Shown one piece after another: positions 1-64,000 of a stretch of 64,000 bases of DNA. The position numbers and the translations under genes were made by a program. The number at the start of each line of letters is the position of its first letter. The first letter of the stretch is position 1. Source of the stretch: Cymodocea nodosa (taxonomy: Eukaryota; Streptophyta; Magnoliopsida; Alismatales; Cymodoceaceae); assembly GCA_036874045.1 (NCBI GenBank), contig JAZBRI010000003.1, positions 1,996,501 to 2,060,500 on the forward strand. Reading direction: 5' to 3'. The notes below the pieces were generated by a model, which saw only the letters and a list, made by a program, of their open reading frames with translations, had not been told where the DNA came from and searched no databases.

Positions 1-274
1 TTAAATGATTCTAATTTTGGAAAAACAGTCAGCTGGTATCGACGATAATGATGTCTCAAAATTTGGTGCAGTTGGATTACTATATCATGATTAAATTAAA
101 CAATCAGTTTACATTTTCTGCCAACTCTGCAATCAGCTCAGATTTAATTTTCTTTGCCACTAAATTCAAATGAATCTAATAATTTGATGACCATGTAATA
201 TCTCTAAATTTCAAAAATATATATCTTTGAATATAAAAAGCAGGGTAACAAAATAGAAAGAGAAAATATCTTAC

Positions 275-3200
275 ATTTTAGCAATTTCGATGACTCCCTC
301 TCTGCAAGTGAGTTCGGACAGTTTCAGCTTCTCTATCTCCCTGTTAACAACATTCAGTGAAAACTAGTGACTATGAAAACTCGACCAAGCAAACTATTCT
401 AAAGGACTTCGTACAAATTTGATGCAATGGAAACAACAAAAAATACAAGGAATTTTTGTGGAGAACTTAAAAACGATCAATAGAACCTTGTAAAGAAGGT
501 GGACATAATGGAGATGGAGCAAAATTCCATTTACTTGTTCAAATAAAAACAAAGGGCATCTGGAATATCCTATGCAACTTTGGGGCTATGGCCGCTCACA
601 CAAGCTGTGATCTTCCACATGCTATCCCAAAAAGGGATACAACCCCTCTTGAGGGAGTAGCTGGATGCTTCTAAGAAAGAAATGTGAAAAAAATGCAATT
701 CTGGTAGAAGTTGGGATCACCACATCTCGAAGAAGTTGGAATGATTAAAATATTTCTTAAACTTATACTTTTTGCATGTTTTACAAATAAAAAACCATTA
801 AGAAATTACAAGAGCCACAATTTCTTGCATATTTGTTTTTATACAATTAAGTTGCATATTGAATTATTTGTTGGTAGTTTTATTTGATGCTTGTTTTGAT
901 GAGATTGAATATGGAGAGGATGGAGAAATTTGTGGATTTGAGAATGAACATATTTCTTCCATGAATAAAGAAACTTAGTTTTCCCATTTAAAAATGAACA
1001 GATTTTGTGGTTTGAATATGTTCACAAATTTAAGCTTGAATGTTGGCCGATGTTAATCACAAAGTACTTGTGGATAAACATGTTTACTTATTTGTGAATT
1101 GAGATAGGGAATTCAACAGATACAAACAAAAAATTGTATCTCAAAGACTTTTACACGTAGATTACATTGGTCATTTCACAAACAAAAGATACCTAAAATC
1201 TATAATCCTTTATTTTACCAAATAAATTTCTAGAAATGCACTTACTAATATCTAGTTTTTGGAAAAACTCCCAAAAGCTAGCTTCTACCAATTTTCCAAA
1301 AGCAGATTTTCCTAGTGGTGGTTCCAAATGGACCCTAAATCCTTAACACCATTTATAACCATCAAAGTTCAAATGCTGTCTTGGAAAATAACAAAGTTCA
1401 AATCATGGTTACATTTTTAAGATATAAATAGAGTTGGGTCTCCCATTCACATAATCAAAATGCTGGATGAAAGAAGCTACCTTGAGTATGCCTACCATAA
1501 ACATTTGTATTACAAGACACAAATTAATCAATTTATATACAATGGCATAGAGCACATGACATTCATGTAAATACACATAGCATGTCAGCATGCCAATATA
1601 TGCACATATAGAAGGTGCAAATTTCCTCCAACGATTTCCAATAACCATTAATGTGTACAAAAATATATTTCTGGCCCCCACCTCAATTTCAATTGTACCT
1701 AAATCCAACATTTTTAAATGATTTTCTAATTTTTGGACGTGCATACATTAAGAAATTCACCTCTAACCACACTTTGATTTTCCCTAAATCAACTGTAGTA
1801 ATGCAATGCCTTAAATCGATTGGAATACAACAAAATAATTGAAATGATCAGTGACACCTACGTTTTTGCAGCTTGCCTCCCCTTTCCAATGGATGTCCCA
1901 AAATATCTCTGCATCCATAGATAAAGTTATCAAATCAGAAGGCAAATTCAACTAAAGTGTGCTTGGTTTCCTAGTGAAAATATGATAGTTTGATGTGCCA
2001 TCTTACTAATGGTGAATATTTTGTTTAACACACACATGCATAATGGCATCAACTCACATAAGATACTCCAGAAGGTTCAACCATGTACAGCTGTGGTCCG
2101 TCTCTGTCGTAACCTCCAAGAATTACTCCAGAGCCAAAAGGTCTGCACAATATGACATAGATCTTTTACCTTAAATCAATAATAGAAAAAATATTGCATA
2201 AAGATTTCACATAAAAATGTACTGGCCTCAAATGATAATAGAACTCTAAAAGAACTAGAACCAGAGTATCAGACTCAAGGTTTATTACCTAAGCCACCAA
2301 TATAAGGTACATAGGTGAACGTAACCAGCCACACGGTCTGCAAGTTCCTTGACAGGAATAGGCTCACCATAAACTCTGGATGCAATAGTCATAAGTTGTT
2401 TACAAACTAAAGAACTCATGTATTGCAAAAACTTTGTGATAGATTCAACAAAAAAGGCAAAGAAAAGTCCAATCTAACGAAATTCTCTAATGTTGACACA
2501 CATACTTTTCATAGCTGGTTGCTTCAGATTTGGCACGTGCAACAATTTGCCTTCCATCTGCCGCTAAGCCTGCAATAGACTGTTTTACCAACAACCAGAT
2601 TGTGATAAGAAAACAGAATTCATAAAAATTAGAAAAAAAAGCAGCCAAAAATAGAATGAATATGCAACACATTTCGTAAGCATCAATAAAATTTCTAAAC
2701 CAACAACATGAATGATGCAATCAATTTGTTTAGTTCTATATTTTATGTTTAGAAGCTGGAAAGCTGTGAGATCAATGTTACCAGCACAAATCACACATTA
2801 TATGGTGCTTGCAATAGATACTTTTATAAATATTTCAGCACATTCTTACTTCCTAGGTTGTTGTACTAGTTTAATACAAACATCAAAAGTCATAACCACA
2901 CTCATCACTAGAACAGACCATGTCAAAACTAAACTATCTAGATGTAGAGTAATGCAACTACTATCAATGAAATAAATGCCTCAAATATATGAAAAACAAG
3001 TTATGAACCATAGAACTCTGCCTAGCCATATATTAATATTTCTTTTTTTCGTAATTACAAATATTTTATGTTTTTAATCATGCTATATTTTTTTTATTAC
3101 AGCTTTCTGGTATTAACTTGTGTGCAATTTAAGTATCCATTGAGAACTGCAAGTAACAACATGATACGTATGAGAGAACTAATTTTATTTTTAACTTGCT

Positions 3201-5399
3201 TATAGCACATACATATCAGCTAGGGAACCAGGTTTCAAAGTCAAAGGTGCCCCACATTAATGGCTAAGTGCCTTGTCATTTTGATAAGTACAGTCATACG
3301 GATAAGAGCAGAAGGTAATCCATTCTGCTTCAGTTTTCAAGTACCAAGCATAGTAATGGAATAAAATCATTCAATTTATTCACATCCAGCTTATTCTCAT
3401 TCCTATGTACCAGACACCACAAAAAGAAAGATGGGAGAAAAAGTATGGGATCAAAGATTAGAATCTTTAACATTGGAAAATACTACTTTTGAGTGAGGAA
3501 GTGACTGTTAAGCTTATCAATGCATCATCTTAACTGGATTTGTAATGTACTGTCAAAAAAACTGGATTTGAAATGTAGATATGCCACATAAACTTCAGTG
3601 TGTAGCCAGTACCCTCAAGTAGATAACACAATAGCTCAGTCAAAAATCAAATAGAAATTCTCTTGGCAATGAATAAAGGTGCAGAATCAATATATATTTT
3701 TAGCTTCTATAAGAAAGTTTCCAGAGAACTTTTGTTGATTAAAATTTTGGCACATAATCCAGTTTCCATCAATTTTTTATCAATGTGGAACTAAATAATA
3801 GAGCTGATTGAACCAGGCCAATTCATGGCCTAGTCCTTTCAAGGATAAAATGACTCATCTTCACTGGAGCTTCTCGACCTAAAATGGTCAGGGATGATTA
3901 CCGAGAAGTGAGTTCTGATAAGCTTTCTCAAACAGTAGCCTCTATAAACTTATGGCTAACCTTTTCAGAGTTCCAGTTATAGGAGGTTTGATTAGACTGA
4001 CAAAAAATGTTCAAAAAATAGAGAGGGACATTACACTGATTTAAACAAAAATGTTAAATGGTTCGAATATGGACATTTTTCCATTTAACAGCTGTTATTG
4101 TGTTGAAATCCGTTTAAATAGCCATTTAATGATATTTTTTTCCATTTTCAAAACATTACTGACAATCCTGCAATTTTAACATGCTTAGCTAAATGAACCT
4201 CAAGTGGGAATTGGTTTTTTGTTCATCCTAGGCCAAGAATTGCTTCCAAATTGAGCCACAGTTGATTTGACACACTAACAACAACCTAAACCAACATCCT
4301 TATAACAAGTACATGTAACTTGCTATCATGTTTCAATCGTAATGGTGGTTCACAATAATGTTTGCTTTAGATACTAGCTTATTAGGTGCATTCAGCAATA
4401 TAGTTGGGTTTCTAATTTACTGCTGGAATTAAATTAAATAAGAGGACCTCTTAAGACTCAAGAGATACTCCATGCATTTTCATGGAAGGCTAGGAGTATC
4501 AATTGCCAACATATTACATAAGGATGTTAAAGTTAAAATGACGGTTTGGATTAGATTTCCCTGAATATTCCTTGAGTGAGCAAAGCAGCTAAAGTGCCAG
4601 AAAACTGGAAGATATCTAGTAACAGTTAGACAGCATTCTTTGAAGGAGATAGGACTATATGAGGAGGCACGATGATTAATCATGTTGCTAGGAAGAACGG
4701 TTTTTTTTGGTAATCTGCATTTCTACCCAGGCATTCCAAAGAATGTTTAACCCACAGATACCTTTTTAAATGTCACACAGTTGCAATCATTACCAAGAAC
4801 TTAATGATTTGTCTAGTCATGAATCCATTCGTAATATAAGAAATCATCAGAAGGCGCAAACTAGGGCAACACATGAGAACACCAACGTAGTAGGTATAAA
4901 TCTCATAACAGAGGAAAACAATTTCTTTCCACAGAGCATTCATTCTGCAAACGAACTATCACAAGGCAAGGAAGTGAAAGTACCATTCCAGCATGCCGGT
5001 GAACGGAATGAATCCTCCTATTCGACCCAGCCAACATCATTTTCGACGCAATCAGTTTCTCAACTCCCTACAACCACACGGTCCGCACCAGCATTCATAA
5101 AACCTACAATCCTCCGAAACGGAAAAAAATCAATCCCCTGAACAACAAAGACAAGGCACATACCATGACGACACCATCCTTGCACTTGATCCCAATCACA
5201 GTCCTGCACCAGCAGAGAGAGAGAGGAAAAAAAATTTCAAACCAAAACAACGAATCAAAGAGGAATGAGGGGCCCGTGGCTGCTCAATCACTGACCCACT
5301 GTTGTCGACGGCTTTCCCGGCGTACTCCACCTGGAAGACTCTCCCGTCGGGGGAGAAGGTAGTGACAGAGAGATCGTAGCCCGTTCCGATGGTGCTCAT
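275..5399 (-). CDS. PAG1: Proteasome subunit alpha type-3 (20S core alpha ring), 3' end outside window
   Basis: This subunit is part of the alpha ring of the 20S proteasome, which degrades ubiquitinated proteins in cytosol and nucleus. Eight GT-AG exons join in phase: 5296-5399, 5164-5203, 4984-5067, 2506-2579, 2289-2375, 2058-2142, 1862-1908 and 275-340. They encode about 195 residues of the usual 249 or so. The start [20 protein letters not shown] is the classic alpha-subunit N-terminus. It is followed by [65 protein letters not shown] and [17 protein letters not shown]. The acidic C-terminal exon must lie left of position 1. I chose the ATG at 5399 because family members start there. An in-frame ATG at 5471 would add 24 residues. 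One difference from the Arabidopsis protein as I remember it is MMLAGSN where that has MMLPGSN. The gene looks functional. Confidence 0.95.
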
Positions 5400-5479
5400 G
5401 GCTAGCCCTCCAGGTAGGGAGAATCCGATTCGCGGCGGGGCGGCGAGAGAGAGGAGTTTCTTAGATCCCAAGACGGATG

Positions 5480-8470
5480 AAGTAAATATTGAGAGAACGA
5501 AAAGAAGACGATCGATATATATATTATAAAAGAGTTCATCTTTTCTTTATAATAATAAAATAATCACATATAACATTTTTCATACAAATCTTCTCTCTTT
5601 TTTGTCATTCTACTTCTGTTCGATCTCTCACAATCTTCCTTTTTCTCTGATTATTATTTTTTTTCTAATCAATCAATTTTTTTAATAGTAAATCTCGTCT
5701 CTAGTAAAGTAAGTTACTTAATCACCGTCAATCGCATCTATCGACGAAAATCGAATGCCTCCTTCATTATCACCACCTGATTCAAATTTATCATCATTAA
5801 TATATTCATTTGATGCTAAGATTTCTCTCTCTTTTTTCACTGCAAGGACCTTAACTCCTGTAGAAAATATAGATTTTCAAAATATAGTAGTATAAACTAA
5901 TTTTAAAAATAGAACAGAATTCTCTTCCAATTTCACAATTATATTACTCCTAATCTATTTAACAAAAAATTGTAATTAAATACCTATTGAAAAGTTTTTG
6001 TCCTACAACTAGATTTAGGTCTTGTTTGTTTCGTCATCTTTACAAATAGAACTATTTTCATTTTTTTTTTTGTATTGTATATTGTGTTTCGCGTCTTCAA
6101 AGTGTTTAAATGATATAATTGTTTGCTTCAACTATATGTTACATTTAACTTTCACTTTGTCATTCTACCTGACGTGATTTTACTTAATAAAAATAATAGA
6201 AAACTAAGAATGTAAATAATGAAATTTAAATAATAAAGATTATATTAAAATACATTATAAAAATTATATTTAAAATAGATAAATATTTAATAAATTATAT
6301 TTGACAATTTACTTCTATTTCAATATCTTTGATTTATGCTTTTTAAAATTTATGTTCATAAATAATTAAATAAATGATTTGTGATTTCTATATTTAGATC
6401 ACAAAATGAATAAAAGATAATGTCTAATTAATTTATTTTTAATTTCAAGTATGTATTATAAGTAAATTAAGAAAAAAAATTTAATAACTATATAATTTTC
6501 TTAACTTTCTATTGATGATACAAATATCTTTAAATTTTATTTTTCTAATTTTTTGATTCTTAACTTTTTTAACTTTTTAATTATTAACTTTTTTAAGAGG
6601 AGTTTGTGCCTGTGAAGAAATTTTAAAAAGAAAATAAATGAAAGTTTAAAAAATATTTCAATTGTTAGAAATTTGAAAAAGTTAAAAAACTTTTTAAATA
6701 TAAAAAAAAAAAAAATTCCAGAATTTCGGAGACCCCATTTGAAATCCCAAAAGTCCCGCTCCTGATCTTCATTCTGTCCACCTCACCTGACCTCCGCCGA
6801 GCTCGCCCGACGTCCGTCGACCTCACTCCAACTTGGGAACAAGCTCACTCAAGCTCGCCCATCATTCGCCCCCTTCCCCGAAGCCGGCTTCTACTGTCGT
6901 CACCCCTCCCATGGAGTTTGTCTCCAGATCCGCGCTATCGCCAGCCATACGACCACGAGTCCTGACAACGACCAATTCCTCGCAGGCACCTTCTCTAGAC
7001 AGGGCCACTCCATCCTCGCCCACTTTCAATTCGACTACTCCGATGTAGCCGCTTCCATCGATAGTGATTGTGGCTTCTCTTCCTCCATCATAGACAAGGA
7101 AGAAGGAGATGTGGTTTCCGCTTTCCGAACGCAACACCACCCCTACCAACTGAAGCAGCAGTAGAGAGAGGAAATCCTTCTCCCCTTCGATTTAAACCTT
7201 CTTCCAGAGCATGAGGCTGCATCTTTAATAGGGACGCGGAGGAGGCAAGGGATGAAGAAGAAAAAAAAAAAGGTTGGTTTTTTTCTTTTCTCCTTCACTA
7301 ATTAGATGAAAGCAAGCCTGCATGTGTGGATTTGGGATGATCGATCACGGAGATACAGATGGGTGTCTTCCTCTTCCTCCTCCACACCCCCCATCTCCTC
7401 CACCACCATTTCTTCCATTCTCTGGATCTAGATATTATAAGACAGTTCTTCATCTGGGTTTGAGCAATTGATAAGATACATAAATCATTCCATGCTTTAT
7501 CCCATGTATGGATTGGTGCTGCTGCTTTTTCGAAATTGATTGTTGTCGATCGTGTTGTTGCTCTTGTGACCATGAATATCTTCATGTTTCTTCTCCTTCT
7601 CCTTTTTCTTCATTTCGTTTCCTTATTCTTGCACCAGCAAGCAAGAGAAGGGAGTGAGCAGTGCTTTATCTTTTATCTACCAAATCGATGAGAAACGAAC
7701 ATCGTGCTTTTTGCAAAAAATATATATAAAAATAAAAGAAAAAAAAAAAACAAAGAGAAAGTAAACAAAAGAAAAGGGTAGGAAAAATAAATTGTATAGA
7801 AAATATAAATATCTAAAAATCAAACTATTTAATAATTTTTAATATATATTATATTAATTAATAAATTATTAATACATATTATACTATTTAAAATATTATT
7901 ATTTTTAAGTTAATAAAAAAATTTAAAATTTTAAAAAATATTAAAATACTTTAATTAAAATAACATATTTCAATTTTAAACATTTCCTATTATACAAATC
8001 TTCTTTGAAAATCTTGACTTTCTTAATTTTTTGAGATGTACATAAATATCTTGTGTTTTCTCAAAAATTTAAACTTTTCAATTCATAAAAATTTCCACTT
8101 TCTGTTTCTTCTATTTTTAGACTTTCTGACATGAACAAATATTCTCTTAATGTAAAACTTGAAAGAAAATTTGTATCCATATCTTGGTCTAATATGAAAC
8201 CAACTGTCTCTGATTTAGTTTTCAAAATAATGTCTAAATTATCTTCAACTTCATGCAGCATTTCATGTACTTTTTGTTCATGTTTAACTAATTGCAGAAA
8301 TTTTTATTGTAGATTCTAAGAAAGAATTATTTGTTGCCTGGTCGTTACTGAGCTTTAAATGTCATCCTCTACATAGTTTTGAAAGATGGAAATTAAAATT
8401 TGAAGAGTAATGCTTCGAAATGTTTCTTCATAAATGAACTTTGTGATTGAGAACGATTATTGAGGCTCTT
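5480..8470. other. AT-rich intergenic region between PAG1 and a transposase relic
   Basis: Upstream of PAG1 (5475-5700) is a pyrimidine-rich promoter-like stretch. Most of 5900-6700 and 7700-8050 is very AT-rich and has no reading frame I trust. A GC-richer island lies at 6720-7200 and is listed separately. Short open frames at 7298-7585 (-) and 8131-8319 (+) show no family resemblance and I do not call them genes. Confidence 0.6.
6720..7200. other. GC-rich island, possible relic of a coding exon
   Basis: This 480-base block is much richer in G+C and in CpG than the surrounding AT-rich DNA, so it stands out as a former exon or a CpG-rich gene start. One plus-strand frame around 6925-7140 contains the stretch FLAGTFS and a preceding QIRAIAS. 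These loosely resemble the N-terminus of plant WD-repeat EARP-interacting (TSSC1-like) proteins, but the likeness does not continue. No start codon, splice pattern or full domain supports a working gene. It could be a captured gene fragment. Confidence 0.25.
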
Positions 8471-8479
8471 TCTTAATAG

Positions 8480-9800
8480 TTTAAAGGCAGTTTAACATAA
8501 GTATGCTAGTTCAAAGTTAGACCTTTTTCTCCATTTTATCTACAAGTTACTGAAGACATGATAATATGAAGTTGGCAAAGTTATGGACAAGCTGGTGATG
8601 AATTTGGTATGACGCCTTCTATGGTGGTACAAGTCATTTCAAACCTTACTTATAATGATATAAGTCCTCAGTAGGTTATTGACTGCGATAAAAGAAAACG
8701 TCAATGTAATATTGAATTATTTCTATAAGTAAAGTAATGAAAACCTAAATTTAAAATCATACAATTCAAAATGGATTTTAGGCGTATGGGATGACTTGTG
8801 ATTTATACATGAAATTTGAAGATGTAGTTATTTTTGAGATGATATATAGAATACATAATTTTAAAATGTCATTTGCATTATTCATTGGAGTCAATCATCA
8901 TAAACAATTGACGTTATTTGCATGTGTTTTATTAATTGACGAGGCAAAAGATACTTTTGTCTGATCATTTACCACATTTCAAACTTACACGTCTAAAAAC
9001 TATTATTACAAGAAACCATATATAGTTATTATTCTTGACATATAAGATGAAATGTTTTGAATCATTTATTAAAGTTAAAAATTGATATGAACTTCGAGAA
9101 GGATTACAACAGATACACATATAGATCAAAAATTCTTATAAAGTTTAAAAATGAATGGAAATTGTTGAAAGATAAATATCCAATGATACATGACAACTTT
9201 TAGTTGAATCAAATGTATGTTATTAAAGAACATTAGATTACTTGCTATATGAAAGATATGTCCATAGCTGGGATTAACATAAATTCAAAAGTTTGAAAGC
9301 ATAAATTCATTTTTTAATAGGTATATACATTTGCAAACTCCTTTATCAAAATTTGACATTCAATATGATAGGATATTATCAACATAGCGTGAAATAGAAG
9401 GAAATGAAAATCTTCAAACAATGATAAAAGCCAAATCTCCTATTTTCTATACCAATTGAAATTCAAGCTATTCAATATTACATATGGAAAATATTTTTAT
9501 TTTTTTAGAATAAAATGAAAGAGCATTAACCTACATCACTCAAAAAGTTAGTAAAGTAGATGATGAAACTATTTATCAAGTTTGGAAACCAAAAAAAATA
9601 AGGCACCTCCAAAACTGTGATTTTACAAGATGGAAATTGAATTTAATGCATTTTGTTCTTATAAAAATTTGAACATGAGAAAATTTTATGTTGTCACATA
9701 TTTTGTGTATTATGGAAAAAACAAATATGTGGCATTTACCAAATAAACATTTAATACATAAATAAACTATTAATTCCAAGATATCAAACAAGTATAATTA
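8480..9800 (+). pseudogene. Decayed FAR1/FHY3-type MULE transposase
   Basis: Plus-strand frames across this region keep the order of the MULE transposase domain used by Jittery-like transposons and the domesticated FAR1/FHY3 factors. The best-kept part is near 8820-8960: VVIFEMIYRIHNFKMSFALF followed by IGVNHHKQLTLFACVLLIDE. It matches the family pattern of a DTTY-like motif, then PFA-FVGVNHHGQ and LLADE. Downstream, about 9160-9330, are remnants of the segment that in the family reads Y-LKD-FFAGM and S-S-N-FF. About 9330-9500 continues toward the coiled C-terminal part. Many in-frame stops and shifts show it is dead. I saw no terminal inverted repeats, so I cannot tell an old transposon from a decayed FAR1-related host gene. 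Confidence 0.75.
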
Positions 9801-10355
9801 ATGTGTCATTCTCTTATTTTTTATCTAAGTTCACTCTTCTTATGCTATGGGATTTGCAAACTATAACATTTAAGCTAAAAAATATTGGTACATTTTGATA
9901 ACAACAAGATGTGCAGTAATGAAATCAACTTTCAATGACTTGTCAAAGAAAACATCTTAGGTCATCAAAATAATGTTGATAATTAAGCGATGAAAAGTAC
10001 TTACAGTAAAATACAGAACTGACACCTGATTTTGTTGTAAAACATTTATCTATAATAAGAAAAATCAAAGAAAAGCTTACAAATAGTCAATGCTTAAAAT
10101 CTAATATTAAAGTATCTATAAATCAAAAGAAGAAAAATAAAAGAATGTATGGAGATTTAATAGTGTACATTATGTTTTGTATCTCCTATTAGATGTTTTA
10201 ACACATACCACTAGTTTACTTCTTCTTTTTTCGTTTATTAGATGATTAATTTGAAGGGTAATGAGTAAGACGAAAGGTACAAACAACTTTTACTTCCTCC
10301 TGCCATTTGAGTCCCTTCTTTGTTGACATCATCTCTTCTTTCATATCGTTCCTAC

Positions 10356-10438
<83 letters not shown>

Positions 10439-11440
10439 ATCTTCATTTGTATAAGATAAGGACTCTTCAGCACACATCTACGACAGATTTACAGAAATTG
10501 CTCTTTAATTTTCTTTCAAGAAATAACAACAAATGAGAAATTAAAAGCCATTCATTCTATCATTTGATAATTTATATGTATTTATTGGTAATTTTATAAT
10601 TAATATTGATATGTAATAATGAGTTTAGGTAACATATATAATTAATATATTATACACATATATTAATCAATATTAATACGATAGAATATATTTATTTATT
10701 GATAATCTTATAACTTATATTGACAAAAAGGTTGGTTGGCTTTTTTCATATTTCAAATCTGGGAAAAAAATCTAATCTGGACAGGCTTGTGATCAATTAA
10801 ACTGATTTTAAAACCATCTTCTATACGACGTATACTATAAAATACAAATTAAAATCATTTTTTAACATAAATACGAATGTTGCCATTGGAGTCATGGTGG
10901 CTTGAGTCTCCTTTAGCCCTACGAGGAGTGCTTTATTCTGGGATCGAATGGTTGGTCTTTTTCTTGAAAACGCAATATATTAATTTATCGGAAATGAATA
11001 AATTATGAGTGAAAATGTTTAAAACAATTATTCCTTCGCTCGCTCCCCCTCTCTCTCTCTCTCCCAGCCACCTATGAATCGCACTCTACCTTGGAGGAAG
11101 CTACCATGGAAAATGGGTCGAAAGCGGAGAGAGAAAGTTATTGGCATGACGGTAAGAGAGATAAAACAAAGACAAGCGTAGTGGCGAATGATTGAAAAGG
11201 TGGCAACCCTCGGAGAAGTGGGGCGAATGATAAGACCATGACAAATTAACATGGTGATGATGGGATTAAAGTGGAAATTGATGAGCTTGAACGTACCGAG
11301 GAAGGTGATAAAAGGTTTTAGGGACGGATCTGGCTGAGAAGAGACGGATGGATTTGTGGAGGACGGAGGAGGACAGATAAGGTTGCTTTTTAGAGCATAA
11401 TTTTCTGCTTTAATTAAATAATGCATACTTTAGCAACCGA
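9800..11440. other. AT-rich intergenic region
   Basis: There is no convincing gene here. It contains a long TA microsatellite at 10356-10436. Two similar AT-rich segments near 10576 and 10694 look like a degenerate duplication of about 33 bases. A GA-rich segment at 11040-11130 gives a spurious minus-strand frame of 132 codons with no family resemblance. Confidence 0.55.
10356..10436. repeat. (TA)n microsatellite
   Basis: About 80 bases of almost uninterrupted TA dinucleotides. It produces a meaningless Ile-Tyr frame on the minus strand. Confidence 0.95.
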
Positions 11441-11690
11441 CAACGTTACGTCAGAATGTAAGGAATGGTTCGATGTGTAATTTACGTGCATGGCTTGGCT
11501 TGATAAGAATGAACCATTTTTTTTTTTTTTTGGGTAAGAATAGACCATAAATCATACAAGTATCAGACAATCATCTCATGTAATCAATATATTCTTGTAA
11601 AAGATAATAAATAAATGATCTATTCTTATTAATTTTTAGATGATGACTGGATATATATACATATATATGAATCGATCGTAGCTTCTAATA
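11440..11690 (+). promoter_or_regulatory. Candidate promoter of the AREB3-like bZIP gene
   Basis: The stretch upstream of the bZIP leader holds ACGT-core elements: AACGTTACGTCAG near 11442-11454 and TTACGTGCATGG near 11482-11493. The latter combines an ABRE-like ACGTG with a GCATGG half of an RY-type element. A TATA-like tatatatacatatatatg lies at about 11651-11668, roughly 30-40 bases before the GC-rich leader. Group-A bZIP factors bind ACGTG elements, so autoregulation is plausible but is inferred. Confidence 0.45.
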
Positions 11691-11838
11691 AATCCACGAA
11701 CGGTGACGGGGTGCTGGCAGTGGAAGTGGAGGCGGCCCAGCCCGCAGTACAAATGGGCGGGCCGTGGTATCCCCCCCAGCCCACCCTACGGTGGGCAGTG
11801 GCCTCTTATTCTTCGTCGTCGTCGTGGTCCTCCTCCTC

Positions 11839-11882
<44 letters not shown>

Positions 11883-12656
11883 TCGGTGTTCTTCTCCCCC
11901 CTCCCCCTCAACACTGCAGGAGTGTTGTCGATTCCGCCCCTCCTCGACGCGGGATACGCAAAGGAACGGGCCCTTCACGGGACGCGGATCTGGACGAGCT
12001 TCTCTTGAGTGCCGGTGGACGCCAGAGTCTGTGTTCAGCCGGTGACCCTTAGGTGAGGAGTAGAGGAGAGGGTTGTCCCTTGGGGGTGGGTGCTTGGTTT
12101 CGAAGGGTTTTCCTTGATGCATGCTTGCATGCAAGGTCGCATTTTACTGGGGGAATTTGAATTTGAATTCGAATTAGTTCGTTAGGAGTTCAGCGGTGGT
12201 GTGTCTGAATCCGTATGTGCGTGTGCTAGTTTTCTGGTTCGTCGTTTGATCATTTTCTTGGGTTTTTTTTTTTTCACATGCTTGTTGGGGTTTGATTTTT
12301 ATTTTTCAGTAATTTAGGGGTTTTGTGTTGGGAATCTGGTCGAGCCGTGGAGGTTTTGTTTGTGGAATGCTTGCTGAGGTGAAATCAAGGAGCCTCTTTG
12401 TGCATTCTCCTTTTATTTGAGGTGTTTTCGGGGCATGTATGTTCTATAGATCATAGATGATAGAAACCCTTCTGAGATCGATTGGTGGTGCGGGTTTGGG
12501 GAGTTGGGCTGGATTCAGTGTCAAGCTAGAGCAATTCAGAAAACATCATAAATAAGGATAATTGCTTGCTGAGAATTTTGCGTGGCGTTGTGCACCTGCA
12601 TGTTGCTTTGAGTGTTTATCTTTGACAAGGTAGATCTGGTTTTAGAAAGTTATTGG
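11690..12656 (+). promoter_or_regulatory. 5' leader and leader intron of the AREB3-like gene
   Basis: A GC-rich leader (about 11690-12052) contains a CTC/CT microsatellite at 11828-11879, common in plant 5' UTRs. CTTAG|GTGAGG at 12052/12053 is a good donor. AG acceptors precede 12634 and 12646, so the leader intron is about 580 bases and splices just before the ATG at 12657. The overlapping long frames in the CT repeat are low-complexity artefacts. Confidence 0.6.
12118..12133. promoter_or_regulatory. Paired RY (CATGCA) motifs inside the leader intron
   Basis: TGCATGCTTGCATGCA is a near-perfect palindrome carrying two RY cores (CATGC/GCATG). RY motifs are targets of the B3 factors ABI3, FUS3 and LEC2. 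Here they sit about 65 bases into the first intron of an ABA/seed-type bZIP gene. The function is inferred from motif and context only. Confidence 0.5.
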
Positions 12657-15600
12657 ATGACTACTCAAGCTATGGGGTCTCACGGTACCGGTGGGCAGCA
12701 ATCGCAGTTTCCGAACTTGCCCAGGCAAGGTTCCATGTATAGCCTTACCCTGAACGAGGTGCAGAACCAATTAGGCGAACCATTGCATAGCATGAATCTC
12801 GACGAGCTTATCAGGAACGTGCTACCTGCAGAGATGGATCAACAATTAGGACTGGACCTTGAAAACACCTCGGCTCAACTGGCATCAGGCTCAGGTATTC
12901 AGCGGCAAGGAAGTGTAACCCTTACCAGGGAAATGAGCAAGAAGACTGTTGATGAAGTGTGGAAGGATATCCAGAAAGAGCAAAGCAAGTCTAGCAACGA
13001 AATGGCTCCAGCCCATGAGAGACAGTCTACACTCGGGGAGATGACTCTAGAAGATTTCCTGGTCAGGGCTGGCGTGGTAACTGATGGTTTGGATAAGGCA
13101 AGGGCCGATAACATCACCAATGTGGGTTCTTCTTGTAGCACCGATCTTATGGTAAGAACTCATGGCTATCCTCAGGGTGTCCATTGGTTGCAGCAATGTC
13201 ATCAGATGACCACGTTACAGCAGCAACAACAGCAGGTTCCTCAGAGTATGGTTAGGGCTTACATGCAAGGTCATCCCGTTCAACAACAATCATGCGTGGG
13301 ATCAGGTAGCATGTTGGATCCTGGATATCATGACAATCAGTTGGTAGCTTCATCTCCAATGATGGGGACACTTTCCGATACACAGACGCCTGGACGGAAG
13401 AGGGTTGCCCCTGGTGACTTAGCAGAGAAGACAGTGGAAAGGAGGCAAAAGAGGATGATCAAGAATAGGGAGTCTGCTGCCCGTTCACGAGCCAGGAAAC
13501 AAGTGGGCTATCATTTGACTCATTTCTCTGGTTCTTTTTAGAGCTTTTGGCATGTAATCTGACAGGATTGAACTCTCATGTTCAGGCATACACAAATGAG
13601 TTGGAGAACAAGGTTTCACGCTTGGAAGCAGAGAATGAAAGACTGAAGAAGCAAAAGGTACTTACCAAGATGGTTAGATTAGTTTTCTCTTGCTTATTTT
13701 GAAACCTAACAAAGAAAATGAAAAACTAAAGAAGCAGAAGGTACTTTTCAACATATGCTCATTTTGACATCTAAAGCCTAAAGGGCATTCCTCCTTTAAA
13801 AAGTTTTAGCAGGATGAAATAAGGATGTATGCTACTTGCATGATTCAATAACTGTACAAAACAAAAAGAATTAAATGTAGTGAATCAGTGGTGTGTAAGA
13901 TCCACATATATTGCACATACAGCCAATTGACAATACATCCTAAGATTTATCTTCCAAATAATTGATGTATAGTTTATTTTATTTTCCTATTGAATTGGAA
14001 TGTTGGATATTTCGGATTATGAAAAGTGAACAATTCTCATCCCTAATATTTTGTAAGTTGAAATTAAAGATTCCTGAATTTGTCCATGTAATGTTTTCTA
14101 TAGTTACTGGACTTCTTGCTTTATCAAACCATCTTGAATTTAGTTTAATCCTCGATTATCATCATTCCCACAACCTTATGATTACTTTGGTTATAATTTC
14201 CTGATATTGTATAAGAGCATGATTCCTTCTATAAATCATTTTATTTTTACATAAGCAAACTTGGTGATCTATCCCATCTCAATTAAATTAACCGATTAGT
14301 TATTTGCTATATTTTCCCAGCTTCACATAGAATTATGAGGCAAGGTATTTTTTATCATTTATTTTCTTATTCTGTCCCATATGGAATTTTTTGGTGTGGT
14401 GCTTGTATTATTCATCATTTAATTTAATATGAGGAGGAAAAATTTCTGAATCATGTTATATAATTAAATTTTCTTTTATTACACCTTAGTATACTATTAT
14501 CTTTCTTAATTTAAATCTATGGTGCAACTTGAAAGGCATCCTTATTATTAGTGGTTTTTAGTTATTTACATCATATGAATCGTAACTCATCAATTACAAA
14601 TAGGATTCCCATTTGAATGTATCCTATACTTTGATACACTCAAATTTGTGCAGATTGTTGCCTACATATTAACATAATGGAATTCCCATTACATAGTGTG
14701 CACCATGTAGAAGTGCTATTTTTTCTTGAACAACCTGTAGTTGTCACCTTAAACCAAGAGTTCCAAGACTATACTATTTGCATTTCTGTTGTTAGAGGCT
14801 TTATCAGAATGCCTTTTTACTGGATCATTCCTTTCGTTTAATGCCTTTGATTTCAAATTTAATTTTCTTTTAGTGTGTTATTCTTTCATTGACGTCCTTT
14901 AATTAATTCACAATATTATTCATTATTTCTTATTTATGAAGGTGATGAAATGTTTCTTCTTGCACTCTTCTTACTCATTTATTGTATATCTATTTTAAAT
15001 TCCTTGTTCGTTAAGAAACATCCTTCCAGATTTGCATGACCATACACCAAAGAAAGGTGATGTTCGAACTTCTTTGATTGAGACATAGACTGGAAGGAGT
15101 TCGGCTCTATGGAGCCCATTTCCTTCTCAGGTCCTGATTATTGCAAGACACGACAATATCTCTGGAGTTCAACTGGGACCATCCATCTCTTTAGACATAA
15201 TATCTTGAGTGCCTATGATGGTGACTACATCTGCTCGCACGTGATTCTTGGACATAGAATCAAGTCATTGTGAATGGACAAAATCAGGTGCTCTTATTTT
15301 ACAACAATTGGGACAGTTGTTTCCATTATTGACCAGAAAGACACCAAATTCTCCTTTAGGTGCTTCAATTGCATCCAACAAATGTAGTCGAGGCAAGCTA
15401 AAAAAGCTAGGATAGTCTCTTTGCTTTGAGTTCACAATAGGAAGTGGAATTAATACAATGGAATCAAAAGCACCAAGCCTCTCTTGTTTGCAAGAATCAA
15501 AACACATCAAAATGGTACCAGATGTACTTAACAATGGAAGGATTTGATAGAAATATGTAGAACTGTCCCTCCTAAAAAATTATTCTAGAATAAATTGGCA

Positions 15601-16866
15601 ATAATTAGGAGAGGTGTGCTAGTGGGAAGCAGAAGCAAAGTTATTAGATATTGAAGGAAAGCTTAGTCAAAACCACATGTGCAAGTTTCCTTGCATGTGG
15701 CTCGTCCAGGATAACTTCTTTGGATTTGTGTGAATTTTTTTTTCTAGTTCACAGCCACTAGCTTCTTCCCGTCTCAGACAAGGCTAAGTCCTAAGCCAGC
15801 AAGGTGGTTGGACTTCTCGGCTGAGTTTGACGTGGTGTTTTAATACAAACTGGGAAAAACTAATCAGCTGATGGCTGCATTAAGTCAAAAAGTGAAGTTA
15901 GCTGCTTTGAGGAGTTGGCAGCACTTAGTCAACTCCGAGGCACCATCCCAGACCACATCAAGGAGGGAATGGAAAAGGACCCTAACCTGGTTGGATGTCT
16001 AATTGTGTAGGTGGTAACGATAATATCTTGTACCTGAATTGGTGCTAACCCTCAGAAAGCATTGCCAACAAAAAAATGCTCTACTAAGAACATCATAAGG
16101 CCTCATAAACAAGACAGCAAATTCAAGGTAAAACAGTGATGACTTTTTAGTCATCCTGGTCTGCTGGGGAAATAGTATCTCGTTATTCTGCTTTATGATT
16201 GACCGACCTTCCAGTTAGTTTCCTGTTTTGTCTGTTAGTGTTTATTTGAGCATCATTGTGGTTAATGTTAGTGACTTGGTTCACTAATAATGAAATATGA
16301 ACTCCGGACACAATACCAAGTGATTCACTAGCTACAGATCCTATGCCTTTTTTTCTGAAAGGATATTCAACAATATTACTGAGTATCTTCATTGACAACT
16401 AATTTTATGCCTGCCTCTTTAAACCACTGGTTTAAAAGAATGTGAAAATGTGGCCATCCACGTTTTCTAACGGAATTTCCTTTCACCGAGATGATGGCTC
16501 TAGATTTAATTTTGTGGAAACCACAGCAGATGGTAGTAACTCGATTAGGCTTCATTATGTTTTCCATTTGAACTTTTGGGTGTATGATTCTTTATACATC
16601 TGAAACATCTGCAGATAGGAATAACATTGTTTCGTCAAATTCTGGGCGAAGCCATATTATGTTTGTAGTCTTGGACCTTTGATTCTGATGGACGGCAAAG
16701 TTCGTGCACGATCATTCATTCAGCTATAAAAGGCTATTAAAAGTACTTGACATATGCATTGACTTCGTTTTATCTTCATCTGCAGGAATTAGAGAAAATA
16801 TTAGCTTCTGTCCCTCCACCACAACCAAAGTTTCAGCTTCGAAGGACTAGTTCGTCACCAATCTGA
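12657..16866 (+). CDS. AREB3: Group-A bZIP transcription factor, AREB3/ABI5-like
   Basis: This is a nuclear ABA-signalling activator that binds ABRE (ACGTG) promoter elements. Three coding exons, 12657-13502, 13586-13657 and 16786-16866, give 332 residues. The family blocks are in order: C1 near residues 19-36 (RQGSMYSLTLNEVQNQLG), C2 (LTREMSKKTVDEVWKDIQ), C3 (STLGEMTLEDFLVRAGVV), then SDTQTPGRKR. The basic region at about 260-285 (RRQKRMIKNRESAARSRARK) is followed by a leucine zipper. The C4 tail is QLRRTSSSP. C1-C4 carry the SnRK2/CDPK phosphorylation sites known for the family. The tail and spacing fit AREB3/DPBF types better than ABI5 itself. A polyglutamine run lies mid-protein. The first ATG after the leader-intron acceptor is at 12657; an alternative in-frame ATG is at 12672. 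The last intron (3.1 kb) is loaded with insertions. Confidence 0.93.
13712..13746 (+). repeat. Partial tandem duplicate of bZIP exon 2 end plus its splice donor
   Basis: The intron copy reads as ENEKLKKQK followed by the donor gtactt. The true exon end at 13628-13663 reads ENERLKKQK followed by gtactt. The copies are about 83 bases apart and most differences are silent or conservative. Stops lie between the two donors, so use of the second donor would truncate the protein after the zipper start. Confidence 0.8.
15020..15710 (-). pseudogene. nad7: Nuclear copy of mitochondrial DNA: end of nad7 and group II intron domain V
   Basis: On the minus strand, 15372-15180 encodes residues of the C-terminus of NADH dehydrogenase subunit 7 (complex I): EAPKGEFGVFLVNNG, CKIRAPDF, then ADVVTIIGTQDI. 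These match the mitochondrial protein with several changes and one stop. Further upstream on the same strand, at about 15705-15668, is GAGCCACATGCAAG, a GAAA tetraloop and CTTGCACATGTGGTTT. This is the hairpin of a group II intron domain V, as expected for the intron before the last nad7 exon. The gap between them is longer than normal, so part is rearranged. In flowering plants nad7 is mitochondrial, so this is a NUMT. It lies within the bZIP intron, antisense to the gene. Confidence 0.75.
15870..16010 (+). mobile_element. Small Ty3/gypsy retrotransposon fossil
   Basis: A short stretch resembles the junction between the RNase H and integrase parts of plant gypsy polyproteins. A LAALSQ-like segment is followed by IKEGMEKDP, where family members have I-EG-xHDP. 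Only this small piece is recognisable, with no LTRs nearby, and it is broken and old. It adjoins the mitochondrial insertion. Plant mitochondrial genomes sometimes carry such fragments, so it may have arrived with it. Confidence 0.4.
16030..16785. other. Remainder of the large bZIP intron, unassigned
   Basis: Two overlapping minus-strand open frames (16183-16398 and 16376-16567) look protein-like, for example PFRKKGIGSVASESLGIVSG. I could not match them to a family. They may be another organelle-derived or transposon-derived piece. The intron ends with a normal branch and acceptor region before 16786. Confidence 0.35.
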
Positions 16867-17596
16867 ACATACCATCTTGGAAGGGCGGACTTAATCGTGA
16901 TAGATTCTCTTGCTTTTGTGCTAGAATAGTGGGAAGCAAGCTCTATGTCAAGCCCTCCAAACTTGGTCGTGCGGACAAGTTTGTGGGAACTTACGCTAGG
17001 GCTGTGCTTGTTTATGCCCCTTGTATGTACAATTATAATTAGTTATCGAATATATTTTGTACCAGAGTTCTTACATATGTCACATCCATAGTCTCCCCTA
17101 TTTTTCTTTGATTCCCATATGTCTGATGTCCCTTAAAGAAGCGAGGACTGATTACTAAATTTGCCGTTTTTTGTTGTTGTTGTACATTGGAATATACGGA
17201 TTCCCGTGTTCCTCTTCCTATCTCATGTTCCAAGGAAATCATATACATACAAATGCCTCGGCTGATCCCATAAAGAATGACACTCAATTGTGCCAAATAG
17301 TTTGAGAACCGCCCGTCTTCGGATCTCATCAAACACAGCACCAGGGTAAGGGTTAATGTTACATTTTGACATGCAGTGTATTTCGATCACATAAGAAGGT
17401 TACTTCTTTTGTAGTAGATCCAAGTGATGAAATGTACTTGTGTGACAGATTTCTGGTAGCTGTTGGAATTCCACAATGCTCACTAGATTCTGACATGACT
17501 GGTTCGGATCCCAATGCCAAGAAAAGGTACGTATCATATGGAGTCATGCGTTGGGTAGTCAAGTCAGGAAGCCACCTTCCAAAGACACAGGGCCAT

Positions 17597-20500
17597 TCAC
17601 TTGTCGTCTGGGACCCCATCTTCCTCTGGTAAAACCAATCTCAGATGCTCGTTGTCTCTGTAAACTTGGACAAGAACCGCAGCTTTATACGCAAATAGGC
17701 CGAACATCGCAGGCACAAGCTGTTAACAATGACGGGGGTCAAGTAATCAATGTAGTCAATATTTTCTTATACCACACGATCTATAAGAAAAAATATCTTG
17801 CATTTAAGTACAGGAATAAAAACATTGCCAATTTAAAAAAGAGTGCCAGGTAGTATATCATAGACTGCTGACATTTCTATTACAGGTTGAAAAGGCACAA
17901 CATCGATCTCATCCTTTTCAGGGTAAGTGTTCTGGTGGTGTCACTTCTGGTACATCACCTTCTTCAAATATTTCATTTTTTAAAATGAAAATTAATTATA
18001 TAATTAGTTAATCTATAATATAATTTGTTATGTATAAAACCTTTAACTTTATTAAAATATATTAATTATTTTTTTGTTTACAAGCACAAATCCCTGTGCT
18101 AAGTACAGGCAATGTATAAAAGTAATTTGGCACATAAAAGTAATATTGATTATTTGGTAAAAATGATATGGCGCATCCATGAATTTTTTTTAAAAATAAC
18201 ACTAAATAATTATAGAAATAGACAGAAAAAAGTGGCATTCATAAAGGATAGAATTAAGCAATATTACTAATATGGATAAAAAATTATAGAAAAATTTTAC
18301 TAATATGGATAAGCAATATAAAAATAACATAAACAATTATAAAAGTATATAGAAAAAAGTGGTATCCATAAAGGGTAGAATTAAGCTGTGCAAGTAACAT
18401 ACGTATTTGTACTAATCATCTGTAAAAATAAGTTAATATTGCCAAAGCAAAATAAGAGTATAGATAAAGTAATATGGATAATTTGGTGAAAATGATATGG
18501 CAAAGCTATGATTACAAAATATAAAAATAACATTAAACGCTTACAGAAATATATAGAGAAAGGCAATACAGTATTGCCAAAGTAATATGGGAAAAAGTGA
18601 AAAAGAAAACGATTTAAAATATAATATAATATTTAATGAAGGGCATTTTGGGAATATGAAAAAAGGCAGAAACACATTTTGATTTCTATAAAAGTATAGA
18701 AAAAACAATGATTGGAGTTGGGTAGAAAAATATTGAATTTTATAACTTTTAGATTAAAGATCAATATTTATTTATAAAAGTAAAAATTGTACTATGTATT
18801 TATAATCATCAAAAAATAAAATTTATACAAACAATTCTACCTCTTCATGTATTTATGAAGAGAAATTAAAGTGACACTAAAAAAGTTTCCTAATGTCACT
18901 TCTACCATGTATTCTTTTATGGTGCGTTTCTTTTCCTTGAATAATTTTACAATGTGGATGATAATAATATAAATTCCAGAATTAAACGAAAACCCTAAAA
19001 ATTCTTTAAGTACCTGATATATGAAAGCAAAAGTATTCTAGAAAGGTATTCACCAAGAATGGTAGTGTATTTACAAAGTCAGTCTGAATGACCATAGAGC
19101 ACCAAAGGTCAATGCTAGTCAGATACCAAAGTACCAGAGCCAGATTAGAAATAAAAAGAAAAGTTTATGGATATCATCAGTTTGGAGACAAACAAGTATT
19201 GTGACGAAATTTTAGAAATACAAACTTGGATATAATTTAAATGAACTCATTTTACTCTTGAATGAGAAGTAAAAGGTATCTACCACTACAAGACAAGTAG
19301 CCATACGAAAGTTTTGCAGAGTTTGGTTAGTGAACATGAGAAACAATATGAATGGTATCCTCTCATTCAACATGATTTGGTTAAAAAAACAATTTTTTTC
19401 TTTACCTGAAAATCAAAGATACCATCCAAAACCTGGTGCGAAAGAGCCCAAAATCCATAAATCACACCAGGGAAAACTAGCCTTGGAGATGAAAGTGCAA
19501 TGCTGCTACCTTTAAATGCTCTTTTGAAGAGATTCTCCAGATCCTCACTTCTTATTCCAATTCTGTCTTGTTCAACCATATATTATTGTAAGGAATATCA
19601 TAGATTGCATAAAACAAATAATGCAGATGTAGAACATGCTTACTTTTTTGTTTTCTTTTGCAGAAAAATTGAAGGTACTTCTTCCTTGGATAGGTTGTCA
19701 ACATAATTATATACCATCTGAAGATATAAGCAACTGTTGAAAATCTTAGTAATATGCCCTTCGATAAGTGGAGGGAAAAACAAGGCTAAACTTCAATGCA
19801 CAGAAATGAATAAAAAACTAAGGATGTCAGAAGTTCCATGAAATTAGTCATCAATTTTAAAGAAAGCCATGGTTTACAAAATTACAGTTGTGGGAGTGCA
19901 TCTGTTGTAAACTTGCCCTTAAAGGGAACTAACTTATAGGCACCATCTCTCTCTTTGCACCAGCTAAACCAAAACTATTGATAACTTGCATAAAATTGAA
20001 AGGGAAAGAAAAACTGAACTAACCTGAGAAGAACTCCAAAAAGATAACTAACAGATGCCTGTTTGAAAAAAAGGGGGTTAATTGGATAAATAAACTAGCT
20101 GTATGTTACACAATAAAAAACAAAAAAGATTTCAATATGTAAAAACATAAAGAAATTGAGAAGAGGCCCTGCACGATACATAAATAAAGGTGATACTACC
20201 ATATTTCCTGAACCCTATGAAAGTGTTGGAGCCAATTAGATATACCTGGAGTGACAACGTAACTAAGCAATATCCACTGCATGAAATACCAATTCCAACT
20301 GTTATAAGTAAAAGTTCCCTCTTAAGCTGCAATAAAAAATCAAATAAACCAGCAGCAATAATAAATTATCAAAGAGAAGTGTCTTTTTGCTGGAATAATA
20401 ATCTACAACCAGCTTGGTCATGATGCATCAGCAGGAAATGACATAATTTTCTGTGTTAAGATTGATCTACCATCATTTATCTACTCTATTGTTGATACAA

Positions 20501-22120
20501 ACCACAAACAAGTTCTGTCTACGCCTTCCTAGGATCTCATGAATTACCATTTTTATTTCAATAAAATAAGGTGAAGTTTATATTCATACTACACAATATT
20601 CCATGGGTTTGCAAGTATGCAACAAAGACAGAACTTAAAAGAAACCTGATATATAACATATGATAATGGAATGCTCCTGTTGAAGGTACTGAATAAATAC
20701 CTTGCATTGTATTGCAAGATTTGCTTGCTATATCTATGTTACTGATTTATATATCAAAAGGAACTGATAAACTCCATAACAAAAATTGACCATTCGACTT
20801 TGTATAGATCTTGAACAGAGCAAAATGAAAGGCAACAAGAGAAAACAGACATCATTATTATTCCTCCGTGTTCATTAATCAACTTGCACAAACACTTTCA
20901 TCTTAAAGATTTAGATGTTAATATCGAACTGAAGTGCATATAACCTTCTTATTGATTCATATGTATGAAAGTGAAAGCATAATCAGACAAGGAAGCCTTT
21001 GCCTTTTGAACCAAAGAGAGATATACCGTACAGCTTCATACTTGAGAAAGTTGAACTTCTTCCTTTTCTCACTGTTGTTCTGCTTCTCCTGTTGTAAAAA
21101 TGTATAACTGTTGAATATGAGGATATTTAGACCATTTTCTAGATAGATTAATCAATATCGTCACAAGCAGGAATGTTAACAAACCTTACTGGTCAACCTC
21201 CTGTTCATGGGAGCATGGGTGCCACCATCAATCCAATCTTGGGTGCTTGTCAATTTCAAGAATCCATGGGCATTTTCCTTCTCTACCGTTGAATGAGAGA
21301 ACTAAATGCGTAAGAAGTTTCATATCAGATAGCATTCAAATATAAAATGAAGATCATGTAGCGAAAAGATGGTGTACCTCACTTTGCTGACGATCATCTA
21401 TCACATCAGTATCTTCAGAATCAATAAATGTTAGGTCATCCATCCTCAAAATGGAGTCCAAGAACTTTGAGATGAAATCTCCGTTCTCCTGTCGATCCTT
21501 AAGAAACATTCGCAGCACATCTTTTTCTGCAACTTCGATCCCTAGAGAAAAAGGTACCTTTTCAGCAGATGCTAACTTCTATATTGAAAATCTTCTTCAC
21601 TGATGTGGTTTCACAAATCGTATTCAAAGGCACAATGCTACACTTCATGAGAGAAAAAATCCACCTCATATCCAGTGAACCCGATAGATTCCAGCAACTC
21701 ACATATTCAGTTCTTATCCAACTAAGATAATTCCCTTCAGAAAATTTGGGAAAAAATGTGTACTCACATAACTTACGTTGAAATATAGAACACAATGCTA
21801 GAAATGTTAGCACCTACCCAGCTTTCAGATTAGGAAGCAATGATCCAACATCGAATTAAAAAAAATCCCAAATTACTAAGAAAATGGAAGAAAAAAAAAA
21901 ACTATAAGTTTCTTCCTTTCTCCGGGCGAAAATGGAAACAAAACTCAGCACGAGAAAGAACCCTGGAACTACCATCTGAGAAGGAACTCCTGAAGGCAGA
22001 CACTGCAGCAGAAGGTCTCCTTGAAGGCCTGTGGCTGGAAGCAGGAGAATGGCGGCCTTCGGTGGGCAGAGACGGCATGGATGTGCTGGGCAACCCGAAG
22101 GAGACGAGGAGGCTTACCAT
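17597..22120 (-). CDS. AtpI/UncI-like chloroplast membrane protein (CGL160-related)
   Basis: Nine GT-AG exons join in phase: about 21940-22120, 21378-21541, 21185-21301, 21032-21088, 20246-20326, 20024-20058, 19644-19733, 19406-19562 and 17597-17719. They give about 334 residues. The N-terminus is Ser/Arg-rich like a transit peptide. After a soluble region come four hydrophobic segments: LLLITVGIGISCSGYCLVTL, VSYLFGVLLSCLYLQMVY, RLVFPGVIYGFWALSHQVL and LVPAMFGLFAYKAAVLVQVY. The protein ends in an acidic tail, LVLPEEDGVPDDK. Size, order and the last segment fit the ATP-synthase-protein-I-like family of green plants (CGL160 and its CGLD22-type paralogue). CGL160 helps assemble the thylakoid ATP synthase; the exact role of this paralogue is not established here. 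The exon 1 donor is uncertain (21952 or 21940, same phase). The gene is convergent with the bZIP gene; 17080-17596 is probably its 3' UTR. Confidence 0.85.
18140..18600. repeat. Degenerate tandem repeat in the last intron of the AtpI-like gene
   Basis: Three diverged units share the order 'tttggtaaaaatgatatgg', 'aaaaataaca', 'agaaaaaagtgg' and 'ataaagg.tagaattaagc'. They begin near 18141, 18300 and 18471. They are AT-rich and carry no coding signal. Confidence 0.55.
18725..18905 (+). repeat. Dispersed repeat, copy 1 of 2
   Basis: This segment of about 180 bases matches, in inverted orientation, the segment at 26185-26370. Both share the order attgaatttta, ttagat.aa.g, tatttataatcat, aaaatttataca, atttat.agaagaaatta and tttcctgat. 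The family is unidentified; it may be part of an LTR or a MITE. Confidence 0.6.
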
Positions 22121-22249
22121 CTCACGCACCACACCTTTCTCTCCTCCCTGCTTCCTCTTCTCCCCCCCCCCCCCGGCTCTGGTGCCCGCGATTTCGTCGT
22201 GGATAATCTCCTCTTTTCCAAAAGCGGAACTTCTGGGCCGGCCCAAAAA

Positions 22250-23700
22250 GTGGGCCGCTACAGAATTTGTGATTTATCCTTTTGCTTGAAGAAGATTTAA
22301 ATTAAAGTAAATGAAAATATGTGATAAAAAGAAATTTTGCATTTGTAAAAATAAATTTATCATATATTTTGTAAAAAAATTCATCTATCTATATGAATTG
22401 AGGATGTTGGGGTTGAGATTGATTTTTTTTCAATTTATGATAACAACACTTACCTATATCTATAATTACACACAATATTGTGCATGCAGAATTCCATTCC
22501 GCTATTAAATATTAGGATAGCGTAGCTTTTTCATTGTATAATAATAAAAGAATCCTTGGCATTTGTAGAATATAAGTGAATATATTTAATTTATAGTGTC
22601 AAATAGAAGTAGGTGACATAATTCACAACATCGATAAATAAGAGAACAAGAACAAAACATGTGAGAGGAAGAAGTTTTGTGTAAAATCCATAATATCTAC
22701 ATAAGTATTCTAGGTAAGATGAAGATGACCAAGAAGGGTTAATGTTTATATTTTTTTCCTTTTAAAATTCATGCTTACATTTCACTCCTTATTCTATAAA
22801 TTACATAACATGTAAAAATATTAATGAAGATGGTGATACCACCACCAAAGTTTTCTGAAGACACCTCAAGAGTGTTTTAACCTTTACATTAATATCCATT
22901 TATTCTTTTTGCACTTCTTTTTAACCTACAAGTAATACCTTCTTTTGACCTACTAAATTTGAAAGATAAGAATAAATCTATACTATACTTAGCAAGCGCA
23001 AAGTAGAGAGGAAACGTACAATTCACCATTCCATTCCTTCCTGCCGCATTTTTAATCAAATTAAGGCTAAAAAATTAGAAGACAATTTTCCTAATGTCAT
23101 TATTATGAAATTCATAATTGGCTGATGATATCTACCATTGAACCCTCTGGTACACAGGAATCCATGCCGTAAGATAAGAACCATCTATTGCACGTGATGG
23201 AACAAGGGAAATTATTCATCTGGACGATGATACATTCCAAGAACATTTTGCTGAAAAGATCATCTGATATCACATCAAAAACTGCTGCCCGCAAGGTGGT
23301 AGTTTTTCCTTTCTCTCATAAGAGGTGCAAGTTCTACCATTTCCAAGTAGCTGGGAAATTTCCAAAGGGCAATTATACCAAGAAAAAAAGGAAGAATCAA
23401 AGCAACATAAGTGATTCTGATTTTGGACATGGTGGTTTTACACTCCAGAGAATGCAAAATTAGGGTAGAACCATTGCCTTGCTAGCTTTTAAAGCACTAT
23501 TATGGCACTGATACAAACAAAAACTTTTGATCATTTACAGACAGATGCCAACAATTACTTGGGACCTCCTTGGTCTATAGGATTGTATAGCATACAAGCT
23601 TCATATCACATGGGACAAACTTAACAGAGAAAAATTCTTGCTACAAAATTTATAGGAAGTGAACTCTTCTCCTTCCTGTAATTACAAAGCTTTTTGAAGG
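22250..23700. other. Intergenic spacer, no gene seen
   Basis: AT-rich DNA between the AtpI-like gene and the peptide gene. Open frames near 23188-23463 on both strands lack any family resemblance. The part next to 23700 is probably the 3' UTR of the peptide gene. Confidence 0.6.
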
Positions 23701-23706
23701 CGATCC

Positions 23707-23979
23707 CTACTTGTTCTGAATTGGGTTTGATCTGCTCTGAGGTGCCCTCCTTAAGCTTGTTTCAGCGCCGGATGCTGGCCCCTCAGCAGTTGCATTCAGA
23801 GTCCCTGCAGTGATGGGCTGTGAGCTGGAACTGTGGTGCACTAACAGCAGTTTTCTTGGTTGCATGCCCTCAGTGCGATATCTCTCCTTGTGGGAGAGAG
23901 GCAAAGAAGAGCCTGAACACATGAACAGGTGGACTAGTAGGAAGGAAAGGAGAACAAGAGGCCTGGGCATGGTATCCAT
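23707..23979 (-). CDS. Small secreted peptide precursor with CLE-like C-terminus
   Basis: A single exon encodes 90 residues. The ATG at 23979 is followed by a strong signal peptide (VLLSFLLVHLFMCSGSS). Then comes a variable Ser/Thr-rich region with one N-glycosylation site (NAT), and the protein ends LRRAPQSRSNPIQNK. The end resembles the CLE dodecapeptide pattern R-x-V/A-P-x-G-P-N-P-x-H-N, keeping R, P and NPI-N. It is one residue longer and has SRS where CLE has GP. The inner motif MQPRKLLL is also typical of peptide precursors. Such peptides are secreted, cut and sensed by leucine-rich-repeat receptor kinases. The precursor architecture is clear; assignment to CLE rather than another peptide family is tentative. 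An upstream in-frame extension to 24102 runs through a microsatellite and is not credible. Confidence 0.7.
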   Translation of the reverse strand: MDTMPRPLVLLSFLLVHLFMCSGSSLPLSHKERYRTEGMQPRKLLLVHHSSSSQPITAGTLNATAEGPASGAETSLRRAPQSRSNPIQNK

Positions 23980-24037
23980 GGCTTTGATGGAAGTTGGGGG
24001 AATGATTGTGGTCAAGATGAAGCAATGCAATGTGCTG

Positions 24038-24099
24038 ATATATATACATATATGTATACATACGTATGTATGTACATACATGTATATACATATATATAT
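24038..24099. repeat. TATG/TA-rich microsatellite
   Basis: Imperfect repeats of tatacata, tgta and catg units lie just upstream of the peptide gene, probably within its leader or core promoter. Confidence 0.85.
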
Positions 24100-24868
24100 C
24101 AAAACTGGTCCTATTGCTTGTGTTTCTTGATGATAAAGACTCTACGGAGAATAATAAACTACTCCACCGGGCACCCACCACTTCTCTCTTCTGGTTTTGA
24201 TCTTTGTTTGGTTGCAAGTGTCTCATTAAATAAAGGTTTTATGTGGTGTATCTCTAAGGCATGGTTCAACTTTAGGTGGAAAAAGGGTCCAGGAATCATG
24301 TGACCCACGTACATGGACTCAATTCCCAAGTAGCATGTTCACTTGTAAAATCGAGCAATAATTATAGAGCTGTTTGAGGATCAAGAACTTGATTCTTTTA
24401 CAGATGTAGATCATGGTTTGGATTCTTCACCACTGTGAAGAAGATGGTATATTCAAACCAACCATGGCATTATACAGTTGATCATCTAGTGCATCGTGAA
24501 GGATGAAGTTGTGTTCAAATACAAGAAAAAACACTACCATTATAGAAAATTGGTATAATCAGAGCCACTCGAGATGTATAACACAGGCACTAAATGTGCA
24601 GGTGCCTGGAAGTAACTGATCATGTGACGATGATCTGACCACTCCATTTGTCTAAGTTACATTACTGTTAATTCACTGTTGATCAAGGAATCATGTGATC
24701 AGATGTCTGTTTTCTGATCAACCATTTCCTTCACTTAAAAAAAAAAACCCAAAACAGGCATTAGCTGGATTGACTCATCTTAGCTGGCTGGGTAAATTAA
24801 CTTTCAGCGAGCAAAAAGAACAAAATGCAATAATACGGATTTTCTCAGAAAAGGCAGTATAAATAAAC

Positions 24869-24871
<3 letters not shown>

Positions 24872-24913
<42 letters not shown>
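24872..24913. repeat. (GA)n microsatellite
   Basis: About 20 uninterrupted GA dinucleotides. Confidence 0.95.
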
Positions 24914-24917
<4 letters not shown>

Positions 24918-26184
24918 TTTTGCACAATTGCCCACTGATATCAGTATATCACTGTTTCATAGGAATAAGTCATTTGGGTTCATATTATTATCTACCAACA
25001 CACGAGTCTCCTTATCTTCTTATATTTTTGGTGAACTAATTAGCATACAAATGAAAACTGACGATTCATTTATATCCCAACCACATCAGCTACATATGAA
25101 AACCTTCCGGAAAAACAAAAAGGACTTGGCATTTTTTAGAGAAAAGAAGTTATGAGAGAATGCCAATCCATGCTAGAATATGCTTAGAATCAATGACGTG
25201 TAGGCAGATGCTCTTAGAGCATGCAACCTGTGGAAAGTTTTGACTAGTGCTTCGGCACTTTCCTGGGGTTCCTGTCCTCATGATCCAAGATTGGGGTCAC
25301 GTGGTAGGTTCCGAATAGAATCCACATGCTTCAAACTAATATCCATCAAGATGGGTAAGAATATGTGGAAGCTGAAACTTCTGTGAAGCCCAGAATTAGC
25401 CACATCTACTTCTCTCCATCCTTTTGTCAGCAGTCAACCACTATGCTGTTCTATCATGCCTTTTTATTTATTCTCCAAAGCTTGATGCCTTCATCTTACT
25501 TTAAATACAAACATGTGTATTACATTTTTATTGAGAATCTTCGGCACAAATACGACATTAGATACTGTTCATCTCTTTCGTTTTTAGCAGTCATTGTTGA
25601 TGGAGATCCACATGACTACTCTTGTATGGACCTACACTAACATTTTGAAAATGAAGACATAAAAATATCTGTGAGGTGTGAATTGGTAAATTTTTTAACA
25701 AGTGCTGTGGTCTAACTCATAGGATGTGGATCCTAAGGGCCTAAGATCCGAAGCACATGAGCCTGGGAGGATCCATCTCTCAAATTTTGTGCCGTTGTCT
25801 ATTTGATACGGAAAATGGTATTATATGTGTGCAAGAAGACACAAATCAAGATTGGCCATCCTTAACCACCAAATAATGCATGACCCAAAAAGCTGAATAG
25901 ATTCTATCTTTCCCATTTGTCCTTTTCTTGAACCAAATGATTGCAACAATGATATCAACAAGTGGTAGGGGAAGTTATCAGGTCCAACTTGTGCAGATGA
26001 GTTGAAGCAGTTGCCCAAATGTCAACATCTCTAGTTCCTCCATTAGGTTACAAATGAAAAGAATATGGCTCCTACTTCCTCAATCATTAGGATTTCCAAG
26101 ATTTATAGTTCCTTAATATTAGAAGTTTGTATATGATAACATATGAGATGTTATGCACAAGCTCTAAGAACATAAAAGAGAGGA

Positions 26185-26370
26185 GATTTTGTACAAGTAA
26201 TATCAGGAAATTTTCTTAAGAATAATTTAATTTCTTCTTATAAATATATGGGAGGGTGAAAGTCATTGTACAAATTTTATTATTAAATGATTATAAATAT
26301 ATGGTGAAATTTGTACTTAAATTAAATAAGTATTAGTCCTTGATCTAAAGATCTTAAAATTCAACACTTC
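26185..26370 (-). repeat. Dispersed repeat, copy 2 of 2
   Basis: Inverted relative of 18725-18905 (see that entry), diverged but alignable over about 180 bases. Confidence 0.6.
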
Positions 26371-27915
26371 ATGGTTAAATGTCAACCACAGATTTTTAAA
26401 ATAAAAAACAGTAATGAATATAATTCAGATTAAATTGAAACTTTATATGTTGTAAACTATACCACAGAGTAACTAATTACATAATCATATCAAAATTTTA
26501 AAAATATAATATTAATAATGTGATACCAGTAGGGAAAAATTACTGGTCCCCAGCAGTAACAGTTTGCCAATTGTCAAATTGTAGTGCACTTATAAGTATG
26601 ACCGGATCAAAAACATCTAATGTTTCCTTTGTCATATAAAATCACATAATAACTAGAGGCATGGAAAGCACAAGAAATAACGTTACTTGAAATTCACAAA
26701 TACGTCACATACTCACATCATTGATTTGCATCTTCTCCAAACATGCTTACATCTTAAGAACGGCCCAAAAGAGATATTTGTACTTGCATTGTGGCAAAAC
26801 AAATTTTTGAGTAATGGAACATATAATATCCATTAATCAAGAATGAGAGTTAACACTATTCCTTGCTGCCCAAAACAGTATGTACTAAACCAATCCTACC
26901 TTTTCCCTGATGTTCTATTCCTACACAGCACTCTGATTTGTCTCAGCAGTTACCGAAGGTTCTGATCCACAAAGCATTACATTACATACTTGATGATAGA
27001 CTTCAGACAAAAACAACATTTTGGGATGTCACGGGAGAGATGAGTTACCATTGCAGGTTCACTTTACTGTGAGATGAATGATGTCTTCCTCACAAATGTT
27101 CCTTGCTTCTAGCCTACCTTCTCTAGCAGAACAACAACAACAAAAAAAGGATTATGATTCATGTAGTGTAAAAATAAAACAACAACAAAATCAGCTAACA
27201 TTAAGAAGGAAGAAGCTGATATTTGGGAGAATTTATGCTCTCGGTTGTAATGTAAATGTGAACTTCCTTATGAATGAATGTAAGTGAGGAATGAATCCAA
27301 CAGACTTCCAACGTAGTTCAGACACAACCAGTCTAGATCCCCTTTCAAGGTTGAGCATCAATAATGCCTTGTTCATGGAAACTTCAGTGAGGATCGAATT
27401 TTGCAATCTTGGAAGTACCAACAGTCAATAGCATAATTGGTTTTTTCCACATTTTATAAGACCCCCTGAAGAAATAACCAAGAGCCCTCCCTAAGTTTAT
27501 ATCTATTCATCTTAGTTATAAATGAAATAAACATTTCCTTAACAATCTTTTTAATACAAGATTGCTGACAACATAATACTAATCTACTGGGCGAATGACG
27601 CAAGGCAACTAGCGTCTGAAGGTGGACAGATGATTATGTAAAAGATGATCACTGAGGTAGAAGAGAAGATGCTCGAAGTAAGCGGAAGATCTCCACAGTT
27701 GTGTCCTATGCACCACAGCGGCTGTTGCCATCCCTTTCATTGGATCTTCCCTCAACTAAAAACCTTAAAAAATCACTAACAAAACTACCTTTCAAAAAAT
27801 AAGTTGTTTTAGATTTGAAAAGAAAATTGGGCATTAATTTAAAAAAGATGTAAGTTATCACACAATGTAAAGAAACTTTTTAAATTGTAAGTGGGGTCAT
27901 CATAATTGTAAGAAA

Positions 27916-27969
27916 ATTTTAAGATTCTTAGCTTACAAATATTATTTTTAAGTTAAGAATCTTAAAATA
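27916..27969. repeat. Foldback (inverted repeat) in AT-rich DNA
   Basis: Arms of about 20 bases (attttaagattcttagctta and its complement, one mismatch) flank a 13-base loop. It could be a MITE remnant or a transcript hairpin. Confidence 0.65.
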
Positions 27970-29260
27970 TTGTTTAGTATTAACATTATTATCTTGTAAA
28001 TTTTAATATATTTATCTTAATAAATATTCAAGAGTGTATTAGAATTTACATTAGAATCGTATTTATTAAAATTTATTAACATTATCAAGACATTTGTATT
28101 TATTAAGAAAGAGTTGAAAAGTAATAACAAATCATGAAGTAGCACGCAGCGTGTTTTAGATGTGCCATTTAATTAACCAATCTTCCTCAAATTATTCAAA
28201 CTTCCTAGCTACACACATAATGGTTAGTTCATCTCACAGCCATATCTATTTGAATTGGACAGAGTAGATCAAATTTGCATTAAAAAAAGAAGAAGAAATA
28301 TTTAAATACTCGAGTGGGAGGGAAATCAAAAGCTCTCTCTCTCTCTCTCTCTGCAATGCTTAAGTTTGTTTCCCTCTCTCACTCGTCCATCATACTAGAG
28401 CCAGTAGTTTCCACCAACAATTTAATCAAACGAGGTATCATCTTTGTTTCCTACTTAACACTCGCAGGAGGCAAGTTGGTCACCCTTAACATTAGCTTGT
28501 CCTGTTGAGTGTGTGGTACTTTAACATAGGTACAGAGTAAAGGAAATCATCTGTCAATGATTAGTACCTAAATTGCGGCCCTTCCCTCATGAAGCACTTG
28601 TCATGGACATCATGCTTAGCGCTGCATACCTCCTTCCTAGACATTGTTTCTCGACCAAGTTGCACATGACATTTAACGCCATAATGATCAATGTTATTAC
28701 ATTCAATAACTGTTCTCTTTCGTCTTCTCTTACATCCAGAGTCAATGATCAACTTGAAGCAACTTGCCCATCACAACATTTAGTCCTCCCAGCTACTGGT
28801 CTTCGTTCTGCACAGATTCACTTTTTGGTTAGTCCTCCCTTGAGGATAATATTAACGGTGGAAGGGAAGCCAAGCACCTCTTGGATCCACCCTATGGAAA
28901 ATTCAAGTGAGATAGCTGGCCAATTTCATTATACATTATAAAAAAGAACACCTAAGAGTTGCCCCAATGCCATGAGAAGTATGCTGCTAATTGCTTACAA
29001 AAAATTATGATTGAACTGCACAAAAACTACTGCCTTCACATCTCTTTGGTGGCATAGATAGATCAATCACAATGTAACCCTTGATATCTAACATGATTTA
29101 TAAGAGAAAAAACTGATGTAAAAGCACATCATCTAGTGTATAATCTATTAAAATTATGGTCATCAGGTTTTATGTAAGTGAGCAACTCAATGGATGCATC
29201 TAAGACAATAAAAAGAAGAAGCTTAGTACACACCATACTTTACAAACAATTGGACCACAA

Positions 29261-32200
29261 TCAAAAGAACCTTCCTCCACCAATTCTTCGCGCAAGCTGC
29301 AGATCTTTAATCACTGTTTAAAAATGAAAACAGTAAAAACCTCTTTAACTAAGAGTGTATCACAACGTGACAAACAGAAAAAAAGACATCAGCTATATAT
29401 GGGAGATGCCACGTTGAAACATTTTAATTGTTTGTCACAGCTAAAAACAGAATGGATTTTTCCATTCTGTTCTTTACAAATTTCAATTATAAAATCCAGG
29501 AGAATATTTGGGTTCCATGAACGCTAGTTTACATACATGATAGTGAACTTTTGATAATTATGATGGACAAATGTGACGGGCATCTGGTCTGTTCTTTCTA
29601 TGTCAAATGATCATGAATATATTAGTTCTTAACAGAAGGCCAGGTCAATAAATGATCATTAACCTTTTTCAGTCATTGTCTACAAGAGCAATCTTAGCTA
29701 ACCCCAAAATTACAAGGCTAACACTCTTATCATCATGTTTATCGTATGTGGTAAACAAATTCTTATCAAAATGGGAAACACATTTTTTGTCACTTTCTTG
29801 CTTCAAAGCTTTTCATCTTCAACAACTTGATGTTTTATCTCCACAAAATAACTATATTACCAGAACATGAAAAAAATACAAGGGCAAAAAATCAGTTTTC
29901 AATCAAAGAATGGTACAAGTCATGACAACATTAAGGGGAAAAATATTGCATTTTTTGGGATGATTAATTACAGCTTGTTAGAAAGGTTTCCAGAAAAAAT
30001 AATTAAGAACTAACATACATCATAGAAGTTGTGTGTTTCCCTTTGTACAAATCTCTCTTTGATGTGGTTCAGTGTGCAATGAATTATCTTGACAAAGCAA
30101 ATAAATATGTATGCATCACCAGGAAAAGACAAGTAGATTTCAATGTGTAAGAGAAAACATTAGATCCCACTGAAGAAATGTGAACTTACTCAAAGTAACA
30201 CGTTTTGCATGGATGGCACACAAATTGGCATCTCCAAGTAGACGGACAAGATGATCCTCTGCTGCCTAGGAAAGAATACAAGATTTAAGTAAATCATATG
30301 CAGATGTAAATATCTGACTACCAATAGTAGAAACAATGTAAGCAAATGCTTAATAGGAAAAAATTGATTGTGTTTGTTTTTTCTTGGCAGTATATAACTG
30401 CAAAAACAAATCAGATATTAAATTAGTTCTTTAATTAACTATTAGAAGATTTCTAGAAAATGAGGTGGTATGCACAACAAAAATAAACAAGAATAATCAA
30501 AGCTTTCAGGTTATGCAGATTTTCTATAAATAATATGGTGTACCTCCTGAATTGCTAGCAAAGCTTCTGGTGTCCAACGATTAACCTCAGTAGTATAAAA
30601 CTGGGTAATCTCTCTCACCTACAATGCTTAAAGAATCAGAATTAGAAATAAAACTAATGGGATCCATTTTCCAGCACACATCCGTCCAAGGATACATAAG
30701 TTCTATAAAAATTTTACTGAATAACAAATTAACAATGTCAATGGTCAATACATAAATTCCTACAGTAGCTCAGCTACAAGCATCTTTTATGAGCAATCCA
30801 AGTAGCTAACAATTTTCTCATAATGGCAAACTTTAGACTGCACTGATTGCTATCATCTAAGGTGATGTTTGAAAACACTTTCCCACGGTAACTTATTTAA
30901 GCTAAGCATTTATTTGAATAAGTGGATTCAAACATGACTGCATATCTAGTTTAAGGAAAAAATCAGATAACTTGTTCTTAATCAGCTTATTGAATGCTAC
31001 TATAGTAGGCATATCAGTTTAGTTGGTCCGTTTGTACATGTGTCAATCATACATTGGTTGTAATGTACATAAACATCTATAGATAAGTGGAGAAGGGTCT
31101 CGATGAGTCTTGATAAGACCCCAACATTTTTAAAACTCTACCTCATTCGCACAATCCACTAACAAGGTATCAGAGCACCACTACACCTCTGCAATATCGT
31201 GAAGAATGGTAGCAATTTAAGGACTCATGCTGCGACACACCTCTGACAGATGAAGAAAAGGACTTTAACATTTTTCAAAGCTTTCTTGAAAGTTTTTTGA
31301 GCATCCTGTCCGGAAAATCATCAATCTACAACCAGTTATGTCATTTACCTTGGTGACAACCCAATTTCATGGTCTCCCAAGAAACAAAGTGCAATTTCTA
31401 CATCTTCTATTGAAGCTGAGTTTCGTGCAGTGGTGAATACTGTAGCAGAAGTTACAGGGATTCTGAGTTGGTGGTGAATTAGGCATCATCTGACAAATTC
31501 TCAATTATTCTATGACGATATGGGTGTGTTATACCTGACTGCTAACCTACTATTTCGTTCTCACGTGAAACATGTCGAGATTGATCTTTGTCATGTCAGG
31601 GTGAAGGTTTTCAAGAAAGATCTCAGAGTAACCTATATCTCCACTAAGGACCAACTTGCTGATTGCCTTAGAAAAGCTTTGACAAAGCCATCTTTCCTAA
31701 ATCATTGAAACAAACTTCATGTTCATCACCCTCCATGAATTTGAAGGGGAATATTACCGTAGAAACATGAGTATAGGTTGTCATAAATGTACACGAGTCA
31801 GCCATACATTGGCTGCGATAAATAAGCTGGCTTTTTAAAATAAGTTGAAACTCAAATATTATTTCCAAGTGTGTCCTAAAATAAAACCAAAAAAGCAGTC
31901 TGAAAACACTCACAGTTCGAACAAATGGTGCACATGGAATAAGGTAGTGCCATGTCTTTTGGTACTTTCTTATCTCTCTCAGAGCTAGAGTCCCAGGTTT
32001 GAACCTACGCCGCTTCCTCGCAGACCCGTCGGCATTTTCTGCAAACAGAAAGCAACCATTTACATCCATTACCAAGAGAACACACTTCCATCCACAAACA
32101 GAAAAAATACCTGTCTGACCACTTCCACTCCCCCCTTTACTCGCCATCTTCTTTTTGTTCCTCCCCACATTCGATCCCTGCGTTTCACCAGCACTCCACC

Positions 32201-32533
32201 ACCCAAAGAATAAGAGTAAAGCCAAAACAAAATTGCAAAAACAAAGCAAGGTCTTGGAACCAGATCACCTTCTCCTCACGGCCAGTGCCCGATCCCTCCT
32301 CCCCTTCACAACAACCATCAAATGGATCAGAACTTGGAACCAATATCGACAAACACAACATTATGCAGCAGATGCTACAAGAGTGGTTTCGCCACAAAAA
32401 GGAGTGAAACGGATACAAGTAGAGAATGCAATGACAACAGGAGAATGGCACCTTTCTGGTGCGGCGGTGAAGTCTGGCGGAGAGACTTCCGGACGCGCCT
32501 CCGGGCGGCGAGCGGGTGGCGTGTCCTTGCCAT
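29261..32533 (-). CDS. CENH3: Centromere-specific histone H3 (CENH3)
   Basis: CENH3 replaces H3 in centromeric nucleosomes and founds the kinetochore. Seven exons join in phase: 32452-32533, 32269-32303, 32111-32177, 31914-32038, 30544-30618, 30190-30265 and 29261-29313. They give 170 residues. The N-terminus is MARTRHPLAARRR, the CENH3-type start. The tail is basic and Gly/Ser-rich (about 70 residues), as expected fast-evolving. The histone fold has FKPGTLALREIRKYQK (alpha-N), IPCAPFVRTVREITQFY (alpha-1), a lengthened loop 1 (TTEVNRWTPEALLAIQEAAE), LCAIHAKRVTLM and ARRIGGGRFF. The RWTPEAL loop and the absence of canonical H3 residues (QSSAV, RGERA) separate it from ordinary H3. Unusual points are KTWHYLIPC before alpha-1 and the FF end. 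The exon 2 acceptor (GTGAAG) has a weak pyrimidine tract. Intron 4 holds a copia fossil. The gene appears intact. Confidence 0.93.
31000..31850 (+). mobile_element. Internally deleted Ty1/copia retrotransposon fossil in CENH3 intron 4
   Basis: The parts occur in element order on the plus strand. An LTR-like segment (about 31000-31160) is followed by a primer-binding site for initiator tRNA-Met (ggtatcagagc, 31166-31176). A copia RNase H region follows (about 31330-31710), then a purine tract (gaaggggaat, near 31743) and a second, partial LTR-like segment (about 31755-31850). The second LTR-like segment shares the TGTACA...CATACATTGG region with the first. Most of the coding interior is missing and the element is broken. 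Divergence between the LTR-like ends suggests it is not recent. It lies antisense to CENH3. Confidence 0.8.
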
Positions 32534-35363
32534 GGGAGAGGAGAGCGGTGGACTTGGGGTGTGAACCGTGAGAATTTTGCGTTTTGGGGGGAAAATTGGT
32601 CGAGGGTGTGGGCGTGGGCGCCGGGACTGTGGTGTTTTCAGACGTCCGATCGTGATCGGAGGGTGAAGATGTCCCGAGAGCTTCGAACCCGAGGTGTTCG
32701 CCTTCGACCGTTGGGTGGTAGTCGCCGTCCATTCATCTTGTTTTTTCTTTTTTTTCTGTTTTTTTTTTTAAAAATTATGTATATAAAAAATAATCAATAA
32801 AAAAGTAATTTTCTTTAATTTCCGTCGTCTTCTTTTTTTCTGTTGATAAGGTTGGGTGAGAAAAAAAATATATTTTCACGCAATAACAAGTGATTGAAAA
32901 ATATATATATATATATAATTTTTTTTTTTGTCAAACAATTTTGAATTATATTTTTATAGAAATCATTCTTACTTTTATTGTGATATTTAAAATGACATAT
33001 TAAATTTTATTTCGATATATCACCTATATAATTCATAAGAAAAATAGAAGTACATCTATCATACGATTTATAACGTCTACAAACAAAAGTAGATAAAAAC
33101 CGTATATTTCACAAGATCAACGAGTAAGAGTAGAAGAAATCGTGTAATTTACAATATTGTCATTTGCAAACGATAAATGATAGTTCTACACGAAATTAAT
33201 GGTATCCGCACAAGTATCATTTTCAGGATCTTTTACCATGAATATCCACAATAACAAATTTCCCATTTTTATATCATATTAAAGTAAATTCAAGAGCATT
33301 CTTCTAGAACAAATGATTAGCTACAACTAATAAAGAACATAAAAATAACCTCAGGTTAATTGAATGAGAACTAAACTTAAGACTAACACATGAGGAAGCA
33401 TGGAAGGCACAGAAGCAAGTCAAGTCTGCTTCTTCATGGTCATAGACCGCTCCTCTCATTGGAACCCCACCAATCCCTTCATTCTAATTTCATCTTTCAC
33501 AGGCATATTTGCATGCAATATCAAAAGGAACTCTTATTAGCTTCCAAAGCAGAAGTAGGAAAAGATTCCACCCACCAAATCCCCAAACTTACCAGTCAAA
33601 TGGTTCTGACTTTTGGGAGCTTTTGAGTGTAAAGTTAAAAGTTAAAGATTGTATTGGTGGAGTTTGTAGCCCTGGTCTTTCCAGATACTGCTACCATTCA
33701 TATCAGTTCAAAGAAACCACCAAAAATATTCACTTGAATTTTACCTTAAAATTACTTCTTCTCCGAAAGGCATGCGTCTGTGTTGATTTCGGCAATTCAA
33801 CCACATTTAGAATTTGATTGTGTATTGTTTTTATCACATGGGAATCATCATCATTTTTCATAATGGTAATGTTTCTATTTAAATATCGTCTTCATCTTCT
33901 TCTAAAGTAGAGTGAAAATTTTATTATGTTGTCCATTACTACCAGGATGATCACTAAATGGTTCTTTTCTGATGATGGAATGAAGAAGGCCCATGTGTTA
34001 AATCTGTGACCACCAAACCATAAGGATAGCAGAGGGCTTTTTATTGCAAGGCCTTAGCTTAGCAATATGTCGTAAAAAGATTAGGAATCTACTTTTTATC
34101 CATATCCACACTTTTATTTATCATAATAGATCAGGTCAATATCTACTAAAGGCAAATCTTAGTTGCTATCCCATCCACTATAGCAGTCAGTAAATAACGG
34201 ATAAGGTTAGCAGGCCAAGTGGATAAAGTTTTTATTCATTTATTGAATAAAGACCTACCACATTCAATGAGTTTCTTTATCCTAAAATATTTCTAAAAAG
34301 TTATAAATATCTGAATGAATTAAAAACCTGTGATAAATACTGTTTTCAAGAACATGTCAAGCACAAGATAACTACTACATAAAACAATGTTAATATAACA
34401 ACTAATGATAACCAAAAGAATCTCATTCTCACTTTCTCATTAAGAAATAATGAATCACAAACTCAGAAATCACTGTTTGGTTTGCACCGGAGGATGAGAT
34501 GATCACTTGAACGAAGATTTGGACTGGAGACCTGCCCACTAAATGCCAGGGGTCCAAGGGGTGGTAATGAAGCACACAGCTCAACGCCCAACGATCAATT
34601 GATCTGGCAGAGTCCTAGGCAGATTCCAGTGTCTCCTGAGGCATTAATTGATTTGCGTTTCAGTGACGCCTCTTGAGGAATGGGGACAAAGAATCGAGTA
34701 TGCAGGCAGAGAGAAATGTAGATTCTTCTTCCTCTCGTCTCCTCACGGTCGAATTGCCGGTGGGTGGTCGTCCATGATCGACCGGATGCAATCAAGCAAT
34801 GTCACATCAACAGAAAAATGAGAGGAGGCATTTATGTGATCGTAAAGGGGAGAGGGGAATGGGAACTCTTTTCTGTAATATTGGTTAAGGATTTCCTTCA
34901 TCTATCATGTTGTTCATGGTTATGTGACAAAAAGTTAATAATGTAGGCAGGGAGGAAGGGAACACCACCGGATCTCAAGTTACAAGGATGTGGTAGCCAG
35001 ATAGATGGCAGTGAATAAATAGGACCCCAAAGGCATCTCTGAAGTGTGTGCAAACTGAAATGGAAGGGAAGGAGGAAGGCCAAGTTGCTCAATGCTGCTG
35101 CACATGTTCATGGAGCCATGTGGGCAGATGGCCTGCTTACACTCCCATTATATTAGTGTAGGATTTTACTAATTCATGGTTCAGTTTGCTTCTGCCAAAT
35201 GCTGGCTCAAGAATTTCAGATTATTCCAACGATTGTCCATGGTCGTGCACACATTTGCTGTCCTTTTTTGTTGCTGGATCTGGGGAACTGCCATGTTTTT
35301 CCTGTCCAGCTTCTGCAGTAAGGGCCATGTGTGCGTTCACAACACATATGTGGCCAGACGAAA

Positions 35364-35600
35364 TGAATTCTCATGTATCATTCTACCAAATGGCCATTTT
35401 CTTAAACAACATTCTACTTCCATTGGTAGAAAGCAAGGTGCTTCATTAATTAATACAGTACAGATTTAGATTTTAATTCTCTGAAAGAGGTAATTTTAAG
35501 ATTTTCGTATGTCGGCAGCAAAACCTGCCACAGTTGTCATGAATTCTTACGGTATCCTTCTACCGTAAATGCCATTTTCTCAAGCACCATACGGAACTGA
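35364..35600 (+). repeat. Imperfect direct duplication of about 60 bases
   Basis: 35364-35420 and 35540-35600 share gaattct.a.g.tat, cttctacc/attctacc, .aatg.ccattttct and .aa.caac/.aagcacc in the same order and spacing, about 176 bases apart. Confidence 0.5.
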
Positions 35601-36759
35601 ACAACCTTAATACATTTATTTCTCCTTTGAAAGGAACTCTGTACTTCACAAAAAGTTCTTGCGTTTACCTGTCAAAAGCAACTATTCTTTATGGGTCACC
35701 TGTAATTTTCTCCAAGGAAAGCAACCAAATCCTTGCTGCAGTTGCAAGAAGGTTATCATGACAGAAACCCATCAACACTAAATTTTTAAAAAGAAAAAAA
35801 GGCAAACGATCTGGAGACCGGCAAGTAAAGGCAGGTGGGCATTGTTGCCCTGTCAAAAGTTTGAAATCATTGGATCATGGCAACACCAACACCACCACTA
35901 ACGACGATTCTCTTGGAAAAAGCATGGAGGCATCATGCCTGGCTTTCAGGCCGGGGAACAGAGGTATATATGTGTGAGCAAAAGCTACGATCGTCCCATT
36001 CCTCACTGCTCTCCTTGTCCTCCCTATCGATGCTTCCTCTGTGTACATGTTTGGTACACGTCAAAGGACCTTATCCCCTTCCTTTCACTCTTGTACTTCA
36101 ACCACAATTCCTCCCATCTCTATCATAATCAATGCTTCTCGTTGAATCATATATATTCTCTCGTAGAATCCCACATCAAAACCATAACCTTCTTTATTAT
36201 AAAATTGCACCATTACAATTATAATAATCGAATCGTGTTGTATCGTGGCAGGTCCACAGGCAGGCACCATTCTTATAAAACTCGAACATGTGCCGTGCGC
36301 CAAGCGGGCATTTTAATAGATGTGGATTAGGAAGGTGGGTTGATCTGATTTAATTTAATCACCAGCGCCTTCTTATGAAACCAGATTTGCCGAGGGAAAT
36401 TCTCGACTTCGCTGCTGATAAACTCCAGATGCCAACCAATCTTATCCACAAGCTTTGAGGCGTCGTAATAACAAAACAACTCGGTCGTGTCTTTTAACGG
36501 TCCACCATTCGCTTACAGCTGATAGAAATTACTGGTTATTGTCATTTGAATGGAAAATTAATTAATACATACGTGCGCTGCAATCATTCATACAATACTC
36601 GTCTAATCACGATACCCAAATGTATAGTGGTTAGTGGTTAAGATGTTGCAATCGGCCATTTGGGTTTTTCAAGCTTTGGTTAAGCGCATAGATTTATGAA
36701 TAATATTGCTGTGGTAGCTACCATGCATCATAGAGCAAATGGTAGTACCCACAGTGGGG

Positions 36760-36819
36760 TATCAGAGATACCTGTGTGTGTGTGTTTCTGGGCAAAGGTT
36801 GCTATCAGAGATACCTGTG
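36760..36819 (+). repeat. 17-base direct repeat containing a palindrome
   Basis: TATCAGAGATACCTGTG occurs at 36760-36776 and again at 36803-36819, separated by a TG-rich spacer. The first copy with its flank forms the perfect hairpin GGTATC-AGA-GATACC. Confidence 0.75.
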
Positions 36820-37040
36820 ATGGACGAGAAATCACTGCAAAGGAGAGATATTTTTCGTTACGGTGGAGGTAAGCCATCATCACATGAGGATGACCAGAGA
36901 CAAGTTCTTGCTATACATGGACAGACTAACCAAATTCTACAGTGATAGAGTGATGGAAACACCAGGCCACCGGGAAGTGTCCAGGCCGTGTCTTTTCCGG
37001 TGTCGTCGTCGGCCGGGGAGGCTGATGGTGTTTGCCTGGC

Positions 37041-38129
37041 CTAGAAGCCATTCATCTCTAGAAGGTAGGTTCGCTGCTTCACCAGTGCCTTCACCGCAGC
37101 CCTGAACGGCCCATCGAATGCAGTGGACGCAAAGGTCTCCACTGCTTCCTTTCGGCCGTCGTTGCTGCCGCCGCCACTCACGGTGGTCCCTTCGCCTGAA
37201 GGCTTGATTGCCACCAAAGTGGCTCCTTGCATGCCGGTGCCGTCGGGAAACTCCAAGTGGGGTGCGTACCTCAGCTTCATGTTGGAAGCAGGCACCTGGG
37301 TCCTACTTGAAGATGTTGATGCAGCCAATGGCTTCTCCCTGAATTCCTTCAGCTGCTCTTTCCCCATGACCAGAGTACCCTGACCATCTGCATCTGTTAA
37401 GATCAAGCTGTTCAGAGTGGGATGGTCTTTGATTATAGGACGCAGAAGGTAATGCCTTGTGGAAGCAGCAATCAATGAGCTAATGGTCCACACCACTCGC
37501 AGCTTCAGCCCTCCGTTGGTGTAGAACGATTCTGGTATGCTCCCATTGTCATCAACGACCGCCGGAGATTCCTGCCCCAAGGTATCGGATTTCCGATCTA
37601 ACTGCGTGCCCCCCAAAATAACACAATTCTGAAGTGTACTCCCGAACTCTGCCCTCCATTTCAGAACCACCCCATCTTCCGTGCCAACATCACCGGCCGG
37701 GAGCTCGATCCGAAGGTTACGGATGTGGGTGAATCTCCTAAGCACCTGGGCAGGAGAGTGGTGGGAGAGCTGTGGGAGGAGTGATCTGTGCCCGGTGTTG
37801 GTGTTGCGCAGATGATTGAATGGCTTGAGAATGTTGAACAGAAATACCTTAAAGAAGTGAGAGAAGAAGTTCCTTGGTTTTGGAGAAGAGGCATTTGAGG
37901 CCTCATCTCCATCTCCATCTACCGTGACCACTCTATCGATCTTCACATAAACTTCATGGACAAGTGGGACAAGGGTGCTGAATCGTCTAGAGACAACGGC
38001 ACATCGGCCCAAGGATCGGACGTCGGCCAGCTTGTTCAAAATTAGGAGGACGATTGAGTCGGGTATTCTATCGAATTGGTCAGGAAACAGGGATGGATCA
38101 TCAGCATGAATCCGAGATTTCGACTGCAT
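37041..38129 (-). CDS. F-box protein, AUXIN UP-REGULATED F-BOX (AUF) type
   Basis: This is a 362-residue protein with an uninterrupted coding region. F-box proteins are substrate receptors of SCF ubiquitin ligases. The N-terminal F-box at about residues 17-60 (FDRIPDSIVLLILNKLADV, LGRCAVVSRRF) is followed by the family-specific body: SHHSPAQVLRRF, IRNLRIELPAGDVGTEDGVV and LKWRAEFGSTLQNCVILGG. The C-terminal part is VKALVKQRTYLLEMNGF. These match the plant At1g78100/At5g46170-like group, whose Arabidopsis member AUF1 affects auxin transport and cytokinin response. A leader intron (about 38136-38912; donor CTCAG|GTGAC, acceptor TTTAG) splices six bases before the ATG, leaving a leader exon near 38913-39050. 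The upstream region carries clustered TGACG motifs, fitting auxin or stress responsiveness by inference. Confidence 0.92.
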   Translation of the reverse strand: MQSKSRIHADDPSLFPDQFDRIPDSIVLLILNKLADVRSLGRCAVVSRRFSTLVPLVHEVYVKIDRVVTVDGDGDEASNASSPKPRNFFSHFFKVFLFNILKPFNHLRNTNTGHRSLLPQLSHHSPAQVLRRFTHIRNLRIELPAGDVGTEDGVVLKWRAEFGSTLQNCVILGGTQLDRKSDTLGQESPAVVDDNGSIPESFYTNGGLKLRVVWTISSLIAASTRHYLLRPIIKDHPTLNSLILTDADGQGTLVMGKEQLKEFREKPLAASTSSSRTQVPASNMKLRYAPHLEFPDGTGMQGATLVAIKPSGEGTTVSGGGSNDGRKEAVETFASTAFDGPFRAAVKALVKQRTYLLEMNGF

Positions 38130-39065
38130 CTCTCACTAAACAGAATGAGAAGTGGAAAGTTGAGATTGTGTTGCGTTCCAAGATTCAGAAAAACGGAGGC
38201 CGGGATTCTTAAATTTTTCAACTCTCAAAGCAAAGACTTCTTAGCCTCCTGAAACTAAACTGAATACCTCACAGATTGCAGCCCTGCATGATGAAAAAAT
38301 AAAATGCTCTAAACATTAGTAAGCTGATTGATGAAAAAATAGCATGAACAAAACAATCCATGTGTTCAGAAACGAAGAACCATTTATCCACCATAGTTTG
38401 TGGGGAAAAATTAACATATTTTTCTCATCAGACCTTTTGATGTCTAAGCATTGAACCATAGACATAATGTAACCAAAACGCATAGAACAACCACACAAAT
38501 AGCACTCAAAGAACAGACAATAAAACACAAAATCGAACGGATAAGAATCTAATGGGAGAAGGGGAGAACCAAAGCAAAGTTCTTCTCAGGGCCAGCAAAG
38601 GAAAAAGAAAAAAACCCACCACAGAGATAAGAAGAAAACCTCATCTCAGCCAACCACTTCTCAGAGTAAACAACTTTCTGCCATAAAACGAGACAAGAGA
38701 AGAATAAAAAAGGAAGACACAACACGACAATCTCCACTCTCTCGAAAAACCTCGCCTTTCTCCATGAATCGAGCAGACCGAGAGGAGCCCGGATGGAAAA
38801 ATCGGATTTTCGTCACGAACATGATCCCCTCCCCCCACCCCAACGTGAACAAACAGATCCAAAGTGAAAACCCATGTGAAAGAAGGAAACAGAGAAAGAA
38901 AGCAGCAGTCACCTGAGAGATTGATGGTCTGGTGGATCGAACGGTCGGAGCTAGTGCTACTCCTCTTCCTGGCGCTGCTACTCCTCTTCTTCCTCTTGTA
39001 GTTATGGTTTTCCCCCCCTCCCCACCCTCCATCTATCCCTCTCCCTCTCTCTCCTTCTATAACAA

Positions 39066-39170
39066 TATATTGTTGTGACGAGGAGAGGTCCGAGGGGTAA
39101 GCCGTCACGTTTGCCGTGACGGCGCCGTCAGGATTGAGGATGGAAAGGAAAGCCGGCCGATGACGGCGTC
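39066..39170 (-). promoter_or_regulatory. TGACG-motif cluster and palindrome in the F-box promoter
   Basis: Five TGACG/CGTCA cores lie within 90 bases (39076-39080, 39103-39107, 39117-39121, 39126-39130, 39161-39165). The middle pair forms a 9-base inverted repeat, GCCGTCACG and CGTGACGGC, around a 4-base spacer. TGACG is the as-1-type site of TGA bZIP factors, known to confer auxin and salicylate response. A TATA-like atatattg lies at about 39066. Confidence 0.5.
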
Positions 39171-39917
39171 TACCGAAAAAAGTCAGAAGATTCAGAACTC
39201 AGTAGGCGACGATGGACTGCCGGCCATCGGTCGGCCTCGGGCCCTTTCATTGTGACATCTCCATTACTAAAATCCCTGAAAAAAATATATATATTCCCAT
39301 TTTTTGTTAATAAAAATATTCCCATTATAAAATATCTCTCTTTTTCTGTTATTTTTTCAATAATATAAATAATCATTTTTATCTAATTTACCTTGTGTAT
39401 TTATTCGACTACTTTAGGTATTTATTTTGAACCTAAAAAAAAAAGATGTAATGAGTGTGATTTGATAATTGGCTTCGAATCTTACGTTTGGTGAGATTCG
39501 ATCTTGCGATTCCACTAAAATAGGTGTTTGTTTTTGTGTTACAAATAATAAAAAATGGTTAAAGTTTACTGTAAATTTTAAGGAGATGTCTGTAAACTTA
39601 GAAAATATCAGAAAAAAAATGACGAAAAATTATGAAAAATATTGGAAAGAAAAATAATAGAAATTAACGGAAAATTTATAGAATATCAGAGTGTTTGTGC
39701 ACGTAACAGAAAATGATGAAATTTGAAAAACATGTGTTTGTGCATGTAATATAAAATGACGAAAAATTATAGAATGTAAACTATGTATGCTTGTTCACAG
39801 ATTAGAAAATATGGAAGACAAACTCAATTCAATATTTATTGTTCATGTTTGGAAGATAGAGAATAAGAAAATTGGAGAACACAAATAATATAAGATAGTT
39901 ACAACATAAAATACATA

Positions 39918-41327
39918 TTACATCTCTCTATTGTTCCACATATCTCTCATAATATTGGCACATATTGTATCAGGAATTTGATTTCTATAATCCTGACTTG
40001 ATTCAATAGTAGCAGATGCAACTTCTTTTGTAAAAGTTTGTTGAACATTATCATCTGGCATTCCTTGTAATTCTTCTTGTTCATCTTCAAGTAAATCTGT
40101 TTTATCTGCTTTCCAAATAAAATTGTGAACTAAAAAACATGCTAATACAATCTTTCCTTATGTTTCAAAATGAAATGGCATATAACCTCGTAAAATTGAG
40201 AATCAATGTTTGATTATTTTAAATGTATGTTCAATTACTGTCCTTAATTGTGAATGCCTATAATTGAAATTTTCAATTGCATTCATTGGAAGTCTATTAA
40301 CATTATAATCATTCAAGTGATATCTTACACCTCAAAATGGTACAATAAATTCTGGCCTATTAGGAAAACCAGCATCTCCCAAATAATATTTACCTGTAAT
40401 TTATACAGAAGTTTAGAATATAATGTTAGAAACATTAATTCTACAATTTCTACTATACATAAGTATTCGCATTATTTTTATTAGTATCATACCTAATGGA
40501 ACCTTAAAAGCATTAGGTCGAGAAATTGCATCATGAAGAATACGAGCATCAACTGCTGATCCTTCCCATCCACTAAAAACATAAACAATTTCCATATCAA
40601 AATTACATGCTGCTAATACATTTTGTGATAATTCACCTTTTCTATTCCTCCAATGTGCAGTTTCTTCACCATAAATTGTAGCTTTGACATGAGTACCATC
40701 AATTACTCCAATGCAATCCTAAAAGAAAAAAGAGTATACATAATAAAGACCACTACATAGTAAAGAAGACATTGAAATATAACATTAACTCACCTTGAAA
40801 TAAGGATAAACATGCCGATCATTTTGAATTCATGCTGGTGTTGATGATTCTTGCTTAGCCAATAGTTTATATCCTACTTTTAAAATTCCATTCAACATTT
40901 CATTGAAGTATGTACTAATTGTCCAACCAAATCAACGAAAGTGTTCAATACTTACACCATATCTTTGATTTTGTCCAATTGTAACTAAAAATATTGCCAC
41001 CTTTTCTTCCACATACATACATCTACTATCTTGCACTACCCCTTCACGTCTCAAAAAATTACAAAAGTGGAAGAATACATGTTGATTTATTCTATAAATT
41101 TTTCTGCAATTATATACTTGATTAGGTAAAGATGGATTTAATAGCGTAGTAATGTATTATTGTCCTTCTTTGCTGTATATTCTAGAAGTACTCCTTGCAA
41201 CATAATTTACACCACTTGCAAAAGTGGTTATGAATTTCCATGCTTTCATCAGATATAAGAGTATTTGTTCTTGTTCTTCCTCTTCCATAAGCGCTTTCAG
41301 AAGTTTCATGTTTGCATTTGTGTTCAT
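39918..41327 (-). pseudogene. PIF/Harbinger DDE transposase
   Basis: Three exons can be followed. A donor/acceptor pair joins YPYFK to DCIGVIDGTH (first catalytic D region). A second joins AFKVPLG to KYYLGDAGFPN. Family blocks in order are YGVSIEHFRWFGWTIS, DCIGVIDGTHVKA, WEGSAVDARILHDAI, DAGFPNRPEF with VRYHL, RTVIEHTFKIIKHRFSILR and KIVLACFLVHNFI. They match the DDE_Tnp_4 family, which cuts and rejoins the transposon with the help of the Myb-like partner. At least two in-frame stops lie in the N-terminal half (after EGQ and after STPA), so it is inactive or recently inactivated. Confidence 0.88.
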
Positions 41328-41782
41328 TTGTTTTTAATAAAAATACCTACAAAAAAAAAACCAGATAGACAATAATATTTACATCAGATGATGACAATAA
41401 CAATCTACATTAGAACATAATAAAAATATCTGGTACATCATCAACATACATAACATTAAATAACATGAAACATTATCTTGTACATCAAAAATATCAACAA
41501 CATACATAACATTCAACAACATAATACCACCAACAACATTCATAATAATATCAAGGCCTTAATAACAATGTTTAATGCCTAACATCAACAACATTCTTCA
41601 TTTCATATTATGTCTTAACCAAGTTAGTCTCATGTCCTACGGTAAACCTAAAAATATTCTTCGTTTTTTATGATTTTCTAATAATGTCATTGCATTATAT
41701 ACTTCATCTTCATTTAGCTCACTTAGTTCAAGCAATGATGGAATAATGTCTAATTCATTTCTTTCTTCATTATGTTAGAGTC

Positions 41783-42636
41783 TTAAGAATCCATTTCTTT
41801 CTTCCTCAGTTTGGCTATACGCTCCATTATCTGCATTTTAATTCTATTACACTCTTTATATTCCTGTAAAAATTCTTTCATGTCTATTTCCATATCCCTA
41901 ACTAATTCTGCCATCTTCTCAGATGATTCTGCATGAGGACGAGCTTGCGAGCGCTTCTTTTTAGAATCTAGTTTTTGTGAAGGCGGTGTTGACATATCAT
42001 CACTAGATGGTATTGGACATGTGATGTTATTGAAGTTACTAGATAGAGATATGCCATCATTTAAATTAACATCTTCAGACTCATAGAAGTCCATAGGTAC
42101 TGCGCTTGTTCCTCCTCCAGCAACACTTGTCTGAAAAATTTACTTCAATTGCTCATATATTGTACATGACTTTCCTTTCAAGGTGGCATATTCAGGATGA
42201 CTCTACAAATGAAGAAGAAATATAATGAGTACAAAATAAAGTATATATAAAATAAGAGAAATATATGCATCATAATAATTAAAGTCACCTTCACAAATTC
42301 TTCCAAGATTTCATCAGGTATAGATGTATGACCACTTATATAGTCTCATCCCCATCCACTTTGATTGGCAATCTTGCTATAATTTTTATACATTTGCCGC
42401 CAGGTCTTTAGACGACTATCAATATTTTTTTTCTCTAACCCAACATTAGTTTTCAAATTGTAAGCTTTGATTACTTTAATCCATGTGTCCGCTCTAATCT
42501 TGCCATCAGGTGTTTTGGCATTTCCTTGATTAATAGTATCACAAAGAAGATTTAAGATCATTTCATCATCTTTCTGACTTCATGTGAAATTTTTCCTTGA
42601 TGTAGTCTTCTTTCCATGACCATTGCTTTCTGCCAT
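41783..42636 (-). pseudogene. Harbinger-associated Myb/SANT-like protein (ORF1)
   Basis: The ATG at 42636 begins MAESNGHGKKTTSRKNFTWS, then DDEMILNLLCDTINQGN and a Trp-rich Myb/SANT-like trihelix (TWIKVIKAYN, RLKTWRQMYKNY). An intron (about 42202-42289) joins FVK to SHPEYATLKG. The C-terminal half is Ser-rich, basic and coiled, ending in IAKLRKKEMDS. Plant PIF/Harbinger elements use such a protein to bind the ends and bring in the transposase. In-frame stops interrupt it, one replacing a Trp in the SGWGW-like motif. Confidence 0.82.
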
Positions 42637-44076
42637 TGTCTACAAATGTATTATTTGCATAATTAAAATACCTCACAAGTAATTAAGATTGATAGAGAAA
42701 TATAATGTCAAGCATTCAAGTGAAATAGATTAACATAAAATAACAAATAACAAATGATTCTAGGGTTGTAATATTAACATGCAAAAGCAAATATTTGGTA
42801 ACTCCAATATTAACAAGACTCCCCATCCATGCATAGATACCACAATGCAATACTGTAATTCCTTCATAAAAAAGAAATATTCTACTTTATTCCTGGAATG
42901 ATCAAAAACAACACCATAGTCAATAAGATAATTAGTTGTCAACATTACCATCATAAAAAACTAAATATAATTGCATTAACATGTAAAAATATTGAATTAC
43001 TTGCATGTCTGATACTTAAAAATCACTTTTAAGTGGTGTATAAGGACATAGACAAAATGATCTGTGAGAAATTGCAAATGTTGAAAGATATATAAGTAAA
43101 AGAATCCATTGGAATTTTATCGATTACCTGTGTAAGGCAGCTTTCAGAAATTAGGAGAACTGGAATATTTCAAATTTACAAAAAAACAGCACCATCAATT
43201 GCTCATGCACATATTGTATTTTGGCATAAACATGATATCCATATTTTGCTGGATATTATAATGTCCATGAAATGTGTGTCCTGGATTTGTCAAACAATTA
43301 AGAGTACAAGTACAATAAGATAAATAATGTCTATAGCATGTGCCTCAATTGTTCACACCTACGACAAATTCAACATTGCAATGACTAAAGAGAATCAAAT
43401 GCACATGTTCATAATATTTATTCTTTGAGATGTATTTAGTTCAAATCTAAATGTACAAGTTCTTGTGGATGATCCAACTATTATTCACGAGCATACTCAG
43501 CTTTTGTCCACCTACGAAATATTGTGTTAGAAAACTATGACATTCTAAGTTAAATCAACTTTATTTTCTGAATAGGTTTATTTAACTTTAGGTTCAACTA
43601 TGTTACAAGTACAACTGTTATTCTGAGATGATTCCACCCAACTTTATCGTCTGATCTGTTCCATTGTAGCAGCAAACAATGGTTTGCAAACACAAGTTGC
43701 CTCACATAAGCACCCACCTAAAGTGACAACCTTCGTCCATGGCATCACAAAAGAGCAAGTTTAATATTATCCTGAAGGTGGGTTTATTTCCTTCATAGAC
43801 TAAACAATCAACTCAAATAACGTGCAAGTTCATTTGAATGAACGCTAAAAACATCGCATGCCAATTATGAAAGAAGTAGGAAATTTCTTTATGCATACAG
43901 ATGTATTCCAAAATGGCAGATATTATTGATCATGTATATCCCAATGAGTTTACCCTTGTTCAGTATCCACGCGTGTATGAAATAAGTTGATCTATCGAAG
44001 GAGAAAGGAAATGATGTGTATGAAATAAGTTGATCTACCGATTACCTGTGGAAGGAGATGACGGCGAGGATGCATG

Positions 44077-44300
44077 ACGACAGCGCAAGAAGATGCACAA
44101 GGATGCGACGAGTAGACGGCGCAAGAAGGACAACCGATCTGAGACGACAGCGCAAGAAGATGCACAAGGATGCGACGAGTAGACGACACAAGAAGTACGA
44201 TCGATCTGAGACGACAGCGCAAGAAGATGCACAAGAAATAAGTGCAGAGACGACGGCGCAAGAAGATGCACAAGAACGATGACGACGCAAGAAGATGCAA
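44077..44300. repeat. 66-base minisatellite inside the Harbinger element
   Basis: Units starting gacgacagcgcaagaagatg occur at 44077, 44143 and 44210 (period 66-67), then grade into shorter gacg.cgcaagaagatgc units to about 44440. The block is rich in CpG, unlike its surroundings, and lies in the region upstream of the transposon genes. Confidence 0.8.
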
Positions 44301-44667
44301 CGAAAAGGACGACGGTGGAAGACGACGATGTGCAAGAAATAAGTACAGAGACAATGGCGCAAGGACGATGGCGAGGAGACGACGAGGACGATGACAGACG
44401 ATGATGGTGAGGAGACGACGACGCAAGAAGATGCGCAAGGAGGGCGACCTATTCATGAGGAGGGCAACGACGATGCATTTTCCGTCGTTTTCACCCTCAG
44501 GTGTCTTGAGAAGACAACGGAAAAAAGTTTTCACTATTTGCCAAGTGAGGGGGAAAATGTCGAAAAATGTTCTATATGCACAAACACCTAGAAAATGACG
44601 GAAAATTTTCCGCCATTTTCATTTTCGACGTTTTACGTCATTTTCTAGGTGTACAAACACCCCCTAA

Positions 44668-47600
44668 ACATTTACATGAAAATGTTAGGATACTTGATCA
44701 AGGTGAAGATTTTAACAGTAAAAAAAAAAAAATTGTTATACTTATTGTTTGGTTAAGATTACATGTCATTGTAGTAGAAGGTTATTAGATCATGATTATA
44801 ATTAAACAAGCTACTTTTGAGATAATAAATTATAGACATGTTAATTCTGAACACTACATATGTGTGAGAGAGATTTCATAATACAAACAATTAAACTTTG
44901 GCTCAATTACAGGGTAAAGGAGTGGCTTATAATTTTCATTTCCAATATGAACTCATAAATATTGAACAAAATATGATTGTTTTGTAGTACAACAAACCTC
45001 TTTAGACAAGCTACTTCCTGACCATGCATTAGATTATGTATCATAATTAATATTATATATAATTGAACTTTCCTGTAATCTGCCCAAACATTAAAGCTCT
45101 AGAGAGATTGGTTTTGCAGTTGGAATTTTGTAAATTGAGGAGATCGTTTATTTGCTGATAAGGTATGATAAATAATATATATATATATATATATATACTT
45201 GTTTGAAAAATCAAATGGGTGGTTCAATGGCTAGGGCATACATCATTGGTTTCAAATTATATACTTCTGGTCCATGGTTGCAATTTCAAATCATTGATCT
45301 TGAATTTTTCTAATAAGGTAGTAATTGCATTTAAATTTGAATTCGAAATCTCATCTCTCACAATAAAATAAAATAGACGATCAATCATAGTATTCTATTA
45401 TTAGCAATCATTGAGATTGAGGTTATTCTTTCAGATTTTCATGCTTCCCAATAAAGCTATGGATGAGCAAGGTTAGGATATCGCTTTTATGTCCTTTTCT
45501 CCAGTTGGAAACAACTTTTCTTAAAATTGAGACCCATTTACCGAGTCATGATAGCATTCATTCAGTCACAAATGTCATCTCATGTCCTCTCTCTCACTTT
45601 TGTAGACATTCATGGCCTTATTTGGTGAACACCTCTCTGTTAAATGTTCTGTGCATATTGTTTGTTCTCCTTTCCCTGTTCTATTTGTGCAAGGCAAGCA
45701 AGAAAAATTGAATATTTTAAATGATCTATGCTAAAATGCTTAACCGTGAGGATAGACATTTCAAAAAGTAGAGGGAAAGATCCTTAGTTTAAAAACTAAC
45801 CAACCACAATATTCTTTTTGACAAAAGGGGAACTCATTGTCCATTAAACTAGACAAGTGCCAATGCAAGAAAGATATAAATCTGGAGTGGAATTCCCGGA
45901 AAAAAGACATCGTGTGAGACGATCTCAGTTGATTAAAACCCAAAATATTTCAGAGACATAGCATGAAGAGATTACTTCAATGAATCAAATTTTAACTCAC
46001 GGAAAGGTGAAATCATGGGTTGGGTCACTTTCTTGAATTTGTGCATCACACCACATCTTTCCGTCCGTCCATTGATGCTTTGGAACGCATCATGACCACA
46101 AGAATTGACACGCACAAGTTACCAACATTCTAGTGCGAGATTATACAAAAGAGACTGCCTATATTCTGGTATGTAAAGTGATCACGGTCTTTTAAGATTC
46201 AAAACTAAAAGTACACTTGACAGATGAAGTAAGTTTTACTCTTAAAACTTTCGAGATGAAAAATTAATATATCGAAGAAACAAAATATAGCAAATATTTC
46301 CTTCACATGTTGCAATCTAAAAGTAGAAGAATTCTACTCTTCGTAGACACTTTCAGCAAAGTAAGAAAAGGTAACAAATATAGAAACATACATGTAACTA
46401 CATGCATACATAAATATACGTTGGTCTGCTTACCTGTACGTTGGTGTGTAAAAACGGGTCCACCACTCTTGGTATTGATGCAGCAGAAAGATTTGACGGC
46501 ATTGAAATGGCAGCACTGCAACATGTACCTGCACATAGCAGGGAGGCCGACGACACTCGGCGGTGGGTTAGGTGTTGATTGATTCTCTTCCTCCTCCCAA
46601 AAAGATCATTTGGTTTTACATGTGAAAAGGATGAAGCCCTTTCTTCTTGTCTTTTCTTTTACCAGAGTAAAAGGAGGAGGTTGATGACTGGGTTGGTTTG
46701 TTCCTTCTTCCTCAGTCATTCATCTGCTGCAAGATTTCACTAGTCACCAAAGGCAGGTCAGCTGCCACCGTGACTTTGAATGCTTCTCTGTCTATGTCTT
46801 GTTTGAACGCTAGCTTGCTCGCTCAAAAGCATCGTTCAAGTTGACGATAAAAAAGAAGAAGAAGAGGCTGATGATGATGATACGTGGGAGAACATCCAAA
46901 CTCATATGGAATTTCTGATTGTGCCACTTGAGTGGTTTGCAAAACACTTGCGAAATAATCTGGAAGGCACTTTTTCTTCTAAATTTACTATTCAAGACTG
47001 TCCTATCTTTAGTGGGCAACATCCAAAGCCTCCCATGTGTCAATGTTTTTGTTACATAATGGCAACATTAACTTTCTTAACAAACGCTAGATGCACCTTT
47101 ATTTCTTTGCAGGGAGGACAACATATGCATGCATTATGATCTCTTACAGAAACAACTACCTATTTAATGCCAAAAGTCATTCCTTTACATCAGCATTCAC
47201 AACCCCTTTCTTTGCATGCATCGATGTTGAACTGCGCTGTTGATTTTGGGCACTCTTTTATACATTTCTTTGGACGCCCAATTAATCTACAATAATAAAT
47301 GAGCCATCACTAGATTCTGCAAGTTCACAAGCTCCAGTGGCCCTGTCGGTGAGTGGGTCATCTCTTGTTCAGCATCATCAACGCCCCCCTTACCAATCAT
47401 CATCATCTATATTCTATAACCATTAACCACATGATAGTAAAAAGGCCGGTATAGACAGCGCGATTCTTCAAGTCTTATTAGCCCAAATGTCTAGAAAGTA
47501 GAAAGTGATTTCAACAAAAAGCATGTCTTAAATTTTATAAACTCCCTAGGACAGATATACTTTTCCGTCACAACAATGGTATCGAGACACAAAATCAATC

Positions 47601-49080
47601 ATGGTTTATTGTCTACACCACCATCCATCTTCATGCCATCGCCGTTTGTGACGCGAGCACACCTTAATCTAACCATGGGAATTGTGATTTCATCACAATT
47701 CTATTTAGGAAAATGTTTTTTTTTAAAAAAAAAAATTGATTTTCAAAAGCATCTAATGTACAACGGTCTGAATCTAATAGTTTTCAACAAATTATAATTA
47801 ATGTAAAAAAACTAAAAAATTATCTTCGACATTGAATATTATCCTTATAACTTTTTTATATTTACAAAAAATTACCAAAAAAAAATGCAAACAATATTAC
47901 TTTCTAATAAGAATTGTTTAAATGATGGCACACTAAATTTTATTCAACTATTACTTTGATACCTTAAATCTTGAAAGCTCATCAATGTCGTCCCTTATAA
48001 TTTTATTTTGTATCTCTTCTGGTCACTTATGATCTAGATAGTCACTTCAAGTTTACAAGCAATCTCGATTTACTCACTTTTGACCAAGAAGTATATTCAT
48101 AGAGGTCATAAGCGACAACAGTAAAAACACAAGTGACCACAAATAATTTAAAATGAATATACAACATATCTCACTGATACCTATTAAAATTCGAGATAAT
48201 AAAGTAATAATTGAGAAAAGTTTTGTGATCAATTGGTAATGATTATTTGATTCAAACATATGAAGAACACCAACTTTTTCAATAATTATTATGAAATATA
48301 TTATTCATACATTGGCTCAAAATATACTTCAATGTAAATTTAAAAAATGTTAAATAAAAAGTTGAATTCAATAAATTTTTAAAAATGCAAACTTATCTGC
48401 ATACACTAAAATTAAATAGGCCTTTTATCCTAACACCCTTGTTATTTCTGAAAATTCTCAAAATATACTTGGCATTCTTGATTTCATGTAAGTACCCTTG
48501 GATTAGCTTGACCACTAACACAATCAACTCCTAAACTTAGCTAACAGTGAAATGAACCAAATAAACCAATTGAAAAATACATAGTATTCTTTCTCTTACT
48601 CATTGCTTTAGAATAATTGAAATGAAAACATTCAACTTAAAATCAGTTAACTATGAGTAGAGAAATTTCTCTTACTCAATCTTATCTCTATTTTTTCCAA
48701 TATGATACCATCCAATAAAATATATAGTCTCCTTTTCTTATTCATTGTCTCATATAAATAATTTGTCATTCCATCATCAACAAATTTTAAGAGTTAATGA
48801 CCAAACTAACTCGAGAACATTTGGTAACAAACATGAAAAAAGAGTCTTGAGATAAGATCAAGAATGACAAAGTCATGTTAAGAATTACAAGAAATAATAA
48901 AGATACTATGATTTAAAAACCCATCTAAATAATCATTAGCAATTAAATCCTTGAATACAATCATGTAATTAGCTCTTCCAATAAATTAGTTCCTCTGAAA
49001 AACTTATGATCCAATTATAGTTCCAAGCATAGCCTTAAAAATTGAGATTTAATGCAAGAAGAAATTACTAGCAACTAGCG
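44668..49080. other. Gene-poor AT-rich region
   Basis: No supported gene. A TA run lies at 45174-45198. A weak tRNA-like pair of boxes near 45221-45290 hints at an old SINE but is not convincing. Short frames around 46300-47140 have no family match. Confidence 0.5.
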
Positions 49081-50790
49081 AAGTGAAGTAAAAAAGGCCG
49101 AAGTTTACCCTGTGGACTCTTACCAAGGTAATTTTTTTAACAGTAGAATGCGGTTCGTTTCATGAGATTTGTGCTTATCCCATAACTTCTGGCACAGCGA
49201 GCTATTTACAATCCGTTCTGTCAACTCAAAAATTAGCGGTAGATTTTCTTTAACTAAATGCCATGAAAGATGATCATAAAACGAAGAGGTCCCAAAGGAA
49301 GGCTACTAATTGTAATACACCAAGTTCCCAGATATGTGATCCATAGTTCCTATCATGCCGTATCCGATGCCTGGAACTAGAACTTCACGTGGAATTCCTA
49401 GAATGGAAAACAAACTACAATGGAAGTGTTCCCTTAAAGTGTTTTCCTTTCCATTCTAAGTTCCGAGGCTGCCTATTGCCCTGAGAATATGGAAATCCAC
49501 AGTACTTCGACAAAGGGAATCTCTCCTTATCATTTCTTTTGTCTGACGCTTAAATTATTCTGCCCGATGCCTTGAGTTCCGTGTTAACGTGGTTTTTTCA
49601 ATTATCTTCTTATATTTTATCCATGTATCTTGCCATTTTCAAATGGACAAGTGCTTGTCTACCATCCTTGAAGTGACAACCGAAAATCCTGCATTAACAA
49701 ATAAAAATAGCCGTAAATCCTGTACGGTGTTGCTTTGAAATGCAGACCCTAATTTCCATTAGATATCTAGATTTTTGACAATATAAAGTAAAGCTAAATT
49801 TCGCACGAATAATGTATGTTAAATAAGACCATGCCCTTCTAGGTCCTTGTGCAGAAAAGTATGATAAATATGTGAATTTTGAAGTCAGCGAAGTTAAAAC
49901 TTGAAATGTCCTGTTCAAAGCTAACTAGGAATCAGTTTGGTGAGCACTACAGTACCAGTTGGCTTGTGGAAGTAGCGAGGATTCTCACCTGGTTCATGGA
50001 GAATGGCGATGCTGCTGATGAAACAGCCTTCGCGATGGCTACACAAGCATTGAGCAGTTGAAGAGGTTGTTTTTGGGCGATGCAACTTGGGTTTTTTTTT
50101 TCTCTGATGAAACTTGACGATACAACTTGTGTTTGGCAACTTCAAGCCTCTTTATCAAAGACCCCTCTTCAGGATCTCTGTGGACCATTTCAAATCTCAT
50201 CCTTTCAATTCTATTTCCTTTATGAGTTATTCAACCTGCAGACCAGCCATAGAGCAAGCCCGATAGGATTAGGAATGACAAAAATTACCTGAAAGAACAT
50301 GTTTATCCAGCATATGCTTTGGGGTTTTCAGTGTAGCAAAAGCCCAGTAAATCTCTGTTATCCACTTGAAACAATCACAAGCAAGTGTAAGAAAGGGCCA
50401 AATTTAATTTTGCCAGCCATGCCAATTCCATATCAGAGAATGTGAGCCATTAATCAAAAGGAAGTGTGAAAACAGTTATGCAGCTATACTGAATTCAAAG
50501 GGCTAAAGAAAATTGATGTTGTTTTGAACCAAACCATAGTGAAGGACAAGTTCATGAAATTATTGTACCAAATTGTGACTGATGTGATGATATGAAATTG
50601 GAAGGATGTACAAATGAACACTCTCACTATCAGTGACAATGACAAGGTGTACGATCACAACCACATTTTTTTCACAAAAAACAAGTTGATGCATATACCA
50701 TTAGTAAGAGGAGCAAATCACCAAGCGCAACATGAACGCGGCCACTACAAACTGAATACAACACACAACACATTCCAACAAATGCTGCCG
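49080..50790. other. Unassigned region with short protein-like frames
   Basis: 49080-49600 and 49860-50300 have less biased composition than their flanks and short open stretches on both strands. I cannot match them to any family, and splice patterns are not evident. Confidence 0.35.
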
Positions 50791-50796
50791 AGGTAG

Positions 50797-50902
50797 TGTG
50801 ATAAAAAGGGTATACCATAAATAAATTGAAAATGTGATGAAAAGGGTATACCATAAATAAATTGAAAGTGTGATGAAAAGGGTATCCCATAAATAAATTG
50901 TG
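50797..50902. repeat. 36-base tandem repeat, about three copies
   Basis: Units beginning tgtgat(a/g)aaaagggtat and ending ataaataaattga start at 50797, 50833 and 50869 and are nearly identical. Because 36 is a multiple of three, a minus-strand frame reads a repeated IYLWYTLFIT, an artefact of the repeat. Confidence 0.9.
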
Positions 50903-51104
50903 ACTATCTCTCGAGTCTGACCACGATTTCCTTGAGGTGAAAGTGAAAACATTTGGAACTTCTCAAGCAATCCACAGAGACAGTAGGATAGGCTAGGCTT
51001 CTGTGGATTTCATCTTTCAAATCTTTCAGTATCTACCATATCACTCCATGGTTCAGGGAATCCTTCAATGTTTTAATTAAACCTACATTTTCTTGATCAT
51101 TCAC

Positions 51105-51218
51105 CTGGTATAATCTGCCCACTCTTTGCGCATTTCTCCATGAATTTGCACTCTCAATCTCGTAAAACCCCAAGGTCAGCTTGACTAAGTCAATCAATGT
51201 CATCAATAAGGCCGCACT
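51105..51218 (-). other. Exon-like open frame of an unidentified gene or element
   Basis: The minus strand shows an AG acceptor (TTTAATCAG), then 38 clean codons, then the donor CCAG|GTGAATG. The peptide includes LLMTLIDLVKLTLGFYEIES and WRNAQRVGRLYQ. Codon use and composition look coding, and the frame even continues open beyond the donor. I do not recognise the family and found no neighbouring exons that clearly join it. It may be an isolated gene remnant. Confidence 0.35.
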
Positions 51219-51229
51219 CTGATTAAACT

Positions 51230-53540
51230 ACATCAGAGCCAAAGCTCAGCTACCTTCCCTTCAAGTAGACAAGGGATAAGGGGAACCAAGTCCATCATGC
51301 ATCCTAGAGCAAATGACACGAAAAAAATACATTAAAGCCAAGTATGACTCACAAGTGTACTTGAGTAAATTAATAAATGGTGCATTACATATTCTATGAT
51401 CAAATTGCGGAAAAAATTCAACATTAGGCACTAATGGAAACAACCAGACTATTTTTTATGTGATTAAGAGATATTTTTCCTTTAAGATGACATCAGAATT
51501 TTACAGGTCTTTTTTAGTCTTAAAGATGATATTAGTTTGGTATTGGAAATTGGAATTGACTAAGCCATTAACTTGGCATTGGAGGTGATTGAGACATTAA
51601 TCTAAGTTATTGTCATTACTTCTGTTAAATTGAGTTCGTCAATTCATAGTAAAATGATTCAATTTCACGAAAAAAGATAGAAGGCTAACTAACCTTTTCA
51701 TGATATCAAAGACTTTCATCACTCAGTTAAATATTCATTGTGAATTGCTTTCTAGATATGTGAAAAAGCAGAATGAAAATAATGAGTTCTTATCATTGCA
51801 AGAAGAAAAGAACCCCCCTTGGCATAATCAAGCTGTTGCATTAATCACTCCCATGGTAAAAACTGTTGCAAAACAACTCAATTCATGATATATTTAGTGA
51901 AATCATGATGATCAATGCACATTAATTATGAAAGTATAAAGGTCTAGAAATAGTGAATCAACAATCCTGTTGTTAGATGCGATACAGGCATACTTATTAT
52001 CTCAATTTCCTGTCATGGTAATTGCACGACAGATGGAAATAAATGGAGATGATGGATTTATATCAATTCCAAGAAAAATAGGATTAAGGCATAATTTGTT
52101 GCTGTTTTGTTTTGTTGAGAAGTATTAATTTATCGTTGTTATTGCTGATGATATGAATTTACCATTATCTTGTCACTAGGAAAGTTAAGCACTCATCTTC
52201 CATCAACATATTGACACATTTGTCGTCTCCTTCTGGTGTATTAAAGACAGAACCAAATTGCTCCCTTACACTTCTTTTACCTTCTGCCGTAGTCTATATC
52301 CAGTTATCTACCACAAGCATCATGTTAGAATCATATCTTTCCCTTGCATCATGCTAGAATCACAACGAAAATGGCTGGTAGAAAGGGTGGAGTTTTTACA
52401 TACTCTCCACTACAACTACTACCACCAACAACAAACAATGCTCCAATCTCACTAGGTAGGTTTGGCAATAAGAATTCTTTCTCTGTTCCTTTTGACCTAT
52501 CACTATGTTCTCTACTGGATTATGTAATTTTAGTTTTTCCTATTTCTAATAACCTCCATGCATAACTCTTTATGTTACCTTCTTTTATTTATTTGTTCCT
52601 TTGGTAACTACGTACTACAGCTCATGTATCTCACTTATAATTCTTCAATCACCCAAATTTATCAAAGTTCACTTCCTTGCATGATCACCTATAGATCTTA
52701 TTTGGACATAACCCAATCATCTGAGATAATTCCTTGTCATTTTAACCCAATGGGTTACTATGGTGGCTGAGACCCCCTCTCAGCACCCTTTATATCATAA
52801 GTTCAAGGCTCAACCCTTGCATTGTGTGTGTTTTATTTTTTCGCTCCCTTTTTCTACAAACCATTTCACTCCTTTTGTTGCAGATCCCCACCCCACATAG
52901 ACCAGACTATTTCATTACTCCTACTCTATTTCAAATGAAGAAATTTCTTACACTCTTAAAAAAGTACACTCAAACCATCTCAACATTTTCACTGCAACCA
53001 CACTTACATTTAAAAAGTTCATGTTTAAAAACCTAGTCAATTTTAGCAATGATTCCCGCTTTCTACCTAAGATTGGGTTAGATGAATCACTATTTTTCCA
53101 AATGGGAAATAAAAGATTCTTCGTTATGCAGTCCAGTGGCTATGATGTACTAGAATGTCTTCTTCCCAACTACAAAATTCTCAACGGTACCACAGGCCCA
53201 GCAAGTAACCAATTCATTAGGCAATATTTGATTTCCATACAATCTGATTCAGATATTTATTAAGCAGCTAAGGTGACAAAATTCGAACCTGAAAAGTGGC
53301 CTGCAGCCCACCCAAACCTACTCGCCATAGGTAGAACAATTAAGCAAATAACTAGACCTCTTGCATTTTTACAACTGGAAAAACAAGTTTTTAGTCATGA
53401 TCATGAAAAGTATTGCTTCCCCATCCTACTAATGATTGGAACGATGGAACGGTCCTCAATCCTCAGCATAAACAAGTGGCAAACTCTTGCTAACTAGAAG
53501 CTGCTATCTTCTTTCTCGATCACTCATAGGACACTAGACA
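51230..53540. other. Unassigned stretch with several broken open frames
   Basis: Plus-strand frames at 51700-51888, 52344-52565, 53021-53263 and 53273-53497 look protein-like but are short and lie in different frames. They could be a decayed inserted element or gene. I found no diagnostic motif (no DDE, reverse transcriptase or zinc knuckle), so the origin is open. A weak A-box/B-box pair near 52755-52820 is the only RNA-gene-like hint. Confidence 0.3.
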
Positions 53541-53585
53541 ACACAATTTTATTATGAGGAAATCGCACCTAGACTTGGAGACGTT

Positions 53586-53825
53586 TTAGACCTTCCCCCT
53601 GAGCACCATTAGCCGGGGCTTCTCCAGATCGGACGCTTCTAACGTTCTCGGCTTAACCACCGCCTTTGGTTCGGTCAAGCCCACCGGAGAAATGAGCGCA
53701 ACTTTCTCCGTCTTCTCCTCGCTGGGGTGGCGGCCGCGGGCGACACGCGGACAAAGAGATAGACCGCGACGATGAGGCCAAGAGCAGTGGCGACGTCGAG
53801 AGTGGGACAGCACCGCGGCGGCCAT
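53586..53825 (-). pseudogene. Broken 5' part of a membrane steroid-binding (MAPR/cytochrome b5-like) gene
   Basis: The minus strand has a hydrophobic N-terminal segment (DVATALGLIVAVYLFVRV) in one frame. In another frame is a stretch ending SDLEKPRLMVLRGKV. It matches the family pattern GSDPEKPLLMAIKGQIYDVS at the start of the heme/steroid-binding domain. A stop codon replaces the Tyr expected after GKV, followed by NVSKSR, and the match then fades. So the piece has a frameshift and a premature stop and lacks most of the domain. MAPR proteins sit in plasma membrane or ER; this copy is dead. Confidence 0.6.
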
Positions 53826-53939
53826 GGAGATTGGCACGATCGAGTCGGATTTCTAGGGTTTACAGTCGTGCGGGATGGCTGGAAGAAGGCGAGGTGAAGG
53901 GAAGGTGGCGGGAATGTGGGTCGGTTACGGCATTTTAAC

Positions 53940-54820
53940 ATAATTTTGTAGTTTTCTATAATGACAATGATTTTATATTTATCAAAATTTGAGCTTAATA
54001 GAAAATACGAATATTTCTGTTTTTGCAGTTTTATATCTATCAATTATGTTCATCTGTCTTAAATCGTTTAACATTATTCGAATAAATCTGTGTTGATCTA
54101 AAATCTCCGTGCAGCCTAATCATGTTGTGCCTTGTCAATATATTATATACGTCGATTAGCATCATATCACGTTTTTTGTGTCAAATATTGTCAGAATATT
54201 AGAAGACAATAAAAATAATCATAAAAAAAATATTTTTATTATTTAAACTTGTATGAATTCCTAAATAAGTGTTAAATTGCAGAGTTCATTTCATAATTCC
54301 ATGATAAAACGAAAGAGTTCATGTGGAACACCGGATGCTACAGCAGCCAATACGTGGTACCCCATTCATGCTCTCAGGTCAACGTGAACACCACACACAC
54401 ACATGTATTACACAATTATATATATATATATATATGGATGATGTTAAATAGTTTATGAATAATGATGTGTAAAGAAAGTCAGCGGAAATGATTATCGCAC
54501 GAACATTAATCAAAAGATGATTTATTTATCTATTTACGGATTATATTTTAAGATGTTGCTGGTATTTTTTTTTGTTACAGATTTTATTTTATAATTTTGA
54601 AAGCTACTACATAATAGTATTTTTATTGTATCACGTTTTAAGAAAATACAACAAAAAAGTAATTACCACGGACGAAAATGAAAAATGACATTGTAAATAC
54701 CACTGCCACAATATATATTGTATTTGGAAAATTTACAACAGATATATAAATTGCCGTTACTTTTACAAAAGAAATCCAAAAAAATGGAAAATCGGAAAGA
54801 CGATCCTCAAACCGCCGGCG
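53940..54820. other. AT-rich intergenic spacer
   Basis: No gene seen. A short TA run lies at 54417-54436. The part adjoining 54828 is probably the 3' UTR of the NHL gene. Confidence 0.6.
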
Positions 54821-54827
54821 AGCTTTC

Positions 54828-55725
54828 TCAGAACAACCTGATATTGAGATCACAATCCTGGGACACGACCTCGGAATCCGGCGCTAGCCGGTCGACCTTG
54901 ACGGCGCAGTGAGCCTTGAAGAAGACGGTCCACGACTTCATAGTCCCTACCTTGAGCTTCCCCGGAGCTACTATGTCGATGACCAGCGGCACCTCCCCGT
55001 GCTTTTCCTCGGCCACCAGCTGCCTACGTACATTGTCCGACAGCCGGATCTCTGGACCCCGCAGCACCGCCCAGACCCACGTCACGTTCCGCTTCTGGTC
55101 GAATGCCGGCCATCCACCTTCGCCCAGGACGACGTCCCAGTAGCGTATCTTGAGGGAGCTTCCGGACGTGTAGTGGATCCCGATCTTCTTGTTTGGGTTC
55201 TCCACTCTGACGGTGACGTCGAACTCCGGCGTGAAGGACTTGCTCTTGACGGCTGCAGCAAAGCCAATCGATACCATTACTTGAGACAGCTGATGTCGGC
55301 GGAGCAATATATACATAAATATGTTCGGCCATGGGAATGACTATATCCTTACCGGTCGAGGAAAGGTTGAACCCTTCGACGGTGAGTTCAGGGACAGAGT
55401 ATCTCGGCATCTTAGGGTTGTAGGCGAAGTACAGGAAGACTGCTAAAACGCCTACGGCGAGGGCCAAGACAACGAAGACGTTGAACATCCACCAGAGGCA
55501 GCAGCAGCAGCAGGAGCGGGAGCGGCGCTTACGGAGGCCCCGGCGGGTGTAGAGCTTGTACTGGTGGGCGTTCTCGGGCGGCGGGACGCGGTAGATCTGT
55601 TCCTTGGGCACGTGGACGACGTAGCCGGGGGGCCTGCTTTTGGGTCTGGCTTCGCCGGAGTTGTCGGGGGTTGCGTTGGTGGAGGAGCCGTCGGATGGCG
55701 ATAGTTGGACCCTGACGTCGGACAT
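54828..55725 (-). CDS. NDR1/HIN1-like (NHL) LEA-2 membrane protein
   Basis: Two exons, 55353-55725 and 54828-55252 (donor ACCG|GTAAGG, acceptor CTGCAG), give 265 residues. A Pro-rich cytoplasmic N-terminus (PPGYVVHVPKEQIYRVPPPE) leads to a basic stretch, a five-Cys cluster before the membrane (possible acylation) and one transmembrane helix (MFNVFVVLALAVGVLAVFLY). The extracellular LEA-2 domain follows: YSVPELTVEGFNLS, then FDVTVRVENPNKKIGIHYTS and IRYWDVVLGEG. NHL proteins are plasma-membrane proteins linked to pathogen response and membrane-wall contact. The C-terminus has no GPI signal. The leader carries a (GAA)n tract at about 55860-55910. The gene looks intact. Confidence 0.92.
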
Positions 55726-55969
55726 CGTCGCCGGCGGTGGGAGATATATGGGTGTGGAGATATGGGTTTAGAGGAAGCGACGGAATTGTGTTATGGGCGC
55801 ATGGTGGAAGGAGAACTCCATGTGGGTTGAAGGAGACACAGAGGAGGACTCTTCTTCGATCACCTTCTTCTCTTCTTCTTCTTCTTCTTCTGCTTCTTCT
55901 TCTTCTTCCATGGATGGTATGGAAGACGTGCACTCTCGTAGGGGTGTGTCCACTCTTTTTTCTTTTTCT

Positions 55970-57100
55970 TTTTATAAAATAAAATTTAAAAATTTTTAAA
56001 AAAAAAAACTACACCACATATGTTGCAGTCTAAGTTGAATCACATCTGACTCGATTTTTGTTACAGATAGTTTCCTATCGATTCTCGATTAATAATTTAA
56101 TTACATCGAGTCATAGATTTATATATTAATTATAAAATTGATATATCAAAATTGACATAGATAAAACTTTTATTTAATTTTAACGTATTATTTCTATAAA
56201 TGATACATCAACTTTAAAATAAATAAATAAAAATCGTATTGTACTGACTTACATACTCAAATTAGATCATGCCAACACCAACCACTTTATTGGACGATGA
56301 CTTAATATAGTTCAAAAAACTATATTGTGTCAGTCAATAAATTAATTTGATTAAGCTAGATTGTACTAAGAACCATTAAATCTAACTTAATCGACGTCTC
56401 TATAAGTATTTTAATTACAAAATAAGTTATATTGCATTAACGATAGGTAAAAATATATTATATGTTTTTGATGATATTATAGACAGCTACATTAATCATT
56501 GCCACATTTTTTGCTTATTTTTCTCGAGAAAATTAATTGTAGCACACATACTTTGGTGAAATTGACTACGAAAGACACCGACTTTTCGATTTTATCTTCA
56601 TGTCCAACTCCGTAAAAGGACACAAATCACTCCAAAACTATAATTTCCAATCCATTTGGGAAGAAACCTCTACTTCCTCCTCCAACAAGAACAACCCATG
56701 TCTTTGCTTCACCGACGAACATTGATCGTCTCCAAGACAACAAAGTTTGTAACGGTAAGTGCAAATTCTTCTAATCTGACAATTGCAGAAATGAAGACAT
56801 AAGAGAAAGGTAACTGTAAATTACAATAACTCGAAGAAGGTAACCGTAATTTTACAAGCAGGAGAGAGTGGGAGAACAAGATAACAAAGAAGCATCCACC
56901 GCTTGAAACCACACTGGTCCCTGGCTTCATCCAAACAAAGCAAAGTCAACAACGTTACATTCACGTAGTAACGCATAAATATCAAAATTTCAACTCTTGA
57001 CTCGCAAAACTGTGGAGGGGAGAGGGGGATGTGGCAAAAGCCAAACTTGGAAGAAGAAGATGCACATAGGATATGGAAGTGCTGTGTAACACCGAATCTT
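55970..57100. other. AT-rich intergenic spacer
   Basis: No gene is evident at 55970-56700. About 56700-57104 is probably the 3' UTR of the gene that ends at 57105. Confidence 0.6.
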
Positions 57101-57104
57101 TCCT

Positions 57105-59961
57105 TCAATCGGAGTCACTTGAACTAGAACTAGAACTAGAAGTGGAATTTGAATCAGAAACTTCAGATTTCTTCTTTACAGGGCTGGAACCACTAGCTTC
57201 ATTGTTAAATCCATCTATATGTGCTCCTCCCACCAGCCCAGTCTTTTCCTGTAAAAGAAAGAAAAGATTCACGTGTATGAACTTCACTTTCAGCTCACTG
57301 GTGTACCACTTGAGATAAAAAATAAAAATTTTGGTTTACATTGGTGGTATGTAAAAGGGATGAAATTGCAGTAGGATTGCCTTCGGGAGCTACAGTGGCT
57401 TCATGCAGACTGTTTTCCTTCGTCACAAGATGGCCACCCTCAAAGACATCTGAAGTAACTTTTTCTTCCTCGTGTCTAAACTCTTCCAAGATTTCTTCAG
57501 GAATCGGTGGTAGAATACTGATTTGGGATTCTACGATGCCAAAATTAGATGGGGGAGAAGGAGGAACAGGGTCTTCCACTGAGGTTTGTCCTTTAAATGA
57601 TGTGTGAGAAGACAAATTATCACTTGTCACCAATCTTCTTAGAGACTTTGCATTGGCAATTTTATTTATGCCATCAAATTGAGATAATCCCCCTCCCTCA
57701 TTGGAACTTTCTTCCATCTGCATTAAAGGAAAATTTGACGTCGATGTGTTGCTTTTGGTTTCTGATACTATTGAAGAGGGTGCAATGGAATTATTGTTGT
57801 GTCCCTCATCTGTCACTGTAAAATCAGCTTCGATAACATCATGCTCCCTTATTTCTTTAACCTCTCTCGTTCCTGACTCATGCATATCAATAAAAGATAA
57901 GTTTGAAGATGCCACCCAAGGCCCATTACTGTCAGATGATAACTCTTCTCCTGATAACAAGTTCTGGTCACTCAGCCTCAAAGGTGATCCTGGCTCTGAG
58001 ATCTCTACTTGCATATCAGATGCCAAGGAAGAATTTGAGTCTGAACCCTGCCTATCCAAGTAATGCAAAGAATCCTGAATTGAAGTGATATTTGAGAGTG
58101 ATTTTGGCATTGATGATGGACTACAGTCATATAGGGGTTCCACAATCTGAAGTTCATTGACAATCTCAATGTCCTTAGAATCAGATGAGCTGCTTTGATC
58201 ATCTTCGGTGCATGAAGAAGTGCTAGTTTCATCAGATCCATCTTCAGTCAATTCTTTTTCTTTAGAATTTGACGTATGTGGAACTGTAATAACCCCATGC
58301 TTGGTTTCTGCTTTGCTTTGGGAATTATAAATAATACCATCCTTTGCATTAACACTGATGTGGCCATCATTGATGCTATTTTCCTTGTGTGCTTCTTGCT
58401 CAGTTTCAGTGGAACCATCATTATCGTTGTCACTATTCTCATCATCATCTTCTGATGATTGGCCTTCATGCTCAATGGATTGTATTCGATTATTATCAGC
58501 AGAAATCAACCCACTTACACGATGGATTTCTTGTTCTAGAATGTCATTGTGAATTGCATGGTTTGAGTGATTTGAAATAGAAGAAACAGATTCAGATTCT
58601 AAGGTAGAACTAACTTTAGAATCACTTATACCACTCAATTGGTGTTGAAGTCCACCATAATTTGTTTCATCTGCATCATTCCTCTCTGCCACAAAGTAAG
58701 GACGAAACCTGGTACGTCGCTTCTCCGGCTTGTAATCTCCAGGGGACTCTCCAATTGCAAAGCTTTCAAATCTTTTGAAAGGCATATCTTTTGGTTGAAA
58801 TGCTGAAAAATCCTGCTGATGACTTGGGTCCCCGCTCATGACTTCATCATTGTTTGGCATCACATGTTCACAGGGAAGTTCAAATGGATTCTTCCTTGGT
58901 AACAAAACAGAAGGGGCTGAACCAGGAACTAAATCATTCTCCTCTGAACCACAAGGGAGATCAAAAGGATTTTTCCTTGGTGGAATCATCACAAGAAGAC
59001 GGGAGAGCTCCTCAACAACATTGGTAGGCTCATTGCTGTCCAGGTCTATCAAATTCTTCTCTGTTTCAGATCTTTGATAGTTCCTGGCTCTTCTCTTTGC
59101 AATTAGATGCTCCAATCTTTGGTTCCTCTCCAGTTCAATTTTCCCGACATCCCTGAGATTTTTTTCATCATCCGCAGTCCACTTCATCACTACTTCGGCC
59201 TGTCTTTCTTTCTCTTCTTGGGCATCTTCTTCCTCTTCATTTTCTAGATTTTCTGTTTCTTCCTCGTCACTATCATTGTCATCTGAATCATGCCCATGAG
59301 ATGATTCTATAGATGAATCATATGAGTCAGATACATTAGCTGGTTGAGTGGATTTGGTATCTAAAAGTGGGTGAAGCTCATCAAGCATTGGAGTGACCTC
59401 CTCAATGGATGCATCTAGTCTGTCAATGCCTTCTGCATTGGAATCCAAAGTGTCATCACCTTTTGTCATAGATGGCCTCTTTTCTCGACTATTTTTAATA
59501 AGATGATGGGAAACCTTAGATCCTTTCAATGCACTTTGAACTAGGTTATCTTCAAAAAAGTTCTCACTGTGGACTTCTTTCCCATATCGTTGTGACGAAG
59601 AAGGCATTGCATCAAGTACATTAAAATCCCTGTTCCTTCCGTCATCATCTTCTTTAAACAAAAACATAGCCCTCTTTCCCCTCAATTCTCTACCATCCAG
59701 AGAAGAACAATCAATTTTCTTCTCCTCTTCTTCTACTTCAGAGCTATGTGTTCGACTGGAAATCAGAATGATTTCGAGAAAAACAAAAGTGCAGATGACA
59801 ACTGGAGAGAAAGAAACCACTACGCCAAAGAATGAAGGGAATTTCCTGTACACAAGAAACGAGAAGCATGCCATGCCAAATGTAAAAGGGTGACTGCACG
59901 CCAAATAAAATGGCATGATCAAACATTTCTTTACGAAAACAGGTATCACACTAATCCCCAT
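57105..59961 (-). CDS. Large acidic membrane-anchored protein of unknown function with two NPF motifs
   Basis: A long exon (57340-59961) joins a short last exon (57105-57248) in phase, giving 921 residues. Residues about 14-70 contain two hydrophobic segments (LACSHPFTFGMACFSFLVY; VVVSFSPVVICTFVFLEIIL). The rest is acidic, Ser-rich and probably disordered, ending in a poly-Ser tail. A conserved core has a charged coiled stretch (LEHLIAKRRARNYQ). Then come IPPRKNPFDLPC (NPF near residue 330), LPRKNPFELPC (NPF near 357) and RTRFRPYFVAE. This pattern belongs to an uncharacterised plant family (Arabidopsis At5g17910/At2g29620-like, often mislabelled after animal muscle proteins). NPF motifs can bind EH-domain endocytic proteins; that role here is inference. 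A leader exon ends at 60379 and its intron ends at 60017. Confidence 0.85.
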
Positions 59962-60599
59962 CCCTATCTTCCTCCCACCTTCACCTCAGCATTTCTTCCT
60001 CAATTCCCCAAACGAACTGCCAACAAGAAGGAAATCAGAAGGCACGCCTCAGTGCATCAGCCAGGCACATATCAATTGAGCTGCATACAAGCTAGAATAA
60101 TCGTAGAATCAAACCTTCCAGAACAACAGCAGCATAATCATTGGGAAAAACAGAAATTAACAAATCAGAGATCGTAAGGAACAAGGAAACTGAAGGCACC
60201 CAAGAGAAAGCATGATGATACCAAATATGTTATGATGAGGAATCAATGGTAAAATCCAGGAAAACATGAACACGGTGATGATAATCAACAGCAACAAGGG
60301 AATAGACAAGAAGAGATCATCAAACAGACAAAACCCAATTGTGCAAATGGAATAAGAAGGCAGAAAACGCAACCTTACCTTCCGGGGGCACTGATCGGAT
60401 GACGACTGGATCGGTGGGGGAGATTTGGGTATTGTTTTGTGCTGGAATTTTTCTTCTGGCCGAAGGAATAGCCGCGGAAACTGCCCAACCGGTGGAGGGC
60501 GGTGGTGGTCGGCTCCGAATGATCGCCCTTCTCCACCCTTTGACCCTTGAATCTTAACCCTTTCTTTTAATGAAAATCGATCCTTGATGCTAATCAATT

Positions 60600-60960
60600 G
60601 GAGTTTTATTTATTTACCTTGTTTTTTGGAAAAAGGTAATAAATTGGAATCACATCTCCAGAGATCTGGGGACAGCCGACGTCCTAGTTTTCTAAGGTTA
60701 GGTGTATTTGTATTGGTAATAAGCTTATAGAATTGAATTAATATGAAAAAAAAATCAGGAAATACCATTGCTTCTTCTTTTTTAATTTCAGTGTATTTTT
60801 TATTTTCTCACACTTTTATTATTCTAGAATTTTCAACGTTCAACGTAATAAGAGACCGTACGTGATATAAATATAGAATTCAATAGGTGTATGATATAAA
60901 TGTTACGTAACTCTAGAAGATAGTCAGATGACGAAAAAGATACAAAATGATAGAAGATGA
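60600..60960. other. Spacer upstream of the acidic-protein gene
   Basis: The promoter of the gene to the left must lie here. I see no other feature beyond AT-rich sequence. Confidence 0.5.
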
Positions 60961-61610
60961 GTTTTTATAGACATTTAAATAACTTAATAAATATCAAAAG
61001 TATTTAAAGAGGTAAAAATTTGTAAGAATTCTTATTAAGTTTCAATACGGTAGACTACTTTAAGTATTATATTTTGTCTCGTAAAGATTTTCAACTAATC
61101 GAAATTCTTCCTTAGACACTCAAACAACCTGGTATACACCAGGAATATCTATGGAGATGATAACTTGTGAGTATTAATAGACACTCAAATAACCTGATAT
61201 ACACCAGAAGTATCTAAGGAGATGAAAGCTTGTAGGGAACCTTACTAGGCCCACTTTGGTAAGTGGTGGACACAGCTACAGCTTGCCAATGTTTAAAGCA
61301 GAGCCAACACAACTGCCTATAGGCATTGCACAAGAACTTCCCAAGTAATCACTCATCCTGGTTCTGCTCTCGCCAAAACACAGTTAACTTCAAAGTTCTT
61401 ATAAGAGTCAGTGCTTGATAGTAGGTGTAAATACAACTTCACACACCTATGACTTATCAATACTTAAACAGAACCAACACTATTATCTATAGATATTATA
61501 CAATAACTTTCTAAGTAATCACTCATCTTAGTTCTACTTTTATCCAAATACAATTAACTTTAAAATTCTTACAAAAATAAATATTTGATAATAAATGTAA
61601 ATGCATCTAA
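60960..61610 (-). repeat. 5S rRNA-derived repeat cluster, Cassandra-like TRIM fossil
   Basis: On the minus strand, 61400-61321 reads AGAACTTTGAAGTTAAC, then TTGGCGAGAGCAGAACCAGG, then ATGAGTGATTACTTGGGAAG. This is the 5S rRNA pattern GAACTCCGAAGTTAAGC, TGGGCGAGAGTAGTAC, TAGGATGGGTGACC and CTGGGAAGT, including the pol III internal promoter. A second, more decayed copy lies 170 bases away (61570-61492). To the left are three copies of a 65-base unit (about 60968, 61113, 61178), the first strongly decayed. 5S sequence inside a repeat is the mark of Cassandra TRIM retrotransposon LTRs. The cluster is broken and old. Confidence 0.65.
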
Positions 61611-62850
61611 TACATATTATATAATATAATAACACGAGAGTAATATTAGATTGTGCAAAAATAAGATCAAATGATATAAAAATGATGATAGTGAACATAT
61701 AAAGAACTACGAGAATATGATATCAAGGGGGTACAAAATCATGTATTCAAGATCACGAATGAAAAGCAAATGCCCAGTCAATAAACTAGCACAGCATACG
61801 CTACATTAGGTGCTACATATCAATGGGCAAAGATTCTCATGTTGATTATGCAATAGTAGATGTATGAATTAACATCGCGTTAACATTGGGCAGCAAGAAC
61901 CTGTTTGAGTATTGCACTGCATAGCACAGTCAGACTAGGGGACAATAAATATTCTGAGTAATCTTAGATATGAACAGACCATAATGTAATTGATCATCTA
62001 GGGATGAAAACTTAGCTTCTAATTTATGTAAAAACACTATCTTTCTGCTTACCGTAAAAGTAGGAGTTGGTAGGTATACTTCTGATTTGATAAGAGAAAG
62101 GGATCTTGGCCATTAAAATCCTAACTAGGCAGTTCCTTTTGTTTCTTCTCTTTCTTTTGAAGGATAAGAGTCCCATTCTTTTTTAACTCGATTTCATGTA
62201 ATCAGCAATCACCGACTTGTTTTCATGGGTTTTGATTCAGTACTAGTATTTATCTGGAATTCATAAGTGTTCAGAATGATGTATAAAAATGCCACCTCAA
62301 ACCACATTCGCTTTCCAGCACACAAGGTTAAAAGTATCAATTTCACTAAAAGACGTCGCCACCCAAAAATTAATCATTGACTAAATCGCTGACAAAATAT
62401 CTTTCATCAAAGAAAGTTTAGCTATACAATGTCTCTAGCACCATTTTTGGGGGAAAATTTTTCTCAGACTGAATGCAGCTTACTTCAAACAGCTCTCTCA
62501 GAAACCTTTAGGAAAAGCATTCTAATTCACCGCGAAGTACACCCTGGGTTTACAGGAATGCAGAAAGCTGCTTGCAGATTTTACAGTTAGGAATCAAGTA
62601 TTCTGAACATCACGAAACACCTTTTTTACCGAAAGTATGAGAAAGGAAAATTGTTTGGGAGTTTGATGAAGCATGTTGCATCGGGATACCTTGAAGGAAG
62701 ACAAAAGATGAGCTTGGAAACCATAGATTCATGTCTAGTCATCCTCTTCCACCTCTATAGACAAGAAAGTGCTTCGGTAAAAGATGCAGCACTTGCGGAA
62801 CACAAACTATCAACTCCATCAGGCATCAACAGAGATCATACATGTTATGT
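61610..62850. other. Intergenic or intronic DNA without a supported gene
   Basis: AT-rich sequence. A minus-strand frame near 62820-62750 (MPDGVDSLCSASAASFTE) might be read-through 3' sequence of the gene to the right. Confidence 0.45.
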
Positions 62851-62857
62851 TAGCCAC

Positions 62858-62974
62858 TCACTCATTTATGTACTCTGGACTTCTAACAATCCTGACAAGC
62901 TCCTTCAAGTTGGCCAACACATGTCGAGGGCTCACACTCTGACCACCTACGTAATTCAAAAGCTGCTCCAGATC
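62858..62974 (-). CDS. Probable last exon of an unidentified gene running in from the right edge
   Basis: After an acceptor (GTACCAG), 38 clean codons read [20 protein letters not shown] and then [18 protein letters not shown], followed by TGA at 62858-62860. The helical, well-mixed composition looks like real protein. A donor-like GTGAGT overlaps the stop, so a further exon is possible. Near 63245-63300 another minus-strand open piece (ISENGELHVIFLR before GTTAGT) may be an upstream exon. I do not recognise the family. The main part of the gene would lie right of 64000 or in unread exons. Confidence 0.45.
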
Positions 62975-62999
62975 CTGGTACAGATGCCATTAATAAGAA

Positions 63000-64000
63000 A
63001 TTAAAACCCATAAATTCATAAACTCGAGTCAGCATTCCCAGACACTACATCATGAAATTTTAAGATAATACATTATTGACTTCAGAGTAGACCGATGATT
63101 GAAATGAAATCGTACATTATAACCAAATTTTATATTTTAATGCAAATATACTTTTCCCTAAGCATACTAAGGCCTAATATGACCTAGATATAGCATGAAG
63201 ATTCATCACACTTTTGGTAGATTAGGTGTATATGCATAGACAGAGCAGCAGAAACTAACCTTAAAAAAATGACATGGAGCTCACCATTTTCAGATATGGA
63301 ATCACTTAATATTTTTCACCTGTATGTTAGAGGCATCTACTTTGCTAATTGAATTGTCAACAGGATATCAATGGATGGTAATCGAAAAGTGTTCTGGTAG
63401 AGTAGATTGTAAGGAAACCATCTAAAGTGTTCTTCCTTAAGTATTTTACGTTAAAACGCCCATAGTTTGTGCCAATTAAATACCTAAATGTTATGAAATC
63501 TCGTACTATTGAGGATTTCCATTTGAACCCAATTAGCAGTTAACTTGTGCTGCCCTTGTACATCCTAAGTACTCCAACGTCAACTTGTGCTAGTAAGCAC
63601 GGCAATGAAGTCTATTGCATGCAATCATATACCTACTGGCATAAAAAGATTCATATTTATGCCTTCCCTTTAATTTTTATCTCAATGGTTGTGATAATAT
63701 TTGAGTGGTTCAGCAACACTAAAGTGCCTGCCTAGGCATCTCCAAGTTGCTAACTAGGAGTCAAGGAACAATAAGTAGACTATGCATTTCAAGACCTAGC
63801 CATATGCTATTTTTTTGGAAATTCTTATCATATTTAGAAATCATATTGAATTTCATTTTAGTCTTGTATATTTGTATATTCCAATTTTTTGTGTTAAATT
63901 GAGTTTACGATGGACATAGTAATTGATAATATCATAAAAATATCATGACAGGGGAATTTTATCCTTTTTAATTATTCATGGCACTTAGGCAGTTTCCTGG
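63000..64000. other. Right-edge region, probably introns of the same minus-strand gene
   Basis: Apart from the possible exon near 63245-63300, I see only AT-rich DNA and a short plus-strand frame at 63547-63735 with no family match. Confidence 0.35.

Follow-up and report, generated by a model that had tools for sequence, protein, structure and literature searches.

Does the stretch of DNA analysed here encode a complete centromeric histone H3, and if so, is that histone unusual? The window (the whole stretch, 64,000 nt long) carries on its minus strand a split histone-fold gene that a preliminary description had read as a complete seven-exon CENH3 of 170 residues with an unusual tail and C-terminus. 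Our analyses uphold the gene and take away most of its strangeness: we consider it very probable that this is an apparently intact, ordinary plant CENH3 gene, most likely from a monocot. Published comparisons marked "in excerpt" refer to sources that were available in part.

Gene model of the CENH3 locus

The coding sequence runs on the minus strand from 32533 to 29261. Its seven exons, together with intron 4, are as follows; helix positions were assigned to exons by comparison with H3.

32452..32533, minus strand: CENH3 exon 1, 82 nt, residues 1-28, start of the N-terminal tail (MARTRH)
32269..32303, minus strand: CENH3 exon 2, 35 nt, tail
32111..32177, minus strand: CENH3 exon 3, 67 nt, tail, containing an internal ATG at 32147
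31914..32038, minus strand: CENH3 exon 4, 125 nt, end of the tail, alpha-N and start of alpha-1
30619..31913, minus strand: CENH3 intron 4, 1295 nt
30544..30618, minus strand: CENH3 exon 5, 75 nt, remainder of alpha-1, loop 1 and start of alpha-2
30190..30265, minus strand: CENH3 exon 6, 76 nt, remainder of alpha-2 and loop 2
29261..29313, minus strand: CENH3 exon 7, 53 nt, alpha-3, C-terminus ARRIGGGRFF and stop

Joined, the seven exons give 513 nt including the stop, or 170 residues from MARTRH to ARRIGGGRFF. All six introns (148, 91, 72, 1295, 278, and 876 nt in order) have GT-AG boundaries, the exon phases are consistent, and the reading frame contains no stop, frameshift, or non-GT-AG junction. 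Sequence, splice sites, and phase are direct observations. The three tail exons that had been singled out beforehand were recovered exactly (32533-32452; 32303-32269, with its 35 bases; and 32177-32111), and the complete gene is upheld both by the in-phase GT-AG joins and by the top-scoring tail model. Among 25 models that start at the MARTRH ATG and keep the frame under loose splice cut-offs, the described structure ranks first (15.6 vs 11.6 for the runner-up), and it is also the best of the 12 that have three tail introns; this ranking is rough, since the splice matrices were simple and the summed score rewards models with more introns. The weakest spots of the model are the exon-1 donor, which is middling (rank 8 of 43 by a simple matrix), and the exon-2 acceptor, an AAG of a weak, unfavoured type that nevertheless takes second place when the 28 AG sites of the tail region are scored by the same simple approach.

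Several other features lie in and around the gene. Intron 4 holds, at about 31330-31700 on the plus strand and thus antisense to the gene, a Copia-like RNase H remnant, identified by what we take to be a Copia RNase H motif; the 42 residues tried had no Pfam match. The remnant may account for the length of the intron. Two ATGs on the minus strand, at 32732 and 32736, precede the CENH3 start. The first begins an open frame of 123 codons that shares bases with exon 1 but is read in a different frame; both might function as upstream frames if they are transcribed. The E2F-like site TTTSSCGC is absent from 32534-33600, upstream of the start, and the looser WTTSSCSS has one match there, at 32594. 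Rfam gave no match at gathering scores, a PDB search with the partly intronic open frame 30193-30417 returned nothing, and the only repeats in 28000-34000 were an AT run and inverted pairs of a kind expected by chance.

Identity and predicted function of the histone

The spliced protein matches the Pfam Histone family (E 3.5e-35), and its best PDB chain is histone H3.3 (E 6.6e-33). The best 60 of 176 PDB matches are all H3 chains or chimaeras that combine H3 with parts of CENP-A, with no plain CENP-A among those listed; the CENH3 label therefore depends on loop 1, the tail, the end, and the identity to rice CENH3. Loop 1 is one residue longer than in H3 (EVNRW vs DL-RF) in all five printed PDB alignments, so that its length, like the fold family, is established directly. 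Human CENP-A has two extra residues in this loop (review PMC7475651, in excerpt). The N-terminal tail, which begins MARTRHP, is unlike that of H3, the C-terminal end is hydrophobic, and the protein has 170 residues vs 110-157 in the listed PDB chains, counting tags and truncations. Of the landmarks published for four grasses, the start MAxTKHPAVxKS is matched at five of its ten specified residues and the end ARRIGGRRHW at seven of ten (PMC5489561, in excerpt).

Across the fold, the protein is identical to rice CENH3 at 67 of 95 positions, to Arabidopsis CENH3 at 58 of 95, and to plant H3 at 58 of 93, in comparisons with background versions of the three reference sequences. The rice version agrees at five positions (131, 139, 152, 155, and 158) named or implied in PMC9842635 (in excerpt). 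On these sequences, the greater closeness to rice CENH3 than to H3 supports the CENH3 label, and the Arabidopsis identity fails to separate the protein from H3.

Could the gene then encode a variant (replacement) H3 rather than a centromeric one? Such a gene would fit both the listed PDB matches, which are H3 or H3 chimaeras, and the Arabidopsis CENH3 comparison, in which identity does not rise above that of H3; however, the H3 tail is missing, loop 1 is longer, the end is hydrophobic, the length lies above that of the listed PDB chains (tags and truncations included), and rice CENH3, in the version compared, is nearer than H3. Altogether, a variant H3 is extremely improbable. Within the 64-kb window, tblastn found no second histone-fold match; beyond the gene's own exons, there were four matches at E 0.12 or worse.

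As a CENH3, the protein would substitute for H3 in centromeric nucleosomes. Its histone fold, from residue 76 onward, would pair with H4, and loop 1 plus alpha-2 (residues about 111-148) would direct it to centromeres. In CENP-A, chiefly as described for the human and yeast proteins, the fold pairs with H4, and loop 1 with alpha-2 forms the targeting domain (PMC7475651, in excerpt). Expression of the gene and loading of its product onto centromeres by KNL2/NASP are predicted accordingly from its identity as a CENH3.

Comparison with grass and banana CENH3 genes

We then asked how far the gene structure departs from that of known monocot genes. Grass alphaCENH3 has seven exons, 159-172 residues, an exon 1 of 76-127 bp, and introns that are longer toward the 3' end (PMC8603533, in excerpt). 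Rice CENH3 (LOC_Os05g41080) likewise has seven exons (PMC9842635, in excerpt), and in rye, exon 2 measures 25 bp and exon 3 measures 39 bp (PMC5732303, in excerpt). As far as these excerpts allow, our gene resembles grass alphaCENH3 (rice, rye alphaScCENH3) in having seven exons with the second and third short, in protein length, in its longer 3' introns, and in a bZIP gene downstream; it differs from rye in its longer exon 3 (67 nt vs 39) and from grass alphaCENH3 in tail sequence.

Banana offers a second comparison, based on PMC5489561 (in excerpt). There, 10 of 17 unique CENH3 transcripts have a 7/6 exon/intron structure, nine of those 10 have a CDS of 504 nt, and a protein of 167 aa is given for Calcutta 4 and M. 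balbisiana. Compared by gene structure and lengths, our gene is like MusaCENH3-1A/1B, sharing the 7/6 structure and having an intron 2 of 91 nt, vs 87 bp in banana.

All elements of the monocot seven-exon architecture, including short second and third exons and longer 3' introns, are thus present here. From the seven exons, and from rice CENH3 being closer than Arabidopsis CENH3 among the two plants compared, we infer that the sequence most likely comes from a monocot. Seven exons, a similar length, and tiny tail exons have already been published for grass and banana CENH3, in the parts of those papers available, and the structure itself can no longer be called unusual. Because only a few core residues and the last residues differ from the compared relatives, the gene is essentially ordinary: a CENH3 of the monocot seven-exon type with a few substitutions, whose reading as unusual is mostly unsupported.

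Potential for alternative splicing and misannotation

The tail, spread across exons 1-4, would be the fast-evolving portion of the protein, and alternative splicing would be expected there. Dropping exon 2 alone or exon 3 alone disrupts the frame, while dropping both together preserves it. Rye CENH3 has an in-frame isoform that lacks both exons 2 and 3 (PMC5732303, in excerpt). A five-exon group of banana transcripts also lacks these two exons and has a longer exon 1; whether it represents a separate gene or a splice variant is left uncertain by its authors (PMC5489561, in excerpt). Elsewhere in our gene, intron 3 (72 nt) has no in-frame stop, with a predicted retention product longer by 24 residues, and exon 5 (75 nt) can be skipped in frame, with a predicted loss of part of the fold.

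The preliminary description had warned that an automated annotator could miss the small exons and start at an internal ATG. That ATG is indeed present at 32147, 30 bases inside exon 3 as counted on the sequence, and it is plausible that annotators would overlook the small tail exons. The open frame of intron 3 would make the risk greater; together, the small exons and this intron mark places where annotation may fail.

The KTWHYLIPC segment and the RFF end

Two features of the protein had been described as different from known CENH3 proteins, namely the segment KTWHYLIPC before alpha-1 and the terminal FF. The rice counterpart of the segment is presumably KTTELLIPF, and the rice end is presumably GGRRPW, vs GGGRFF here. 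The published end of four grasses is GGRRHW (PMC5489561, in excerpt). The differences are real relative to the rice CENH3 version compared and the grass end consensus as available, but they are small.

A literature search on the protein's own motifs gave no CENH3 paper by title and abstract, and no paper on palm CENH3 was among those listed, judged by title and the start of the abstract. The available part of a Chionographis/Chamaelirium centromere paper contains no CENH3 letters (PMC12722358), and for the plant CENH3 C-terminus and CENP-C, the search led to a betaKNL2 paper whose available part holds no usable statement on the CENH3 end.

RFF retains the aromatic, hydrophobic character of RPW and RHW, which makes a conserved function with altered letters the likeliest reading, as judged by the residues themselves. 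The hydrophobic RFF end (RHW or RPW in grasses) would provide the predicted contact with CENP-C. In CENP-A, mainly as known from the human and yeast proteins, CENP-C is contacted by the C-terminal tail, which is hydrophobic (review PMC7475651, in excerpt), and the C-terminal tail of maize CENH3 could bind H4 (review PMC11503545, in excerpt).

The same two spots may be viewed differently. If the main CENH3 gene lay elsewhere, and this one were either silent or a diverging second paralogue comparable to grass betaCENH3, then the FF end and KTWHYLIPC would be marks of relaxed selection. That two spots are altered within otherwise conserved regions favours this view, and several plants have duplicated CENH3 genes (PMC8603533, in excerpt). 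However, the intact frame and junctions argue against it, as does exon number: grass betaCENH3 has four exons, whereas our gene has seven, as alphaCENH3 does (PMC8603533, in excerpt). The bZIP gene downstream also matches the grass alphaCENH3 locus, in so far as the excerpt describes it. A paralogue or silent copy is very unlikely, and we continue to treat the gene as an ordinary, intact CENH3.

The neighbouring bZIP gene and the age of the locus

The bZIP gene was assembled by joining its exons by eye:

12657..16866, plus strand: bZIP gene, three coding exons (12657-13502, 13586-13657, 16786-16866), 332 aa

Its product matches Pfam bZIP_1 (E 2.7e-13) and presumably belongs to the AREB3/DPBF3-like subgroup of group A. 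Its end and the CENH3 stop are 12.4 kb apart, and the gene lies downstream of CENH3, tail to tail. In rice, according to excerpts of the respective papers, LOC_Os05g41070 is the bZIP gene HBF1 (PMC10638126), LOC_Os05g41080 is CENH3 (PMC9842635), and 41090 is DMI3 (PMC5104908). A study of grasses reports bZIP downstream of alphaCENH3 in all species studied, yet neither marker gene in maize, and dates the origin of the CDPK2-CENH3-bZIP locus to the BOP grass ancestor, about 50 million years ago (PMC8603533, in excerpt). Relative to that excerpt, our locus is like the grass one in having bZIP downstream of CENH3, the likeness to rice Os05g41070 being one of position and family. On the other side of CENH3, no calcium-dependent kinase gene was recognised in the window, but one may be present outside it or be interrupted in such a way as to escape the patterns. 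No kinase match to Pfam was found in the 20 frames scanned out of the 144 open frames of at least 75 codons (eight of the 20 upstream of CENH3), nor were simple kinase or EF-hand patterns found in the six frames of the window.

The window contains further candidate genes, all on the minus strand. A small open frame at 23707-23979 begins like a signal peptide, with MDTMPRPLVLLSFLL, and carries near its C-terminus the sequence RAPQSRSNPIQN, which we take to resemble a degenerate CLE peptide; the frame has no Pfam match. An F-box-like gene occupies one open frame at 37044-38132 (Pfam F-box-like, 2.5e-06). At 54831-55767, a LEA_2 (NDR1/HIN1-like) gene lies in two frames, the second part of which matches Pfam LEA_2 (1.6e-09), and a GGTAAG close to the frame change is compatible with an intron donor. 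Finally, a frame of about 890 residues at 57298-59985 has a hydrophobic start followed by acidic, serine-rich sequence, with no Pfam match at E 0.01.

The G+C content of the window is 36%, which is low for a grass. Based on this value and on CENH3 ends unlike the grass consensus, the plant may be a non-grass monocot, and a CENH3-bZIP pair in a non-grass plant would make the pairing older than the grasses. We tentatively propose, as something a little short of an even call, that the pairing predates the grasses and was kept in this non-grass monocot, while RFF replaced RPW/RHW at the end of CENH3, perhaps with corresponding changes in CENP-C. The lack of a recognised kinase gene on the other side, in the frames and patterns scanned, counts against an older pairing. 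Our literature search, judged by title and the start of the abstract, found no paper on CENH3-bZIP pairing outside grasses.

The neighbouring bZIP gene could lead to a correction of the date published for the CENH3 locus. For the species itself, antibodies, centromere mapping, and haploid-induction work need a correct CENH3 sequence of full length, including the true tail.
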